Assembly: GCA_020725555.1 (NCBI GenBank)
Contig: DYEU01000034.1
Coordinates: 1 to 64,000, forward strand
Direction of reading: 5' to 3'
From: Desulfatibacillum sp.
Lineage (GTDB): Bacteria > Desulfobacterota > Desulfobacteria > Desulfobacterales > SpSt-501
DNA length: 64,000 bases
Each line of letters starts with the position of its first letter. Position 1 is the stretch's first letter. Position numbers and translations under genes: made by a program. Positions 1 to 64,000 of this stretch are shown one piece after another. The notes beneath the pieces were generated by a model, which was given only the letters and a program-made list of their open reading frames with translations, had not been told where the DNA came from and made no database searches.

Positions 1-1083
1 ATGCCCTACATCAGCGCCTCGATCATCCTGCAGCTGCTCACCGTGGTCGTTCCCCACCTCGAGCAGTTGAAGAAGGAAGGCGAGGCCGGCCGCAAGAAGA
101 TCACCCAGTACACGCGCTACGGCACCGTGGTGTTGAGCTTCATCCAGGGCTTCGGCATCGCCGTCGGCCTGGAGACGATGACCGCCCCCGGCGGGGCCGC
201 CGTCGTGATGTACCCCGGCTGGGGCTTCCGGCTGCTCACGGTCATCACGCTGACCGCGGGGACCGCGTTCATCATGTGGCTGGGCGAGCAGATCACCGAG
301 CGGGGCATCGGCAACGGCATCTCGCTCATCATTTTCACCGGGATCGTCTGCCGCCTGCCGGTCGCCATCGGCCAGACCTTCACCCTGATGTCCACGGGCG
401 AGATCGGCATCTTCCTTGTGCTCTTTCTCCTCGCCCTGATGGTGGCGGTGGTCGGGGTGATCATTTTCGTCGAGCAGGCCCAGCGGCGCATCCCGGTGCA
501 GTACGCCAAGCGGATCATCGGGCGCCGCCTGTACGGCGGCCAGAGCACGCATCTGCCGCTCAAGATCAACAGCGCGGGGGTCATCCCGCCGATTTTCGCT
601 TCCTCGATCATCATGTTCCCGGCGACGATCGCCAGCTTCATCAAGGTGCCGTGGATGCAGAGCATCGCCGATCTTTTGCGGCCGGGGCAGGCGCTCTACG
701 AGCTGTTGTACGTCGGGTTCATCTTCTTTTTCTGCTATTTCTACACGGCGGTCACCTTCAACCCCACGGATGTCGCCGACAACATGAAAAAGGCGGGCGG
801 GTTCATCCCCGGCATCCGGCCCGGGCGGAGCACCTCGGAGTACATCGACCGCGTGCTGTCGCGCCTCACGCTCGGCGGGGCCGTCTACGTCTCGGCGATC
901 TGCGTGCTGCCCTCGATCCTGATCACGCAGTTCCACGCGCCGTTCTACTTCGGGGGCACGGCGCTCCTCATCGTCGTCGGGGTGGCAATCGACACCGTGG
1001 CGCAGATCGAAAGCCACATGCTGGCCCGGCACTACGAGGGGTTCCTGAAGGGCGGCGCCGGCCGGATCAAGGGGCGGATGTAA
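1..1083 (+). CDS. secY: Protein translocase subunit SecY (5' end outside window)
   Basis: Central, channel-forming subunit of the SecYEG inner-membrane protein translocon. The 360 residues visible start at an internal methionine in the conserved stretch [16 protein letters not shown], which lies about 80 residues into typical SecY proteins, so the N-terminus and first transmembrane segments lie upstream of the window. Visible landmarks are [16 protein letters not shown], the segment [11 protein letters not shown], and the C-terminal [15 protein letters not shown]. Multiple hydrophobic helices are evident. It lies directly upstream of infA (40 bp gap), with no adk or map between them, unlike the arrangement in many bacteria. 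Identification is secure; only the start is missing. Confidence 0.97.
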
Positions 1084-1123
1084 GCGGCGCCGCGGAACCG
1101 GGGAGGGCGCCAAGCGGGGGGCT

Positions 1124-1342
1124 ATGCCGAAAGAAGAGGCGATTCGGGTCGAGGGCGTGGTGCTGGAGACGCTTCCCAACGCCATGTTCCGCGTGGAGCT
1201 GCCCAACAAGCACCGGGTGCTGGCGCACATTTCCGGAAAGATGCGCATGCATTTCATCAAGATCCTGCCCGGCGACAAGGTGACGCTCGAGCTGTCCCCC
1301 TACGACCTCACCCGGGGCCGCATCGTCTACCGTTCCAAGTAA
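1124..1342 (+). CDS. infA: Translation initiation factor IF-1
   Basis: Small S1/OB-fold factor that binds the A site of the 30S subunit during initiation. At 72 residues it has the standard length. It begins [20 protein letters not shown] and contains the hallmark [20 protein letters not shown] and the ending [13 protein letters not shown]. The ATG lies behind a G-rich stretch in the 40 bp secY-infA gap, and rpmJ follows after 37 bp, so it belongs to the ribosomal operon. Confidence 0.98.
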
Positions 1343-1379
1343 CGCCGCCGGCGGCCGGGAGAGAGGAGAAGGCGCTTCC

Positions 1380-1493
1380 ATGAAAGTCAGGGCATCGACG
1401 AAGAAGATTTGTCCCAAGTGCAAGATCGTTCGGCGCAAGGGGGTCGTGCGCGTGATCTGCGAGAACAAACGCCATAAACAGAGACAAGGATAA
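1380..1493 (+). CDS. rpmJ: Ribosomal protein L36 (bL36)
   Basis: A 37-residue gene read by hand: [20 protein letters not shown] followed by a basic tail ending RHKQRQG. The zinc-binding pattern of the C+ type L36 is visible (CPKC at residues 11-14, then a later Cys and His in ICENKRH). L36 is a zinc-binding large-subunit protein. Its TAA is part of the TAAGGAGG that serves as the ribosome binding site for rpsM 14 bp later, so the two genes look translationally linked. Confidence 0.96.
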
Positions 1494-1507
1494 GGAGGGC
1501 CCGAGCC

Positions 1508-1888
1508 TTGGCACGCATTGCAGGCGTCGACCTGCCCCGGAACAAGCGGATCGAGATCGGACTGACCTACATCTACGGGGTCGGCCGGTCCACGTCGCGG
1601 AAGATCCTCGCCAAGCTGGACATCGACCCGAACCTCAAGACCGACGCGCTGACCGAGTCGCAGATCAACAGCATCCGCAAGGTCCTCGACAGCGAGGTGA
1701 AAGTCGAGGGCGAGCTGCGCTCCGAGGTCTCCATGAACATCAAGCGCCTCATGGACCTGGGGTGCTACCGCGGTCTGCGGCACCGCAAGTCGCTGCCGGT
1801 CCGCGGGCAGCGCACGCACACCAACGCCCGCACCCGGAAAGGGCCGCGGCGCGGGACGATCAAGAAGAAAGTCGTCACCAAGAAATAA
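1508..1888 (+). CDS. rpsM: Ribosomal protein S13 (uS13)
   Basis: Small-subunit head protein of 126 residues. It begins [20 protein letters not shown] and ends with the basic [19 protein letters not shown] tail that reaches the P-site tRNA. The initiation codon is TTG at 1508-1510. It is preceded at the right distance by AGGAGG (1493-1498), no ATG is available that would keep the conserved N-terminus, and the family always starts ARIAGVDLP. It is followed by rpsK after 42 bp. Confidence 0.97.
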
Positions 1889-1930
1889 GCCGCCGCCCGC
1901 CCGCGGGCGAACGGGGGGAGCAAGGAGCCC

Positions 1931-2320
1931 ATGGCCACGAAAACGACCCAGAGCAAGAAGAAAGTCAAGCGCAGCGTCTCGAGCGGCGTCGTGCACATCC
2001 AGTCCACTTTCAACAACACGATCGTGACCGTGACGGACACGATGGGCAACACCGTCGCCTGGTCGAGCGCGGGGGTCCTGGGCTTCAAGGGCTCGCGCAA
2101 GAGCACGCCCTTCGCCGCGCAGGTGGCCGCGGAGGACGCGGTCCGCAAGGCCATGGAGGCGGGCATGAAAAACGTCGAGGTCTTCGTCAAGGGCCCCGGC
2201 CCGGGCCGCGAGTCCGCGCTGCGGGCGCTTCAGAACACCGGGATCCACGTGACGGCCATCCGGGACGTCACCCCGGTGCCGCACAACGGCTGCCGGCCGC
2301 CCAAGCGCCGGAGGGTGTAA
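1931..2320 (+). CDS. rpsK: Ribosomal protein S11 (uS11)
   Basis: Platform protein of the 30S subunit, 129 residues. The family core is clear: [38 protein letters not shown], and the C-terminal [20 protein letters not shown]. The N-terminus is lysine-rich as usual. The ATG follows GGGGGAGCAAGGAGCCC. It sits between rpsM and rpsD in the standard alpha-operon order. Confidence 0.98.
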
Positions 2321-2388
2321 CCCGGCTCGCCCGGTGACGGGCGCGGGCCGGCCCGGGAACGATTCGGATTCGCGAGAGGGAGGACGCT

Positions 2389-3018
2389 TTGGCCATTCAC
2401 AGGGGATCGGACTGCCGGATCTGCCGGCGCGAGAACATGAAGCTCTTCTTGAAGGGCGATCGGTGCTATTCCGACAAGTGCGCCTTCGACCGCCGCTCTT
2501 ACCCGCCCGGCGAGCACGGCGAGCGGCGCGGCCGCAAGAGCTCCGACTACGGCATTCAGCTGCGCGAGAAGCAGAAGATCAAGCGGATCTACGGCCTGTC
2601 GGAAAAGCAGTTCCACCTCTTCTTCGAGCGGGCCGAGCGGCAGAAGGGCATCACCGGCACCAACCTGCTGATCGCCCTCGAGCGCCGGCTGGACAACGTC
2701 GTCTACCGCCTGGGCTTCGCCAACTCCCGCAGCCAGGCCCGCCAGCTCGTCCAGCACCGCCACTTCCTGGTCAACGGCCGGCGCGTGAACATCCCCTCGT
2801 TCCAGGTGAACGTCGGCGACACGGTCGAGGTCCGGGAAGGCAGCCGCAACGTCCCGGTCATCCAGGAGGCGCTGGACGCCGTGGTCCGGCGGGGCGTGCC
2901 GCAGTGGCTGGACCTGGAGAAGGACCGCCTCCGCGGGGTGGTGAAGAGCCTGCCGGTCCGCGAGGACCTGACGATGCCCATGCAGGAGCAGCTCGTCGTC
3001 GAGCTCTACTCGAAGTAG
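2389..3018 (+). CDS. rpsD: Ribosomal protein S4 (uS4)
   Basis: Primary 16S rRNA-binding protein of 209 residues, often also the translational autoregulator of the alpha operon. The N-terminus ([20 protein letters not shown]) carries a zinc-finger type cysteine set (CRIC at 9-12 and CYSDKC), so it is a C+ S4. The S4 RNA-binding domain follows ([20 protein letters not shown], residues about 100-120). The start codon is TTG (2389-2391) behind GAGAGGGAGG; this is the second TTG start in the same operon. rpoA follows after 70 bp. Confidence 0.97.
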
Positions 3019-3088
3019 CCGACCCCCGGCGGCGGGCCGCGCGGGGCCCGCGGAAGGCCACGACCCGAGGCAACGAGGAGAAGCCACC

Positions 3089-4108
3089 ATGCCCTCTGAT
3101 GCACTGTTTCACATCAACTGGCAGCAGATGATCCGGCCGGAGAAGATCGAGGTCACGAGCAACCCGACCTACGGCAAATTCGTCTGCGAACCGCTGGAGC
3201 GGGGATTCGGCATCACGCTCGGCAACGCGCTGCGACGGGTCATCCTCTCCTCCCTCTACGGCGCGGCGATCACCTCGGTGCGCATCGACGGCGTCATGCA
3301 CGAGTTCAGCGCGATCCCGGGGGTGCTCGAGGATGTCTCCGAGATCCTGCTCAACCTCAAGGAGGTCCGCTTCAAGGTGGAGGACGCCAAGCCCAAGGTG
3401 CTGCGGATCGACGCCGCGGGCCCCTGCGAGGTGACCGCGGCCGACATCGCCTGCGAGGACGGCCGGTGCACGGTGCTCAACCCCAAGCAGCACATCGCCA
3501 CCCTCTCGGAGAAGGGGGCGCTCAAGATGACGATGACGGTCAAGGTGGGCAAGGGCTACGCGCTGGCCGAGGCGAACAAGGAGGAGGACGCCCCGCTCGG
3601 CACCATCCCCGTCGACGCCGTCTTCTCCCCGATTCAGCGGGTCAACTACGTCGTCGGCAACGCCCGGGTCGGGCAGCGGACCGACTACGACAAGCTCACG
3701 ATGGAGGTGTGGACCGACGGCAGCCTCGCCCCCGAGGACGCCGTCGCCTACGCGGCGAAGATCCTCAAGGAGCAGATGAACATCTTCATCAACTTCGACG
3801 AGGGGCGCGAACCCGACGCCCGCAAGACCATCGACCTCGGGGAGCAGCCGAGCTTCAACGAGAACCTCCTGCGCAGCGTCGACGAGCTGGAGCTTTCGGT
3901 CCGCAGCGCCAACTGCCTCAAGAACGCCAACATCCACAAGATCTGGCAGCTCGTGAGCAAGACCGAGTCGGAGATGCTCAAGACCAAGAACTTCGGCCGG
4001 AAGTCCCTGAACGAGATCAAGGAGGTCCTGGCGGAAATGGGCCTCTCGCTGGGGATGAAGCTGGAGGGCTTCACGCCGCCGCCGGAGGACAGCGAGGAAG
4101 GAGAGTAA
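3089..4108 (+). CDS. rpoA: RNA polymerase subunit alpha
   Basis: The alpha subunit (339 residues) that nucleates RNA polymerase assembly and contacts UP elements and activators. The N-terminal domain has the signature [20 protein letters not shown]. The C-terminal domain (about 260-325) has the helix-hairpin-helix DNA-contact region ([20 protein letters not shown] and [15 protein letters not shown]). The length is standard. The ATG follows GAGGAGAAGCCACC. rplQ starts only 9 bp after its stop. Confidence 0.98.
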
Positions 4109-4117
4109 GGCGGCCTT

Positions 4118-4651
4118 ATGAGACATCGCAAAGCCGGACTCAAGCTGGGGCGCAATCGCGGTCACCGCAACGCCCTGTTTCGGAACCTGGTGACCTCGCT
4201 CTTCAAGCACGACCGGATTCGGACCACGGACGTGAAGGCCAAGGAACTCCGGCGCTGGGCGGACCGCATGGTCACCCTGGCCAAGCGCGGCGACCTGCAC
4301 GCCCGGCGGCAGGCGCTGGCGGTCATCCGCGAGCCCGCGGTGGTGCACCGTCTCTTCGAGAAGGCGGCCGAGCGCTTCGGCCGGGTGGCGGGGGGCTACA
4401 CGCGGATCACGAAGCTCGGCTTCCGGCCCGGCGACGGGGCGCCGGTCACGCTCGTGGAGCTGATCGGCGCCGAGGGCGAGGAGAAAAAGAAGAAGCGCGG
4501 GAAGAAAAAACCCGCCGCGGGGCGCAAGGCGGAAGCCGCGCGCAAGAAGGCCCCCGCGGCCGGCGGGAAGCAACCCCGCCCCGCAGCCGAGGCGGAACCC
4601 GCGGCGCAGGCGCCATCCCCCGAAAAGGAGGAAAAGCCCGCCGCCTCCTGA
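4118..4651 (+). CDS. rplQ: Ribosomal protein L17 (bL17) with long C-terminal tail
   Basis: Large-subunit protein at the end of the operon. The first ~118 residues are ordinary L17 ([59 protein letters not shown]). The remaining ~55 residues form a low-complexity extension rich in Lys, Ala, Glu and Pro. E. coli L17 is 127 residues, so this one (177) is about 50 longer. Such tails occur in several phyla; a special function is not established here. A strong terminator lies 50 bp downstream. Confidence 0.97.
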
Positions 4652-4700
4652 TTCCCGCGAGCGGGGCGATTCCCGCGGCCCGCACGGCGCGGCCCCCTTC

Positions 4701-4736
4701 GCGCCCCGGCCTTCAGCGGCCGGGGCGCGTTTTTTT
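4701..4736 (+). terminator. Rho-independent terminator of the ribosomal operon
   Basis: A perfect 11 bp stem (GCGCCCCGGCC at 4701-4711 paired with GGCCGGGGCGC at 4718-4728), a 6-nt loop, then G and seven T residues (4730-4736). It ends the plus-strand secY-rplQ operon. The stop codon of the convergent minus-strand gene lies inside the loop, so the hairpin overlaps that gene's 3' end. Confidence 0.93.
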
Positions 4737-5705
4737 GCGGAGCGCCTCGACGGCTTCGCGCGCCGCCGCCTTCGCCTCGGACCCGGTGGCGGCGGCGGCG
4801 AGGGCCTCCAGGCGCGGCAAAAACTCGGCCGGGGCGATTTCCCCGAAGAGGTAGAGGAGGTCCCCCTGGACCCGTTCGGGAAGGGCGGGGAGGCGCGCCT
4901 CCACCGAGGCGAGGGCCCGGGCCGCGAGATCCGGCGCGCGGGCATGGATCTCCTCCAGGGTCACCATCGCCCCGAGCCGGACCGGCCACTCCTCCCGGCA
5001 GAGGAGATCCGCGAGCGCCGGAAAGAGGCGTTGCCGCTCGACCATCCAGGCGGCCACCCGCCGCGCTTCACCCTCCTTCAGCAGGCGCTCGAGCGAGGCC
5101 GCGGAGAGCTCCCCCGGGTCCTGGGCCGCGGCGACGCGCACGACCTCCCGCGGGTCGACCGCGCCCACCCAGCGCACGCGATCCTCGAGAATCAGGGTCG
5201 GGACGGAGCGGATCTCCCGGCCCGCGGCACGGTCGGGGCGGTGTTCGGCGTCGATCACCTGGAGGCGGACCCAGGGGGAGGCAGCCACCGTTTGGAGCAG
5301 GCTGCGCAGGACCTGCGGGCAGAAGCCGCAGGCGGGGGCGACGAAGAGGGTGAGGCCGGCGGGGCGCTCGAGGGCCGCGAGCTCCCGCTGAAGCGGCTCG
5401 CCCGCGGGGGCGATGGCCCCTTCCAGGACCTCGAGGAAAACGGGCAGCTCGCGGCCGCGGGGGAGATCGAGAAAATGCACGCGATCGAGCGGCACAAGGC
5501 CGGAGTCGGAGCCTGCCGCCGCGGGCCGCCGCCGGATCTGCAGGCCGGGCAGAAGCCGGGCGAGCTCGCGGCAGAACCCCGCGAGCGCTTCAAGGCGGCC
5601 GTCGTCGCCCTCCTCGAGCCAAAGCGTCGTCCCCGGGGCGATCCGCGCCGCCGCCTCCCGGATTCGTTCCCGGTCCCGTGCCCCCAGTAGCGGCTCGCCG
5701 TCCAT
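4713..5705 (-). CDS. Thioredoxin-fold protein with C-terminal helical domain
   Basis: A 330-residue soluble protein without signal peptide. Residues about 115-190 form a thioredoxin/glutaredoxin-like domain with the redox motif CGFC (126-129), preceded by LTLFVAPA, and the cis-proline motif SVPT (167-170). The region before it (about 20-110) may be a second, degenerate thioredoxin fold, as in protein disulfide oxidoreductases. The C-terminal third is alanine/leucine/arginine-rich helix that could be HEAT-like. A thiol:disulfide role is inferred from the motif; no partner gene is adjacent. It is convergent with the ribosomal operon and divergent from the TRAP operon. Confidence 0.6.
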   Translation of the reverse strand: MDGEPLLGARDRERIREAAARIAPGTTLWLEEGDDGRLEALAGFCRELARLLPGLQIRRRPAAAGSDSGLVPLDRVHFLDLPRGRELPVFLEVLEGAIAPAGEPLQRELAALERPAGLTLFVAPACGFCPQVLRSLLQTVAASPWVRLQVIDAEHRPDRAAGREIRSVPTLILEDRVRWVGAVDPREVVRVAAAQDPGELSAASLERLLKEGEARRVAAWMVERQRLFPALADLLCREEWPVRLGAMVTLEEIHARAPDLAARALASVEARLPALPERVQGDLLYLFGEIAPAEFLPRLEALAAAATGSEAKAAAREAVEALRKKTRPGR

Positions 5706-5792
5706 GCGTCCTCCTCCTTGATGGTTTCCCCCACTCCTAATGCGTCTTCACCGCGGTTGCAAACCGTGGGGCCCCCTTTTCCGCCTTTGCCC

Positions 5793-5824
5793 TTGACAAG
5801 AACGGATGAAGCTGTTTTATAGCT
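5793..5824 (+). promoter_or_regulatory. TRAP operon promoter with 11-bp-phased AGCT operator
   Basis: A -35 box TTGACA (5793-5798) and a -10 candidate TTTATA (5816-5821, 17 bp spacing). The inverted repeat AGCTG-TTTTA-TAGCT (5810-5824) overlaps the -10, with AGCT at 5810 and again at 5821, exactly 11 bp apart. The same design occurs upstream of bamB, bamA and the 15.9 kb ferredoxin gene. Position over the -10 suggests a repressor site; this is inference. Confidence 0.6.
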
Positions 5825-5886
5825 GTAAATAGTTTTTGGATACTGAATCCGGTTTAGTTCCTTAACCGCGGAAAGGAGGGCGATCC

Positions 5887-6975
5887 ATGAAAAAAAGGAG
5901 TCCGTGGGCGTGTGCGGGGGTCTTTGCCCTGGCGGTGGTGCTGCTTTGCGCCGGCCCGGCGGCCGGGCAGCAAAAGTCGCCGCTCGATGCCTGGAAACCG
6001 GCCTTCGACCCTTCGGGGGCGAAGTTCCGGGTCGTGGTTTCGAACGTCTCCTCCCCGGCGATCAAGGGGGTCTATGCGGGATTCGCCATCCGGGATGAGC
6101 TCTGGAAGCGCACCAACGGCCAGATCTATTTCGAGTACAAACCCTTCTCCATGCTGGGCGGGGAAGTCGAGGTGCTCAACCAGCTCAAGATGGGCGCGAT
6201 CCAGGGCATGGCCGTGAGCTCGGTTGCCTCGACCAACCTCGGCCCGCGCTTCGGCGTCGTCAATCTCCCCTTCCTCGTCGACACCTTCGAGAACCTGGAC
6301 AAGTTCGTCGCCAACAAGAAACTCTACGATCACTTCTTGAACGCCATGGAGCACCAGGGGATCATGGGGCTCGACATCACCGGCTACGGCAGCTACGGTT
6401 GGAACACGAAGACCCCGGTGAAGACGCTCGCCGACGCGAAGAAGGTCAAGTTCCGCATCGCCGAGGCCGAGGTGAACCGCCTCACCTACAACGCCTGGGG
6501 GCTGAACCCCGTGATCATGCCCTGGCCGGATGTGCCCATGGCCCTCAAGCAGGGGGTGATCGACGGGCTGGACCACACGCCCATGGTCTGCAACATCACC
6601 AAGAAGTTCGAGGATGCGAAGTTCTTCACCCAGCTCGACTACGCCCAGGGGCTCTTCATCTGGATTTTCAACAAGGCCTGGTTCAAGACGCTTCCCGCCG
6701 ACCTGCAGAGCGTCTTCGTGAAAACGGTGAAAGAGGTGTGCTCCGAGATCCGCAAGCAGACCAAGGCCCAGGAGCTCGAAGAGATCAACAAGGCGAAGGC
6801 CGCCGGCGTCACCTTCCTCCGGCTGCCCAAGGAGGACATGGACACCCTCCGGAAACTGGGCGACCCGGTTCATTACAAGTACTCCAAGGAAATCAACCAG
6901 CTCCACCCGAGCGACACCTACCGGCCCGCGGATTTCCTCAAAGAGGTGCAGGAGTTCCTGGGCTACCGCAAATGA
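5887..6975 (+). CDS. dctP: TRAP transporter periplasmic substrate-binding protein (DctP family)
   Basis: Extracytoplasmic solute receptor of a tripartite ATP-independent periplasmic transporter, 362 residues. The N-terminus is a signal peptide (KKR followed by a hydrophobic run to about residue 27, AAG before QQ). The DctP fold is recognisable (ELWKRTNGQIYFEYKPFSML, VKFRIAEAEVNR with the arginine that usually binds the substrate carboxylate, and QGVIDGLDHTPMV). The ATG follows AAAGGAGGGCGATCC. dctQ and dctM follow. The substrate is unknown; sharing an operator with the bam genes suggests an aromatic or related organic acid, which is inference. Confidence 0.9.
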   Translation: MKKRSPWACAGVFALAVVLLCAGPAAGQQKSPLDAWKPAFDPSGAKFRVVVSNVSSPAIKGVYAGFAIRDELWKRTNGQIYFEYKPFSMLGGEVEVLNQLKMGAIQGMAVSSVASTNLGPRFGVVNLPFLVDTFENLDKFVANKKLYDHFLNAMEHQGIMGLDITGYGSYGWNTKTPVKTLADAKKVKFRIAEAEVNRLTYNAWGLNPVIMPWPDVPMALKQGVIDGLDHTPMVCNITKKFEDAKFFTQLDYAQGLFIWIFNKAWFKTLPADLQSVFVKTVKEVCSEIRKQTKAQELEEINKAKAAGVTFLRLPKEDMDTLRKLGDPVHYKYSKEINQLHPSDTYRPADFLKEVQEFLGYRK

Positions 6976-6996
6976 GCGCCTGAAGCGCGGCATCGC

Positions 6997-7025
6997 AAAG
7001 AGGAGGCCCGAGCGGCCTCCTCTTT
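6997..7025 (+). terminator. Intra-operon hairpin between dctP and dctQ
   Basis: A perfect 12 bp stem (6997-7008 with 7014-7025) and 5-nt loop, ending in only four Ts. It sits between the receptor gene and the membrane genes, where it could act as a partial terminator or mRNA 3' stabiliser and so give more receptor than permease. Only the structure is seen; the role is inferred. Confidence 0.55.
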
Positions 7026-7053
7026 TGTGTTCTTCCGGGGAAAGGACGGGGTC

Positions 7054-7551
7054 ATGACGAGGGGCTTTGTGCGGATCGACCGGTGGCTGACCCTCTTCGA
7101 GGAGTGGACGCTCTTTCTCACCGTGCTCGCCGCCATGGTTTCGCTGTTCTTCAATGTCATCCTGCGCTACGGCTTTTCCTACTCGCTCGCCTGGTCGGAG
7201 GAACTGGTGCGCGAGGTGATCCTCTACACGACCTTCGTCGGCTGCAGCGCGGCGATCCGCACCCGGGCCACGGTGCGGATCGACGCCCTCGTCCAGCTCG
7301 TGCCGCGGCTGCAGTACCCGCTCGCCCTGTTCAGCTACGGCGTGCACCTCGCCTTCGCGGCCGTCCTGCTGTACTACGGAATTCAGCTCTGCATCCTGCA
7401 GGTCGTCTCGGAGCAGACGACGCTGATCCTGCAGATCCCCACGGTGTACCTCTACGCCCTGCTTCCGCTGTTGGGCGTTCTGATGGTCCTGCGGGTGCTC
7501 ATGACGGCGACGGCGGACATCCGCGCCCGGCGGGCCGCGGCCGGCCGCTGA
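7054..7551 (+). CDS. dctQ: TRAP transporter small membrane subunit (DctQ family)
   Basis: Small four-helix membrane subunit, 165 residues from the ATG at 7054, which follows GGGGAAAGGACGGGGTC; an upstream GTG at 7027 would add nine residues but lies next to the hairpin and is less likely. Family features are WLTLFEEWTLFLTVLAAMVS, the FNVILRYGFSYSLAWSEELV segment, and YTTFVGCSAAIR. It pairs with DctM to form the Na+/H+-coupled permease. Confidence 0.88.
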   Translation: MTRGFVRIDRWLTLFEEWTLFLTVLAAMVSLFFNVILRYGFSYSLAWSEELVREVILYTTFVGCSAAIRTRATVRIDALVQLVPRLQYPLALFSYGVHLAFAAVLLYYGIQLCILQVVSEQTTLILQIPTVYLYALLPLLGVLMVLRVLMTATADIRARRAAAGR

Positions 7552-7599
7552 AACGACCCTGCCGGGCTTTTCGCCGCGCGAGAGAAGACGGAGACGGAC

Positions 7600-8925
7600 A
7601 TGGAATTCAGCGTGATCGCGGTCCTGCTCATCCTCCTGGGGGCGCTGGCGGCCTACGTGCCGGTCTACATGAGCCTCTTTTTCACCGGACTCCTCGGCTT
7701 CGTCTTTTTCGCGCCGGACCCCCAGCCGCTCATGCTCACGCAGAGCTTCTTCAAGAGCATGGACAACTTCGCCCTCGTGGTCGTGCTCTTCTTCATCCTC
7801 TGCGGCAACATCATGACCGCCGGCAGCATCGTCGAGAAGCTGATCAAGGTGGTGAACACGCTGGTCAGCTGGCTCCCCGGGGGGCTGGGCATGGCCGGCT
7901 GTCTCGGCTGCGGCCTCTTCGGGGCGATCTCGGGCTCCACGGTCGCCACGGTGGTCGCGCTCGGGGGGTTCATGATCCCGGCCCTGATCCAGAACGGCTA
8001 CCGGGAGCGCTACGCCGTCGGCCTCATGACCACCTCGCCCAACCTGGGGATCATCATCCCGCCCAGCATCAGCATGATCCTCTACTGCATGATCACGAAC
8101 GTCTCCCTGCAGGGCCTGTTCCTCACGGGGTTCGTCCCCGGCATCCTGATCATGGCGGCGACCTGCGTCTACACCTACCTCCTCTTCCGCAACGACACCG
8201 TGCTCGTGCGCCTTCCGGTCCCGGGCTTCCGCGAGGTGCTGTCCGTGCTGCGGGAGGGGTTCTGGTCGCTCATGCTGCCCGTGATCATCTTCGTCGGCAC
8301 CTTCTCGGGCATGTTCACGGCGAACGAGGCCGCGGTCGTCGCCTGCGTCTACGCCTTCGCCGTCGAGATCTTCATCCACCGCACGATGAAGTGGCGCGAG
8401 GTGAAAGGGGTCATCGTCAACTCGGCGGTCACCTCCTCCACCCTGCTCATCATCGTCGCCGGGGCGACCTGCTTCGGCCGCTACCTCACCTTCGAGAACG
8501 TGCCCGGGAAGATCGCCGAGGCGGTGATCGACAACATCGCCTCCCCGGCCGTGTTCCTGCTCGCGATGAACCTCTTTTTCCTCCTGGTGGGGATGTTTCT
8601 CGACGTGATCTCGGCGACGCTCATCGTCGGCCCGGTGGTGATCCCGCTGCTGCCGACCTTCGGGATCGACTTCATGCACTTCGGGCTGCTCATGACCGTC
8701 AACCTCGCCATCGGCTACTGCACCCCGCCGGTGGGCGTGAGCATGTACATCGTGGGGGCGATCGCCAACAAGAACATTCTCTACGTCGCCCGGGCGGTCA
8801 TGCCGTTTCTGGCGATCCAGATCGGGGTCCTCTTCCTGGTGACCTACCTGCCCGATCTCGTGCTGTGGCTGCCCAAGTGGATGGGGTTCTGGGAGGCGAT
8901 CGACACGAGCCTCCCCGCCCTGTAG
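7600..8925 (+). CDS. dctM: TRAP transporter large permease subunit (DctM family)
   Basis: The 441-residue, roughly twelve-helix permease of the TRAP system. Typical DctM segments include LFFILCGNIMTAGSIVEKL, GAISGSTVATVVALGGFM, SPNLGIIIPPSISMILY, and the C-terminal GPVVIPLLPTFGIDFMHFGL with CTPPVGVSMYIV. It is 48 bp downstream of dctQ and ends the operon. The following gene has its own promoter. Confidence 0.93.
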   Translation: MEFSVIAVLLILLGALAAYVPVYMSLFFTGLLGFVFFAPDPQPLMLTQSFFKSMDNFALVVVLFFILCGNIMTAGSIVEKLIKVVNTLVSWLPGGLGMAGCLGCGLFGAISGSTVATVVALGGFMIPALIQNGYRERYAVGLMTTSPNLGIIIPPSISMILYCMITNVSLQGLFLTGFVPGILIMAATCVYTYLLFRNDTVLVRLPVPGFREVLSVLREGFWSLMLPVIIFVGTFSGMFTANEAAVVACVYAFAVEIFIHRTMKWREVKGVIVNSAVTSSTLLIIVAGATCFGRYLTFENVPGKIAEAVIDNIASPAVFLLAMNLFFLLVGMFLDVISATLIVGPVVIPLLPTFGIDFMHFGLLMTVNLAIGYCTPPVGVSMYIVGAIANKNILYVARAVMPFLAIQIGVLFLVTYLPDLVLWLPKWMGFWEAIDTSLPAL

Positions 8926-8950
8926 AGCCCCGGCCCGCCCGCCCGGCGCG

Positions 8951-8979
8951 TTGACTTCCCCAGGGGGTGCGGCTATGAT
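8951..8979 (+). promoter_or_regulatory. Sigma-70-type promoter of the acyl-CoA dehydrogenase/etf operon
   Basis: TTGACT (8951-8956), 17 bp, TATGAT (8974-8979). Transcription would begin near 8986, directly before a 9 bp hairpin (8991-8999 with 9003-9011) in the leader, which might stabilise the mRNA 5' end. No AGCT-type operator is present here, unlike the bam and TRAP promoters. Confidence 0.7.
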
Positions 8980-9046
8980 CGCGCGCGCCGCCTGCCGCCG
9001 CGGGCGGCAGGAAGGATCCTGATTCGGGAGAGGAGACGAGACCCCT

Positions 9047-10210
9047 ATGGATTTCGCGCTGTCCAAGGAACTGGAAATGCTGCGCAAGGCGGTGCGGGAG
9101 TTCGCCGAGAAGAAGATCGCCCCCTTCGCCGACGAGTGGGACGCCAAGCATCACTTCCCCTACGAGGAGGCGATCAAGCCGATGGGCGAGCTCGGCTTCT
9201 TCGGCACGGTGATCCCCGAGGAGTACGGCGGCGAGGGGCTGGGGTTCCTGGCGGCCATCCTCATCAGCGAGGAGATCGCCCGCGCCTCGAGCTCGCTTCG
9301 GGTGCAGATCAACATGCAGACGCTCGGCTGCGCCTACACGATCTACAAGTACGGCAGCGAGGCCCTGCGGCGCAAATACATCCCCAAGCTCGTCACGGCG
9401 GAGTATCTCGGCGGGTTCGCCATCACCGAGCCCGATGCCGGCTCGGATGTGATGTCCATGAGCTCGACCGCCGAGGACCGCGGGGATCACTGGCTGCTCA
9501 ACGGCTCGAAGACCTGGATCTCCAACGCGCACGTGGCCGACGTCCTGATTTATTATGCCTACACGGACCGCGCCAAGGAGTCCAAGGGGCTTTCGGCCTT
9601 CGTGCTCGAGCCCAAGAACCACCCCGGCGTGCGCACGACCCAGCTCGACAAGATGGGCTCCCATTCCTCGCCCACGGGCGAGGTCTTTCTCACCGACTGC
9701 CGCATCCCCAAGGAGAACATCCTCGGGGCCCCCGGGGACGGGGCGCGGATCGTCTTCAGCTCCCTCAACCAGACGCGCCTTTCGGCCGCGGCCGGCGCCG
9801 TGGGGCTCGCCCAGGCCTGCCTCGACGCCGCCGTCAAGTACGCCAACACCCGCAAGCAGTTCGGGAAAAAGATCGGCGAGTTCCAGATGAACCAGGACCT
9901 GATCGCGCAGATGTCGGCGGAGATCGAGGCCGCCCGGCTCCTCGTCTACAAGGCCGCGTGGGCGAAGGACCAGGGCCGTCTCGACAACGGGCTCGACGTC
10001 GCCCAGGCGAAGTACTTCGCCGGCGAGGTGGTGACCCGCGCCGCCAACTACGCCATGCGCATCCTCGGGGCCTACGGCTACTCCACCGAGTACCCCGTGG
10101 CCCGCTACTTCCGGGACGCGCCGACCTACACCATGGTCGAAGGCTCGGCGAACATCTGCAAGTGGATCATCGCGCTCGACCAGCTGGGCATCCGCAAAGC
10201 GAACCGCTAG
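9047..10210 (+). CDS. Acyl-CoA dehydrogenase, glutaryl-CoA dehydrogenase type
   Basis: FAD flavoprotein (387 residues) that oxidises an acyl-CoA and passes electrons to ETF. The acyl-CoA dehydrogenase signatures are clear: FAITEPDAGSDV, GSKTWISNAHVAD, RKQFGKKIGEFQ, and the catalytic glutamate in VEGSANICK (Glu365). From memory it closely resembles the non-decarboxylating glutaryl-CoA dehydrogenase of Desulfococcus multivorans, including GELGFFGTVIPEEYGGEG and the end LDQLGIRKANR. That enzyme makes glutaconyl-CoA during benzoate breakdown, and the pathway genes in this window fit. A decarboxylating or other short-chain specificity cannot be excluded by eye. etfB starts 16 bp downstream. Confidence 0.85.
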   Translation: MDFALSKELEMLRKAVREFAEKKIAPFADEWDAKHHFPYEEAIKPMGELGFFGTVIPEEYGGEGLGFLAAILISEEIARASSSLRVQINMQTLGCAYTIYKYGSEALRRKYIPKLVTAEYLGGFAITEPDAGSDVMSMSSTAEDRGDHWLLNGSKTWISNAHVADVLIYYAYTDRAKESKGLSAFVLEPKNHPGVRTTQLDKMGSHSSPTGEVFLTDCRIPKENILGAPGDGARIVFSSLNQTRLSAAAGAVGLAQACLDAAVKYANTRKQFGKKIGEFQMNQDLIAQMSAEIEAARLLVYKAAWAKDQGRLDNGLDVAQAKYFAGEVVTRAANYAMRILGAYGYSTEYPVARYFRDAPTYTMVEGSANICKWIIALDQLGIRKANR

Positions 10211-10226
10211 GAAAGGAGTGCGGCCC

Positions 10227-11015
10227 ATGAACATCGTGGTTCTCGTCAAGCAGGTTCCCGACACGGAATCGCTCGTCCAGATCGCCGCCGACGGGGTCTC
10301 GATCCGCAAGGACGACGTCAAGTGGATCATGAACCCCTACGACGAGCTCGCCGTGGAGGAGGCCTTGCGGATCAGGGAGGCCAAGGGCGGAGGGGTCACG
10401 GTGGTGTCCTGCGGCGGGCCCAAGGCCCAGGAAACCCTCCGCACGGCGCTCGCCATGGGGGCGGACAAGGCCGTCCACATCCAGGACCCGGCGGCCGAGG
10501 GCGCGGACGCCCTGGGCACGGCGCGCATCCTCGCCGCCGCGCTGAAGGCGATGCCCTTCGACCTGATCCTCTGCGGCCAGCGCGGGGTGGACGAAGACAA
10601 CGTCCAGGTCGGCCCCGCCGTGGCCGAGCGGCTGGGCATCCCGCACCTCTCCTTCGTGATCAAGGTGGAGCTGCTCGACGGCCGCGTGCGCGGGCACCGC
10701 GTCGTCGAGGGGGGCACCGTCGTGGTGGAGGCGCCGCTGCCCGCTCTCCTCACCACGCAGCGCGGCCTGAACGACCCGCGCTACGCCTCGCTGCCGGGGA
10801 TCATGAAGGCGAAGAAGAAACCCCTCGAGGTGAAGAGCCTCGCCGACCTGGGCGTCGACCCGGCGACGGTCGGCGCCGCCGGCCGCAAGGTCGTCGTCCG
10901 CGCGCTCAAGCTCCCCCCGGCGCGCCAGGCGGTGCGCATGATTGGGGGGGAGACGCCGGAGGCCGTCGCGGCCGAGCTGGTGCGCGTCCTGCACGAAGAA
11001 GCCAAGCTGATCTAG
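10227..11015 (+). CDS. etfB: Electron transfer flavoprotein subunit beta
   Basis: AMP-binding beta subunit of ETF, 262 residues. It starts MNIVVLVKQVPDTESLVQIA, contains GADKAVHIQDPAAEGADALG and the family sequence CGQRGVDEDNVQVGPAVAER, and has the recognition-loop region LLTTQRGLNDPRYASLPGIM. The start at 10227 is behind AGGAAAGGAG. It accepts electrons from the upstream dehydrogenase together with EtfA, 24 bp downstream. Confidence 0.95.
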   Translation: MNIVVLVKQVPDTESLVQIAADGVSIRKDDVKWIMNPYDELAVEEALRIREAKGGGVTVVSCGGPKAQETLRTALAMGADKAVHIQDPAAEGADALGTARILAAALKAMPFDLILCGQRGVDEDNVQVGPAVAERLGIPHLSFVIKVELLDGRVRGHRVVEGGTVVVEAPLPALLTTQRGLNDPRYASLPGIMKAKKKPLEVKSLADLGVDPATVGAAGRKVVVRALKLPPARQAVRMIGGETPEAVAAELVRVLHEEAKLI

Positions 11016-11039
11016 CCGAGACCATCGAAGGAGGCGGAG

Positions 11040-12005
11040 ATGGCAGAAGGGATCGTGGCCGTCACCGAACAGCGGGACGGGACATTCCGCAAGGTTTCCT
11101 ACGAGGTGGCGAGCGAGGGCCGCCGCCTCGCCGACGCCCTGGGGACGACGCTGACGGCGGTCGTGATGGGCTCCGGGGTCGACCCGCTCGCCGCCGAGAT
11201 CCAGCAGTACGGGCCGGACCGCGTGCTCGCCCTGGATCACCCGGAACTCGCCGATTACCGCGTGGAGGCCTACACCGAGGCCCTCGCCCAGGCCCTGGCC
11301 GGGGATCCGCCGGCGCTCATCCTGATCGGGGCCACCGTGCAGGGCAAGGACCTCGCCGCGCGCTTCGCCGCGCGGCGGGATGCGGGGCTCGCCATGGATT
11401 GCACGGCGATCGAGCTCCGCGACGGCGCCTTCGTCTTCACCCGGCCCATGTTCGGCGGCAAGATCCTCGCCGAGGTGACCATCCCGGAGGCGCCCCGCAT
11501 CGCCGCCGTGCGGCCGAACGTGCTGCGGATCGAGCGCCGGCCGGCGCAGGCCGCCGTCGCGAAACCCGCCCTCGCCCTGCAGGGGATCCCCACGGCGGTT
11601 GTCGAGAAGCGCATGGACACCTCCGGCCGCATCGAGCTGACCGAGGCGGACATCATCGTCTCCGGCGGCCGTGGGACGGGGGGGAACTTCGCCCCGCTCG
11701 AGGAGCTGGCCGCGGCCCTGGGGGCCGCGGTCGGGGCCTCGCGCTCGGCGGTGGACGAGGGCTGGCGCAAGCACGCCGACCAGGTGGGCCAGACCGGCAA
11801 GGTCGTCTCGCCCACGCTCTACGTCGCCTGCGGCATCTCCGGCGCGATCCAACACCTCGCCGGCATGTCGAGCTCCAAGGTGATCGTCGCCATCAACAAG
11901 GACCCCGATGCGCCGATTTTCGCCAAGGCCGACTACGGGGTCGTGGGCGACATCTTCCAGATCCTGCCCAAGGTGACCGAGGCCGTGAAGGCCCTGAAGG
12001 GCTGA
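11040..12005 (+). CDS. etfA: Electron transfer flavoprotein subunit alpha
   Basis: FAD-binding alpha subunit, 321 residues. The C-terminal FAD domain shows [50 protein letters not shown], and [20 protein letters not shown] followed by [17 protein letters not shown]. It starts behind GAAGGAGGCGGAG. Together with EtfB it should shuttle electrons to the ETF:quinone oxidoreductase encoded 7 bp downstream. Confidence 0.96.
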
Positions 12006-12012
12006 GGGGGCC

Positions 12013-13662
12013 ATGGAACGCGAGCGGCTCGAGTTCGACGTCGTCTTCGTCGGCGCGGGGCCGGCGGGGCTCGCCGGGGCGATCCGGTTGAAGCAGCTCG
12101 CCGCGGAGCGGGGGCGCGAGATCGAGGTCTGCGTCATCGACAAGGCCCCCGCGCTCGGCGCGCACAGCCTGAGCGGCGCCGTGGTCGACCCCCGGGCGCT
12201 CGCCGAGCTGTTGCCCGATTACCGCGAGCGCGGCTGCCCGATCGAGGAGGAGGGCCTGCGGGACGCCGTCTTTTACCTCACCGCGGCCAAGGCCCTGCGG
12301 CTGCCCTGGGTCCCGCCCTTTTTGCACAACGAGGGCGCCTTCGTCGGGAGCCTCTCCAAGTTGTGCGCCTGGCTGGGGGCGATCGCCGAGGAGGCGGGGG
12401 TGAACGTCTTCCCCGGGTTTGCCGGCGTCGAGGCCCTCTTCGACGACGCCGGCGGCCGGGTGCTCGGCGTGCGCACCGGGGACAAGGGGGTCGACAAGCA
12501 GGGCCGGCGCAAGGGCAACTTCGAGCCGGGGGTGGATCTCTTGGCGAAGGTCACCGTGTTTGCCGAGGGGCCCCGCGGCAGCCTCCTGCGCGAGGCGGCA
12601 AAGCGGCTCGGCCTCTTCGACGGACGGATGCCGCAGGTGTTCGAGACCGCCGTCAAGGAAGTGATCGAGCTTCCCGAGGCCTCCCCCTTCCTCACCGCCC
12701 CGGAGGCCGTGATCCACACCTTCGGCTTTCCCCTGGGCCTGCACACCAAGGGCGGCGGGTTTCTCTACCGCATGGCCGAACGGCGGGTCGCCCTCGGGCT
12801 GGTCGTGGGACTCGACTACGCCGACCCGATGCTCGAGCCCTACCGGGAATTCCTGCGCTTCAAGCGCCATCCCCTCGTCGCCGGGCTCATCGCCGGCGGC
12901 CGGGTGCTGCAGCAGGGGGCGAAGACGCTTCCGGTCGGCGGCTGGTACAGCATGCCGCGGCTTTGCGCCGACGGCGCGCTGGTCATCGGCGATTCGGCCT
13001 GCACGTTGAACGCGCGGCGGCTGAAGGGCGTGCACACGGCGATGAAATCCGGCATGCTCGCCGCGGAGACGATCGCCGAGGCGCTCGCCGCCGGCGATAC
13101 CGGCGCCTCCGCCCTGGAGGGCTACCGGCGCAGGCTGGAGGAAAGCTGGCTGGGCGAGGAACTGCGGCAGGCGCGCAACTTCAGCCAGGCCCTCTCCCGG
13201 CCGCCGGCCTCGCGCGTCGTCCACCTCGGCGCCCAGATGCTCAGCCGCGGCCGCGGCCTCGTCGATCCCATGCCGCTCCACGAGGACTGCTCCACGCTCA
13301 GGCCGGGCGTTTTCCGGGAGCCGGCGCCGGTTGCGGACCTCGACGGAACGCTCTACCTCGACAAGCTGACCGGCGTCTACCTCTCCGGGACGCGGCACGA
13401 GGAGGACCAGCCCTGCCACTTGCACATTCCGCACCCGGAGCTTTGCACCACCCGCTGCTGGCAGGAGTACCGCAGCCCCTGCACGCGCTTTTGCCCGGGC
13501 CAGGTCTACGAGATCGAGACGGCGGAAGGGGGGCGGCCGCGGCTCAAGCTCAACCCCTCGAACTGCCTGCACTGCAAGACCTGCGAGATCAAGGACCCCT
13601 TGCGGAACATCCTCTGGAACTGCCCCGAAGGGGGCGGCGGGCCGAACTGGACGATCCTCTGA
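12013..13662 (+). CDS. Electron transfer flavoprotein:quinone oxidoreductase
   Basis: Membrane-associated FAD and [4Fe-4S] protein, 549 residues, that transfers electrons from ETF to quinone. The N-terminal dinucleotide fold is VVFVGAGPAGLAGAIRL, followed by IDKAPALGAHSLSGAVVDP as in ETF-QO. The C-terminus carries the ferredoxin part (LNPSNCLHCKTCEIKDPLRN and NCPEGGGGPNW) typical of the family. It is the fourth gene of an acd-etfB-etfA-etfQO operon and would link glutaryl-CoA oxidation to menaquinone. Confidence 0.94.
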   Translation: MERERLEFDVVFVGAGPAGLAGAIRLKQLAAERGREIEVCVIDKAPALGAHSLSGAVVDPRALAELLPDYRERGCPIEEEGLRDAVFYLTAAKALRLPWVPPFLHNEGAFVGSLSKLCAWLGAIAEEAGVNVFPGFAGVEALFDDAGGRVLGVRTGDKGVDKQGRRKGNFEPGVDLLAKVTVFAEGPRGSLLREAAKRLGLFDGRMPQVFETAVKEVIELPEASPFLTAPEAVIHTFGFPLGLHTKGGGFLYRMAERRVALGLVVGLDYADPMLEPYREFLRFKRHPLVAGLIAGGRVLQQGAKTLPVGGWYSMPRLCADGALVIGDSACTLNARRLKGVHTAMKSGMLAAETIAEALAAGDTGASALEGYRRRLEESWLGEELRQARNFSQALSRPPASRVVHLGAQMLSRGRGLVDPMPLHEDCSTLRPGVFREPAPVADLDGTLYLDKLTGVYLSGTRHEEDQPCHLHIPHPELCTTRCWQEYRSPCTRFCPGQVYEIETAEGGRPRLKLNPSNCLHCKTCEIKDPLRNILWNCPEGGGGPNWTIL

Positions 13663-13694
13663 GGCGCCCCGGGGGGGAGGAGGGGGGAGGCGGC

Positions 13695-14090
13695 ATGGAC
13701 GACGAGACGATCGAGAAGACCCGCCGCACGGCCGAGCTCTACTTCCGGGGGGTGCCCGCGGAAGACCGGCCCTACGAACTCTGGAAGGCCTTCGACCGGG
13801 ACCTCGCGCGGGATCTCTCGCTCTTCATCACCGGCCGCATGTACGCCCGCGAGCGCATCCCCCACCCCGTGCGGCAGCTCGTCACCGTGGGCTGCCTCAC
13901 CGTGCTCGGGCGGCTCGAGGAGCTCCGGTTGCACATCGAGGCCGCCCTGAACGTGGGCTGCCGCGCCGAGGAGATCGCGGAGGCGATTTTCCAGTCGATG
14001 GTCTACGGCGGCGTTCCGGCGGGCAACCAGGCGCTGAAGGTCCTGCGCGAGGTGCTCATCGGCCGCGGCCTCTGGGAACAGAAGCCCTGA
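13695..14090 (+). CDS. Carboxymuconolactone decarboxylase family protein
   Basis: 131 residues with the helical CMD/AhpD fold: HPVRQLVTVGCLTVLGRLEE, then LRLHIEAALNVGCRAEEIAE and the glycine-rich VYGGVPAGNQALKV. The AhpD-type CxxC redox pair is absent (single cysteines only), so a peroxidase-reductase role is unlikely. The position 32 bp after the ETF-QO gene suggests cotranscription. The true reaction is unknown. Confidence 0.75.
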   Translation: MDDETIEKTRRTAELYFRGVPAEDRPYELWKAFDRDLARDLSLFITGRMYARERIPHPVRQLVTVGCLTVLGRLEELRLHIEAALNVGCRAEEIAEAIFQSMVYGGVPAGNQALKVLREVLIGRGLWEQKP

Positions 14091-14111
14091 GCGGCCGGGG
14101 AGGCCTGCGCC

Positions 14112-15380
14112 TCACCCCGCGAGCCCCAGGAGCTCCCCCAACCGCCGGGTCGTCCAGGCAAGGGTGCCGTGCGGCCCGTCTCCCAGGAGCGCGCGGCGGG
14201 CGCGCAGGGCGGGCACCGATTCCCGGCGCCACATGGCCCCGATGAGCAGCCCCGCGGCGTCGGCGAAGCGGCCGATCGCCTGCCCGCCGACGATCACCCC
14301 TTCCTTCACGATCACCCGCAGGTAATCGTCGCCCGCTTCGCGCTCCACGATCTCGAGGTCGCCCAGCTCGCACTGGGTCGCCCGGGTCGTCTTGCCGAAG
14401 GTGACGGCGTGGGTGTCGAAGAAGTGGGCGCGGGCGAAGGCCCAGGCGCCGGGGTAGGACGCGGATGCGCCCAGGAGGTTGCGGGTCACGACCCGGGCCT
14501 GCTCGAGCGCGTTGTGCTTGAGCTGGAACATGGCGTCCTCGCCCGTGCAGGCGTCGACCGTTTCCACGCAGTCCCCGCAGGCGTAAATGCCCGGGAGGCT
14601 CGTCTCGAGGCGCTCGTTCACGCGGATCCCGCGGCCGACGTCGATGCCCGCGGTGCGGGCGAGCTCGACCCCGGGGACGACGCCCGTCGCCAGGACGACC
14701 GTGTCGCAGGGGATCGTGCGGCGGTCGGTGACCACCGCCGCGACCGCCTCGGTCCCCTCGATGCGCAGCACTTTTTCGCCCGTGAGCGCGGCGATGCCGC
14801 AGCGCTCGAGACGCCGCTTCAGGCGGCCGGCGGTCTCGGGGTCGAAGAGCGCGGGCAGGATCCAGTCCATCACCTCGATCACCGTGACCGCGTAGCCGCG
14901 CTTTTTCAGCGCCTCGGCGGCTTCGATGCCGATCGCCCCGGAGCCGATCACGACGGCCCGGGAGCCCCGGTGGCGATCGAGGCGGTCCGCGTCCGGGAGC
15001 TGCTTGCAGCCGTGGACCCCGCGCTTGTCGATGCCCGCAATGGGCGGGACGAAGAGGCTTCCGCCGTGGGCGAGGACGAGGCGGTCGTAGGGGTGCTCGC
15101 GGCCCGACGCGGTCCGCACGCACCGGGAGGCGGGGTCGATCGCCACGGCCTTCTCGCCCGTCTCCAGCCGGATCCCCGCGGTGCGGTAGTCCTCCCAGCG
15201 GCGCCGGAAGACGCGCTCCCGCGGCACCTCGCCGCCCAGGTAGTAGGGGAGCGAGCAGGGGTCGTACTCGGGGGTGGTCTCGGCCGAGAGGATGGTGATT
15301 TCGGCCCCCGACCCCGCCCGCCGGAGCCCGAAGGCGACTTCCCCCCCGGCGATGCCGTTGCCGACGATCAGGACCCGCAT
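14112..15380 (-). CDS. FAD-dependent pyridine nucleotide-disulfide oxidoreductase
   Basis: 422 residues with two dinucleotide folds: RVLIVGNGIAGGEVAFGLRR (FAD) and AVVIGSGAIGIEAAEALKKR (NAD(P)H), plus the FAD-contact sequence GIYACGDCVE. A cysteine at residue 42 in EYDPCSLPYYLGG is where NADH oxidases and CoA-disulfide reductases keep their active cysteine. The start overlaps the end of the upstream ferredoxin gene by 13 bp, so the two are translationally coupled. Ferredoxin plus FAD subunit pairs of this type accompany AOR enzymes (as in AorABC). It may exchange electrons between NAD(P)H and the ferredoxin; this is inference. Confidence 0.85.
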   Translation of the reverse strand: MRVLIVGNGIAGGEVAFGLRRAGSGAEITILSAETTPEYDPCSLPYYLGGEVPRERVFRRRWEDYRTAGIRLETGEKAVAIDPASRCVRTASGREHPYDRLVLAHGGSLFVPPIAGIDKRGVHGCKQLPDADRLDRHRGSRAVVIGSGAIGIEAAEALKKRGYAVTVIEVMDWILPALFDPETAGRLKRRLERCGIAALTGEKVLRIEGTEAVAAVVTDRRTIPCDTVVLATGVVPGVELARTAGIDVGRGIRVNERLETSLPGIYACGDCVETVDACTGEDAMFQLKHNALEQARVVTRNLLGASASYPGAWAFARAHFFDTHAVTFGKTTRATQCELGDLEIVEREAGDDYLRVIVKEGVIVGGQAIGRFADAAGLLIGAMWRRESVPALRARRALLGDGPHGTLAWTTRRLGELLGLAG

Positions 15381-15880
15381 CGGCGGCTCCCTGCGGGGCG
15401 CAGGACGGGGCGCAGCGCCGCGGCGGCGTCCCGGCAGGCGCGGCGGGGGGCCTCCCCGGGGCGGACCGCCTCGAGCGCGCCGCAGTCGCGGCAGGCGGCG
15501 ACGCACCACGGCGCCCCCGGCAGGTCGGCGCAGCGGTCGCAGGTCACCGTCTTGCCGTCCTCCGGGGCCACGGCCGGGGCGCCGTAAGGGCAGATGTAGA
15601 GGCAGGCGCGGCAGCCGATGCAGGCCTCGGCCTCGGTGATCACCGCGCCGGTTTCCGCGCGCACCCGCGCGTTCATGGGGCAGACCTTGAGGCAGGGGGC
15701 GTCCTCGCAGGCCTGGCAGAGAACGGGGACGTGGCCGCCCTCCGGCGGCAGGCGAAGGACGCGGATCCGCGAGCGCTCCGGCGTGGGCATGCCGCAGTGG
15801 CCCATGGAGCAGGCGATCTCGCAGCGCCGGCAGCCGGTGCAGCGCTCGGCGATCACCCGGATCTCGCGCCGTTCTGCCAT
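15368..15880 (-). CDS. Four-cluster [4Fe-4S] ferredoxin-like electron transfer protein
   Basis: 170 residues with the cysteine pattern of the DMSO-reductase/AOR-associated ferredoxin subunits: CTGCRRCEIACSMGHCG near the start, CQACEDAPCLKVCPMNA, CIGCRACLYICPYGAP, and CDRCADLPGAPWCVAACRDC. Four clusters can be accommodated. No signal peptide, so it is cytoplasmic. It is the first gene of a two-gene operon with the FAD oxidoreductase. Its promoter carries the same AGCT operator as bamB and bamA, so it is a candidate electron carrier for aromatic metabolism. Confidence 0.88.
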   Translation of the reverse strand: MAERREIRVIAERCTGCRRCEIACSMGHCGMPTPERSRIRVLRLPPEGGHVPVLCQACEDAPCLKVCPMNARVRAETGAVITEAEACIGCRACLYICPYGAPAVAPEDGKTVTCDRCADLPGAPWCVAACRDCGALEAVRPGEAPRRACRDAAAALRPVLRPAGSRRCGS

Positions 15881-16181
15881 CCTCCCCCCGACACTTGGCA
15901 GGCTACAATGTAGCTATTTTATATCTTGCAAAATTTGTCAAGCTGATTTAATGGCTGGGGCAAGCCCCGAGGCGGCGGGAAGGCCCCGGCCCCGGCCCGC
16001 CCCCCGGCCGCGGGCCCTGATCGGGCTTTCCGGGGCGCCCTGGCAGGCCGCGGGTGTTCCGGGTCCGAGGGCCCCCCCGCGGCGCGGGGCCGAAAGGGGG
16101 GGCGATTCCCCCCGTCTTGCCGGCGCCGCCCCCTCCGCGCGACCCGGCGGGAGATGCGCAAAGCAAGCAGGAGAGCATCTG
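15881..16181. other. Intergenic region between divergent ferredoxin and ACT genes
   Basis: About 300 bp. The first ~65 bp (to 15945) is AT-rich and holds the minus-strand promoter and operator. The remaining ~235 bp is very GC-rich, with short GGGG/CCCC hairpins (for example around 15957-15968). I see no gene, RNA or clear plus-strand promoter in it. Confidence 0.5.
15901..15941 (-). promoter_or_regulatory. Ferredoxin operon promoter with AGCT-type operator
   Basis: Read on the minus strand: -35 TTGACA (15941-15936), then an AT-rich stretch that must contain the -10 (15926-15914; the exact hexamer is ambiguous). The inverted repeat GGCTA-CAATG-TAGCT lies at 15901-15915. AGCT-like tetramers occur at 15901 (GGCT), 15912 (AGCT) and 15923 (ATCT), each 11 bp apart. 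The gene start at 15880 follows a GGGGGGAGG ribosome binding site. Confidence 0.55.
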
Positions 16182-16625
16182 ATGAAACTCAAGCAGATCG
16201 TCGTCTCGATTGAAAACGCCCCCGGCCGGCTCTACGAGGTCTGCGAGGCGCTCGGCCGCGCCGGGATCAACCTGCGGGCCCTCAACCTCGTCGACACCGG
16301 GGAATTCGGGCAGCTGCGGCTGCTCGTCTCCGATGTCGCCACCGCGCGGCGGGTGCTCATGGGGCTGCAGATCCCGGCCTACGTGAACGAGGTGGTCGCG
16401 GTCGAGATCGAGGACCGGCCGGGAAGCCTCGCCCGGCTGCTCAAGCCGCTCACCGCCGCGCGCGTGATCGTGGTCTTCATGTACGCCTTCCTGCGCTTCT
16501 CCTCGAGCCGCGCGGTCATGATCTTTCGCTTCAGCGACAACGACCGCGCGATCGAGGTGCTCCGGGAGAACGGCGTCACGATCCTCGACGCCGAGACCTT
16601 CGGCATCCTCGACAGCGAAGGCTGA
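16182..16625 (+). CDS. ACT domain protein
   Basis: 147 residues forming two ACT-type small-molecule binding domains (residues about 1-70 and 72-140): KQIVVSIENAPGRLYEVCEA and VVAVEIEDRPGSLARLLKPL are the two beta-alpha-beta starts with the ligand-binding PGRL/PGSL loops. Stand-alone tandem ACT proteins usually sense amino acids or related acids, and in many anaerobes lie beside phenylacetate-CoA ligase or IorAB genes. Here it precedes two sensor kinases (34 bp gap), so a sensory role is plausible. The ligand is unknown. Confidence 0.82.
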   Translation: MKLKQIVVSIENAPGRLYEVCEALGRAGINLRALNLVDTGEFGQLRLLVSDVATARRVLMGLQIPAYVNEVVAVEIEDRPGSLARLLKPLTAARVIVVFMYAFLRFSSSRAVMIFRFSDNDRAIEVLRENGVTILDAETFGILDSEG

Positions 16626-16659
16626 ACGCGGCGCCCGGCCGCGGGAGAAGAAACGGCGC

Positions 16660-18654
16660 GTGGCGGAAACGACCCCGTCCGATCGCGGCCCCGGCGCGCC
16701 TCCCGGGCGGACCCCACCGCCGGCGGAGAGGCCCGGGCCGGCCTGCGAGGGGCTCCTCAGGGACGCCGAGCGGAGCGCGGAGAAGCGCTACCGCGAATTT
16801 CTGCGCTTTCTGCCCGTTCCGGTGTTCGTCTTCAACCTCGACCACACCGTCTCCTACCTCAACCCCGCCTTCGAGCAGGTCTTCGGTTGGACGCTCGCCG
16901 AGCTCGAGGGAAAGCGCGTCCCCTTCGTCCCGCCGGAGTGCCGCGCCGAGACCCGCGAGGGGCTCAAGCGGCTTTTCCGCGACGGGGTGATCCGGCAATT
17001 CGAGACGCGGCGCCTGACCCGCGACGGGCGCCTGCTCGACATCGTGATCGACGGCGCGATTTTCTACGACGAGGAAAATCGGCCCGCGGGCCAGGTGATC
17101 ACGCTGCGGGACGTCACCCGCGAGAAGCGCGCCGGCCGGATCAACGAGGCCTTCCTGCGGATCTCCCAGGCGCTCTACGGCATCCGCAGCCTCGACGAGC
17201 GGCTCGAGTTCATCACCCGCGAGGTGCGCGAGCTGCTCGACGTCGAGGGGGCGAGCGTGATCCTCGTCGACGAGGAGCGGCGGGAGTTTTTCTTCCGCCA
17301 GTCGGTCTTCGACACCCAGGAAACGGGGCGGCGGATGAAGGAGATCCGCTTCCCGCTCGACAAGGGCGTGGCGGGCGAGGTCTACCGCACGGGAAAACCG
17401 CTGCGGGTGAACGACACCTCGCAAAGCCCCTTTTTCTACGCCCGCGTGGACGAGGAGGCGGGCTACCGCACCCGCAGCATGCTCGATGTGCCCCTCTTTA
17501 CGCCGCGCCGGATGATCGGGGTGCTCTGCGCGGTGAACAAGAAGGCCGGGCCGTTCACCGCGGAGGACGAGGCGCTGCTGGCCTCGCTCGCCAACCTCGT
17601 GGCGCTGCCGATCGAAAACGCGGGCGTCAACGAGGCCCTCGCCCGGTCCCTCGAGGAGGTGCGGCGCCTCAACCGCGCCAAGGACCGCGTCATCCATCAC
17701 CTCTCCCACGAGCTGAAGACGCCGCTGTCGGTCCTCGCGGCGGCCTTGAACCTGCTCGCCCGCGGGCTGCCCGAGGCGGAGCGCGCGCGCTGGGCCAAGA
17801 CCCTCGAGCGGGCCCAGCGCAACCTGCAGCGGCTCTTCGACATGCAGTACAAGATCGACGACCTGATGCAGGAGCGGGAAGGGCTCACCCACCGGATGCT
17901 CTCCGTGCTGCTCGACCGCTGCGCGGACGAGCTCGAGGCGCTCGCCGCCGAGGAGTTCGGCGAGGAAACCCTCACCGAGCGCCTGCGCCGCCGCATCGAT
18001 CACCTCTTCGGGCCGCGGGAGGCCCGCCCCGAGCGCATCGATCTCGCCCGCTATGTCGAGGAGCTGGTCGGGATGCTCCGGCCGCGCTTCGCCCACCGCG
18101 CGCTCGAGCTGCGCCTGGACCTGGCCCCGGCGCCGCCCGTGCGGATCCCGGGCGAGGTGCTGGCCAAGGTGGTCGAGGGCCTGCTGCGCAACGCCGTGGA
18201 GAACACCCCGGACGGGGGCACGATCGCCGTCGTCGTGGCTCCCGAGGGCCGGGGCAGCCGGCTCGAGATCCGCGACACCGGCATCGGGATGACGGCCGAG
18301 ACCCGGGATCTCATCTTCGGGAATTTTTTTGCATCCTACGAGCCGCTGCAGTATGCTACGCGCAGCCCTTACGAGTTCCGCGCCGGCGGCAAGGGGTTCG
18401 ATCTGCTGCGCATGCAGATGTTCGCCGAGCGCTTCGGTTTTCGCCTGGAGATCTTCTCCGAGCGCTGCCCGAACCTGCCGGCCGAAACCGACGAGTGCCC
18501 GGGCCGGGTCGAGGAGTGCGACTACGCCCGCAACGTCCGGCCCTGCGCCGATGCGGGGGGGACGCGGGCGGTGGTGCACTTCCCGGCCGCCGGGGAGGCG
18601 GCGGAGGAGGGGCCCCCCCGGGGGGCGGAGGCCGCGCCGGAGCGGGCGCGTTGA
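16660..18654 (+). CDS. Sensor histidine kinase with PAS and GAF domains
   Basis: 664 residues, GTG start, no transmembrane segment, so a cytoplasmic sensor. A PAS domain (about 45-150; VFVFNLDHTVSYLNPAFEQV, then VITLRDVTREK) is followed by GAF (about 165-320; DVEGASVILVDEERREFFFR, GVAGEVYRTGKPLRVND). The phosphoacceptor is His350 in HHLSHELKTPLSVLAAA, and the ATPase domain has NAVENTPDGG and RDTGIGM. After the ATPase core is an unusual cysteine set, C-x9-C-x6-C-x8-C (about residues 606-632), which could bind metal or sense redox state. It is followed by a second kinase after 24 bp. Confidence 0.9.
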   Translation: MAETTPSDRGPGAPPGRTPPPAERPGPACEGLLRDAERSAEKRYREFLRFLPVPVFVFNLDHTVSYLNPAFEQVFGWTLAELEGKRVPFVPPECRAETREGLKRLFRDGVIRQFETRRLTRDGRLLDIVIDGAIFYDEENRPAGQVITLRDVTREKRAGRINEAFLRISQALYGIRSLDERLEFITREVRELLDVEGASVILVDEERREFFFRQSVFDTQETGRRMKEIRFPLDKGVAGEVYRTGKPLRVNDTSQSPFFYARVDEEAGYRTRSMLDVPLFTPRRMIGVLCAVNKKAGPFTAEDEALLASLANLVALPIENAGVNEALARSLEEVRRLNRAKDRVIHHLSHELKTPLSVLAAALNLLARGLPEAERARWAKTLERAQRNLQRLFDMQYKIDDLMQEREGLTHRMLSVLLDRCADELEALAAEEFGEETLTERLRRRIDHLFGPREARPERIDLARYVEELVGMLRPRFAHRALELRLDLAPAPPVRIPGEVLAKVVEGLLRNAVENTPDGGTIAVVVAPEGRGSRLEIRDTGIGMTAETRDLIFGNFFASYEPLQYATRSPYEFRAGGKGFDLLRMQMFAERFGFRLEIFSERCPNLPAETDECPGRVEECDYARNVRPCADAGGTRAVVHFPAAGEAAEEGPPRGAEAAPERAR

Positions 18655-18678
18655 GGCGAAGGGCGCTGGAGGCGGGCG

Positions 18679-19503
18679 ATGGAAACGGAAACGGCAAGAC
18701 CCTCGGACCCGCAGGTCCCCTCGCGGAAGGCGGGCTTCTTCCAGGAGCTGAGCATCGAGTTCCTGATCCACGAGCTCAAGGACCCGATCGCGATCATCGA
18801 AACGGGGTTGCGCGCGCTTCTCGAAAAACAGGAACAGTTCGGGCCGCTCACCCCGCGCCAGGCGAACACGCTCGCCCGCAGCCTGCGCAACACGCGCAAG
18901 GCCTGGGGCCTGCTGAACGCGCTGCTCGAAATCGGGCGCTCCGAGGCGGGCTGTTTCTCCTGCCGCCGGTTTTCGCCCAAGCAGGGGCTGCTGCGCGCCA
19001 TGCGCGAGGCGCTGGAAACCGTTGTCGGCCCCTCGGCCGAGGCCCTGGGCACCTTCCAGGACCCGGGACGGCTCAAGGCCCTGCTCGAGTCGCACGGCCT
19101 CTTTCTGCAGGTCGCGCCGGCGGCCGAAACGGCGGAGGCCCTGCAGGACGAAACGAAATTCGTCCAGATCTGCGGCAACCTGGTCAAGAACGCCCTGCAC
19201 CACCGCCGGGAGCGGGTCGAGGTCCGGCTGGAGGTGAGCGGCGCCTTCATGGACATCGCCGTCGCCGATGACGGCCCCGGGATCGACCCGGCCCACCACG
19301 AGCTGATTTTCCGCCGCTACACCCAGGTTCAGGAGTGCTCCCGGATCGAGCGCAAGGGGCACGGCCTGGGGCTCGCCGGCTCGCTGGTCCTGGCGCGGGC
19401 GCTGGGGGGCGATATCCGCGTCGTGAGCCGCAAGGGGGAGGGCGCCCGGTTTCAGGTGACCCTGCCACTGCGGTTCCCGGGCCTGGACGGGGAGACGGCC
19501 TGA
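18679..19503 (+). CDS. Short histidine kinase (HisKA and ATPase domains only)
   Basis: 274 residues. The dimerisation/phosphoacceptor helix begins almost at the N-terminus (EFLIHELKDPIAIIETGLRA, His31), and the ATPase domain shows NLVKNALHH (N box), DDGPGIDP (G1), GHGLGLAGSLVLARALGGDI (G2) and GEGARFQVTLPL. It has no sensor domain or membrane segment, so it presumably receives signal through the PAS-GAF kinase or ACT protein encoded upstream. A response regulator follows 81 bp downstream. Confidence 0.88.
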   Translation: METETARPSDPQVPSRKAGFFQELSIEFLIHELKDPIAIIETGLRALLEKQEQFGPLTPRQANTLARSLRNTRKAWGLLNALLEIGRSEAGCFSCRRFSPKQGLLRAMREALETVVGPSAEALGTFQDPGRLKALLESHGLFLQVAPAAETAEALQDETKFVQICGNLVKNALHHRRERVEVRLEVSGAFMDIAVADDGPGIDPAHHELIFRRYTQVQECSRIERKGHGLGLAGSLVLARALGGDIRVVSRKGEGARFQVTLPLRFPGLDGETA

Positions 19504-19584
19504 GCGCCTTTCGCCGGGGTGATCCGGCCGCGGCCACGGCCCGCCGCGAGCGGGCGTTGCGCCGCCGCAAGAGGGGAGGAGAGG

Positions 19585-20139
19585 ATGGCATTGGATCCTG
19601 TGCTGCGGGGAAAACGCATCCTGGTCGTGGACGACGAGGAAGACATCCTGGAGACGATCGAGGAAGTGCTCGCGGGGGCGCGGGTCGAGAAGGCGCGCGA
19701 TTACGAAACCGCCTCCCGGAGGATCCGGGAGGAGCCCTTCGATCTCGCGATCCTCGACATCATGGGGGTGAACGGGCTCAAGCTGCTCGAGGAGACCGTG
19801 GCCCGCGGGATCCCGACGGTCATGCTGACCGCGCACGCGATCCGGCCCGAAACGCTCCTTGAGTCGATCCGCAAGGGGGCGATTTCCTACCTGCCCAAGG
19901 AGACGCTCGCCGAGCTGGACACGCTGCTCGCCCAGCTGCTCTCCGCCCACGAGCGCGGCGAGCCCACCTGGAAGCTGCTCTTCGAAAGGCTGGGCGACTT
20001 TTTCGACCAGCGCTTCGGGCCCGGCTGGAAGGACAAGGACCGCGAGTTCTGGTCCTCCTTCAGCCGGACCTACCAGATCAGCCGCGGGATCCAGGAACGG
20101 CTCAAGCACGATCCGCGCATCCGCGAGCGCGGCATTTGA
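19585..20139 (+). CDS. Response regulator with receiver domain, no DNA-binding output
   Basis: 184 residues. The receiver (about 10-125) has KRILVVDDEEDILETIEEV (acidic pocket), Asp58 in LAILDIMGVNG, VMLTAHA, and the conserved lysine in SYLPKETL. The ~60 residue C-terminus (WKLLFERLGDFFDQRFGPGW) does not resemble a helix-turn-helix domain. It may therefore act by phosphotransfer or protein contact. It starts behind GAGGGGAGGAGAGG and ends 7 bp from the convergent thioesterase gene. Confidence 0.87.
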   Translation: MALDPVLRGKRILVVDDEEDILETIEEVLAGARVEKARDYETASRRIREEPFDLAILDIMGVNGLKLLEETVARGIPTVMLTAHAIRPETLLESIRKGAISYLPKETLAELDTLLAQLLSAHERGEPTWKLLFERLGDFFDQRFGPGWKDKDREFWSSFSRTYQISRGIQERLKHDPRIRERGI

Positions 20140-20146
20140 GCCGGGC

Positions 20147-20569
20147 TCACAGGAAGGGGATCGGCTTGCCGGTGCGGAAGGCGAGGGCCTGGCAGACGGC
20201 GAGCAGCCGGCCGCGGTCGTCGGCGAGCCGGATCTCGTAGGTGGCGGTCCGCTTGGTCCGGGAGACCTCGCGGGCCTCGGCGGCAAGCCGCGAGCCCGGC
20301 TCGGGGCTGGCGATGTAGGTGACGTTCACGTTCATCGCCACGGCGATCGTGCCGTCGGTCTGGGCCGCGGTTTCAAAGGCCTCGTCGATCAGGCCGAAGA
20401 GCGCCCCCCCGTGCGCACGGCCGTAGATGTTGTCCTGGCGCGCCGGGTCGTAGACCATTTCCACCCGCGAGCGGCCGTCGTCGAGAAACGCAAGCTCGAT
20501 GCCGAACTGCCGCGCAAAGGGCTCGCGGTTGACCGCCTCCCGGATCGCCGCCCGCACCCGTTCCTCCAT
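20147..20569 (-). CDS. PaaI-family hotdog thioesterase
   Basis: 140-residue hotdog-fold protein with the PaaI motif region RAHGGALFGLIDEAFETAAQ; the catalytic acidic residue is in the DEAF segment. PaaI-type enzymes hydrolyse aryl- and hydroxyaryl-CoA thioesters, often to rescue CoA from dead-end products of aromatic degradation. It lies between the sensor cluster and bamB, divergent from bamB, consistent with that role. Substrate inferred only. Confidence 0.85.
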   Translation of the reverse strand: MEERVRAAIREAVNREPFARQFGIELAFLDDGRSRVEMVYDPARQDNIYGRAHGGALFGLIDEAFETAAQTDGTIAVAMNVNVTYIASPEPGSRLAAEAREVSRTKRTATYEIRLADDRGRLLAVCQALAFRTGKPIPFL

Positions 20570-20688
20570 CGCCTCCTCCGAGCAGGTCGCCCAAGGGCAT
20601 GCCCTCGCCTATAGCAGAGGACGGCCCCGGCCGGCAAACGCTTCCGCCACGGCGCGCGCATCCCGCAGGCGGGCCGCGGTTTTTTGGC

Positions 20689-20751
20689 TTGACAACCCCG
20701 GTCGATGCGCATACAAATACATTGCAGCTAAAATATAGTCACCTTGTAGCT
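20689..20751 (+). promoter_or_regulatory. bamB promoter with tandem AGCT operator array
   Basis: -35 TTGACA (20689-20694), 17 bp, -10 TACAAA (20712-20717). From the -10 downstream there are tetramers in register every 11 bp: AAAT (20715), AGCT (20726), AGTC (20737), AGCT (20748). Two are embedded in a TTGyAGCTAAA direct repeat 22 bp apart. The array covers the likely transcription start, as expected for a repressor or cooperatively binding regulator. This is the longest of the four related sites. Confidence 0.62.
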
Positions 20752-20768
20752 AAAGCGGGCCGCCATTT

Positions 20769-20871
20769 GCCCCCGTAACGCGGTTTCCGGAGCGGGGGCC
20801 GTGAACCGCAGCCCCGGGGCCGGGCCGATGCCGGCTGACAACGCCCGGCTCGGGGTGCAAGGGGGATGCGG
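20769..20871 (+). promoter_or_regulatory. Structured bamB 5' leader
   Basis: Two hairpins in the untranslated leader. The first pairs GCCCCCG (20769-20775) with CGGGGGC (20793-20799). The second is long: CCGCA (20806) with TGCGG (20867), GCCCCG (20811) with CGGGGT (20851), and GGCCGGGC (20818) with GCCCGGCT (20843), about 19 pairs with one bulge and a 10-nt internal loop. It does not match a riboswitch class I know. High G+C makes chance pairing more likely. Confidence 0.35.
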
Positions 20872-20916
20872 TCCGCACCCGGCCGTCGGCCGCGGGGAGG
20901 GCGGAAGGAGCCGACC

Positions 20917-22908
20917 ATGAGGTACGCCGAGACGGGGTTTCAGCTCGAAATCGATCTCAGCCGCGGCAACATCGAGCGGGTGGAAACCGATCCGCGCCTG
21001 ACCGAGCTGCACCTGGGAGGGCTGGGGACCAACGCCCGCTTGCTCTGGGATCGCGTCCCCCCCGAGATCGACCCGCTCTCGCCGGACAACGTGCTGATCT
21101 TCAGCGCGGGCCTGCTTTGCGGCACGCAGGCGACCGGCGCCAACCGCACCATCGTCTCCGCGATCTCCCCGCAGACGCGCCTGATGGCGTTCTCCATGAT
21201 GGGCGGCTTCTTCGCCCCGGAGCTCAAATACGCGGGCTACGACAAGATCGTCCTCCGCGGGCGCACCCCCGAGCTTGCCTACCTCTTCATCCACGACGGC
21301 CGCGTCGAGATCCGCGACGCCCGCCACCTCGCGGGCAAGGGGGCGCTCGAGACGGCCGAGTGCCTCAAGCGCGAGCTCAAGGACCCCAACGTCCAGGTCG
21401 CGGCGATCGGGCTGGCCGGCGAACACCGCGTCTACTTCGCCTCGATCGAGCATGCCCGCTCGAGCGCCAGCCGCGCGGGGCTGGGGGCCGTCATGGGCAG
21501 CAAGAACCTCAAGGCGATCGCCGTGCGCGGCACGCGGGACGTGGCGGTCGCCCGGCCGGCCGAGTTCATGGAGCTCTGCCGCGAGGTCCTGCGCTACATC
21601 CAGTGGCGGCGGGACAACCCCGTCAAGGGGGTGCCGGCGATTCTCGCCGGCATCGGCTCGCCCCAGGAAATGGCCATCCATGACGAGGAGTGGCACACGA
21701 CGAACTTCGCCTGGGGAAACGCGCGCCATCGCCGCAAGGACTTCTGGACCCAGGAAAACGAGGAACGCTGGCGCCGCAGCCAGGAGCAGGCGGTCGAGCG
21801 GCTCATTTCCTGCTACAACTGCCCGATGAAGTGCGGGGCGATCGTGCGCTACCCGGCGCTCGGCGTCTCGAAGTACATGATGAAGTGCTACTCGAAGCTC
21901 ACCTACGTGATGGGCGCCATGCTCGACGATCTCGACTTCGGCTTCCGCATCGCCGGCCGCGCCCAGGAATACGGCGTCGACGCCTACACGACGCCCCAGG
22001 TGATGGCCTTCGCCATGGAGCTTTTGGAGGCGGGGATCCTGACGCCGGCCGATGTCGCCGGCATGCCCGAGGACCGCGAGGAGAAGTTCTTCTGGCTGCT
22101 CGACCGCATCGTGCGGCGCGAGGGGATCGGCGAGGTGCTGGCCGACGGGGTCTACTGGGCCGCGCGCCGCATCGGCCGGGGGGCCGAGGCCTTCGATCAC
22201 AACACGATCAAGAAGCACGAGCAGATCCCGATCAAGCTCGGCATGCTCAACCCCATCTACTTCATCATGTACGCGACCGGCGAGAAGATCAACATCACCC
22301 AGATCGAGGGGCAGATGCCCCAGATGCCGTTCGAGACCCGGCAGGAGCGGGAGGAATTCGTCCGCGACTGGATCCAGGTGCCCCACGAGCGCTTCAAGGA
22401 CTATTTCCTAAACTGGGAACCCCGCGGGGAGCGCGCCTTTCCGCACTACCCGCCGCCGGAGGCGACCTGCGAGATCGTCGAGTGGCAGGAAATGATGCAC
22501 TACCTCGACGACTCGCTCGGGCTCTGCGCGGGGCTTTCCTCGTTTCCGATCAAGCCGCCCTACCACATCCACAACCTCCCGCCGCTCGTTTCCGCGGCGA
22601 CGGGGATCGACTTCGACGAGGACTCCCTCTGGAAGGCGGCCAACCGCAACCGCACCCTGGTGCGGGCGGTCAACAACCGGCTCGGCCTGAGGCGCAAGGA
22701 CGAGAAGCCGCCCGAGGACCACTGGAAGAAACGCTTCCCCGAGCTCGAGGCGCGGCTGCTCGAGACCTACTACCGCTACAAGGGCTGGAACGCGGAAGGG
22801 GTGCCGACCCGCGATACGCTCGCGCGGCTCGACCTGGACGACGTGGCCGAGGACCTCCTGCGGCGCGGCATCCTCCGCGAAGAGGCCCCGGCCGCCGCCG
22901 AGGCCTGA
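20917..22908 (+). CDS. bamB: Class II benzoyl-CoA reductase, tungsten active-site subunit BamB
   Basis: AOR-family tungsten-bispyranopterin subunit (663 residues) that reduces benzoyl-CoA to cyclohexa-1,5-diene-1-carboxyl-CoA. It resembles Geobacter metallireducens BamB as I remember it: MRYAETGF start, GLLCGTQATGANRTIVS, MAFSMMGGFFAPELKYAGYD, and EWQEMMHYLDDSLGLCAGLS. The [4Fe-4S] cysteines are 299, 302, 306 and 537. Glu251 and His260 fall at positions I recall as active-site residues in that enzyme, and Cys324 is near the reported tungsten ligand. The start at 20917 fits the family and follows GGCGGAAGGAG. bamC follows after 26 bp. Confidence 0.93.
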   Translation: MRYAETGFQLEIDLSRGNIERVETDPRLTELHLGGLGTNARLLWDRVPPEIDPLSPDNVLIFSAGLLCGTQATGANRTIVSAISPQTRLMAFSMMGGFFAPELKYAGYDKIVLRGRTPELAYLFIHDGRVEIRDARHLAGKGALETAECLKRELKDPNVQVAAIGLAGEHRVYFASIEHARSSASRAGLGAVMGSKNLKAIAVRGTRDVAVARPAEFMELCREVLRYIQWRRDNPVKGVPAILAGIGSPQEMAIHDEEWHTTNFAWGNARHRRKDFWTQENEERWRRSQEQAVERLISCYNCPMKCGAIVRYPALGVSKYMMKCYSKLTYVMGAMLDDLDFGFRIAGRAQEYGVDAYTTPQVMAFAMELLEAGILTPADVAGMPEDREEKFFWLLDRIVRREGIGEVLADGVYWAARRIGRGAEAFDHNTIKKHEQIPIKLGMLNPIYFIMYATGEKINITQIEGQMPQMPFETRQEREEFVRDWIQVPHERFKDYFLNWEPRGERAFPHYPPPEATCEIVEWQEMMHYLDDSLGLCAGLSSFPIKPPYHIHNLPPLVSAATGIDFDEDSLWKAANRNRTLVRAVNNRLGLRRKDEKPPEDHWKKRFPELEARLLETYYRYKGWNAEGVPTRDTLARLDLDDVAEDLLRRGILREEAPAAAEA

Positions 22909-22934
22909 GCGAGGATGCGCGAAGGGGACACGCC

Positions 22935-23498
22935 GTGAACGCCGACCGCCCGAAGAAGAAAAAGATCGTCAAGACCATCCAGATCGACCTCGACAAGTGC
23001 AACGGCTGCCGGGCCTGCGAGATGGCTTGCTCGACCTTTCACGCCCGGCCCCGCTACGCCAGCAACAACCCCGCCCGATCGCGGGTGCGCGTGCTCTTCG
23101 ACCCGCTGCGGGACCTCTACGTCCCGGTCTACGCCGGCGACTACGCGCCCGCCGAGTGCTGCGGCCGTGACCGCTACACGATCGAGGGCAAGACCTACGA
23201 CGAATGCGGCTTCTGCCGCGCCTCCTGCCCCTCGCGGGACCTCTTCAAGGAGCCCGACTCGGGCCTGCCGCTCAAGTGCGACATGTGCCAGGAGGACCCG
23301 GAGCTGAAAGAGCCGATGTGCGTGCAGTGGTGCATCACCGACGCCCTCACCTACGTCGAGCGCGAGGAGGAGGTCGAGGAAGAGAACGCCGCGCAGCCCG
23401 AGGAGCTGGAGACGGGCCTCGAGGCCCTGGCGGACAAGTTCGGGCTGGAGAAGATCGCCGAGGCCGTCGCGCGCCTGGCGGCCGCGCGGAAAGGCTAA
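22935..23498 (+). CDS. bamC: Class II benzoyl-CoA reductase Fe-S subunit BamC
   Basis: 187-residue ferredoxin-like partner of BamB with GTG start behind GAAGGGG. Cysteine groups CNGCRACEMACSTF, CCGRDR...ECGFCRASCPS, CDMCQEDPELKEPMCVQWC support about three [4Fe-4S] clusters. The N-terminus is lysine-rich (RPKKKKIVKTIQID). It carries electrons from the BamDEF module to BamB in the cytoplasm. The assignment rests on adjacency to bamB and the cluster pattern. Confidence 0.9.
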   Translation: MNADRPKKKKIVKTIQIDLDKCNGCRACEMACSTFHARPRYASNNPARSRVRVLFDPLRDLYVPVYAGDYAPAECCGRDRYTIEGKTYDECGFCRASCPSRDLFKEPDSGLPLKCDMCQEDPELKEPMCVQWCITDALTYVEREEEVEEENAAQPEELETGLEALADKFGLEKIAEAVARLAAARKG

Positions 23499-23533
23499 GG
23501 CGCGCAGGGGGCCCGGGGGAGCCGGAAGCGACC

Positions 23534-24685
23534 GTGGAGAACCTGGCCGATTATCAGGAGATCGTCGACCTCATCCGCGCCAACGGCGGGGAGGCCTTCA
23601 AGCGCTGCTTCCAGTGCGGCCTGTGCGACGCGGTCTGCCCTTGGAACCGCTTCCGGGCCTTCAGCATGCGGCGGATCGTGCGCGAGGCCGCCTTCGGCCT
23701 CACGGACATCGAAAGCGAGGACCTGTGGCGCTGCACGACCTGCGGCCGCTGCCCCGCGCAGTGCCCCCGGGACGTGCGCCAGATCGACTCCGGGACCGCC
23801 TTGCGCCGCATCGCCACCGAGTACGGCGTCTTCCCGCCCACGGCCCGGCCGGTGCGCGGGGTGCGCGGCAGCCTGATGGCCGAGGGCAACCCCCTGAACG
23901 AACCGCGGCGCAAGCGGGCGGACTGGGCCGAGGGCCTGGGGGTGCCCGCCTTCGCCGAGGGGATGGAGTTTCTCTATTTCCCGGGCTGCTACCTCTGCTA
24001 CGACCCGCGGCTGAAAAAGGTCGCCCGGGCCACGGCGGCGGTCCTCCAGGCCGCGGGCGTCGCGTTCGGCATCCTCGGGGAGCGCGAGAACTGCTGCGGG
24101 GAAAGCATCCGCAAGGCGGGCGACGAGGAGGCCTTCAAGCGCCTGGCCCGGGAAAACATCAAGGCCTTCATCGACCACGGGGTCCGCAAGATCCTCGTCT
24201 CCTCGCCGCACTGCTACCACACCTTCAAGAACGAGTACCCGGAATTCAAGGCCGCCTTCGAAGTGGTGCACATCGCGCAGCTGCTTCCCGGGCTGCTCGC
24301 CGCCGGGCGCCTCGCCTTCGGCGACGGCCGCGCGAGAACGGTCGCCTTCCACGACCCCTGCTACCTCGGGCGCCACAACGGGATCTTCGCCGAGCCGCGC
24401 GCCGTGCTCTCCCGGCTGCCCGGGATCAGGACGGTCGAGATGGCCGAGACGCAAGCCGACAGCCTCTGCTGCGGGGGCGGCGGCGGGCGGATCTGGATGG
24501 AGACGCCGCGGGGCGAGCGCTTCGCCGACCTGCGGCTGACACAGGCGATCGAGGCCGGGGCCGAGGTGCTGGTCACCGCCTGCCCCTATTGCATCGCCAA
24601 TTTCGAGGACAGCCGGTTGACCCTGGGACTTGCGGAGAAGATCGAAATCCGCGATCTCACGGAGCTGGTCCAGGAGGCCCTGTAG
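23534..24685 (+). CDS. bamD: HdrD/GlpC-like Fe-S protein BamD
   Basis: 383 residues with GTG start. Two N-terminal [4Fe-4S] motifs ([16 protein letters not shown] and [15 protein letters not shown]) precede two CCG domains of the heterodisulfide-reductase type: [10 protein letters not shown] with [11 protein letters not shown], and [13 protein letters not shown] with [14 protein letters not shown] domains bind noncubane [4Fe-4S] clusters in HdrB. In the known Bam complex such a subunit links the HdrA-like flavoprotein to the reductase; this role is inferred from synteny. bamE starts 58 bp downstream. Confidence 0.88.
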
Positions 24686-24743
24686 CGGGGTGCGGCGTCG
24701 CCGGCATGCTCGCCCGGGCCTTTTCGTTCCACGGGGGGACACG

Positions 24744-27700
24744 ATGAACCAGGAAAACGGATCCGCGCTCACCGAGACCGTCCGCTTGCTGTGCCGGACG
24801 CCGGGCGGCCCGCGCTTCGGCGACGTCCTCGTCGTCGGCGGGGGCATCAGCGGCATTCAGGCGTCGCTCGACCTGGCCTCCGCCGGCTTCAAGGTCTACC
24901 TGATCGACCGCGGCCCGGCCATCGGCGGGCGCATGGCCCAGCTGGACAAGACCTTTCCGACCAACGACTGTTCGATGTGAATTCTGTCGCCGAAACTGGT
25001 CGAGGTCGGCCGGCACCCCAACATCGAAACCCTGACGTTGACGGACGTGGACCGCGTCGCCGGCGAGGCGGGCGACTTCACGGTCACGCTCCTCCGCAAG
25101 CCGCGGTACGTTCTCGAGGAGAAGTGCACCGGCTGCACGACCTGCGTCGAATACTGCCCGGCCCTCTGCCCCGACGCCTTCAACCAGGGGCTCTCGCAGA
25201 GCAAGGCCATCCACATCCATTACGCCCAGGCCATCCCGCTCATCGCCTACATCGACGACAGCTGCCTCTACCTCAAGGAAAGGAAGTGCCGCATCTGCGA
25301 GGCGGTCTGCAAGAACCGGGCGATCGATTTCCGGCAGAAGCCCGAGACGCTTGCGGTGAACGTCGGCGCGGTCATCCTCGCCCCCGGCTTCGAGCCCTAC
25401 GACCCCCGGGAAAGCGGGCGCTACGGCTACGGCCGGCTGGCCAACGTCGTCACCAGCATGGACTTCGAGCGGCTGATGTGCGCGACCGGCCCGACCGAGG
25501 GCGAGATCCGGCGGCCTTCCGACGGCCGTCCCCCGCGCCGCATCGCCTGGGTGCAGTGTGTCGGCTCGCGCCGGGTGACCCCGGGAGAGAACCGCTACTG
25601 CTCCGCCGTCTGCTGCACCTACACCCAGAAGCAGGTGATCCTCACCAAGGACCACGACCCGGAAGCCGCCTGCACGATCTTCCACAACGACGTGCGCTCC
25701 TTCGGCAAGGACTTCGAGCGCTTCTGCGAGCGGGCCGCCCGCCTGCCCGACGTGCGCTTCATCCGCAGCTACGTCTCCATCGTGGGCGAAACCGCCGGGA
25801 GCAACGTCGTCGTCCGCTACGCCACGGCCTCCGAGGGGGTCCGGGAGGAGGAATTCGACCTCGTCGTGCTCTCCGTCGGGATGAAGCCGCCGGCCGAGGC
25901 GGCGCGGCTGGCGGAGCGCTTCGGCATCGCCCTCGACCCCTCGGGGTTCTGCCGCGTGGACCCGGCCCACCCCCTGCAGACGAGCCGGCCAGGGGTTTTC
26001 GTGAGCGGCGCCTTCGCAGGCCCCATGGACATCCCCGAGTCGGTCTTCGCCGCCAGCGGCGCCGGCGCCCGCTGCGGGGAGCTCCTCTCCCGCCGGCGCG
26101 GGCGGCTCGCCCGCGAGCGGGTCTTCCCGCCGGAGAAGGACGTGGCCGCCGAGGAGCCGCGGGTCGGGGTCTTCGTCTGCCACTGCGGGGCGAACATCGG
26201 CCGGGTCGTCGACGTTCCGGCGACGGTCGAGTACGCCCGGGGCCTGCCCCACGTGGTCTACGCCCAGGAGCAGCTCTTTTCCTGCGCGACCAACTGCGCC
26301 AAGGAGATCACCGCCATCGCCCGGGAGAAGGGCCTCAACCGGCTGGTCGTGGCCGCCTGCAGCCCCCGCACCCTGGAGCCCCTCTTCCGCGACACCCTGC
26401 GCGAGGCCGGCCTGAACCCCTATTTCTTCGAGATGGCGAACATCCGCGAGCACTGCTCCTGGGTCCATTCGCTGGAGAAGGATGCCGCCACGCGCAAGGC
26501 CCGGGACATCGTGCGCATGTCGGTGGCGCGGGCGAGCCGGCTCGAGCCGCTTAAGGAGTTCACGCTCCCGGTCCACAAGGCCGCCCTGGTGCTGGGCGGC
26601 GGCGTGGCCGGCATGACCTGCGCGCTCTCGATCGCCGCCCAGGGGCATCTCGTGCACCTGGTCGAGCGGGGCGAGGACCTGGGCGGCCTGGCCCGGCGGC
26701 TGCACACGAGCCTCGACGGCATGGACATCCCGGCCCGGGTGCGCGATCTCGCGGAGCGGGTCTACGCCAACCCGCGGATCCGCGTGTACACCCGCGCACG
26801 CGTCGTTTCGGCCGAGGGCTACATCGGCAACTTCCTCACGCGCATCGCCTCGGACCGCGGGGAGTCAGAGATCCGCCACGGCGCCACGGTGATCGCCACC
26901 GGCGCCGATCTGTACCGGCCGGCCGAGTATCGCTACGGGCAGGACGGCCGCGTCCTCACCCTGCTCGAGCTCGAGGAGGCGATCGCCCGGGGCGAGGAGC
27001 GGGTGCTCGGCGCAGGGCGCACGGTGATGATCCAGTGCGTCGGCTGCCGCAACGCCGAGCGCACCTACTGCAGCCGCATCTGCTGCAGCGCCGCGGTCAA
27101 AAACGCCCGCCGGCTCAAGGAGCTCAACCCGGCGATGGACGTCTGCATCCTCTACCGGGACATGATGACCTACGGCTTCCGCGAGGAAGCCTACCGCGAG
27201 GCCGCCGAGCGGGGCGTGCGGTTCATCCGCTTCGAGCCGGAGCGGCCGCCGCGGGTGGAGGCGGTGGCCGAAGGCGGCGCCTCGGTGCTCCGGGTCGTGG
27301 TCGACGACCCCGTCCTCGGACGTACCCTGGCGATGGACGCCGGGGTCCTGGCGCTTGCGGCGGCGGTCGTCCCCGCGGCCGACGCCCCGGAGATCGCCGG
27401 GCTCTTCAAGGTGGCCCTGGGGCCGGACGGCTTCTTCAAGGAGGCCCACGTCAAGCTGCGGCCGGTCGAATTCGCCACCGACGGGGTCTTTCTCTGCGGG
27501 CAGGCGCACTACCCCAAGCACCTCCCGGAGACGATCAAGCAGGCTTACGGCGCGGCCGGCCGCGTGGCCGCCCTTCTCGCCAACGACACCGTCGTCGCCT
27601 CGGGGGCGGTCTGCGAGGTGCTCGAGCGCCGCTGCATCGGCTGCGGCTCCTGCATCGCCGCCTGCACCTACGGGGCGATCCGGATCTCCGAGACGAAGGC

Positions 27701-27875
27701 GGGCCCCAAGGCCGCCGTCAACCCCGTGCTCTGCAAGGGCGACGGCCTCTGCAACGCCAAGTGCCCGACCGGGGCGATTGTTCTCAAGCACTTCACCGAC
27801 GAGGAACTCGCAAGCCAGATCGACGCCGCGGCCGACGCCGCCGCGTCGGAAACCCTGAACCGGAAAGCGGGATGA
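24744..27875 (+). CDS. bamE: Selenocysteine-containing HdrA-like flavoprotein BamE
   Basis: 1043 residues, reading through TGA at 24978-24980 as selenocysteine 79. The context is TNDCSM[13 protein letters not shown], the HdrA cluster-binding motif in which Cys occupies this position in most homologues; the frame stays intact and homologous on both sides. Domains: FAD fold ([20 protein letters not shown], about 29-48), [4Fe-4S] sites from Cys128 ([19 protein letters not shown]) and [10 protein letters not shown], a second HdrA-like FAD module ([19 protein letters not shown], about 615), and a C-terminal two-cluster ferredoxin from about 964. HdrA-type proteins bifurcate electrons. The stop overlaps bamF by ATGA. 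Conceptual annotation that stops at the UGA would split this gene. Confidence 0.93.
24996..25013 (+). ncRNA. SECIS-like hairpin in bamE
   Basis: Beginning 15 nt after the UGA, CTGGTC (24996-25001) pairs with GGCCGG (25008-25013) using two G-U pairs, leaving the loop GAGGTC. Bacterial SECIS elements lie within the coding region just after the UGA, and the E. coli fdhF loop also contains GGUC. This supports selenocysteine insertion by SelB. Confidence 0.65.
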
Positions 27876-28726
27876 GCGACATGAGCGAGGAGCGGACCTT
27901 CAAGCCGAAGCTGCTGGGATTCGTCTGCCACTGGTGAGCCTACGGCGCGGCTGACCTGGCTGGAGTTTCCAGACTGCAATATGCGACGGAGTTGCGGCTG
28001 ATCCGGGTGATGTGCTCCGGGAGGGTGGACCTCGCCCACGTGATCCGGGCCTTCGAGAACGGGATGGACGGAGTCTACCTCGGCGGCTGCCGGTTGAACG
28101 AGTGCAACTACATCACGCACGGCAACTACGACGCCCTCGCCATGGTGCTCCTGGCGCGGCGGATCCTTCAGCACATCGGGCTCCACCCCGAGCGGTTGCG
28201 GATCGAGTTCATGTCCTCCGCGGACGGGATGCTCTTCGCCGAGGGGGTGAACGATTTCGTGCGCACGGTGAAAGCGCTCGGGCCCCTGGGCCGGGCCGAA
28301 GGCCTCGCGCCGGGGGAGGTCGCGGCGCGGCTGGCGGAGGTCCGGAAGCTCGTCCCCTGGATCAAGCTCGCCAAGCGGGATAAGCTCGCCGCGCGGCTCA
28401 CCGACCCGGCCGGCCGCGAGGGCCACTTCACCGCCGAGGAGGTGGCGGCCCTTTTCCGCGAAGTGCCGGCCTATTACATCGACCCCCAAAAATGCCAGGC
28501 CTGCAGGATCTGCGCGGGCCGCTGCCCGGTCGAGGCCATCGACGGCGGCAAGCAGCGCGTCCACGTCATCGACCAGGAGCGGTGCATCAAGTGCGGCACC
28601 TGCCTCGCCGTCTGCCCGGAGCGCTTCCAGGCGGTCACGTGCTTTGTCGGGGTGCCGCCCCCCCCGCCCCCGGCCGAGGACCGGCGCACCCCCGTCCGGC
28701 GGAAGAAGGCCGCGGCCGCGCCTTAA
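27872..28726 (+). CDS. bamF: Selenocysteine-containing MvhD/FrhD-like protein BamF
   Basis: 284 residues, reading through TGA at 27935-27937 as selenocysteine 22. The context FVCHW-Sec-AYGAADLAGVSRLQY is the diagnostic MvhD (methyl-viologen hydrogenase delta) motif, where Cys or Sec occurs. Further cysteines for a [2Fe-2S]-type site are in VMCSGRVD and GGCRLNECNY. A C-terminal two-cluster ferredoxin (CQACRICAGRCPVEAI, CIKCGTCLAVCPE) is fused, which MvhD lacks. It should deliver electrons to BamE. The ATG overlaps the bamE stop by 4 nt. No BamGHI genes follow; fdhD does. Confidence 0.93.
27960..27972 (+). ncRNA. SECIS-like hairpin in bamF
   Basis: CTGGA (27960-27964) pairs perfectly with TCCAG (27968-27972) around a GTT loop, 22 nt after the UGA; one further G-C pair is possible beyond a mismatch. 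It is small but correctly placed for a bacterial SECIS element. Confidence 0.5.
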
Positions 28727-28733
28727 GACGGCG

Positions 28734-29576
28734 ATGACGGAACACCCCCCGCAGGCGGAGGACCCCGTCCCCCCCCTTTCCCGGAGCGTGCTCAGGCCCG
28801 TGCGGCGCCTGGGGGCCCCCGGGCCGGAAGCGGATTCCCGCGAGCTGATCGGCGAGGAGCCGCTTCTCTTGCGGATCGAAGGCTCCCCCTATGCCGCCGT
28901 GATGCGCACCCCGGGGGAGGAGATCGCCCACGCGGCGGGCTTCTGCCTCGCCGAGGGCATCGTCGAGGCGGCCGAGGATTTCGCCGGGATCGGCTTCTGC
29001 GCCGATCTCGACCCCAACGTGGTCGAGGTCCGGCTGCGGCCCGAGCGGGCCGCGCGCGTGGCCGCCATCTTGGAGCGGCGGGGGTTTCTCAGCCAGACCA
29101 GCTGCGGGATCTGCGGCAAGCAGATGCTCGCGGAGCTGCTGCAAGTGCTCGAGCCCCTGGGAAAGGGCCCTCTCCCTCCGCCCGGCGCGCTGCGGGAGGC
29201 GGTCCGCGCGCTTCTGCGCAGCCAGCATTTCTACCACCGCACCCGCGGCTCCCACGCAGCCCTCGTCGGCGACCGCGACGGCCGGGGGCTTGCCTTCGCC
29301 GAGGACGTCGGCCGGCACAACGCCGTCGACAAGGCGGTGGGCCGCCTGCTTCTCGAGCGGCGCCTTTCCCGCGCGGCCGTTCTTGCGCTCTCCTCGCGGG
29401 TGAGCTACGAGCTCATCCAGAAGGCCGCCCGGGCGCGCATCCCCGCCGTGGTGGCCCTCTCGCGGCCGACGGCGCTCGCCGTCGCGATCGCCCGCGCGCT
29501 CGATCTCGCCCTCGTCGGCGTGGAAGGCGAGGGGGGGCTCGTCGTCTACAGCGGGGAAGAGCGCCTCTGCGGCTGA
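28734..29576 (+). CDS. fdhD: FdhD-type sulfurtransferase (molybdopterin enzyme maturation)
   Basis: 280 residues. FdhD transfers sulfur from a cysteine desulfurase to the Mo/W-bis-MGD cofactor of formate dehydrogenases. Family markers are GEEPLLLRIEGSPYAAVMRT, TPGEEIAHAAGFCLAEGI, the reactive TSCGICGK motif (CxxC), the segment EDVGRHNAVDKAVG, and LSSRVSYELIQKAARARIPA. It starts 7 bp after the bamF stop and is likely cotranscribed. No formate dehydrogenase catalytic gene is in the window, so it may serve one encoded elsewhere or, speculatively, the tungsten site of BamB. Confidence 0.92.
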   Translation: MTEHPPQAEDPVPPLSRSVLRPVRRLGAPGPEADSRELIGEEPLLLRIEGSPYAAVMRTPGEEIAHAAGFCLAEGIVEAAEDFAGIGFCADLDPNVVEVRLRPERAARVAAILERRGFLSQTSCGICGKQMLAELLQVLEPLGKGPLPPPGALREAVRALLRSQHFYHRTRGSHAALVGDRDGRGLAFAEDVGRHNAVDKAVGRLLLERRLSRAAVLALSSRVSYELIQKAARARIPAVVALSRPTALAVAIARALDLALVGVEGEGGLVVYSGEERLCG

Positions 29577-29638
29577 CGCAACCGGCCCCGGGAAAACCGG
29601 GTCACGCCGCCCGCGGGCGCCGTTTTCCCCCCTTCCGC

Positions 29639-30271
29639 CTACCCCGCCGTGAGCCGCCGGATCCCCTCGACGAGCAGCAGAACCCCGTAGGCCATCAGCC
29701 ACAGGCCGAGGAGCCCGAGGACCCGGCGGTAGGCCTTGCCGCCGAGAAAGCCGCGCGAGCGGTGAACAAGGCGGGCGAGCACGAGCTTCGAGCCCACGAG
29801 GCAGAAAAAGAACGCCCCCGCGAACCCGGCTGCGTGCAGCACGGAGCGGGCGGAGGCCGCGAGCAGCATCGGGGTGCCCACCCCGATCCAGAAGACGTAG
29901 GGGTTGGGGTTGAGAAAATTGGCGAACACGCCGCGAAGCAGCGAGCCGGCCGCCGAGGGCTCTGCCGCCGCCTCCAGCCGGGGCGGCCGGAGGCTTTCCC
30001 AGCCGAGGCGGAAGAGAAAGGCCGCCCCGAGCAGGGCGATCCCGCCGAGCAGCGCCGGCTGCCCCGCCGCCGCATCGAGCAGCCACACGGCGAGCGCGAT
30101 GATCGGCAGATCGGTCAGCAGGGGCGCGAGCGCCACCATCCCCCCCGCGCGCAGCCCCCGGCGCAGCGTCTCGGAGATGACGAGCACGGTGAGCGGCCCG
30201 GGGGAAAAGCCGGCGGCCGTCCCCAGCACCGTGCCGCGGAGCAGGAAGTCTCCCAGGGCGAGGTCGATCAC
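29639..30271 (-). CDS. LysE/RhtB family exporter
   Basis: 210 residues, about six hydrophobic segments. The start GTAAGFSPGPLTVLVISETL is the conserved LysE-family N-terminus (PGP motif), and NFLNPNPYVFWIGVG is the second signature. The family exports amino acids and related metabolites; the substrate here is unknown. It is convergent with fdhD and lies 6 bp from the end of the ZIP transporter gene upstream, probably in the same operon. Confidence 0.88.
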   Translation of the reverse strand: MIDLALGDFLLRGTVLGTAAGFSPGPLTVLVISETLRRGLRAGGMVALAPLLTDLPIIALAVWLLDAAAGQPALLGGIALLGAAFLFRLGWESLRPPRLEAAAEPSAAGSLLRGVFANFLNPNPYVFWIGVGTPMLLAASARSVLHAAGFAGAFFFCLVGSKLVLARLVHRSRGFLGGKAYRRVLGLLGLWLMAYGVLLLVEGIRRLTAG

Positions 30272-30277
30272 GGCCGG

Positions 30278-31090
30278 TCAGCCGAAGGCCACATCGAGGG
30301 TCATCATCACGGCGAACCCCAGCATGGCCCCCATCGTGGCGAAGTCGCTGTGTTGTTCCTGCCGGGCGGTGGGGATCAGCTCCTCGACGACCACGTAGAT
30401 CATCGCCCCGGCGGCGAAGGCGAGCGCGAAGGGGAGCAGCGGCTGCACGACGATCACCGCCGCCGCTCCGAGAACGCCCGCCGCCGGCTCGACCATGCCC
30501 GAGGCCTGGCCGAGCCAGAAGCTTCGCCGCCGCGAGACGCCCTCGCGCCGCAGCGGGATCGCGACCGCCGCCCCCTCGGGGAAGTTTTGGATGCCGATGC
30601 CGACCGCGAGCGCCATCGCGCCGGCGAGCGAGGCGGAGGGGATGTCGGCGGCGAGCGCCCCGAAGGCGATCCCCACGGCGAGGCCCTCGGGGATGTTGTG
30701 GATCGTGATGGCGAGCACGAGAAGGACGCTCCGGCGCCAGGAGCTGGGGAGCCCCTCGGCACGCTCGCGTGGCAGCCCGGCGTGCAGGTGGGGGAGCAGG
30801 CGGTCGATCCCCCAGATGAAGAGGCCGCCCCCGAGAAAGCCCGTCACCGCCGGCACCCAGGGCGCCTTCCCCATCTGCTCGGCCAGCTCGATCGCCGGGG
30901 CGAGAAGGGACCAGTAGCTGGCCGCGATCATCACCCCCGAGGCGAAGCCCAGCATCCCGTTCAGCACCCGCAGGCGGATCTCCTGGAAAAAGAAGACGAG
31001 CCCGGCGCCGAGGGCGGTCAGAAACCAGGTGAAGAGCGTTGCGAGAAACGCCTGCAGCATCGGGGAGAGGGACGCGAAGCTTTCGATCAT
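30278..31090 (-). CDS. ZIP family metal transporter (GufA-like)
   Basis: 270 residues, eight or so membrane helices. The metal-binding helices are [17 protein letters not shown] and [20 protein letters not shown], the paired HNxPEG and QNxPEG motifs of ZIP importers (zinc, iron, manganese). The ATG (31090) overlaps the stop codon of the upstream Fe-S gene by ATGA, so the two are translationally coupled. Confidence 0.9.
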
Positions 31091-32061
31091 GGGAGCCTCC
31101 CGCGGGCGGGGGATGAGGCCGCGCGGGCGGCGCCGGCCGGGATGCACGGTTCGGGGAGCCGCGCCGGATCCAAGGGGTCTCCGGCGTCGGGGGCACGCTC
31201 GAGGCGCATTGCGCCGGCCGGACACGCCTCGGCGCAAATGCCGCACCCCAGGCAGCGTCCCGCGTCCACGCGCGGCAGGTTGCCCCGCATGGCGATCGCG
31301 CCGAAGGGACAGCGCGCACCGCAGCTGCCGCAGCCGCGGCAGGCGGCGGCGTCGAGGCGCGGCCGGAAGCCCGAGGGGGCGAGCATGGGGACCCCGTTTC
31401 TCCAGGCCTGCATGGCCCCGCAGCAGCAGGGGCAGCAGTTGCAGATCGCGTAGAACCGGCCGAGCATGGCCTCCTTGAAGAAGGCATGGTGCACGTTGCC
31501 GCGCTCGCGGCAGGCGGCGAGCACCGCGAGCGCCTCCTGCGGCGAAACCCGCCGGCTGCGCCGCGGGTGGTGCTCGGCGATGAAGGAAGCGAAGGGCTCG
31601 CCCACGACCAGGCAGACATCGAGCGGCCGGCAGGGGTTCGGGCGCGCGCTGCGGCAGGGGCAGTCGAGCAGCGTGAGGTGGTCGGGGTGCTCGAGGACGA
31701 GATCGCGCGCCCGCGGGTAGGGAAGGACCGTCTCCAGGCGGGTGAGCCGCAGGGGCTTCTCCAGCGTGACCAGGCGGCCTGCGGCCTGCGGCAGGATCAC
31801 CTTGCCGTGGTAGCCGTCGGCGAAGGCGCGTGCCAGGCGGCCCGGCCGCCCGGGAGGGCGCCCTGCGGGCTCCTTCCGCCGGCGGCGGGCGAGGGGGTGC
31901 TCGCCGGTGGCGGCGGCGATGTAGAGGTAGGGGAAGCGGGCGTAGACCCAGGCGTGGAGCCACTCCCAGAGGTTCCAGCCGAAGCGGCGGCGCAGGGCCT
32001 GCAGGAGGGAAACCGTCGAGGGCCGAGGCTGCAGGCGCTTGAGGAAGAAGGGTCCGATCAT
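31087..32061 (-). CDS. Cysteine-rich [4Fe-4S] protein of unknown function
   Basis: 324 residues from the ATG at 32061. The C-terminal third is a classical two-cluster ferredoxin ([34 protein letters not shown]). Before it are cysteine groups I cannot assign: [20 protein letters not shown] and [12 protein letters not shown]. The N-terminus (about 1-60) is basic with a tryptophan-rich segment ([20 protein letters not shown]) that might associate with the membrane. It is coupled to the ZIP transporter, which could hint at metal uptake for Fe-S metabolism. No function is claimed. Confidence 0.7.
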
Positions 32062-32219
32062 CGGGTCCGTCCGCTCCGATCCCGCAACGGGGCGGCGAGC
32101 GCTGGGCGGAGCATACGCCAATCGGGGCGGCGGCGCAATCGGGGCGGGGGCCTCTTGCCTTCGGCGGGGCTTGCCCCTATGGTGGCGGGACGGTTTCGGA
32201 CGCACGGGAGGTGCCGGTC

Positions 32220-32753
32220 ATGACGGCGACGACGGACGAGCTCGAAGAGGCGATCGCCCGGGCGATCGCGGCGCTCCCCCCCGACGGGCTGAACGCCGAG
32301 GTCGGGGTTCTCGTGCGCCGGGAGATCGAGGCGCGGATCCTCTCCCCCCTGGTCGCCGCCCTGGAGGTCCGCTGCGGCGGGGAGACCGTGCGCGAGGTCC
32401 TGCGGCGCGTGATCGAGGCGGCCGCGCGGCGGCAGGGCGCCGATCTCGCCCGGCGGGCGGGGGGGCGGACGCTCGAGCATTTCCGGCGGGCGATGGAGCC
32501 CTGGATGCGGGGCGGGGCGATCGAGGTCGAGACCCTGGCGGCGGGGGAGGATCTCTGGGCCTACCGCGTGCGGCGCTGCCGCTACGCGGAGATGTACCGC
32601 GCGCTCGGGATCCCCGGGCTGGGGGCGATCCTTTCCTGCGCCCGGGACGGGGCGCTGGTCGCGGGCTTCAACCCCGGGATCCGGCTCGACCGCGGCCCGA
32701 CGATTCTCCAGGGGGCCGCGTCCTGCGAGTTCCGCTACCGCCTGCCCCGGTGA
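32220..32753 (+). CDS. L-2-amino-thiazoline-4-carboxylate hydrolase-like protein
   Basis: 177 residues from the ATG at 32220 behind GGGAGG. The C-terminal half fits the ATC-hydrolase domain family: RRCRYAEMYRALGIPGLGAI, LSCARDGALVAGFNPGIRLD, and the end LQGAASCEFRYRLPR. The named founding enzyme opens a thiazoline ring on the way to cysteine, but most relatives have no known substrate. It is divergent from the Fe-S gene and followed by an MFS gene after 22 bp. Confidence 0.65.
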   Translation: MTATTDELEEAIARAIAALPPDGLNAEVGVLVRREIEARILSPLVAALEVRCGGETVREVLRRVIEAAARRQGADLARRAGGRTLEHFRRAMEPWMRGGAIEVETLAAGEDLWAYRVRRCRYAEMYRALGIPGLGAILSCARDGALVAGFNPGIRLDRGPTILQGAASCEFRYRLPR

Positions 32754-32775
32754 GAGGGCGCCGGAGAGACGTGAC

Positions 32776-34008
32776 GTGAGCGCCTTGTCCTGCGTGCCGG
32801 CTGAGGCGGAGGGGGTTTCGCGGGCGCTGCGGGGGGCCGTTTTCTTTCTGGTCGCCTGCGGGTTCACGACCATCTACCTCGTCCAGCCCGTCCTTCCCGT
32901 GCTGCAGGCGGAATTCGGGGTCGGGGAGACGACCGCCTCGTTCGCCGTATCCGCCGTGGTCCTGGGGATCGCGCTCGCGAACCTGCCCTTCGGGCGCCTC
33001 GCGGATCGCCATCCCATCCACCCGCTCATCCTCGCCGGCGGCGCGGTCGTTTCCCTGGGCGGCCTGCTCTGCGCGCTCGCCCCGCGGCTTGAGCTCCTGA
33101 TCGGGCTGCGCTTCCTGCAGGGGCTCTTCCTGCCGGCGCTCACCACCTGCATCGCCGCCGATCTCGCCCGCCGCCTGCCGCCCGAGCGGGTGAACGTCAT
33201 CCTGGGGGCCTACGTCGCGGCGACGGTGGTGGGGGGGCTGGCCGGCCGCCTGCTGGGGGGCTGGATCCATCCCCTCCTCCACTGGCGCTGGGCCTTCGTC
33301 GCCTCCGCGCTGCTCACCGCCGCGGCGACGGCGGTCGCCCTGCGGGTCCTCCCCCGGGAGGGCCGCCGGCCGGTGGCGGCCGGCGCGGAACCCGGTTTCG
33401 CGGCTCTCCTGCGGCGCCCCGCGCTCCTCCGGCCGGTGGCGGCGGGCTTCGGTGCCTTCTTCGTCTTCTCGGCGCTCTTCAACTACCTGCCCTTCTACCT
33501 GGCCGCCGAACCCTTTCGGGCCTCGACCGGCCGCATCACGGGCATGTACCTCGTCTACCTCCTCGGGGTCGTCATCGCCCCGCTCTCCGGCAGGGTGAGC
33601 AACCGCTTCGGCAACGGCGCCACCCTGGCGGCCGGGGCCGCTTTGCTCGGGGTCTCCCTTGCACTGACGCTCGTTCCGTTCTATACCGCCGTGGTCCTGG
33701 GCCTCTCGGGCGCCTGCCTGGGCTTTTTCTCCGTCCACGCCGCCGCGGTGGGCGCCCTGAACCGCAGGCTCAACCGCGGCCGCGGCCGGGCAAACGCCCT
33801 CTACGTCCTCGGCTACTACCTCGGCGGCACGGCGGGCATCACCCTGTGCGGCCACGCCTACCAGGGGTGGGGGTGGGGCGGGGTCTGCGCCGTGGGCGCG
33901 GCGATGGCGCTGGCGATCCTCGGGATCGGCGCCTTCGAGCTAAGGCGGGCGCGGGCGGCGGGGACCATTTTCGTAGCCGAAGGAGAATCCACGCGATGCT
34001 CTGGATGA
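32776..34008 (+). CDS. Major facilitator superfamily transporter
   Basis: 410 residues, GTG start, twelve predicted membrane helices. The N-terminus (TTIYLVQPVLPVLQAEFGVG) and the loop motif LPFGRLADRHPIHP are typical of the DHA1 drug/metabolite group (YnfM-like). RFLQGLFLPALTTCIAADLA follows. The 3' end overlaps the start of the ChrB-like gene by 13 bp in another frame, so the two are coupled. Substrate unknown; chromate or another oxyanion is conceivable only from that neighbour. Confidence 0.85.
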   Translation: MSALSCVPAEAEGVSRALRGAVFFLVACGFTTIYLVQPVLPVLQAEFGVGETTASFAVSAVVLGIALANLPFGRLADRHPIHPLILAGGAVVSLGGLLCALAPRLELLIGLRFLQGLFLPALTTCIAADLARRLPPERVNVILGAYVAATVVGGLAGRLLGGWIHPLLHWRWAFVASALLTAAATAVALRVLPREGRRPVAAGAEPGFAALLRRPALLRPVAAGFGAFFVFSALFNYLPFYLAAEPFRASTGRITGMYLVYLLGVVIAPLSGRVSNRFGNGATLAAGAALLGVSLALTLVPFYTAVVLGLSGACLGFFSVHAAAVGALNRRLNRGRGRANALYVLGYYLGGTAGITLCGHAYQGWGWGGVCAVGAAMALAILGIGAFELRRARAAGTIFVAEGESTRCSG

Positions 34009-34439
34009 CGCGATCTCATGTCGATTTCTGCCGGGCGGCCTGTTCGTGGCTGATCGCTCGCTTCATCGATTCGGACGCCCAATTCATCTTCGTCCCCCAG
34101 AGCGAGGTGTTGCCCCTCGCCGAGCGCGAGGGCGCAATCCCCTTCGACGTGCCCGGGGCCGGTCTCTACCGCCAGGGGGATCTCTCCACCTTCGAGGCGA
34201 TCCTGCGCAACTACAACCTGACCGACCGGGCGCTGTTGCGGATGGCGAAGATCGTGAACGCCTCGGAGAGCGGGAAGCCGGAGAAGGACCCCCCCGCCGC
34301 GGGGCTCGAGGCCATCGCCGTCGGCTACAGCGTGCGCTACCCCGACGATCTGCAGAACCTCGAGCACCAGTTCGAGGTCTTCGACGCCCTCTACGCCTGG
34401 TGCCGTCTCGGGGTGGCGCGGGAGAAGTTCTGGAACTGA
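33996..34439 (+). CDS. ChrB-like (chromate resistance) domain protein
   Basis: 147 residues beginning MLWMTRSHVDFCRAACSWLI and continuing ARFIDSDAQFIFVP, the C-terminal domain of ChrB-type chromate resistance proteins. The N-terminal ChrB domain is missing, as in many stand-alone members. A ferric/haem or metal-related role has been proposed for the family but is not certain. The ATG is inside the end of the MFS gene. Confidence 0.75.
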   Translation: MLWMTRSHVDFCRAACSWLIARFIDSDAQFIFVPQSEVLPLAEREGAIPFDVPGAGLYRQGDLSTFEAILRNYNLTDRALLRMAKIVNASESGKPEKDPPAAGLEAIAVGYSVRYPDDLQNLEHQFEVFDALYAWCRLGVAREKFWN

Positions 34440-34445
34440 ACGGCG

Positions 34446-36221
34446 TCAGCCCCCGACCCGCAGCCCCACCGTCCGCCCGTCCCGCAGGTTGACGAGCCCC
34501 TCCTCGCAGATCCTCAGGTACGGGATGGCGGCCCCGGTCAAGGTCACGAGCGTGAGGAGCGGGTCGGGAAGATCGGCCCCCAGGCCCCGGAGGGCCGCGT
34601 TGAGGGCTTTGATCTCGCCCGCGAGTTCCTCGAGCGGCCGGTCGGAGGCGAGGCCGAAGACCGGAAGCGCGATTTCGCGGTCCAGCTCCCCCGCCCCGCG
34701 CAGCACGGCCCCTCCCTGAAGCTCGGCCACGCGGTTCACCGCGGCCGCCATGTCCTCCTCGCGGCGCCCGACGACCACGATGTCCGGCCCGTCCCAGGCC
34801 GCGCTGCAGGCGAGTGCGCCGCGGCCGAGGCCGAAGCCGCGCAGGACCCCGGTGAAGAGCTTCCCGGGGCGGCGGGCGCGGTCGACGGCCGCGACCTTGA
34901 GGAACCCGCCATCCGCCGGCAGGCGAAGCTCCCCCTGCCGCACCGGCAGCCGCACATGCCGCTCCGCGGTGACGAGATCGCTGACGAGCTCGATCACCCG
35001 CACCTCCGCCTCCCCCGGTTCCGGAAAGCCGTCCAGGCGGAAATCCGCGGCCGCGAGCGGCCGTGGGAGCCGCACCGTGTGCCGGCTGCGCCAGGAAAAG
35101 GCGTGGCGCCGGGCGGGCAGCGCGAGGCGCCCCTCCTCGAAGACGACCCTGCCGCCGCAGACCACGGTCTCGGGCCGGAAGTCGGCGAGGTCGCCGGTGA
35201 GCACGAGATCCGCCAGGCGGCCCGGCGCGACGGCGCCGAGGAGATGGTCGAGCCGGAAGTGCTCCGCCGGGTGGAGGGTCGCCAGGCGCACGGCCTCGAC
35301 CGGCGGGATGCCGGAGGCCACGGCGCGGCGGAGCGCAAAATCGAGGCCGCGCCCCCCGACCCAGTCCTGGGGGGAGAGCCCGTCGCTGGCGAGGCAGAGC
35401 CGCCGGAGATCGATCCCGTCCTGCCGCACCCGGGCGATCGCGGCGAGGTCGCGGCGGATGCTTCCCTCGCGGGCGAGGACGTGCACCCCCAGCCGCAGGC
35501 GCGCGAGCGCCTGCGCGGCGTCGATCGGCTCGTGGCAGGAGGAGACCCCGAGGGCGAAGTAGGCGGCGAGCTTGTTCCCGGAGGCCCCGGCCGAGTGCCC
35601 CTCGAGGAGCTTGCCCGACCGCAGGGCCGCCTCGAAGGCGGGGAGATGGGCGGCGGGCTCCTGCAGCACGGCCTGCCAGTAGGCCTCCCCCAGGCCGAGG
35701 ATGTCGTCGCGGGCGAGCAAAATGTCGAGATCGGCCGCGGCGATTCCCCGGGAGGCGGTGCTGATCGACACCATGGCCGGGGCCGTCGCCAGGAAGCGGA
35801 TCGGCTGGCCGGCGAGCGAGTCGAGCAGGTCGAGCACCCCCTCCAGGCCGGCGACCGGGTAGGGCTCGAGGGTCTCGGTCACGAGGGTCGTGACCCCGGA
35901 TGCGGCCGCGAAGGGGACGACCGCCGGGGCGCAGGCGATCCAGGCGAGGTGGGTGTGGCCGTCGATGAGGCCGGGGGTGACGAAACGGCCGGCCGCGTCG
36001 ATGCGGCGGGTGCCCGGCCCGGTCACGTCGGCCGTCTCCGACGCGACGCGCGCGATCCACGGCCCCCGGACGGCGATTCCCATGCCGGGCTCGACCTCGC
36101 CGGTGAAGACGTTCACGAGGCGGGCGTTTTCGATGACGAGATCGGCCGGCTCGCGGCCGAGCGCCGTCTGCATCACCGCCAGCAGGCTGCGGCGGTCCCG
36201 GGGGGGGAAGGGCGATGCCAT
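34446..36221 (-). CDS. ade: Adenine deaminase
   Basis: 591-residue amidohydrolase that converts adenine to hypoxanthine and ammonia. The metal-binding motif is in RFVTPGLIDGHTHLAWIACA; further family stretches are GLGEAYWQAVL, GHSAGASGNKLAAYFALGVS, SCHEPIDAAQAL, and PVEAVRLATLHPAEHFRLDH. The C-terminal adenine-deaminase domain is present. It is 13 bp after the M24 peptidase gene and probably in the iclR operon. Confidence 0.9.
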   Translation of the reverse strand: MASPFPPRDRRSLLAVMQTALGREPADLVIENARLVNVFTGEVEPGMGIAVRGPWIARVASETADVTGPGTRRIDAAGRFVTPGLIDGHTHLAWIACAPAVVPFAAASGVTTLVTETLEPYPVAGLEGVLDLLDSLAGQPIRFLATAPAMVSISTASRGIAAADLDILLARDDILGLGEAYWQAVLQEPAAHLPAFEAALRSGKLLEGHSAGASGNKLAAYFALGVSSCHEPIDAAQALARLRLGVHVLAREGSIRRDLAAIARVRQDGIDLRRLCLASDGLSPQDWVGGRGLDFALRRAVASGIPPVEAVRLATLHPAEHFRLDHLLGAVAPGRLADLVLTGDLADFRPETVVCGGRVVFEEGRLALPARRHAFSWRSRHTVRLPRPLAAADFRLDGFPEPGEAEVRVIELVSDLVTAERHVRLPVRQGELRLPADGGFLKVAAVDRARRPGKLFTGVLRGFGLGRGALACSAAWDGPDIVVVGRREEDMAAAVNRVAELQGGAVLRGAGELDREIALPVFGLASDRPLEELAGEIKALNAALRGLGADLPDPLLTLVTLTGAAIPYLRICEEGLVNLRDGRTVGLRVGG

Positions 36222-36234
36222 GCAGGGCCTCCTT

Positions 36235-37464
36235 TCAGCAGAGAAAGACGTCGACCGGCACGCGGCTGATCAGGCGTCCGCCCGCGGCGGTCACGACGAA
36301 GACGCTTTCCACCCCGGCCGCGAAGCGGCCCTCGAAGACGAGCTTCGGCTCGAGCGCGAAGACCATGCCCTCCTCGAGCGGGGTCTTGTGGCCCCGGGCG
36401 AGGAAGGGGGGCTCGACCAGCTCGAGTCCGATCCCGTGGCCGACGAAGCGGACCTTGTGGCCCGGGGGGCCGAGAAAGGCCTCCGCCAAGCCCATCTCGC
36501 CGGCCAGCCGCAGCGCCTCCTCGAAGAGCGCCCCCGCCGTCACCCCCGGCCGCGCCGCGGCGATCAGCCGGTCGTGGATCAGGATCGCCGCCCGGCAGGC
36601 GGAGTGCTCTTCCGGCGGCAGGCCGCCGATCGCGAACATGCGCGCCTCGTCCAGGTGGTAGCCGTTTTTCACCGAGCCGAAGTCGACGAGGATCGGCTCG
36701 CGGGGGCGCAGCCGGCGCGGCCCGGCGCCGGCGGGAAAGGCGCAGGAGGTGCCCGAGCCGCTCGCCGGGGCGTCGAGCATGCCGGGGCGGCCGCCGTTCG
36801 GCCCGCTCAGGACGTGGCCGGGGTAGCCCAGGGCGTTGAAGCCGCGCACGCGGAGGAGCCCGGCGTGCCCGAGGCCGCGCGCGTAGGCCTCGGCCCGAGA
36901 CGCAAATTCCATCTCGGTCAGGCCGGGGGCGAGGATCTCGCGCATGTGGGCGAAGGTGCGCGCGCTCATCTCCGCGGTTTCCTCGAGGCGGGCGATTTCC
37001 CAGGCCGATTTTCGGCCGCGGAGCCGAAGAAGCAGCGGGGAGGCGTCCGGGCACTCCCGGGGCTCGAGGAGGCCCCGCCAGAAGCGGAAGTCGTTCACCG
37101 GCAGGACGTCGAGCTCGAGGCCGAGCCGCGCGGGCAGGCGCCCGAGGCGCTCCTTGAGCAGAACCGGGATCCGGCGCACGCTCTCGATCGGCAGGATCTC
37201 CGCGAGCGGGGATTCCTCGCGGGCGCGGGGGGCGAAGCGGCGGACGAAGAGCAGGGGCGGCCCCTCCGCCGGGACGAAGAGAAAGGCGTCCTGGGCCGTG
37301 CCGCTGAAATAGAAGCGGTCGACCGTCTGCACGAGAAAGACGGCCTCCAGGCCCGCCGCCTGCATCGCTTCCTGCAGGCGGGCGAGGCGGCCGGCGATTT
37401 CCCCGGCCGGCACGCGGAAGGAGGGCTCCTCGGCGGCGGGAGAGGCGGAAGGGGCTTCGCTCAT
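36235..37464 (-). CDS. M24 family metallopeptidase (Xaa-Pro aminopeptidase-like)
   Basis: 409 residues with an N-terminal creatinase-like domain (about 1-165; GLEAVFLVQTVDRFYFSGTA) and a C-terminal pita-bread catalytic domain. Metal ligands are visible: two Asp in ILVDFGSVKNGYHLDEARMF, His in RFVGHGIGLELVEPP, Glu in EEGMVFALEPKLVF and Glu in GVESVFVVTAAGG. It probably removes N-terminal residues before proline, though creatinase-type reactions are possible. The start overlaps the iclR stop by ATGA. Confidence 0.88.
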   Translation of the reverse strand: MSEAPSASPAAEEPSFRVPAGEIAGRLARLQEAMQAAGLEAVFLVQTVDRFYFSGTAQDAFLFVPAEGPPLLFVRRFAPRAREESPLAEILPIESVRRIPVLLKERLGRLPARLGLELDVLPVNDFRFWRGLLEPRECPDASPLLLRLRGRKSAWEIARLEETAEMSARTFAHMREILAPGLTEMEFASRAEAYARGLGHAGLLRVRGFNALGYPGHVLSGPNGGRPGMLDAPASGSGTSCAFPAGAGPRRLRPREPILVDFGSVKNGYHLDEARMFAIGGLPPEEHSACRAAILIHDRLIAAARPGVTAGALFEEALRLAGEMGLAEAFLGPPGHKVRFVGHGIGLELVEPPFLARGHKTPLEEGMVFALEPKLVFEGRFAAGVESVFVVTAAGGRLISRVPVDVFLC

Positions 37465-38258
37465 GCGTTCCTCGCGAGGGTTTCCTGGAGGCGACGGGCC
37501 GCGCCCTGCATCTCGGCGGCGATCGTCTCCAGGGCGGGTTCGTCCATGGTTTCGGCGAGCCCCACGACCCACAAGGCGAGCGGCAGCCCGGCCGGGGAGC
37601 CGAGGGCCACGGCGACGGCGCGCACCCCCGGCAGGTACTCCTCGCGGTCGACCGCGAAGCCCCGACGCCGCACGGCCTCGAGCTCCTCGAGGTAGCGCCT
37701 GCGGTCGGTGATCGCCTGCGGGGTGTAGGCGAGCAGCCCCTGTTCGCGGATCAGGGCAAGGGCCCGGGCGCGCGGCAGGCCGGCGAGGAAGACCTTGCCG
37801 ACCGCACCGGCGAGCAGCGGGATCGAGGTGCCCGGCGGGGCCGAGATCTTGAGCGGCTTGGCGGCCTCGGCGGTGGCGACGATCAGCCCCCGCGTGCGGC
37901 TCAAGACGCCCAGGCAGACGGTTTCCCCGATGCGGTCGCGCAGGCCGTCGAGCACGGGCTGGGCCTGCTCGACGATGCGGAAGAAGTTGCGGCTGCGGAA
38001 GGCGAGCTCGACGACCGCCGGCCCGATGGCGTAGCCGCGTCCCCGCGGGCTTTCGCACAAGGCCTCGCAGTCGAGGAGCGCGCCGATCAGGCCGTGGAGG
38101 GTGCCCTTGCTGTAGCCCAGCCTGCGGGCGAGCTCGCTCAGGGTGACCGCGCCGCGGGCGGCGGCGACGGCCTCGAGCAGGCGGAAGGCCTTGAGCACCG
38201 CGGGGGCCCGGTAGCGCGCCGCGGCCGGGCGCCGGGGGGTCTTCGGCTCGTTCATCAT
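37461..38258 (-). CDS. IclR family transcriptional regulator
   Basis: 265 residues. An N-terminal winged helix (ARYRAPAVLKAFRLLEAVAA, VTLSELARRLGYSKGTLHGL) is followed by the IclR effector domain (about 95-260; GETVCLGVLSRTRGLIVATA, LLAGAVGKVFLAG). Two adjacent ATGs (38258 and 38255) are the best starts; the longer frame to 38297 would extend across the promoter. It heads a three-gene operon with the M24 peptidase and adenine deaminase, and is divergent from the second AOR operon, which it might control. Effector unknown. Confidence 0.9.
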   Translation of the reverse strand: MMNEPKTPRRPAAARYRAPAVLKAFRLLEAVAAARGAVTLSELARRLGYSKGTLHGLIGALLDCEALCESPRGRGYAIGPAVVELAFRSRNFFRIVEQAQPVLDGLRDRIGETVCLGVLSRTRGLIVATAEAAKPLKISAPPGTSIPLLAGAVGKVFLAGLPRARALALIREQGLLAYTPQAITDRRRYLEELEAVRRRGFAVDREEYLPGVRAVAVALGSPAGLPLALWVVGLAETMDEPALETIAAEMQGAARRLQETLARNA

Positions 38259-38268
38259 AGCGAACATT

Positions 38269-38297
38269 TTAATAGCCGCTTGGCGAGGGGATGTCAA
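38269..38297 (-). promoter_or_regulatory. iclR promoter
   Basis: On the minus strand TTGACA (38297-38292), 17 bp, TATTAA (38274-38269). Transcription would start only a few bases before the iclR ATG pair, so the mRNA would be leaderless or nearly so. The inverted repeat GATTT-N9-AAATC at 38329-38347, between this and the divergent AOR promoter, is a possible operator. Confidence 0.65.
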
Positions 38298-38374
38298 GCG
38301 CCGGGACGGCTGCCGAGGCCGGCATCGCGATTTGGATCATATAAATCAAGGTTCCGGGGAATTTGCCGTGGGCC

Positions 38375-38402
38375 TTGACAAGGGGTCGGGCCATGGTATA
38401 CT
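38375..38402 (+). promoter_or_regulatory. Promoter of the second AOR operon
   Basis: TTGACA (38375-38380), 16 bp, TATACT (38397-38402), a near-consensus sigma-70-type promoter. Transcription would start near 38409, about 77 nt before the first gene. No phased AGCT elements are present, so this operon is probably outside the bam regulon. Confidence 0.72.
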
Positions 38403-38485
38403 GGCCACGAAAGTTCTTTATGATGAACAACCCGGTTGGACCCGGCGGCGGCCGCCGCACGCCGGGAGGAAAGAGGAGGGCCGCG

Positions 38486-38698
38486 ATGAAAATTCAGAAG
38501 GTGATGGAAGGCCCGCGCGACGGGGAGGTGCGTTGCCTCACCTGCTTCGAGCGTTTCCGGCCGCAGCTCGGGGCCGAACGGGCCCGCTGCCCCAAGTGCG
38601 GCATGGAGTGGCGCATCTCCTGGCCCTACCCGAAGACGGCCCGCGTCCGCGGGCCGGTCTGGGAGAACTTCCCCCTGGGCACCGAGGACAAGATCTGA
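38486..38698 (+). CDS. Small zinc-ribbon protein preceding AOR gene
   Basis: 70 residues with two CxxC knuckles (VRCLTCFERFRP and ARCPKCGMEWRI), the usual layout of a small zinc ribbon. No other domain. It starts behind AGGAAAGAGGAGGG and ends 13 bp before the AOR gene. It might help cofactor insertion or bind the enzyme, but I know no characterised relative; function unknown. Confidence 0.7.
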   Translation: MKIQKVMEGPRDGEVRCLTCFERFRPQLGAERARCPKCGMEWRISWPYPKTARVRGPVWENFPLGTEDKI

Positions 38699-38711
38699 AA
38701 GGAGGCCGGAC

Positions 38712-40616
38712 ATGGCGCTCAACCGCAACATCGCCTACATCGACCTTACGACGGGGGAGGTGCGCACCGAGCCGATCCCCCTCGAGTGGCGGCGCAAGTA
38801 CATCGGCGGGCGCGGCCTCGACGCCTACCTTCTCTACACCCACTGCCCGCCCCAGGCCGACCCGCTCGGCCCGGAGAACGTGCTGCTGATTAGCGCGGGG
38901 CTCCTCGTGGGGACGATGGCCTCGGCGTCGGCGCGCACGCACATCATGGCCAAATCGCCGCTCACCGGCATTCTCGGCTCGGCGAACATGGGCGGCTTCT
39001 TCGCCCCCGAGCTGCGCTGGGCGGGTTTCGACCACCTCGTGATCCGCGGGCAGGCCGAAAGGCCCGTCTACCTCTACATCCACAACGGGGAGATCGAGAT
39101 CCGCAGCGCCGAGAAGCTCTGGGGCTCCGGGGTCTACGACACCCAGGACCTCATCCGCCGCGAGCTCGACGACCCGGAGGCCCAGGTCCTTTGCATCGGG
39201 CAGGCGGGCGAGAACCTCGTCCGCTTCGCCAACGTGATGACCGGCCGCAAGAACGCCGGCGGCCGCACGGGCATGGGCGCCGTCATGGGCGCCAAGCGCC
39301 TGAAGGCCGTCGCCTGCCGCGGCACCCGGAGCATCGCCATCCGCTTTCCCGAGGAGGCGCTCGAGTACAACAAGCAGATCATCGACCAGGTCGTCTCGAC
39401 CAAGGTCTCGCAGATCATGCAGCGCTGGGGGACGGGCTTCATCTTCGGCGTCACCAACACGACCGGCCTCGTCCGCTGCCGCAACTTCCAGTACAACCAG
39501 CTCCCCAACAGCGAGGACATCGAGTGTGAAAACCTGGACAAGGTCTCGATCGGCCTCGACGGCTGCTTCGGCTGCCAGGTCCACTGCCGCCACCGCTACA
39601 TCATCCCCGAGGGCCCCTACGCCGGCACCTACGCCCAGGGCCCGGAGTACACGAGTCAGGGCGCCTTCGGCGCCGAGGTGGGCTGCCGCAGCCTGAACAC
39701 GGTGCTCGTGGGCAACCACCTCGTGAACGACTACGGCATGGACACCCTCGAGGTGGGCAGCATGATGGCCTGGGCGATGGAGCTCTTCGAAAAGGGGATC
39801 CTCACCGAGAAGGACACCGCCGGGCTCCGGCTCGCCTGGGGCGACGATGAGGCGGTGATCGAGCTCGTCCGGCGGATCGCCTTCCGCCGCGACATCGGCG
39901 ACATCCTCGCCGAGGGCCCCCTGGGGGCGGCGCGGCGGATCGGGCCGCAGAGCCTGCCCTACCTGATCCACGTCAAGGGCATGAGCAACCTCCACTCCGA
40001 CGAGCGCCCGACGCCGGCCCTCGCCCTCAACATCGCCGTCTCGAGCCGCGGGGCCGATCACCTGCGGGGCCGCCCGGCGATCGACCTCTACAACCTGCCG
40101 CTCCCCGTGCTCGAGCGCGTCTACCGCAACCCCGACGGCTACACCGGCCCGCTCACCAACAGCTACTCCGAGTACGAGGGCAAGCCGCGCATGGTGCAGT
40201 GGCAGGAACTCGTCTACATGGCCGTCGATTCCCTGGGGGTCTGCAAATACCACACGGTCTTTCTCAGCCCCAACCACCCCCAGTTCAAGGAGTTCGCGCG
40301 CCTGATCTACCTGAACACCGGCCTGGAATTCAGCGAACGGGAGATCTGGGACGCCGCCGAGCGCTGCTACACGATCGAGCGGCTCTTCAACCTGCGCGAG
40401 GGCATGACGCGCAGGGACGACTGGCTGCCCGACCGCTACTTCGACGAGCCCACCCGCCTGGGGCTCCCGGTCGCCCGCGGCAAGTGCATCGACCGCGAGA
40501 AATTCCGCGCCATGCTCGACGAGTACTACCGCCTGCACGGATGGGACGAAAACGGGGTGCCGACGCCCGAGACCCTCGAGCGCCTCGGCATCGCCGCGCT
40601 CAAGCCGGCCGCCTGA
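38712..40616 (+). CDS. Aldehyde ferredoxin oxidoreductase family tungsten enzyme
   Basis: 634 residues. AOR family landmarks: NRNIAYIDLTTGEVRTEPIP, YIGGRGLDAYLLY, ANMGGFFAPELRWAGFDHLV, GRTGMGAVMGAKRLKAVACRG. The [4Fe-4S] ligands are Cys285, 288, 292 (CFGCQVHC) and Cys511 (GVCKYHT). It should hold a tungsten-bispyranopterin cofactor. It differs clearly from BamB in the same window, and the natural substrate (aldehyde, or acid reduced to aldehyde) is not evident. It forms an operon with a ferredoxin and a MoaD-like protein. Confidence 0.92.
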   Translation: MALNRNIAYIDLTTGEVRTEPIPLEWRRKYIGGRGLDAYLLYTHCPPQADPLGPENVLLISAGLLVGTMASASARTHIMAKSPLTGILGSANMGGFFAPELRWAGFDHLVIRGQAERPVYLYIHNGEIEIRSAEKLWGSGVYDTQDLIRRELDDPEAQVLCIGQAGENLVRFANVMTGRKNAGGRTGMGAVMGAKRLKAVACRGTRSIAIRFPEEALEYNKQIIDQVVSTKVSQIMQRWGTGFIFGVTNTTGLVRCRNFQYNQLPNSEDIECENLDKVSIGLDGCFGCQVHCRHRYIIPEGPYAGTYAQGPEYTSQGAFGAEVGCRSLNTVLVGNHLVNDYGMDTLEVGSMMAWAMELFEKGILTEKDTAGLRLAWGDDEAVIELVRRIAFRRDIGDILAEGPLGAARRIGPQSLPYLIHVKGMSNLHSDERPTPALALNIAVSSRGADHLRGRPAIDLYNLPLPVLERVYRNPDGYTGPLTNSYSEYEGKPRMVQWQELVYMAVDSLGVCKYHTVFLSPNHPQFKEFARLIYLNTGLEFSEREIWDAAERCYTIERLFNLREGMTRRDDWLPDRYFDEPTRLGLPVARGKCIDREKFRAMLDEYYRLHGWDENGVPTPETLERLGIAALKPAA

Positions 40617-40639
40617 GCGTTGCGGCAAGGAGAGGACCC

Positions 40640-41128
40640 ATGGGAAAGAAAATCCTGATCACCGACCCGGAGCGATGCACCGGCTGCCGGCTCTGCGAGA
40701 TCGTCTGCTCGGTGAAGCACGACGGGGTGAGCAACCCGGCGCTTGCCCGCATCCACGTCGTCAAGTGGGACAACGAGGGCTTCTACCTCCCCATGCGCTG
40801 CCAGCAGTGCCGCGAGGCGCCCTGCCTCGCCGTCTGCCCGAAGGGGGCGATCCGCCGGGACGAGGCGCTCGACTGCGTGCGGATCGACGACGAGCGCTGC
40901 ATCGGCTGCAAGCTCTGCGTGCAGGCCTGCCCCTTCGGCGCCATGGGCTGGGACGCCGAGCGCGGCCGCGTCTTCAAGTGCGACCTCTGCGAGGGCGACC
41001 CCCAGTGCGTGCGCTTCTGCGACATGAAGGCCGTGGATTACGTGGAGGCGGACCGCCTGAGCTGCGTGCGCATGCGGCAGGCCGGCGAGCAGTACTCCGC
41101 GCTCATGCGCCGCTACGGGAGGGGTTGA
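40640..41128 (+). CDS. [4Fe-4S] ferredoxin subunit associated with AOR
   Basis: 162 residues with four cysteine groups: CTGCRLCEIVCSVKHDG, CQQCREAPCLAVCPKGAI, CIGCKLCVQACPFGAMG, CDLCEGDPQCVRFC. This is the pattern of the electron-transfer subunits of AOR and DMSO-reductase type enzymes. It begins behind AAGGAGAGGACCC, 23 bp after the AOR stop. It should exchange electrons with AOR in the cytoplasm. It resembles, but is separate from, the ferredoxin at 15.4-15.9 kb. Confidence 0.9.
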   Translation: MGKKILITDPERCTGCRLCEIVCSVKHDGVSNPALARIHVVKWDNEGFYLPMRCQQCREAPCLAVCPKGAIRRDEALDCVRIDDERCIGCKLCVQACPFGAMGWDAERGRVFKCDLCEGDPQCVRFCDMKAVDYVEADRLSCVRMRQAGEQYSALMRRYGRG

Positions 41129-41419
41129 ATGCGGGTGATCGTCGAAACGCTCGGGTTGCCCACCCTCGCCGCCGTCCTGGGCAAGCGGACCGAGATCGAT
41201 CTCCCCCCGGGGGCGAGCCTCGCGGACCTGATCGGTTGCATCGTCCAGCGCTTCGGGCCCGAGGCGCGCCGGGGGCTCCTCGACCGGGAGGGGCGGCTCG
41301 ACCTCACGATCCAGATCCTGCTGAACGAGGAGGGCTTCGTCCCCCGGGAGGAACTCGCCGGCCGGCGGCTCAGCGAAGGCGACCGGGTCCGGCTCATGCT
41401 GCTGGTCGGCGGGGGGTAG
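41129..41419 (+). CDS. MoaD/ThiS family sulfur carrier protein
   Basis: 96 residues of ubiquitin-like fold: LPPGASLADLIGCIVQRFGP and the terminus GDRVRLMLLVGGG, whose C-terminal Gly-Gly is the site of thiocarboxylation. MoaD donates the dithiolene sulfurs of molybdopterin. The ATG follows the ferredoxin stop without a gap, so it is translationally coupled. MoaD-like genes often accompany AOR genes, presumably supplying their tungstopterin. Confidence 0.85.
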   Translation: MRVIVETLGLPTLAAVLGKRTEIDLPPGASLADLIGCIVQRFGPEARRGLLDREGRLDLTIQILLNEEGFVPREELAGRRLSEGDRVRLMLLVGGG

Positions 41420-41529
41420 CCCGCCGGGCCGGGGCGTCGTCCCCGGACGGCATCCCGCGTTGCGCGGGATCCGAAGCCGTGCTATGGTGCGCCGCGGTTT
41501 GAATCCCCCCTCGCGGAAAGGAGCCCCCG

Positions 41530-41967
41530 ATGGAGATCCGACGCATTCTGTGGCCGACCGACTTTTCGCAAAACGCCGCCGCCGCGCTTCCGCTCGTCAC
41601 CCAGCTCAGCCAGAAATTCGGGGCCGAGATCCACATCCTCTACGTCATGAAGGACTACCCCGCCTTCGGCGCGCACTACGGGCAGTTCGACCCCGAGGAG
41701 TGGAAGAAGATGCAGGAGTGGGAGAAGCAGACGGCCGAGGGGCGACTCACCGAGATCTGCGACAAGTTCCTCAACGAATGCCCCCTCTACATCCGCCACA
41801 TCGCCGTGGGTGAGCCCGCCAAGGAGATCCTGCGCCTGATCGAGCAGGAGAAGATCGACCTCGTGGTGATGGCGAACCGCGGCAGCGAAGGCCACTTCAA
41901 CTTCGGCAGCGTGGCCGAGCGCGTCCTCAAGTGCACGACCGTGCCGGTCGTCATGATTCCCGTGTGA
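41530..41967 (+). CDS. Universal stress protein (UspA family)
   Basis: 145 residues. The fold is clear from MEIRRILWPTDFSQNAAAAL, IHILYVMKDYPAF, and the C-terminal nucleotide-binding region VVMANRGSEGHFNFGSVAER with VLKCTTVPVVMIPV. The GxxG-(9)-G-S/T motif of ATP-binding members is imperfect. It starts behind GAAAGGAGCCCCCG and has 110 bp upstream for its own promoter. Role in stress or energy-limited survival inferred from family. Confidence 0.9.
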   Translation: MEIRRILWPTDFSQNAAAALPLVTQLSQKFGAEIHILYVMKDYPAFGAHYGQFDPEEWKKMQEWEKQTAEGRLTEICDKFLNECPLYIRHIAVGEPAKEILRLIEQEKIDLVVMANRGSEGHFNFGSVAERVLKCTTVPVVMIPV

Positions 41968-42004
41968 GCCTCCCCGCCCGAGGGGGCGAAGGGCGAAGAA
42001 ACCG

Positions 42005-42034
42005 TGCGGCCGCCGGGTCCCCCCGGCGGCCGCA
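42005..42034. terminator. Hairpin between convergent uspA and thiolase genes
   Basis: A 13 bp perfect stem (42005-42017 with 42022-42034) and 4-nt loop in the gap between converging transcripts. It lacks a T-tract, so it may be a bidirectional 3'-end structure rather than a classical intrinsic terminator. Confidence 0.5.
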
Positions 42035-42061
42035 GCCGTTTGCCGGGGCCGTCCCGCGCGG

Positions 42062-43255
42062 TCAGCCGATCCGCAGGACGAGCGCGGCCGCGGTGTCCCC
42101 CGCGGCGCAGCCCGCGAAGAGCAGGTAGCCGCCCCCCTTCATCACCACCTCCTCGATCCCCTCGATGATCAGCCGCCCCGCGGTCGGCCCCTGCGGGTGG
42201 CCGTAGATGAGGGAGGAGCCGTAGTTGTTCATGCCGCGCAGGACGTCGACCCCGAGCTTGCGCGCAAGGAAGACGTCGTTGGCGGCGAAGGGGTTGTGGG
42301 TCTTGATGGCCGCGCACTGGGCGGCGTCGATCCCCGCCCCCTCGAGGGCCATCTTCGCCGCCGGGTAGACCGCGGCCGCCATGAAGGCCGGCTTGGTCCG
42401 CGCGTAGCCGTAGGAGACGACGCGGATCTCGACCGCGGGGTCGGCGCTCAGCTGGCGGGCCCGCTCGCGCTCGGCGACGATGACCCCGCAGTGGCCGTCG
42501 GCCGGGTGGGTCTGGCTGCCGTAGGTGAGGACCCCGTTCGGCAGGACCGGTTTCAGCGCGGCCAGCCCCTCGGCCGTGGTGGCCATGACCCCCTCGTCGG
42601 CCTCGAGCATCACCGTCTGCTTCTTGGAGACCCGGATCAGGACCGGGACCATGTAGCGCTTCTGGAATTCGCGGTCGTTGGCCAGGGCGTCCTGGTACTG
42701 GCGGTAGCGCTCGAGGGTCACCGCGTCGCACTCCTCGCGCGTGATGCCCTCCTCGCGGGCCACGTTCTCGGCGGTCTGGATCATGGCCTGGCCGGCCCAG
42801 GGGTCCTTGTTGAAGTTGTCCATCATCCAGTTTTCCGAGATCACCTGGCCGCCCGGCCCGAGGGGGTTGGGCCACACCACGTGGGGGCCGTTGGAGCAGC
42901 GGTCGGTCATGAGGCAGAACGGCGCCTGGAAGAGCCCGCACTCCACACCCATGGCCGCGGAGTAGATCGCGACGGTCGAGGTGGAGCAGGCCTGGCTCAC
43001 CCAGATGCCGGGAACCCCCGCCGCGCCCATCAGGGCCGCCGCCCAGGGGCCGCCGTAGAACCCCTGGTGCTGGTGCACCGTGAGGCCCAGGAAGACGTAG
43101 TCGAAGGTCCGGGGGTCGATCCGCTTCTCGGCGAGCCAGCGCTTGGTCGTCTCCGCCGCGAGCACGATGGCGTGCTCGTTCGCCATCGTGCCCTGCCAGC
43201 GGGCGAAGGGGGAACTGAAGTAGCCCTTGTAGGGGATGTAGGCCTTGGTCAGCAT
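42062..43255 (-). CDS. Thiolase (acetyl-CoA acetyltransferase family)
   Basis: 397 residues. Catalytic Cys90 lies in IWVSQACSTSTVAIYSAAMG; the second triad members appear in AIKTHNPFAANDVF (His) and YLLFAGCAAGDTAAALVLRI (Cys). A plausible job is cleaving acetoacetyl-CoA (or 3-oxopimelyl-CoA) at the end of benzoate degradation. It is the last gene of the long minus-strand run and begins 18 bp after the AMP-forming ligase gene. Confidence 0.85.
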   Translation of the reverse strand: MLTKAYIPYKGYFSSPFARWQGTMANEHAIVLAAETTKRWLAEKRIDPRTFDYVFLGLTVHQHQGFYGGPWAAALMGAAGVPGIWVSQACSTSTVAIYSAAMGVECGLFQAPFCLMTDRCSNGPHVVWPNPLGPGGQVISENWMMDNFNKDPWAGQAMIQTAENVAREEGITREECDAVTLERYRQYQDALANDREFQKRYMVPVLIRVSKKQTVMLEADEGVMATTAEGLAALKPVLPNGVLTYGSQTHPADGHCGVIVAERERARQLSADPAVEIRVVSYGYARTKPAFMAAAVYPAAKMALEGAGIDAAQCAAIKTHNPFAANDVFLARKLGVDVLRGMNNYGSSLIYGHPQGPTAGRLIIEGIEEVVMKGGGYLLFAGCAAGDTAAALVLRIG

Positions 43256-43273
43256 GGGACGTTCTCCTCCTTC

Positions 43274-44842
43274 TCAGCGCTTGGGGGTGCGCAGCTTTTC
43301 CTTGAGGACGCGGTGCAGGATCTTGCCGGTCGGGGTGCGCGGCATCTCCTCCGGGGAAATGAAGATGACCTCCTTGGGGCGCTTGTAGCCGGCGAGCCGG
43401 TCGCGGCAGCAACGCAGGATCTCCTCGGCCGTGATGCGCCGGGGGTCCACCCCCGGCCGGGGGATGACGACCGCCGTCACGCGCTCGCCCCATTTCTCGT
43501 CGGGCACCCCCACCACGGCGCAGTCGAAGACGCACTCGTGGCTGCCCACGACCTCCTCGACCTCGCTCGGGTAGACGTGCTCGCCCCCGGTGATGATCAT
43601 GTTGTCCTTGCGGTCGACGATGGTGAAGAAGCCGTCTTCGTCGCGCCGCGCCATGTCGCCCGCGGAAAACCAGCCCTCGTGGAACGAGGCCCGCGTCTTC
43701 TCGGGGTCCTTGTAATACTCGCGGAAGAGCATCGGCCCGCGGGAGTAGAGCTCCCCCACCTCGCCGACCGGGACCTCGCGCTTGTCGGGCCCGAGGAGCC
43801 GCACGAACTCGGTGCCGAGCGATTCGAAGCCGATCGAGCCGAGCTTTGCCATCTGGTGCTCGGGCTTGAGCACGGTCACGATCCCGGCCTCGGTCGAGCC
43901 GTAGGCCTCGTAGAGCTGGACCCCGGGGAAGAACTCCAGGATGTCGAGCTTCATCTTGCGGCGCACGGGGGCCGAGGAGCAGAGCAGCTTGCGGATCGAG
44001 CTGCGGTCGTGGCGGCGGGCCTCGGGCGGGGCGTTCAGGATCAGGTTGTAGTGCGTGGGGATGAGCGAGATGAAGGTGATGCGCTCGCGGGCGATGATCT
44101 CGAGTATCTCCTCGGCGCGGAAGGAGCGCGCCGGGTGGATGTAGACCGAGGCGCCGATGTAGGTGAAGGTGAAGGTGAAGAAGGTGGAGTTGATGTGGCA
44201 CAAGGGCATGACGTTCATGCAGACGTCGTGCTCGTTGAAGCCGAAATCGACGGCGTTGATCAGGTAAAAGGCGATGTGGGACTCGTGCGTGCGCACGACC
44301 CCCTTCGGCCGGCCCGTGGTCCCCGAGGTGTAGATGAGGATCCAGGGGTCCTCGGGCCGGACCGCGGACTCCGGCTCGGTCTCGGGGGCGCCGGCGATCC
44401 ACTCCTCGTAGGGGAGGTAGCCTTCGGCGCGCTGGCCGACCACGATCCAGCGGTCGGCCGGGATGCGCGTCAGACGCGGCCGGATCGGGTCGACCGTCGG
44501 CAAAAAATCGTCGTGCACGACGAAGGCCTCGGCGTCGGCATGGTGGGCGATGTACTCGACATCGGCGGAGATCAGCCGGAAGTTGATCGGCACGATGACG
44601 ATCCCGGTCTTGGCCGTGGCGAGGTAGAGCTCGACGATCTCGATGCTGTTTTCCAGCAGCACCGCGATCTTGTCGCCCGGCTTCAGGCCGAGCCCGAGGA
44701 GGCGGTGGGCCAGCCGGTTCACCCGCCGGTTGACCTCGGGGTAGGTGAAGGCGCGGCGCTCGTCCTTGAGGGCGACCGTCCGCGGGAATTTCTTGGCGTT
44801 CACCTTGAGGATCTGGCCCAGGTTCAACCATGCCGCCGCCAT
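43274..44842 (-). CDS. AMP-forming acyl/aryl-CoA ligase
   Basis: 522-residue ANL superfamily enzyme. Motifs in order: YTSGTTGRPKGVVRTHE (P-loop, about 170), LYEAYGSTEAGIVT, FSAGDMARRDEDGFFTIVDR, ITGGEHVYPSEVEEV, and PRTPTGKILHRVLKE with the catalytic lysine. It activates a carboxylate with ATP and CoA. In context it may be the benzoate, cyclohexane carboxylate or dicarboxylate ligase; the sequence alone does not tell. It is a possible target of the AcuA-like acetyltransferase at 62.4 kb because that PxxxxGK lysine is the usual acetylation site. Confidence 0.85.
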   Translation of the reverse strand: MAAAWLNLGQILKVNAKKFPRTVALKDERRAFTYPEVNRRVNRLAHRLLGLGLKPGDKIAVLLENSIEIVELYLATAKTGIVIVPINFRLISADVEYIAHHADAEAFVVHDDFLPTVDPIRPRLTRIPADRWIVVGQRAEGYLPYEEWIAGAPETEPESAVRPEDPWILIYTSGTTGRPKGVVRTHESHIAFYLINAVDFGFNEHDVCMNVMPLCHINSTFFTFTFTYIGASVYIHPARSFRAEEILEIIARERITFISLIPTHYNLILNAPPEARRHDRSSIRKLLCSSAPVRRKMKLDILEFFPGVQLYEAYGSTEAGIVTVLKPEHQMAKLGSIGFESLGTEFVRLLGPDKREVPVGEVGELYSRGPMLFREYYKDPEKTRASFHEGWFSAGDMARRDEDGFFTIVDRKDNMIITGGEHVYPSEVEEVVGSHECVFDCAVVGVPDEKWGERVTAVVIPRPGVDPRRITAEEILRCCRDRLAGYKRPKEVIFISPEEMPRTPTGKILHRVLKEKLRTPKR

Positions 44843-44884
44843 GGGATCGCCTCCTGACGCAACGGGGTGGGTGCCGCTTCCCCC

Positions 44885-46966
44885 TCAGCGGATCGCGATG
44901 CGCACATCGACCGCCACCGCCCGCTCGGGGAAGGCGAGCACCGGGTTCACGTCCATCTCCTGGATCTCCGGGTGCTCGACCAGAAGCCGGGAGAGCTTTT
45001 CGATCATTTCGACCAGCGCCTCGCGGTCGACGCCGGGCCGGCCGCGGACCCCGTCGAGCAGGGCCTTCGCCTGGATGGCGTCGAGCATCTCCCGCGCCTC
45101 GGCCGTGCTGACGGGGGTGAGGGCGAAGACGACGTCTTTCAGGACCTCGACCAGCACCCCGCCCAGGCCGAAGACCACGGCGTGGCCGAGGCCCTCCTCG
45201 GCCCGGGCCCCGAGGATCAGCTCGAGGCCGCCGGGGAGGAATTTCTGCACGAGGAAGCGCAGATCGGGGTAGTCGAAGGCCTTTTTCATCTCCTGCGCGG
45301 CGCGCTTCACGGCGGAGGCGCTGCCGAGATCGAGCGCCACCCCGCCGCGGTCGGTCTTGTGCAGGAGCTCGGAGGCGTCCGCCTTGAGGGCCACCGGGAA
45401 GCCGATCGCCGCCGCGGCCTCGGCCGCCTCCTCGGGGGTGCCCACCGCCTTCCAGCGGGCGACGGGGATGCGGTAGGCCTCGAGCAGCCGGTAGGCCTCT
45501 TCGGCGGTCAGCCGGCTGCGGCCCGCCTTGCGGGCCTTCTCGAGGATCCGGCCGGCCTTTTCGCCCTTCAGGTTCGGAAAGGAGCGGATCGTCCTCGGCG
45601 CGCGGTCGCGCAGGGCGCGGTAGCGCACGAGCGCCGCCATGGCGCGGGCCGCCTCGCCGGGGAGCGGGAAGCAGGGCACCTCGCCCTCGCGCAGGATGCG
45701 CACGACCTCGGCCCACTGCCGGGGGTCGGTCATGAGGTTGCAGACGATCGGCTTTTGGTGCGCGCGGTTGACGGCCACGATCTCCCGGGCGATCGCCTCG
45801 TTGTCGACGAAGAAGGGGGTGACGAAGTTCACGAAGACGCCGTCGAAGGCCTCGTCCTCCATCATCGCATCCAGGCAGGCGCGGTAGTGCTGGGCGGTGC
45901 CGGTGGCGAGGACGTCGACCGGGTTGCCGACCGAGGCCTCGGGGTAGAGCGCGGCCTTCAGCCGCTCGTGGGTCGGGGCGGAAAGCGGCGGCAGCGTGCA
46001 GCCGGCGGCGACGAGCACGTCGGTGGCGATCACCGCCGGCCCGCCGGTGTTCGTGATGATGCCGATGCGGTTGCCGCGGGGGATCGGCTGGGAGGCGAAG
46101 GCGACGGCCGCCTGGATCAGGTGCCCCTCGTCGCGGAAGGAGAGGATCCCGGCCTTGTCGAAGATGAGGTCGGTGGCGATGTCCTCCTTGGCGAGCCCGC
46201 CGGTGTGGGAGGCCGCGGCGCGTGCGCCCTCCTTCGTGCGGCCGGCCTTCATGGCGAGGATCGGCTTGCGGGCGGCGACTTGGGTGGCGACCCGCAGGAA
46301 GTTCGCCGGGTCCCGCAGCCCCTCGACGTAGGTCACGATCACGCGCGTTCCCTCGTCGCCGCCCAAATACTCGAGGATCTCGGGGATGGTGACGTCGACC
46401 GCGTTGCCGTTCGAGGCGTAGATGCGGGTGCCGACCCCCATCTGGGCGAAGGCCTGGTGGATGACCTCGGCCACCCCGCCGCTCAGGGCGACGATGGAGA
46501 TGAAGCCCGGCTCCGGCCGCGTGAAGGTGAAGTTGCAGTAGGCGCGGATCGCGGGGTCGGTGTTGATGACCCCCTGGCAGTTGGGGCCGAAGACGCGGAT
46601 CCCGTAGCGGCGCGCGCGCTCGAGAAAATCGTTCTGGATCGCCGCGCCCTCGGGGCCGGTCTCGGCGAAGCCCCCCGAGTTGATGATGATGTGCTTGACG
46701 CCCTTTTTGCCGCAATCCTCGACCGCCTGGGGGACGAACTTCGCCGGGATGACCATGTGGACGACGTCGATCCCGTCCGGGCAGTCGAAGATCGACTTGT
46801 AGGCCTTGAGACCGCGGATCTCCTCGGCGTTGGGGTTGATCGGGTAGATCGCGCCGGTGAAGCCGAAGTCGATCAGGTTCTTGATCACGCGGTTGCCGAT
46901 GGACAGCTCCTTGGTCGAGGCCCCGATGACGGCGACCGCGCGGGGCCGGAACAGCGAATCCAACAT
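44885..46966 (-). CDS. ADP-forming acyl-CoA ligase (acetyl-CoA synthetase type, fused alpha-beta)
   Basis: 693 residues from the ATG at 46966. The N-terminal part is the CoA-binding and succinyl-CoA-ligase-like region (FRPRAVAVIGASTKELSIGN, NTGGPAVIATDVL); the C-terminal ~230 residues are the ATP-grasp part (LTAEEAYRLLEAYRIPVARW, GFPVALKADASELLHKTDRG). Such enzymes make ATP from acetyl-CoA or aryl-CoA, ADP and phosphate, or run in reverse to activate acids. Both uses suit an anaerobe degrading aromatics. Confidence 0.85.
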   Translation of the reverse strand: MLDSLFRPRAVAVIGASTKELSIGNRVIKNLIDFGFTGAIYPINPNAEEIRGLKAYKSIFDCPDGIDVVHMVIPAKFVPQAVEDCGKKGVKHIIINSGGFAETGPEGAAIQNDFLERARRYGIRVFGPNCQGVINTDPAIRAYCNFTFTRPEPGFISIVALSGGVAEVIHQAFAQMGVGTRIYASNGNAVDVTIPEILEYLGGDEGTRVIVTYVEGLRDPANFLRVATQVAARKPILAMKAGRTKEGARAAASHTGGLAKEDIATDLIFDKAGILSFRDEGHLIQAAVAFASQPIPRGNRIGIITNTGGPAVIATDVLVAAGCTLPPLSAPTHERLKAALYPEASVGNPVDVLATGTAQHYRACLDAMMEDEAFDGVFVNFVTPFFVDNEAIAREIVAVNRAHQKPIVCNLMTDPRQWAEVVRILREGEVPCFPLPGEAARAMAALVRYRALRDRAPRTIRSFPNLKGEKAGRILEKARKAGRSRLTAEEAYRLLEAYRIPVARWKAVGTPEEAAEAAAAIGFPVALKADASELLHKTDRGGVALDLGSASAVKRAAQEMKKAFDYPDLRFLVQKFLPGGLELILGARAEEGLGHAVVFGLGGVLVEVLKDVVFALTPVSTAEAREMLDAIQAKALLDGVRGRPGVDREALVEMIEKLSRLLVEHPEIQEMDVNPVLAFPERAVAVDVRIAIR

Positions 46967-46988
46967 GGCGTCCTCCTTGTGCCGGCGG

Positions 46989-48236
46989 CTATCGGCGGCG
47001 CTCTTCGAGCTGCTCGATGAAGGCCTCGACGTTCGTCTTGGTCTGCTCATCGGAGATCAGCCGCAGGTCGTTTAAGTCCCCGTTGAGGATCAGGCTGGGA
47101 ATGCCGGTTTCCTTCTCCAGCCGCTGGGGCATGCCGTAGCGGCAGTTCGAGTTGTTCGGGCAGGTCTTGGCGTCGTGGTAGATGATCCCGTCCACCTGGA
47201 AGAAGGAGAGCATGCGGCGGATGTAGTCCTCCTTGGCCTCGTCGGAGCGGACGATGAAGAGCTCGGTGTAGGCCCGCGCCATGCTGGGGATGGGGTCGTT
47301 GGGGTCGAGGGCGGAGAAGATCCAGCTGTTGCAGTAGGTCGAGGCGAGGACGTTCGCGCGCAGCGAGGCGAAGAGCTGGGCGTGGGCGCTCAGGCGGCCC
47401 CAGACCGGCATGCCGTCCCAGTAGATGCGGTAGCGCTCCTCCTCGAGCGCCCCCTCGCCGCGGCGGATGCGCTCCTCGAGCTCGGCGAGCAGCTTGCGGT
47501 AGACCTCGACCGCCTTCGGGGTGCCGCGCCCGACGACCGCCGGGCCCATCAGGGTCGTGCCGTCGAAGAAGGTGATCGGCGAGGGCCGCGCCGCGGCCGT
47601 GTCGAGGATCTGTTTCCAGAGCTCGGAGCACTGCCGGGAGAGGTCGACCGCGCGGCGCAGATCCTCCATCTCGAAGCGCCGGCCGGCGATCTTTTCGAGC
47701 GGCGGGATCAGGGCCTCGAGCTGCTTGGCGATCGAGACGATGTGGCGGTCGGTCACCTCGTCCACCCCGCGGTAGGTGTGGACGCCGAGGACGGGGGCGT
47801 TGAACTTCTGGCCGTACCAGACGAACCAGTCCTGCACGTCGCGGCATTGGTTGGTGTTGTAGACGAGCACGTCCGGACGGGGGATGCTCTGGATGCCGAA
47901 GGCCTTCTGCAGCGGGGTGACCCCGCGCAGGAAGGCGCCGATGTCCGCGGTCAGGTAGGAGCAGATGTCCGGCGAGTAGCCGATCGCGTTCGCCTCGGGG
48001 ATGAGGTCGGTGGCCATGCGGGTTGCGCCCAGCATGGCCGAGTGGGTCTCCGGGAAGTAGACCAGGAAGCCCATGGCGCGCAGGATTTCGGCCGGGCCGA
48101 CGCTCGTGCACCAGGCGATCTTGGGCGAGCCCGCGGCTGCGGCGGCGTCGAGCTCGAGGTAGTAGTCGCGCATGAACTGGTTGATGTCCGCGGCGGCGGC
48201 GAGTTTCTTGCGGGGGGCTTTTTTCTCTTCACTCAT
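46989..48236 (-). CDS. 2-hydroxyacyl-CoA dehydratase / class I benzoyl-CoA reductase-type subunit
   Basis: 415-residue member of the HgdB/BcrB family. Three cysteines for a [4Fe-4S] cluster are visible: Cys43 (IAWCTSVGPAEILRAMGF), Cys92 (GYSPDICSYLTADIGAFLRG) and Cys359 (KTCPNNSNCRYG). Family enzymes are heterodimers of two related subunits that receive low-potential electrons from an ATPase activator. The activator gene is 28 bp upstream, but the second dimer subunit is absent from the window. It may work as a homodimer, pair with a distant partner, or serve a new reaction. Confidence 0.85.
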   Translation of the reverse strand: MSEEKKAPRKKLAAAADINQFMRDYYLELDAAAAAGSPKIAWCTSVGPAEILRAMGFLVYFPETHSAMLGATRMATDLIPEANAIGYSPDICSYLTADIGAFLRGVTPLQKAFGIQSIPRPDVLVYNTNQCRDVQDWFVWYGQKFNAPVLGVHTYRGVDEVTDRHIVSIAKQLEALIPPLEKIAGRRFEMEDLRRAVDLSRQCSELWKQILDTAAARPSPITFFDGTTLMGPAVVGRGTPKAVEVYRKLLAELEERIRRGEGALEEERYRIYWDGMPVWGRLSAHAQLFASLRANVLASTYCNSWIFSALDPNDPIPSMARAYTELFIVRSDEAKEDYIRRMLSFFQVDGIIYHDAKTCPNNSNCRYGMPQRLEKETGIPSLILNGDLNDLRLISDEQTKTNVEAFIEQLEERRR

Positions 48237-48264
48237 GACGCAACGGCCTCCATGGATCGAAAGG

Positions 48265-49053
48265 TTAGGGTTCCCCGGATCCGCTCCGGGCGTAGAGCGC
48301 CGCCCCGATCGCCCCGGTGAACTGGGGGTGGGGGGGCACGAGCACGGGGCGCCCGATCAGCTCTTCCATCATGCGCACGAGGTAGGGGTTGTGGGCGACG
48401 ACCCCGCCGGTCATCACGACCTCGGCGGTCAGCGAATCCATCTCCACGATGCGCTTGATCATGCTGTAGAAGACGCCCTTGACGATGTCCTCGATCTTCT
48501 TGCCGTGCCGGATGTGCTCGAGCACCTCGGTCGCCGAAAAGACCGTGCAGAAGCTCCCTAAACGCACCATGTCCGTCGAGCGCTCGGCCATGGCGTTCAT
48601 GCGCTCGAGCGGGATGTCGAGGCGCGCGGCCATCTCCTCGAGGAAGGCGCCCGTCCCGGCGGCGCACTTGCGGTTCATCTTGAATCCCGTGCGCCGGCCC
48701 GCGGCGTCGAGCTTGATCACCTTGTTGTCCTGGCCGCCGATGTCGATCACCGTGATCGCCCGCGGGAAGGCGTGGTAGCACCCCCCCGCGTGGCAGCCGA
48801 TCTCGGTGCGCTGCTCGTGCGCATAGCGGACGTTTAAGCGGCCGTAGCCGGTGGAGACGGCGCGGGCGATCCGGCCCGCATCGGTCCCCGCCGCGGCGAG
48901 CGCCTCGGCGAGGCAGGCCTCGGCGGTCGCCGTGAAATCGGTGCCCGACTTGCGGACCGCCAGCCCCAGGATCCGCCCCCCGGCGTCGAGCACCGCGACC
49001 TTGGTGCGCGAGGAGCCGACGTCGCAGCCGACATAGAGCGCCGCTTCGCTCAT
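48265..49053 (-). CDS. ATP-dependent activator of 2-hydroxyacyl-CoA dehydratase (BadF/BcrA family)
   Basis: 262-residue ASKHA-fold ATPase. It begins with the phosphate loop YVGCDVGSSRTKVAVLD; TVIDIGGQDNKVIKLD is the second phosphate loop; Cys130 (NRKCAAGTGAFLEEMA) and Cys169 (GSFCTVFSATEV) are the ligands that hold a [4Fe-4S] cluster at the homodimer interface. Such proteins couple ATP hydrolysis to one-electron transfer into the dehydratase/reductase. The single-gene form (HgdC type) fits the adjacent orphan subunit. Confidence 0.9.
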   Translation of the reverse strand: MSEAALYVGCDVGSSRTKVAVLDAGGRILGLAVRKSGTDFTATAEACLAEALAAAGTDAGRIARAVSTGYGRLNVRYAHEQRTEIGCHAGGCYHAFPRAITVIDIGGQDNKVIKLDAAGRRTGFKMNRKCAAGTGAFLEEMAARLDIPLERMNAMAERSTDMVRLGSFCTVFSATEVLEHIRHGKKIEDIVKGVFYSMIKRIVEMDSLTAEVVMTGGVVAHNPYLVRMMEELIGRPVLVPPHPQFTGAIGAALYARSGSGEP

Positions 49054-49072
49054 GGGTTTCGCCGCCGCCCGC

Positions 49073-50038
49073 TCACCCCGCGCCTTTCCGCTCCAGGCTC
49101 GACTCCAGCCCCTTCACCAGGGCCCGCATCGTGCGGTTGAAGGGGGCGTCGAGGCCGGCCCGCTCGGCGTACTCGATGAACTTGCCGTTGATGTAGTCGA
49201 TCTCGGTGCGCCGGCCGGCCTCGATGTCCATGAGCATCGAGGGCTTGTGGTCGCCGGCCCCGCGCATGTAGGCCATGGCCTCCTCGAAGTAGTCCCACCC
49301 GAGCAGGATCTCGTTGGCGCGGGCGATGCGGATGCACTCCTGGACGAGCGCCTGGACGATGGCGAAGACGATCGGGTCGCTCATCGCCCGCGACATGGTC
49401 AGCCGCGTCAGCGCGCAGACGGGGTTCATCGAGGCGTTCATGACCGTTTTGCGCCACACCATGGAGACGATCTGGTCGGTGTGCCGGGTCGGCAGCCCGC
49501 AGGCGGTGAGCGCCTCGGCCACGGCGAGCGCGGCCGCGCGGCCGGCGGGGTCGAGCTCCTGGACGTAATGCGGCGGGTGGTGGAAGGGGATGCGCACCCG
49601 GCCGGGGGCGAGCAGCCCGCAGCCGTAGTTGACCACGGCGCGCATCACCCGCGCCCGGCCGAGCGTCCGGGCGAGCTCGCGCTCGGTGTCGATGCCGTTT
49701 TGCCAGCTCACGACGTAGCGCTCGGGGCCGAGGAACCCCTCGAGGGCCGAGGCGATGAGGGGCAGCGCGTTCGCCTTGACGGTGATGAAGATGACCTCGG
49801 GGTCCCACGGGGCGAGGTCGTCCACCACCGGGCAGGTGCGCGTGACCGCCTGGCGGAAGGACTCGGCCCCCTCGAGCACGATCCCCGGGTCGAGAGCCGG
49901 GGCGAGCAGCTCGGGGACGACGTCGCAGAGGGTCACCTCGTGGCCGCCCCGGGCGAGGAAGGCGGCCACGATGCAGCCGACGGGACCCGCCCCGACCACG
50001 GCGAAGCGCCGGGGGCGGAACGCGGAGGGATCGCTCAT
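49073..50038 (-). CDS. Ketopantoate reductase/PanE family oxidoreductase
   Basis: 321 residues from the ATG at 50038. The N-terminal NAD(P) fold is RRFAVVGAGPVGCIVAAFLA; the C-terminal helical domain has the substrate-region sequence SMVWRKTVMNASMNPVCALT (Lys and Asn as in PanE). PanE itself reduces 2-dehydropantoate, but relatives reduce other 2-oxo acids. Given IorAB and a dehydratase-type subunit next to it, reduction of an arylpyruvate is possible; this is inference only. Confidence 0.8.
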   Translation of the reverse strand: MSDPSAFRPRRFAVVGAGPVGCIVAAFLARGGHEVTLCDVVPELLAPALDPGIVLEGAESFRQAVTRTCPVVDDLAPWDPEVIFITVKANALPLIASALEGFLGPERYVVSWQNGIDTERELARTLGRARVMRAVVNYGCGLLAPGRVRIPFHHPPHYVQELDPAGRAAALAVAEALTACGLPTRHTDQIVSMVWRKTVMNASMNPVCALTRLTMSRAMSDPIVFAIVQALVQECIRIARANEILLGWDYFEEAMAYMRGAGDHKPSMLMDIEAGRRTEIDYINGKFIEYAERAGLDAPFNRTMRALVKGLESSLERKGAG

Positions 50039-50069
50039 GGCATCCTCCCGGAGTCGATGCGGCCCGAGC

Positions 50070-51419
50070 TCAACGGAATTGCTTGGGCCGCTCGTCCACG
50101 ACGCGCAGCGCCTTGCCTTCGCTGCGGGCGATGAATTTCGGCTCGACGATCTCGACATCGACCCCGATGCCCATCATGCCGCGGATGTGGGCCATGACGC
50201 GGGCGGCGACCTCGAGCCGCTTTTCGGGGCCCGCCTCGTAGATGTCCCTTCGCCCCTCGACCTGGACGATGAGCTGGTCGAGGTAGCCTTTCTTGCGCAC
50301 CACGAGGCGGTACTGGGGCTCGACCTCGGGGATCTCGAGCAGGAGCGACTCGATCTGCGAGGGGAAGACGTTCACCCCGCTGATGATCAGCATGTCGTCG
50401 GAGCGGCCGTAGATCTTGTCCATCTTGACGAAGGTGCGGCCGCAGGCGCACTGCTCCCGCCGCAGCCGGGTGATGTCCTTGGTGCGGTAGCGGATCATGG
50501 GCATCGCCCGCCGCTGGAGCGCGGTGAAGACGAGCTCGCCCTTTTCGCCGAGGGGCAGCGGCTCGAGCGTCTGGGGGTCGACGATCTCGGCGATGAAGTG
50601 GTCCTCGTTGATGTGGATGCCGTCCTGGACCTCGCAGTCGAAGCCGACCCCGGGCCCGCAGAGCTCGGTCAGCCCGTAGGCCTCCTGGGCGCGGATCCCC
50701 ATGCGCTCCTCGATCTCCTGGCGCATGGCCGTCGACCAGGGCTCGGCGCCGAAGACCCCGACGCGCAGCGGGAGCGCGCGGATGTCGACCTTCATCTCGG
50801 CGGCGCGCTCGGCGATGGTGAGGGCGTAGGAGGGGGTGCAGAAGAGGGCGGTCACCCCGAAATCCTTCATGATCGTGATCTGCCGCTCGGTGAGCCCCGA
50901 ACTGGTCGGCACCACCGTGCAGCCCAGGCGCGTGAGCCCCTGGTGGAAGCCCAGGCCGCCGGTGAAGAGCCCGTGGCCGTAGGCGTTCTGGGCGATGTCG
51001 TCGGGCCGGACCCCCGCCGCCCAGAGGTTGCGCGCCATGAGCTCGGTCCACTGCTCGAGGTCCTCGGCGGTGTAGGGGCCCGTGATCGGTTTCCCCGTGG
51101 TGCCCGAGGAGGCGTGCACGCGGACGACCTCCTTGAGGGGCACGGCGCAGAGCCCGAAGGGGTAGTTGTCGCGCAGGTCGTTCTTCACGGTGAAGGGCAG
51201 CCGGGCGATGTCCTCGAGAGACTTGATCGCCTTGGGGTTGACGCCGGCCTCGTCGAATTTGCGCTTGTAGAAGGGAACCCGCTCGTAGACCCACTCCACG
51301 GTTTCCTTGAGCTTGCGGAGCTGGAATTTCTGGAGTTCGGGCAGCGGCAGGGTCTCGAACTTCTCGTCCCAGTACTTGCGCTCGCTTTTCTTTTCCTCTT
51401 TGCGCCCTTTGAGCACCAT
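50070..51419 (-). CDS. Phenylacetate-CoA ligase family protein
   Basis: 449-residue PaaK-type adenylate-forming ligase. Motifs: VHASSGTTGKPITGPYTAED (about 95-115), LFCTPSYALTIAERAAE, QEAYGLTELCGPGV, RTKDITRLRREQCACGRTFV, and the C-terminal YGRSDDMLIISGVNVFPSQI. PaaK enzymes convert phenylacetate to its CoA ester, though relatives activate benzoate and other aryl acids. It is 88 bp downstream of iorB; IorAB-PaaK neighbours are common in anaerobes and suggest aryl-acetate or arylpyruvate metabolism. Confidence 0.88.
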   Translation of the reverse strand: MVLKGRKEEKKSERKYWDEKFETLPLPELQKFQLRKLKETVEWVYERVPFYKRKFDEAGVNPKAIKSLEDIARLPFTVKNDLRDNYPFGLCAVPLKEVVRVHASSGTTGKPITGPYTAEDLEQWTELMARNLWAAGVRPDDIAQNAYGHGLFTGGLGFHQGLTRLGCTVVPTSSGLTERQITIMKDFGVTALFCTPSYALTIAERAAEMKVDIRALPLRVGVFGAEPWSTAMRQEIEERMGIRAQEAYGLTELCGPGVGFDCEVQDGIHINEDHFIAEIVDPQTLEPLPLGEKGELVFTALQRRAMPMIRYRTKDITRLRREQCACGRTFVKMDKIYGRSDDMLIISGVNVFPSQIESLLLEIPEVEPQYRLVVRKKGYLDQLIVQVEGRRDIYEAGPEKRLEVAARVMAHIRGMMGIGVDVEIVEPKFIARSEGKALRVVDERPKQFR

Positions 51420-51507
51420 GGTCCTCGTTCCTCCCCGTCATGGCCTCCGCGGCCCGCCCTGGGGTCTCGGAGCGGATGTTGGAAAAAGCCGCCGGGGCGT
51501 TTTGCGC

Positions 51508-52107
51508 TCAGGCGGCGTTCTGGCGCGCGGCGGCGGCGCCCGCCGCGAACGCCCTGCGGTTCACCTCGAGCAGGTCGGGCTTGATCTTGCGCTCCATCGC
51601 CGCCTGGACCGATTCCGGACGGATCGGAAGCAGGCCGGTCTCGACCAGGCAGCCGAGCAGCACCATGTTCACGGCGAGCACGTTTCCGGCCTCGCGCGCG
51701 AGGGCCGTCGCGTTGAAGGCGATCAGGCGCGCGGTTTTCGCCCGGATGAGCTCCTGCAGCCGCTTCAGGTCCGGGTAGACCCCCTGCCCGATGTTCACCG
51801 TGAAGGGCATGAGGGGGGCGAGGTTGGTGATGACGGTGCTTTCCCGGTGGCACTTGCCGAGCGCGCGCAGGGTCTCCGCCGGCTCGAAGCCGACCAGGAT
51901 GTCGGCTTCGCCCTCGGCGATGACCGTGCTGTGGCCGGGCCCGAAGAGCAGGGCCGACTCGACGACCCCCCCGCGCTGGGCCATGCCGTGGATTTCGCTC
52001 ATGCGCACCGGGAGGTTTTCGATCAGGGCGGCCTCGGCCAGGATGGAAGAGGCGAGCAGGTTCCCCTGGCCCCCGACGGCGACGATGACAAGGCGTGTGG
52101 TCTTCAT
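51508..52107 (-). CDS. iorB: Indolepyruvate ferredoxin oxidoreductase subunit beta
   Basis: 199 residues from the ATG at 52107, just 4 bp after iorA. The gamma-domain signature is RLVIVAVGGQGNLLASSILA, with SEIHGMAQRGGVVESALLFG. IorAB oxidises aryl-2-oxo acids (from phenylalanine, tyrosine or tryptophan) to aryl-acetyl-CoA with reduction of ferredoxin. The reduced ferredoxin could feed the benzoyl-CoA reductase. Confidence 0.92.
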   Translation of the reverse strand: MKTTRLVIVAVGGQGNLLASSILAEAALIENLPVRMSEIHGMAQRGGVVESALLFGPGHSTVIAEGEADILVGFEPAETLRALGKCHRESTVITNLAPLMPFTVNIGQGVYPDLKRLQELIRAKTARLIAFNATALAREAGNVLAVNMVLLGCLVETGLLPIRPESVQAAMERKIKPDLLEVNRRAFAAGAAAARQNAA

Positions 52108-52111
52108 GGGT

Positions 52112-53980
52112 TCACTTCTCCGCGGTTTCCCGGGCCGGGACGATCGCATGCTCGGGACAGATCTGGGCGCAGAGGCTGCAGCCGGTGCAGAGGTTCGCAT
52201 CGATGTGGATGCGGTCGTTCCAGACGTAGAAGGCCGGGCAGGCGAGGCGCGTCATGCAGACGCGGTGGTTCTTGCACTTCTCGCCCACGCGGAAGGGCTT
52301 CCCCCGCGGCAGCTTCAGGCTCTTGGCGTAGAGGACGCAGAGCTCCTGCGAGATGACGACCGAGACCCCGGGGAAGGAAAGGGCCTCCTTGATCTGCTCG
52401 ATGCTCTTTTTCACGCGGTAGGGCTTGATCACCGTGACGTGGGGGACGCCGATCCCGCGCACCACGGACTCGATCGAGACGCGGCCGTAGTGTTCGAGCT
52501 TGAGCTGCTTCATGTCCACCCCGGGGTGGGGCTGGTGCCCGGTCATGGCCGTGGTGCCGTTGTCAAGGATCACGAGCGTGAGGTTGTGGTTGTTGAAGAC
52601 GGCGTTGATCAGGCCCGGGATGCCCGCGTGGAAGAAGGTCGAGTCGCCGATGAAGGAGACGACCTTGCGGCCGCTCACCTGCGAAAACCCGCCCGCGGTC
52701 CCGGTCGACGAGCCCATGCAGATGAGGTAGTCGGCCATGGAGAGGGGGGGGAGGAGCCCCAGGGTGTAGCAGCCGATGTCGGTCGGGTAGACGGTCTCGA
52801 TGCCGAGTTCCTCGGCCGCCTGGCGCACCTCGTAGAAGGTTGCGCGGTGGGAGCAGCCGGCGCAGAGGGTGGGCGGCCGCTGGGGGATGGGGGGGACGTC
52901 GGAGACGTCGACCGCGGGCCGTGCGCGGTCGGCCACCCCGAAGTAGCGCGCCGTCACCCGCCGCACGGTCGCCGGGTCGAGCTCGTAGAGGCGCGAGAAG
53001 AGCTCCGGGGCCTTGCCGCGGATCGGGAGCGTGAGGCCCGCCTCCTGGGCGTGGGTCTTGGCCGCCTCCTCGAGGTAGGGCTCGCCCTCCTCGACGACGA
53101 GCGCCTTTTCGCAGCCGCGCAGGAACTCCTGGATCCGCCGCGCCGGCAGCGGATGGGAAAAGCCGACCCGCAGGATGCGCACGCGGTCGGCGATCCCGAG
53201 CTCGGCGAGGGCGTCCTTCACGTAATTGTAACTCACCCCGTTGCAGAGGATGCCCCAGGGGCCCTCGCCCTCGACGAGGTTGTAGGGCGAGGCCTCGGAG
53301 AGCGCCTGCGCGCGGGCGATGTGCTCAAGGAGCTTGACGTGCAGCTTGCGCGAGACGGCGGGCACCGTGACCAGGTTGAGCGGGTCCTTGGTGAAGCGCC
53401 CCCGCGTCACCCGCGGCCGCATCGCCCCCAGGGTGACGACCCCCGAGGAGTGGTTGATGCGGGTCGTGGTCCGCAGCAGGACCGGCTCCGCCAGCTCCTC
53501 GGAGAGCTCGAAGGCGTAGGGCAGGATGCGGTGCGCCTCCTCGACCGAGGAGGGCTCGAGCATGGGCAGCCCCGAGAGCTTCGCGTAGTAGCGGTTGTCC
53601 TGCTCGTTTTGGCTCGAGAACATGGCGGGGTCGTCGGCCGTGAGGATCACCATGCCGCCCTTCACCCCGACGTAGGCGAGCGTCATGACCGCGTCGGCGG
53701 CGACGTTCAGCCCCACGTGCTTCATGACCGCCATGCTGCGCACCCCGCAGATGGCCGCCGCGGCGGCCACCTCGACCGCCACCTTCTCGTTGGTGCAGTA
53801 CTCGAAGTGCAGATCGCTTTCCTGCGAGATCTGGAAGAACTGGAACGAGATCTCCGAGGAGGGGGTTCCGGGGTAGGTGCTCGCGAAGGCGACCCCCGCC
53901 TCGATCGCCCCGCGGGCGATCGCCTCGTTGCCGAGAAGAAGCATCTTCTCCCCCGGCCGGTCGGTCAGCAGCTTGTGCAT
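52112..53980 (-). CDS. iorA: Indolepyruvate ferredoxin oxidoreductase subunit alpha
   Basis: 622 residues from the ATG at 53980. The N-terminal pyrimidine-binding region (ARGAIEAGVAFASTYPGTPS), the TPP-binding domain (LPPLSMADYLICMGSSTGTA, FIGDSTFFHAGIPGLINAVF) and a C-terminal two-cluster ferredoxin (CKNHRVCMTRLACPAF, CTGCSLCAQICPEHAI) match IorA. It forms a complex with IorB. The position between bamQ and the PaaK gene places arylpyruvate oxidation in the benzoyl-CoA operon. Confidence 0.94.
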   Translation of the reverse strand: MHKLLTDRPGEKMLLLGNEAIARGAIEAGVAFASTYPGTPSSEISFQFFQISQESDLHFEYCTNEKVAVEVAAAAAICGVRSMAVMKHVGLNVAADAVMTLAYVGVKGGMVILTADDPAMFSSQNEQDNRYYAKLSGLPMLEPSSVEEAHRILPYAFELSEELAEPVLLRTTTRINHSSGVVTLGAMRPRVTRGRFTKDPLNLVTVPAVSRKLHVKLLEHIARAQALSEASPYNLVEGEGPWGILCNGVSYNYVKDALAELGIADRVRILRVGFSHPLPARRIQEFLRGCEKALVVEEGEPYLEEAAKTHAQEAGLTLPIRGKAPELFSRLYELDPATVRRVTARYFGVADRARPAVDVSDVPPIPQRPPTLCAGCSHRATFYEVRQAAEELGIETVYPTDIGCYTLGLLPPLSMADYLICMGSSTGTAGGFSQVSGRKVVSFIGDSTFFHAGIPGLINAVFNNHNLTLVILDNGTTAMTGHQPHPGVDMKQLKLEHYGRVSIESVVRGIGVPHVTVIKPYRVKKSIEQIKEALSFPGVSVVISQELCVLYAKSLKLPRGKPFRVGEKCKNHRVCMTRLACPAFYVWNDRIHIDANLCTGCSLCAQICPEHAIVPARETAEK

Positions 53981-54018
53981 CCGTGGCGTTTCCTTTCTGC
54001 GCAGTATGGGGTTCCGCC

Positions 54019-55089
54019 TCAGGGAACCAGGATCGGCCGCTCGCGGATGCGGCGGCCGTGGACGTCCTCGAAGATCTCGTTGATCCGCGCGAGCGGGAAC
54101 TCGCGCACGAAGGGCCGGATCGCCACCTTGCCCTCCAGCACCAGGCGCAGGACCGCCGGGTAATGCTCGGGCACGCAACCCCAGTTGCCGCGGGCCGAGG
54201 CGTGAAAGGCCATCAAGTTGGAGAGCCGGACCGTCACCGTGTCCATGGTGAAGCCGACGACCGCGAGCGACCCGCCGTAGGTGAGCAGCCCGAAGGCGGT
54301 CTGCTGGCCGGCGGCCGTGCCGGAGGTCTCGAAGATCTTCCACTCCGTCCTGCGGCCGCCCTGCTGCTTCACCGTTTCGGTGACCGCGGCGCGCAGGTCC
54401 TTGAAGGGCATCCGGGCGGCGTTGAAGGTCGCCGCGCAATAGGGGGCGATCGCCTCGAGCTTGGCGGGGTCGATGTCCACGGCGAGGACGAGGGCCCCGA
54501 GGGCTTTGGCGATCTGGACGCCGAAGCCGCCCACCCCGCCGACCCCGATGAAGACGGCCGTGTCCCCGGCCGCGAGCCGGGCTTCGAGGATCGCCTGGTA
54601 GGGGGTGGTCACGGCGTCGGCCACCACGGCGAGCTCGGTCAAGGTGACGCCCGAGGGGCCGGCCGGCCGGCCCGCGGGGTCGAGGGGGACCTCGCAGAGC
54701 TGGCGGGCGGGGACGACGATGTGGCTGGCGAACCCCCCCGGGATGTCGTTTCCGGGCATTTTCTGCCGGCCGCAGATGTTGCCCAGGCCGCGGCGGCAGA
54801 CGTCGCAATCCCCGCAGGGCATGACCGCGGGGACGATCACGGCCTTGCCGAGCCAGGACTCGGCGCCGGGGCCGGCCGCCTCCACCGTCCCGCTGATCTC
54901 GTGGCCGAGCGTCAGGGGGAGCGGCGACTTGGTGCGCACCCCGTCATAGAAGAAGCCGAGGTCCGTGTGGCAGACCCCGCAGCCCGCCACCTTGAGGCGC
55001 ACCTCGCCCGCCCCCGGGGCGGGCAGCTCGGCCTCCACCCGCTCGAGGGGTTTTTTCGGTTCGACCATCTGCCAGGAGACCATCTTCAT
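54019..55089 (-). CDS. bamQ: 6-hydroxycyclohex-1-ene-1-carboxyl-CoA dehydrogenase
   Basis: 356-residue zinc alcohol dehydrogenase family enzyme. Catalytic zinc ligands Cys37/Cys40-His41 (AGCGVCHTDLGFFYDGVRT) and His63-Glu64 (LGHEISGTVE); structural zinc Cys92, 95, 98, 106 (PCGDCDVCRRGLGNIC); NAD fold VFIGVGGVGGFGVQIAKALG. The sequence resembles the Thauera Had and Geobacter BamQ group, which oxidise the hydrated dienoyl-CoA to the 6-oxo compound. bamA and bamR in the same operon support this. Confidence 0.87.
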   Translation of the reverse strand: MKMVSWQMVEPKKPLERVEAELPAPGAGEVRLKVAGCGVCHTDLGFFYDGVRTKSPLPLTLGHEISGTVEAAGPGAESWLGKAVIVPAVMPCGDCDVCRRGLGNICGRQKMPGNDIPGGFASHIVVPARQLCEVPLDPAGRPAGPSGVTLTELAVVADAVTTPYQAILEARLAAGDTAVFIGVGGVGGFGVQIAKALGALVLAVDIDPAKLEAIAPYCAATFNAARMPFKDLRAAVTETVKQQGGRRTEWKIFETSGTAAGQQTAFGLLTYGGSLAVVGFTMDTVTVRLSNLMAFHASARGNWGCVPEHYPAVLRLVLEGKVAIRPFVREFPLARINEIFEDVHGRRIRERPILVP

Positions 55090-55118
55090 GGGTCACCTCC
55101 CCGCGGAATGGGTGAAGA

Positions 55119-57158
55119 TCAGGCGCCCTTGAACTCGGGCCGCTTGCGGCCGAGCGAGGAGAGCCCCTCGAGGGCGTCGGCGGTGGCGAAGATCTCGGAG
55201 AGGCGCGCGAGCTCCACCTCGATCGCCTCGCGCAGGGGAAGCCCGGCCTGGCGGTCGATGATCTCGCAGGCGAGCCGGAGCGCGATCGGCGCCTTCGCCC
55301 GGAGCGCCTTCAGCACGCGCTCGACCGCGGCGGGCTCGAAGCCCGCCGGCGCGCGGCCCCCGAGCAGCTCGGCGAGCGGCCCCGGCGCGAAGAGGGCCTG
55401 GAAGACCCGGAAGCGCTCGGGGATCGGCCGCGTGCGGTATTTGTCCGGGGCCCCCTGCGCGGCGAGCTCGGCGATCGCCGCCTCCACCGCCGCCGGCTCG
55501 ACCAGGCGGCAGGCGAGGCCGAGCTCGAAGGCGTCCCGCGCCGAAATCGGCGCGCCCGTGCAGGCGTAGTATTTGGCGAGCTCCGGGCCGAGCTGCCGCG
55601 CGGTGCGCAGCATGCCCCCCAGGCCGGGGTAGATCCCGATGCCGGTCTCGGGGAAGGCGAGCGACCCGGCGGGGGTGGCCAGGATCGCCCGGCAGGCGAG
55701 CGCCAGCTCGCTTCCGCCGCCGAGGGAGAGGCCGTCCAGCAGGGCGATGGTGAGCTTCGGGGACTCCTCGATCGCCAGCAAAAGCTCGTGGCCGCGCCGC
55801 GTGAAGGCGACGATGTCCGGGATCTTGCCCGCGCGGATCTTCTCCACGAAGTAGCGGATGTCGGCGCCGGCGACGAAGGCCTTGCCGGCGCCGCGGAAGA
55901 CGATCGCCGCGACGCGGGGGTCGGCCTGGGCCTCGGCGAAGCGCTCGGCGAGCTGCTCGACCACGGTTTCGTTCAAGGCGTTCATCGCCTCGGGCCGGTT
56001 GATCGTGAGGAAGGCGACCGGCCCGCGCATGGCGAGGTCCACGAACCGGAAACGGAAGGGCCCTCCCGCGCGGCGCTGTTTCTCCAGCAGGGAGGGCATC
56101 TTGAAATCGGGGTGGCGGCGGCAGATGGCCTCCACGAGCGCGCAGGTCCGGTCGATCCCCAGCCGGTTCATGATCTCGAAGGGGCCCTCGCTCCAGCGCA
56201 GGCCGATCTTCGCCCCGCGGTCGGTGTCCTCGATCGAGGCGACCCCCTCGTCGACCAGCGCCGCGGCGACCCCCAGGCAGACACCGTGGAACCGGTCGAC
56301 GAGCGGCGGGATCTTCGCCTCCTCGACCGGCCCCTCGAGGTTCCAGTTCTCCTTCTTCTCCATCTGCGCCCTGAGCGCCGCGCACGGCGCGTAAAACGGA
56401 CCCAGTTCGTTCCCGAGGGTCGTGGCGGCGTGGACGGCGATCGGGATGCCGGTCACGTTCATCAGCTGGAAGGGCCCCATGCCGATCCGGAAGGCGCGCT
56501 TGCCGGCCTCCTCGATCGTGGGGATGCCGGCCAGCCCCTCCTCGAGCATCCGCGCCGCCTCGTTCAGGAAGGGGACGAAGAAGCGGTTCACGGCGAAGCC
56601 GGGGGCGTCCTGGACGAGGATCGCCGTCTTGCCGTGCAGCCGCGCGGCGAGCAGCGAGGCCTCGAGCGTCTGCGGGCTCGTCCCCGCGTGCGGGATCACC
56701 TCGAGGAGGCGGTTCTTGGCGGGGTGGTAGAAGTAGTGCAAGCCGATGAAACGGTCCGGTCGCGAGGTCTGGGCGGCGAACTCGCGCACATAGAAGCTCG
56801 AGGTGTTCGTGGCGAGGATCGTGGAGGGGGAGCAGATCGCATCGAGCTTGCGGAAGAGCTCCGCCTTCACCTGCTTGTCCTCGAAGACGGCCTCGATCAC
56901 GAGGTCGGCGTCGGCGAGCGCCCGGAAGTCGGTCGTCCCGTGGATGCGGCCGAGGATCTCCTCGACCTGCTCCGGCTTGAAGAGGCGGCGCTCGACCCCC
57001 TCCTCGAGGAGCCGCCGGATGGTCTGGAGGCCGCGCGCGACGAACTCGTCCTTCAGGTCCACCATCACCACGGGGATCCCCTCCTGGGCGAACTTCTGGG
57101 CGATCCCGCTTCCCATGTTCCCGGCCCCCACGACCCCCACCTTGCGGATTGCGGACAT
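55119..57158 (-). CDS. Fused 3-hydroxyacyl-CoA dehydrogenase/enoyl-CoA hydratase
   Basis: 679 residues from the ATG at 57158, behind GAGGGAGGG. The N-terminal half is an NAD-dependent 3-hydroxyacyl-CoA dehydrogenase (KVGVVGAGNMGSGIAQKFAQ; NTSSFYVREFAAQTSRPDRF; GFAVNRFFVPFLNEA). The C-terminal ~260 residues are crotonase (VAFLTINRPEAMNALNETV, oxyanion loop GAGKAFVAGADIRYFVEK, GGGSELALACRAI). This order, dehydrogenase first, is opposite to FadB/FadJ and known from archaeal-type fusions. It suits crotonyl-CoA to acetoacetyl-CoA conversion. Confidence 0.9.
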   Translation of the reverse strand: MSAIRKVGVVGAGNMGSGIAQKFAQEGIPVVMVDLKDEFVARGLQTIRRLLEEGVERRLFKPEQVEEILGRIHGTTDFRALADADLVIEAVFEDKQVKAELFRKLDAICSPSTILATNTSSFYVREFAAQTSRPDRFIGLHYFYHPAKNRLLEVIPHAGTSPQTLEASLLAARLHGKTAILVQDAPGFAVNRFFVPFLNEAARMLEEGLAGIPTIEEAGKRAFRIGMGPFQLMNVTGIPIAVHAATTLGNELGPFYAPCAALRAQMEKKENWNLEGPVEEAKIPPLVDRFHGVCLGVAAALVDEGVASIEDTDRGAKIGLRWSEGPFEIMNRLGIDRTCALVEAICRRHPDFKMPSLLEKQRRAGGPFRFRFVDLAMRGPVAFLTINRPEAMNALNETVVEQLAERFAEAQADPRVAAIVFRGAGKAFVAGADIRYFVEKIRAGKIPDIVAFTRRGHELLLAIEESPKLTIALLDGLSLGGGSELALACRAILATPAGSLAFPETGIGIYPGLGGMLRTARQLGPELAKYYACTGAPISARDAFELGLACRLVEPAAVEAAIAELAAQGAPDKYRTRPIPERFRVFQALFAPGPLAELLGGRAPAGFEPAAVERVLKALRAKAPIALRLACEIIDRQAGLPLREAIEVELARLSEIFATADALEGLSSLGRKRPEFKGA

Positions 57159-57173
57159 CGGCTGCACCCTCCC

Positions 57174-57944
57174 TCAGCGGTTTTTCCAGATCGGTTTGCG
57201 CTTCTCCTCGAAGCTGGCGATGCCCTCGAGGGTGTCCTCGGTTTTCATGAGCGTGTTCAGGAAGAGATCGCTCACCCCCGCGAGCGCGTTCTTCGGGGAA
57301 AGGCCGAGGTGGCGCTTCACGGCGAGCTTGTTGAGCCGCAGGATGAGGGGGCTCGCCTGCTTGAGCTCGCCGAGGAGCGCTTCGACCGCGGAAGGGAGCG
57401 CCTCGTCCTCCACGCAATGGGTCACGAAGCCCAGGCGCGCCGCCTCGTCCGCCGCGTAGCGCCTCCCGGTCGTGCAGATCTCGATCGCCCGCGCCGGGCC
57501 GACGAGGACCGGCAGGCGGACCGCCGCGTAGGGCGGGAAAAAGCCGAGCTTGACCTCGGGCTGCCCGAAGACCGCGCTTTTCGCCGCGATCACGATGTCG
57601 CAGGCGATCGCCGCCTCCATGCCGCCCCCGAGGCAGGCGCCGTGGACGGCGGCGATCGTGGGCACCTCCTGGTGCTCGATCCCCTCGAGCAGACGGTTGA
57701 AGACGGCGATCATCTCCTCGACCTGGCTGGGCCTGTGGTCGGCGACCTCGACCCCCGCGCAGAAGCTCGGCCCCTCGGCGGCGAGCACGATCGCCTTGAG
57801 GCCCCGGTCGGCGCGGAGCCGCTCGAGGACACCGCAGAGCTCCTGCATCATGGGGATGTGGAGCACGTTGTGCCTCGGCCGCGCCAGCACCAAGCGCGCG
57901 ACTCCCTCGGCCGTCTCCAGTTTCGCAAACGAAAGCGCAGGCAT
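57174..57944 (-). CDS. bamR: Cyclohexa-1,5-diene-1-carboxyl-CoA hydratase
   Basis: 256-residue crotonase family enzyme. RLVLARPRHNVLHIPMMQEL, FCAGVEVADHRPSQVEEMIA, and HGACLGGGMEAAIACDIVIA match the dienoyl-CoA hydratase (Dch/BamR) subgroup rather than ordinary crotonase, which would have a ...NALN motif in the first segment. It adds water to the product of BamB. It starts 57 bp after the DUF35-like gene's stop and is followed 15 bp later by the fused dehydrogenase. Confidence 0.82.
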   Translation of the reverse strand: MPALSFAKLETAEGVARLVLARPRHNVLHIPMMQELCGVLERLRADRGLKAIVLAAEGPSFCAGVEVADHRPSQVEEMIAVFNRLLEGIEHQEVPTIAAVHGACLGGGMEAAIACDIVIAAKSAVFGQPEVKLGFFPPYAAVRLPVLVGPARAIEICTTGRRYAADEAARLGFVTHCVEDEALPSAVEALLGELKQASPLILRLNKLAVKRHLGLSPKNALAGVSDLFLNTLMKTEDTLEGIASFEEKRKPIWKNR

Positions 57945-58001
57945 CGCTCCACCTCCTTCGCCCGGGCGCCGGCGGCCGCCCCCCGCGGCGCCCCGCGGGC
58001 C

Positions 58002-58442
58002 TCAGGCCTTGACGAAGACGTAGCTCAGGCGGTCCCCGGCCAGGCGCTCCGCGCGGACGGTCATCGCCAGGCCCACGGCGAGCTCCTCCTCGGGGAGGCT
58101 GCGGTCGATGCGGCCGAAAACCTTGAACTCCCCGTAGTCAAGCAGGGCGATCGTGTAGGGGACCTCCTCCTGGAAGCCGGCCGGTCCGAAGGCGAGGCGG
58201 CTCCAGGAGACGAGGCGGCCCTGGCCCTCGACGGGGAACCAGATCATGCGGCTCGAGAGGCAGGCCATGCAGTCGGCGCGCGGGGGGAAGAAGACCTTGC
58301 CGCACGCCGCGCAGCGGGTCCCGGCGACCCGCCCCTCCTCCAGGTGGGTGATGAAGTCGTTCACGCGGGTGATCCCCGTGAAACCGACCGTCCCGAAGCG
58401 CCGGAAGCGGTCGTCGACCTCGGGTTCGCGTTTTCCGGCCAT
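58002..58442 (-). CDS. Zinc-ribbon/OB-fold (DUF35) thiolase partner
   Basis: 146 residues with a rubredoxin-like zinc ribbon (CAACGKVFFPPRADCMACLS) and an OB-fold C-terminus (VEGQGRLVSWSRLAFGPAGF, VPYTIALLDYGEFKVFGRID). DUF35 proteins form complexes with SCP2-type thiolases and carry or channel acyl-CoA. The thiolase gene is 9 bp upstream, the standard pair. Together they may cleave 3-oxopimelyl-CoA. Confidence 0.87.
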   Translation of the reverse strand: MAGKREPEVDDRFRRFGTVGFTGITRVNDFITHLEEGRVAGTRCAACGKVFFPPRADCMACLSSRMIWFPVEGQGRLVSWSRLAFGPAGFQEEVPYTIALLDYGEFKVFGRIDRSLPEEELAVGLAMTVRAERLAGDRLSYVFVKA

Positions 58443-58451
58443 TGTTCCCCC

Positions 58452-59621
58452 TTAGTCGGTGCCGAAGATGAGGACGTTGCCGTAGAGGCCCACCCCGCCG
58501 ATGTTGTGCACGAGCCCGATCCGCGGGTCCTTCACCTGCATCGGGCCGGCCTCGCCCCGCAGCTGGAGCACGATCGTGCGCACCTGGCTGCCGCCGGTCG
58601 CCCCGATGGGGTGCCCCTTGGAGAGGAGCCCGCCGTCCACGTTCACGGGGATCTTCCCCTCGCGGTAGGTCGCCCGGCTGCGGATGAGCTCGCGGCCCTC
58701 GCCGGGGGCGGCGAAGCCCAAATCCTCGTAGGCCATGAGCTCGGCGATCGTGAAGCAGTCGTGCACCTCGGCGACGTCGATCTCCCCGGGGCCGACGCCG
58801 GCCATGCGGTAGGCCTGCCGCGCCGCCTCGCGGGCGGCGGAGAGGCCCGTGAAGAGATCGCGGCCCGCCAGGTTGACCGGGGCCGAGGCCGCGCCGGCGC
58901 CGAGGACCCAGACCGGCTTCTTGCGGAAGGCGCGCGCCTTGTCCTCGGCGGCGAGGACGATGCAGGAGGAGCCGTCGGCGTTCGCGCAGCAGTCGCCCAC
59001 GCGCAGCGGGCTCGCCACCGGGCCGGCCATGCGGTCCTGGGGGTCGCTCAGCTGCGGGAGCGTGACCTCCTTGCGGTAGACCGCCTTTTCGTTGAGTTTG
59101 CCGTAGACCGAGGATTTCACGCGGATGAGGGCGAGGTCCTCGAGGGTCGTGCCGTAGGCCGCCATGTGCGCCCGGGCGTACATGGCGTAGTAGGCGGGCA
59201 TCATCGTCCCGAAGGGGCTTTCCCACTGGATGTCGGCCCCGCGCCCCATGCGCTCCTGGGACTCGGCCGAGGAGATCTCCGACATCTTCTGAAAGCCGAT
59301 CACGGCGACGACATCGTGCAGGCCGGCGGCGATGAGCGACCAGGCGAGCCGCACGCCGCTCGTGCTCGAGGAGCACAGGGTCTCGACATGGAAGGTGGGC
59401 TGGGGGTTCAGCCCCAGGTACTCGGCGATCACCCCCGCCGGGGAGCGCTGCCGGTCGTACTCGGGGGCCGAGCAGACGATCGAGGCGTCGATGTCGGCGG
59501 GGGTCAACCCCCCGTCCTGCATCGCCTCGCGGAAGCCTTCGAAGGCAAGCTCCCGGATCGAACCGGGGTAGGCCCGCACGAACTCGCTTTGCCCGACACC
59601 GACCACGGCCACGCGTCGCAT
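58452..59621 (-). CDS. SCP2-type thiolase
   Basis: 389 residues. The reactive Cys83 is in HVETLCSSSTSGVRLAWSLI, and the catalytic His is in SKGHPIGATGGSQVRTIV. The second thiolase cysteine is replaced by VHNIGGVGLYGN, as in SCP2-type members that work with DUF35 partners. Likely substrate in context is 3-oxopimelyl-CoA (products glutaryl-CoA and acetyl-CoA); the sequence alone does not prove it. Confidence 0.87.
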   Translation of the reverse strand: MRRVAVVGVGQSEFVRAYPGSIRELAFEGFREAMQDGGLTPADIDASIVCSAPEYDRQRSPAGVIAEYLGLNPQPTFHVETLCSSSTSGVRLAWSLIAAGLHDVVAVIGFQKMSEISSAESQERMGRGADIQWESPFGTMMPAYYAMYARAHMAAYGTTLEDLALIRVKSSVYGKLNEKAVYRKEVTLPQLSDPQDRMAGPVASPLRVGDCCANADGSSCIVLAAEDKARAFRKKPVWVLGAGAASAPVNLAGRDLFTGLSAAREAARQAYRMAGVGPGEIDVAEVHDCFTIAELMAYEDLGFAAPGEGRELIRSRATYREGKIPVNVDGGLLSKGHPIGATGGSQVRTIVLQLRGEAGPMQVKDPRIGLVHNIGGVGLYGNVLIFGTD

Positions 59622-59685
59622 GACGACCTCTCGCGAAGAGGGGCGGGGCGCACGGCTCCCGCGCCCGGATTGAGGAAGGGCGGCT

Positions 59686-60435
59686 TCAGATGTATTGCCC
59701 GCCGTCCACCTTGATCACCTCGCCCGTGATGTGGGCCGCGCGCTCGGAGGCGAGAAAGGCGACGAGGTAGGCCAGGTCCTCGGGCCGCCCGATGCGCTTG
59801 AGCGCGCTTTCGGCCATCGCCATCTCGATGATCTTGTCGCGGGATTCGGACTCGCGCAGCATCGACGTCTCGATCAGCCCCGGGGCGACGGCGTTCACCG
59901 TGACCTGGAAGGCGCCCAGCTCCTTGGCGAGCGCCTTGGTGAAGCCGATGATCCCCGCCTTGGAGGCCGAGTAGTTCGTCTGGCCGAATTTTCCGCGCAG
60001 CCCGTTGATCGAGGTGATGTTGATGATGCGGCCGGACTTCTGCTCCTTGAGGAGCGGGGCGACATGCCGCGTGAAGTTGAAGTAGCCCTTGAGGTTGACG
60101 GCGATGACGCGGTCCCACTGCTCCTCGGTCATCTTCCAGCTGACCGCGTCCCAGTTCATGCCGGCGTTGTTGACGAGGATGTCGAGACCCCCGAGTTCCC
60201 GGACGGCGGTCTGGACGACGCGCTCGGCGTCGGCAAACGAGGCGATGTCGCAGGGGACGGCGAGCGCGCGGCGGCCCATGCCGCGGATGCGCGCCTCGTA
60301 GTCGCGCGCCTCGGCCTCGTGGCGGCGGTAGGTGAAGCAGACGTCGGCCCCTTCGCGCGCGAGCTCAAGCGAGATCGCCGCCCCGATGCCCTGGGAGCCC
60401 CCGGTGACGAGCGCCTTCTTGCCTTCGAGCAGCAT
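59686..60435 (-). CDS. Short-chain dehydrogenase/reductase, FabG-like
   Basis: 249-residue SDR. Cofactor motif VTGGSQGIGAAISLELAREG, NNAG at 89-92, catalytic Ser142, Tyr155 and Lys159 (NYSASKAGIIGFTKALAKEL). Second gene of the bamA operon (22 bp after bamA). A good candidate for 3-hydroxypimelyl-CoA dehydrogenase, the step directly after BamA; it could also be a 3-oxoacyl-ACP reductase or acetoacetyl-CoA reductase. Confidence 0.88.
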   Translation of the reverse strand: MLLEGKKALVTGGSQGIGAAISLELAREGADVCFTYRRHEAEARDYEARIRGMGRRALAVPCDIASFADAERVVQTAVRELGGLDILVNNAGMNWDAVSWKMTEEQWDRVIAVNLKGYFNFTRHVAPLLKEQKSGRIINITSINGLRGKFGQTNYSASKAGIIGFTKALAKELGAFQVTVNAVAPGLIETSMLRESESRDKIIEMAMAESALKRIGRPEDLAYLVAFLASERAAHITGEVIKVDGGQYI

Positions 60436-60457
60436 GGCTCCTCCCTTTGCGCCGCGG

Positions 60458-61594
60458 TCAGGCGGTCTTCGGCCGGGCCAGCACGGCGGCCATGAACTCG
60501 GCGTCGAAGGCCGCCCCCGCCGCCTGCCGCCTGCGGTACTCGATGAAATCGATCACGTCCCGGCCGGTGATCTTCTTCGTGTTGAAGGCATGGAAGCCGA
60601 GGAAGGCCTCGAAGTTCATGTTGGCGGCGAGCCAGTGGCGGTTGATCACCTTGGCCTGGTCCCAGAAGAACTTCTTTTTCAAGCGGATGCCGTCGATGCT
60701 CTTGTGGAGGCAGTTGGGGAAGAGGTTGGCGTAGGTCCAGACGATGCGGTTCACCTCGGCGTCGAGGAGGCGGAAGTCGATCTTGGCGGTCTTGACGATC
60801 TCGCGCGCCTTCTCCGCCTCGGGGCCGGTCTTGAACTCGCCGTAGACGATCTCGCCGGCCTCGAGCCAGCTCTCGGTGACCACGGCGGGGTTGCGCAGGA
60901 AGCCCTTCTCGGTGTGGATCACGGGGACGCACTTGGCGATGAGCCCCAGCCGCCTCATTTTATAGGCGCTCCAGAGCTCGCAGGAAATGCAGTTCCACAT
61001 GGCAAGCTCCATGGGGAGCATCCAGGGCAGAAAATCGGTGCTTCCGCCGTCGGGGGCGGAGCCGTGGCGCGGGCCGGCCTGGCCGAAGACGGCGAGGTCG
61101 CTCGAGATCGTGGTGTCGCAGGCCATCCCGATTTCCTGGCCGCCCGCGACGCGCATGCCGTTCACGCGGCAGATCGTCGGCTTCTTGCAGTTGAGGATCC
61201 CGTCGACCATGGCGTTGAAGAGATCCATGTAGGTGCCGTACTCGGTGGGCCGGCCGGCGTAGTACTCGGCGTATTCCTTGGTGTTGCCGCCGGTGCAGAA
61301 GGCCTTGTCGCCGACACCGGTGAAGATCGCGGCGACCACCGAGGGGTCGGCCGAGGCGCGCTGGAAGCCCGCGATCACCCCCTTGATCATCTCCGTGGTG
61401 TAGGAGTTGTACTGGGCGGGGTTGTTGAGGACGATCCAGGCGGTGTAGAGATCCGGGACGGCCTTGCCCTGGGGGTCGAGCAGGGGTTTTTTCTCGAAGA
61501 TCACCCCCGGGGCCTCTTGCGAAAAATGCTCCTCACCGCACAGAAAATGGTCTTTGAGCCCCGACTCCCTGGGAAGCCAGCTCAGGTCGGCCAT
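60458..61594 (-). CDS. bamA: 6-oxocyclohex-1-ene-1-carbonyl-CoA hydrolase (ring-opening)
   Basis: 378-residue crotonase-fold hydrolase that adds two waters and opens the ring to 3-hydroxypimelyl-CoA; a widely used marker gene for anaerobic aromatic degradation. Recognisable stretches: WIVLNNPAQYNSYTTEMIKG, GVGDKAFCTGGNTKEYAEYY, NGMRVAGGQEIGMACDTTIS, AGPRHGSAPDGGSTDFLPWM, and the C-terminal helices FEAFLGFHAFNTKKITGRDV. The start at 61594 (MADLSW) follows ATAAGGAGGAGAAAGAA. It heads the 19.5 kb minus-strand gene run. Confidence 0.95.
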   Translation of the reverse strand: MADLSWLPRESGLKDHFLCGEEHFSQEAPGVIFEKKPLLDPQGKAVPDLYTAWIVLNNPAQYNSYTTEMIKGVIAGFQRASADPSVVAAIFTGVGDKAFCTGGNTKEYAEYYAGRPTEYGTYMDLFNAMVDGILNCKKPTICRVNGMRVAGGQEIGMACDTTISSDLAVFGQAGPRHGSAPDGGSTDFLPWMLPMELAMWNCISCELWSAYKMRRLGLIAKCVPVIHTEKGFLRNPAVVTESWLEAGEIVYGEFKTGPEAEKAREIVKTAKIDFRLLDAEVNRIVWTYANLFPNCLHKSIDGIRLKKKFFWDQAKVINRHWLAANMNFEAFLGFHAFNTKKITGRDVIDFIEYRRRQAAGAAFDAEFMAAVLARPKTA

Positions 61595-61688
61595 TTCTTT
61601 CTCCTCCTTATCTGATCGCGGGTTGCGGCGGGTCGTTGCGCGTTCTTGGGGCATCCGGGCCGCACCGAACGGAATTTAGAATTTAGAT

Positions 61689-61721
61689 AGCTATATATTA
61701 GCTATAAAGCGGCTGTGTCAA
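61689..61721 (-). promoter_or_regulatory. bamA operon promoter with AGCT operator
   Basis: On the minus strand TTGACA (61721-61716) is followed by an AT-rich stretch in which the -10 lies (61692-61700). The operator AGCTA-TATAT-TAGCT (61689-61703) covers this -10, with AGCT at 61689 and 61700, 11 bp apart. It is the best inverted repeat of the four related sites. The ~95 nt leader leads to bamA. Confidence 0.65.
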
Positions 61722-61868
61722 GGGAAAAATCGGGTGGGCTGGCCTGCGCCGTGTTTATTGCTTTTTCTTGACTTCTCGGTGCGTTGCGTGGTTACCTGCC
61801 CCTCTGGGGGCGAGAGCACGCTCTTTTTCGCCTCCGGAGCCGCACCCGAGCATGGGAGGGACTGTGCC

Positions 61869-62417
61869 GTGAAATACCCCAAGGAGGTCGTCCTCACGAA
61901 TTGCACCGAGGTGAGCATCCGCCCCCTCCAGCCCGAGGACGAGGGGCGGCTGCGCGCTTTCTACGAGGAGGTGCCGGAGATCGACCGCTGGTACATGCGC
62001 TTCGACGTGCGCGACCCCGAGGTGATCCGCGCTTGGGCCCGCGGCGGGCAGGACGTCTTTTCGATCGTCGCCGAGTGCGGGGACCGGATCATCGCCCACG
62101 CCCGCCTGCACACCCACCGCTACGGCTGCTACCACCACCAGGGGAGGCTGCGCATCATCGTGCTTCCCGACTTCCGGCAGAAGCGCCTGGGCAGCTGGAT
62201 GCTGCTCGATCTCATCCGCTACGCCATGGAAAAGGGCCTGCGCGAGGTGCGCGCCGATTTCGTGGTCGGGGTCGAGGACGCGGCGATCGAGTCGGCCCGC
62301 AAGCTCGACTTCTTCAAAAAGGCGCTGCTGGAGGACTTCGTCATCGGGCCCGACGGCGCGCTGCACGATCTCCTGATCATGACCAAGCAGCTTCACAAGG
62401 ACTGGGGGGATTTCTAA
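61869..62417 (+). CDS. GNAT family acetyltransferase
   Basis: 182 residues from GTG at 61869 (behind GGGAGGGACTGTGCC). The GNAT fold is supported by VSIRPLQPEDEGRLRAFYEE and the acetyl-CoA-binding region LRIIVLPDFRQKRLGSWMLL (Q/RxxGxG/A variant). A longer reading frame starts at 61734 but lacks a ribosome binding site. It is followed by the AcuA-like gene after 7 bp, so the two are cotranscribed. Substrate unknown, possibly a protein lysine. Confidence 0.8.
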   Translation: MKYPKEVVLTNCTEVSIRPLQPEDEGRLRAFYEEVPEIDRWYMRFDVRDPEVIRAWARGGQDVFSIVAECGDRIIAHARLHTHRYGCYHHQGRLRIIVLPDFRQKRLGSWMLLDLIRYAMEKGLREVRADFVVGVEDAAIESARKLDFFKKALLEDFVIGPDGALHDLLIMTKQLHKDWGDF

Positions 62418-62424
62418 GCCGGCG

Positions 62425-63060
62425 ATGGGTTCGTTCCCGCAAAACGAGATCCTGCTGGCCACACCGGAGGGAGGAGAGCTCCGCATCCGCTCCTTTTGCA
62501 CGCCCGAGCAGATCCGGCAGCTCAACTTCGACCGCCAGTTCGGGACCCACGCCCACTACCGCTCGCTCTACACGCGGCGCGAGAGCCTCGAGAAGATCGC
62601 CGCCACCCCCGATGCGAGCGTCGTCCTCGCCATCGCCGACGGAAAGCACATCGTGGGCTTCGGGGTGCTCGCCTACCCCGACCCCGAGGAGCGCTGGGCG
62701 CAGCTCGGGCCGCTGCTCATGGAGGTGAACGCGATCGAGGTGAGCCGGCCCTGGCGCGCCCGCCGGATCGGCCAGGCGATCGTGCGCATGATGATGGTGC
62801 ACCCCCTCATCGAGGAGAAGATCGTCTATTTCGTGGGCTATTCCTGGACCTGGGACCTCGACGGAAACCGCCTGAGCGCCCAGCAGTACCGCCGCATGAT
62901 GGAAAAACTCTTCGAGCCCTTCGGCTTCCAGGAATACGAGACCAACGAGCCCAACCTTTGCCTCAAGCCCGAGAACATCTTCATGGCCCGGATCGGCGCC
63001 CGGGTCTCGGCCGAGGACCAGAACCGCTTCAAGTGGCTGCGCTTCGGCATGACCCCCTGA
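62425..63060 (+). CDS. acuA: AcuA-like protein acetyltransferase
   Basis: 211 residues. From memory it follows Bacillus AcuA throughout: GFGVLAYPDPEERWAQLGP, NAIEVSRPWRARRIGQAIVR, YFVGYSWTWDLDGNRLSAQQ, YRRMMEKLFEPFGFQEYETN, and FMARIGARVS. AcuA acetylates the catalytic lysine of AMP-forming acyl-CoA synthetases and switches them off. It lies near the CoA ligase operon, divergent from bamA, so control of those ligases is a reasonable inference. Confidence 0.82.
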   Translation: MGSFPQNEILLATPEGGELRIRSFCTPEQIRQLNFDRQFGTHAHYRSLYTRRESLEKIAATPDASVVLAIADGKHIVGFGVLAYPDPEERWAQLGPLLMEVNAIEVSRPWRARRIGQAIVRMMMVHPLIEEKIVYFVGYSWTWDLDGNRLSAQQYRRMMEKLFEPFGFQEYETNEPNLCLKPENIFMARIGARVSAEDQNRFKWLRFGMTP

Positions 63061-63079
63061 GCTTCGCCTGGAGGACTCC

Positions 63080-64000
63080 GTGCTGCGCGAACGGCGAATC
63101 TACCGCAACGGCGATTTCATCGGCTGGGAAGAGGCGACCGTCCACCTCATGAGCCACAGCGTGGCCCGGGGGACGACGATCTTCGAGGTGATCCGCTTCG
63201 ACGCGACGGAGCGGGGGCCGGCCGTCTTCCGCCTCCACGACCACATCGCCCGCTTCGAGAACTCCGCGCGCCTGCTTGCGATGCGGCTGCCCCTCGCTCA
63301 CGACGCCCTGTGCCGCGCGGTGGCCGGGACGGTCGCCCGCAACGGCCTCGAGCGCGGCATCGTAAAACTCGTGGGCTACCACGCGGCCCCCAAGCTCGAT
63401 GTCCTGCCCCCGGAGGGCGCGCTGGACCTGGCCGTCTTCGTCCTCGACCCGGTCGCGGACCTGGGCCTTTTGCCCTTCGATTTCGAGGCCGGCGTCACGG
63501 CCGTCGTCGCCGAGACGCGCAAGCTTGACCCGCGGACGGTCCCGGTTGCGGCCAAGGCCGCGGCCCACTACCTGAACGGCATGATCGCCGCCCTCGAGGC
63601 CAGACGCCGCGGGGCCGATCTCGCCGTGCTCCTCGACCCCGAGGGCTTTCTCGCCGAGGGGCCGACCGAGTCGCTCTTTCTCGTCTCCGGCGGGGTCCTC
63701 CGGACCGCGCCGCTCGGCGGGGTCCTCGATTCCATCACCCGCCGCTCGCTCCTCGAGGTCGCGCGGCATATCGGCCTCGAGGCCCGCGAGGAGCGCATGC
63801 GGCCCGAGCGGCTCCTCGAGGCCGAGGAGGTCTTCTTCGCCAACACCCCCTTCCAGGTCATCCCCGTTAGGCGGATCGACGGCCGCGAGCTGCCCGACGC
63901 CCCCGGCCCCGTCGCCCGCCGGCTCCACGAGGCCCTCCAGAGGATCGTCTCCGGCCGGGAGCCCGCCTTCGCCTCCTGGCTCTACCCCGTCTCCGGCTCC
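63080..64000 (+). CDS. Class IV aminotransferase (branched-chain/D-amino acid type), truncated by window end
   Basis: 307 codons without a stop, GTG start behind GAGGACTCC, continuing past 64000. PLP enzyme of fold type IV: RRIYRNGDFIGWEEATVHLM, SHSVARGTTIFEVIR, the PLP lysine in PVAAKAAAHYLNGMIA, GFLAEGPTESLFLV, and EEVFFANTPFQVIPVRRIDG. Branched-chain aminotransferase is the nearest function; D-alanine or aminodeoxychorismate types are alternatives. 19 bp after the AcuA-like gene. Confidence 0.85.
   Translation, partial: MLRERRIYRNGDFIGWEEATVHLMSHSVARGTTIFEVIRFDATERGPAVFRLHDHIARFENSARLLAMRLPLAHDALCRAVAGTVARNGLERGIVKLVGYHAAPKLDVLPPEGALDLAVFVLDPVADLGLLPFDFEAGVTAVVAETRKLDPRTVPVAAKAAAHYLNGMIAALEARRRGADLAVLLDPEGFLAEGPTESLFLVSGGVLRTAPLGGVLDSITRRSLLEVARHIGLEAREERMRPERLLEAEEVFFANTPFQVIPVRRIDGRELPDAPGPVARRLHEALQRIVSGREPAFASWLYPVSGS

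Follow-up and report, generated by a model that had tools for sequence, protein, structure and literature searches.

Benzoyl-CoA reductase, the enzyme that breaks aromatic rings without oxygen, ranks with the most demanding machines for electron transfer that biology has. That HdrA and FrhD are selenoproteins of bacteria has long been known, with HdrA forms in methanogens, Syntrophobacter, Desulfotalea and others (available part of PMC1794560), and HdrA is listed with the motif CxxU (excerpt of PMC13188914). HdrA selenoproteins form an established family, as the first-pass annotation of the present DNA had noted. In the literature available in part, one explicit report of selenocysteine in BamE was found: Desulfococcus multivorans DSM 2059 has a bamE with UGA and a SECIS element (dmul_C24500/10; PMC5109826). 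As far as its description goes, this is the same subunit with the same recoding claim in a different organism, apparently split by annotation; its two locus tags agree with the earlier expectation that automated annotation breaks such a gene.

The role of the corresponding position is described for methanogen HdrA. In the available part of PMC9012536, the N-terminal Fe-S cluster of one HdrA copy has Cys197 of its partner copy as a ligand; where HdrAs are fused or in tandem, the cluster domain and Cys197 are distributed over the two halves. PMC9012536 names the organism as M. wolfeii, and PMC12350162 names M. thermolithotrophicus for 5ODH; the HdrA sequences of 5ODH and 5odc are identical, and the residue numbering of PMC9012536 and 5odc is here taken as equal.

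Here we analysed a window of 64,000 nucleotides from a Desulfatibacillum genome of 3.59 Mb (35 contigs, completeness 100). The genes bamB, bamC, bamD, bamE and bamF of a class II benzoyl-CoA reductase operon are present in this order, with an fdhD-like gene after them, between positions 20917 and 29576 (Table 1). BamB matches benzoyl-CoA reductase structure 4z3w, which we take to be the Geobacter enzyme, with 1027 bits, so that the operon context proposed in the first-pass annotation was recovered. Benzoyl-CoA reduction by this operon is predicted from BamB only, and electron bifurcation by the module is likewise a prediction. The window also contains a second aldehyde ferredoxin oxidoreductase gene (38712-40616) and, on the reverse strand (46989-48236), a gene for a 2-hydroxyglutaryl-CoA dehydratase D-component family protein (PF06050).

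We propose with high confidence, from comparative sequence analysis, that the in-frame UGA of bamE is a hairpin-guided selenocysteine codon, and that Sec79 of this HdrA-like electron-transfer subunit would be a cluster ligand.

Table 1. Features of the bam locus and of related genes (window coordinates unless a contig is named)
Feature	Position	Strand	Remark
bamB	20917-22908	+	Aldehyde ferredoxin oxidoreductase-type active-site subunit
bamC	22935-23498	+	Fe-S subunit; GTG start
bamD	23534-24685	+	HdrD/GlpC-like subunit; GTG start
bamE	24744-27875	+	Two fused HdrA-like halves; 1043 codons through one UGA
Cys76	24969-24971	+	Partner residue in C-x-x-U; homologue alignment
UGA codon 79, probable selenocysteine	24978-24980	+	Aligned with residue 197 of HdrA 5odc_A
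Bacterial SECIS hairpin	24996-25013	+	6 bp stem, loop GAGGUC
HdrA N-terminal [4Fe-4S] domain within BamE	26133-26612	+	Residues 464-623; alignment
bamF	27872-28726	+	MvhD/FlpD domain and C-terminal 2[4Fe-4S] domain resembling the end of BamH
Second in-frame UGA, bamF codon 22	27935-27937	+	VCHW-U, in FlpD/MvhD domain
SECIS-like hairpin of bamF	27960-27972	+	CTGGA-GTT-TCCAG; near-frozen codons in Sec-type BamF
fdhD-like gene	28734-29576	+	Directly after bamF
HdrA-type UGA paralogues	C12:80529-83573 (L017); C6 (L022, L023)		Same genome

Residue 79 and the iron-sulfur cluster of BamE

The bamE frame runs from an ATG at 24744 to a stop at 27873-27875; as noted in the first pass, its 1043 codons include the TGA at codon 79 and no further stop. 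The solved HdrA 8rvu could be aligned to BamE residues 28-396, 464-623 and 892-1035. Three NCBIfam HdrA models match BamE with scores under their curated cut-offs, which is what a rearranged fusion may give.

Both the HdrA sequence and the C-x-x-U motif are present (C76-S-M-U79), residue 79 lying in the context TNDCSM-U-ILSPKL. An ungapped alignment of residues 28-130 with 146-248 of 5odc_A places residue 79 on HdrA residue 197; the earlier statement that HdrA proteins have a cysteine here holds for the solved HdrA and agrees with the published ligand Cys197. Among the best 80 of at least 576 homologous loci, taken together with the window, Cys76 is a cysteine in 35/36 selenocysteine forms (one gap) and 44/44 cysteine forms.

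The first half of BamE carries Sec79 and is devoid of the N-terminal cluster domain, while the second half has neither a C-x-x-C/U pair nor a cysteine at the equivalent place. In the intervening N-terminal-type domain, Cys479, Cys481, Cys514 and Cys539 are kept in all 36 selenocysteine forms (window included) and in 44, 44, 44 and 43 of the 44 cysteine forms, again among the best 80 of at least 576 loci. This layout suggests that Sec79 pairs with the cluster of the 464-623 domain within one chain. By this alignment, residue 79 as a cluster-binding position is well founded as an inference. The first-pass annotation was thus right about the position, which aligns with a ligand, but the cluster likely spans the HdrA halves instead of sitting at the local CxxC.

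C-x-x-U is a usual redox motif, and selenocysteine might be inserted here to form a redox-active selenenylsulfide pair, C76-U79, with no cluster ligation. The listing of HdrA with CxxU in the excerpted review (PMC13188914) would fit such a pair. We nevertheless judge it unlikely, given that residue 79 aligns with residue 197, the ligand of the other copy's N-terminal cluster, and that the two halves fused in BamE complement each other in the way expected for cluster ligation.

Cluster ligation by Sec79 would work as follows. By alignment, each BamE chain holds two HdrA copies, with Sec79 in the first half and the cluster domain mid-chain, joined to the second. By analogy with Cys197 between methanogen HdrA copies, Sec79 would most likely complete the [4Fe-4S] cluster as its selenolate ligand. 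This cluster would sit on the route of electrons between the flavins and feed BamBC with electrons of very low potential. Selenium would then be placed at a named spot, where two fused flavin halves probably have a [4Fe-4S] cluster with a selenolate ligand between them.

Proposed decoding of the bamE UGA

The hairpin downstream of the UGA has been described before as to position, stem and loop, and correctly so: 18 nt, CTGGTC and GGCCGG around the loop GAGGTC, beginning 15 nt past the TGA. Taken alone, it is no evidence and no better than chance. Comparable stems (six pairs, G-U allowed, loop of 3-9 nt) start 8-30 nt downstream of 312 of the 1019 codons of bamE, a GC-rich gene, and when the peptide LVEVGR is randomly recoded with synonymous codons at bamE codon usage, all six pairs form in 7.9% of draws. 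The hairpin comes out as the best fold only when the local 27-nt stretch is considered, and RNAfold over the 60 nt downstream favours another fold. A single sequence therefore proves little, and it is the comparison that carries the signal.

Third-position variability in codons 85-90 is the lowest of 998 six-codon windows across the 36 selenocysteine forms, at 0.099 bits versus a gene mean of 1.36; in the 44 cysteine forms the same codons rank 54th, at 1.03 bits (window plus the best 80 of at least 576 loci). Mean local folding energy is -11.6 kcal/mol in the selenocysteine forms and -2.75 kcal/mol in the cysteine forms. In the first set of sequences, the six-pair hairpin was found in 63/63 with TGA versus 3/47 with a Cys codon. 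Of these 63, 3 have A-U in place of C-G as the outer pair, with both sides altered, and 8 have U-A in place of U-G at one inner pair.

The same picture came from 60 HdrA paralogues of related genomes (37/39 TGA, 0/21 Cys), and both sets combined have all six pairs in 100/102 TGA versus 3/68 Cys sequences. The exceptions are L159 and L176, with TGA and without the full stem, and L066, L099 and L100, with Cys and the full stem. Where the peptide is identically LVEVGR, the hairpin is present in 87/88 TGA versus 0/10 Cys sequences (Fisher p = 8e-13, overstated since the rows are related). By these comparisons the hairpin tracks the UGA, not the protein sequence, and its conservation with TGA decides for the SECIS reading.

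The homologue scan of genome contigs yielded at least 576 confirmed stretches, of which the best 80 were used, so that proportions are no census; one search peptide had Cys at the residue-79 position. Codon 79 is covered by 79 of these best 80 loci, with 35 TGA, 38 TGC and 6 TGT: only Cys codons replace TGA, and TGA records are named for several phyla. In related genomes, among them 6/6 other genomes of the genus, all 21 BamE loci covering the site have TGA; two further loci stop short of it. The search of plasmids for a near-identical bamE gave no match. Three more HdrA-type paralogues in the window genome have UGA at the equivalent place with the same hairpin.

All four genes to which the first-pass annotation had tied its reading, selA, selB, selC and selD, were found in the genome. 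selB is present, selA scores 617 bits, and selD scores 371 bits (cut-off 125) and has one in-frame TGA of its own. For tRNA-Sec, the Rfam model gives 77.6 bits, and at the same place ARAGORN reports a tRNA-SeC with anticodon TCA. The Rfam model also matches ordinary tRNAs in 14/14 control genomes, in 5 of them above cut-off, so the identification leans on ARAGORN as well. Altogether, the bamE UGA is very probably read as selenocysteine: SelB would bring Sec-tRNA to the UGA, with the hairpin guiding it.

A true stop, or a decay mutation that makes bamE a pseudogene or moves its start downstream, is very improbable. Translation table 11 reads UGA as a stop, and an open reading frame from TTG 25038 to 27875 does exist. 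However, the 78 codons upstream can be aligned to HdrA at its flavin-binding start, and TGA is kept in 35/79 loci with only Cys codons otherwise (among the best 80 of at least 576); none of these 79 homologues ends at the site, and the hairpin is frozen. We rejected this explanation on the upstream alignment, the TGA retention and the hairpin.

Other bacteria are known to reassign UGA, and with Cys in 44/79 homologues (among the best 80 of at least 576) the codon might be decoded as Cys or Trp by a selenium-free route. Its probability is equally slight: both bamB and bamE itself terminate at a UGA, the selenocysteine machinery is complete, and the hairpin goes with TGA, not with Cys codons. 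We rejected it on these three grounds. Finally, that the TGA is a sequencing or assembly error for TGC or TGT, to which an assembly in 35 contigs might lend some colour, is untenable and of negligible probability, as TGA recurs across other assemblies, namely those of the genus and the related covering loci above.

BamF and the genes that follow it

The next gene, bamF, would carry a probable second selenocysteine at the UGA of its codon 22. Among the best 80 of at least 576 loci, BamF has TGA in 36/36 loci beside a selenocysteine BamE (window included), and beside a cysteine BamE the 44 loci have TGA in 23 and Cys in 19, with 2 not found or read. In 59 Sec-type BamF sequences, the codons at positions 8-12 past the UGA are predominantly GCT (48), GGA (53), GTT (51), TCC (55) and AGA (50); these nearly frozen codons would form the hairpin listed in Table 1. 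By folding energy this hairpin does not separate the two types (means of -8.1 kcal/mol for Sec-type versus -9.1 kcal/mol for Cys-type, p = 0.97), and what argues for it is thus the freezing of its codons.

Relative to the selenocysteine site, Cys-type BamF has an extra Cys at +1 in 18/19 and at +8 in 13/19 sequences. Sec-type BamF has Cys at +8 in 0/59, and the four commonest codons at +1 (43/59) stand for Ala or Gly. Among the FlpD matches in the window genome, 4 of 7 hold a TGA, bamF included.

The genes bamG, bamH and bamI were not found after bamF, and BamH is matched in the window only by the BamF tail: the C-terminal 2[4Fe-4S] domain of BamF is 55% identical to residues 548-639 of Geobacter argillaceus BamH. 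Such a fused BamF occurs in 18/36 loci with selenocysteine BamE and 4/44 with cysteine BamE, and bamG or bamH follows bamF in 14/36 and 30/44, respectively; the remainder are loci with short flanks (4 and 8) and 2 cysteine loci arranged otherwise (window plus the best 80 of at least 576). Upstream of selenocysteine BamE, where the flank suffices, BamB, BamC and BamD are present in 17/18, 21/22 and 26/27 loci (window included).

Elsewhere in the genome, a gene pair on contig C15 shows 39% identity to BamG and 53% identity to BamH of G. argillaceus, its BamH-like protein having a Nuo51-type domain; no BamI match was found within 11 kb around this pair. As NaphS2 has bamG-I in a separate cluster (available part of PMC2988823), separate genes are possible in the window genome too.

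Selenocysteine and cysteine forms compared with known systems

Trees of 81, 108 and 167 rows (quick searches, LG+G4) all place cysteine BamE nearly or wholly in one clade, nested in a grade of selenocysteine BamE. The clade has 44 rows in the 81-row tree (support 100) and 43 rows in the larger ones (supports 100 and 99), in which L054 sits apart near the base yet has the residues of the cysteine clade. In the 167-row tree BamE is monophyletic (101/101) and the minimum number of Sec/Cys changes is 8; a simple two-state model, restricted to the rows descending from the BamE base, puts selenocysteine there with 0.999. Support falls below 90 at several inner branches, both states are present in the outgroup (42 Sec, 24 Cys) and the 108-row tree carried a warning of long branches meeting, so the Sec-to-Cys direction is likely, but unproven. 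Selenocysteine is thus likely ancestral in BamE, as judged from these trees.

An additional Cys88 is found in 40/44 cysteine BamE (among the best 80 of at least 576 loci) and in the cysteine paralogues L142 and L147. In the larger paralogue set it occurs in 0/21 cysteine and 1/39 selenocysteine forms, so a rule for all HdrA by which Cys88 accompanies Cys79 was rejected; from these counts, Cys88 appears mainly a feature of the BamE clade.

We regard the following history, drawn from these comparisons, as evenly balanced between true and false. Cysteine BamE of the Geobacter type would have arisen about once from a selenocysteine form with gain of the extra Cys88, and the selenocysteine of BamF would have been lost later and only in part. 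Alongside it would exist a form without bamGHI, like that of the window, in which BamF has its own ferredoxin tail and the enzyme is supplied by ferredoxin or a different carrier, not by NADH.

Among the best 80 of at least 576 loci, 5 genomes have both selenocysteine and cysteine BamE operons: L041/L078 (on one contig), L037/L048, L054/L071, L058/L076 and L033/L063, the first four pairs matched by isolate name and the last, in Desulforhabdus sp. TSK, by record title. The two versions, in some cases within one genome, are a natural test of what selenium contributes.

Selenocysteine in the HdrA family, and once in BamE, is already published in the sources available in part; its ancestral state in BamE and the operon without bamGHI may be new. 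Neither a single Sec-to-Cys switch in BamE nor a bamGHI-less form with fused BamF was found in the accessible literature, and subscription papers may hold either. In genomes with such selenocysteine forms, gene callers treating UGA as a stop will break up bamE and bamF and conceal the pathway.

With the HdrA selenoprotein family, as far as its sources are available, BamE of the window shares HdrA homology, C-x-x-U and the often adjoining gene for a selenocysteine-containing FrhD/MvhD; it differs in that two HdrA halves are fused and that the neighbours are the ring-reductase genes bamBCD. With the Geobacter-type operon, that of the window shares bamB, bamC, bamD, bamE and bamF in order. Unlike that type, it lacks bamGHI behind bamF and has a BamF ending in a BamH-like ferredoxin tail, and whereas BamE of Geobacter argillaceus (L090) has Cys79, that of the window has Sec79.
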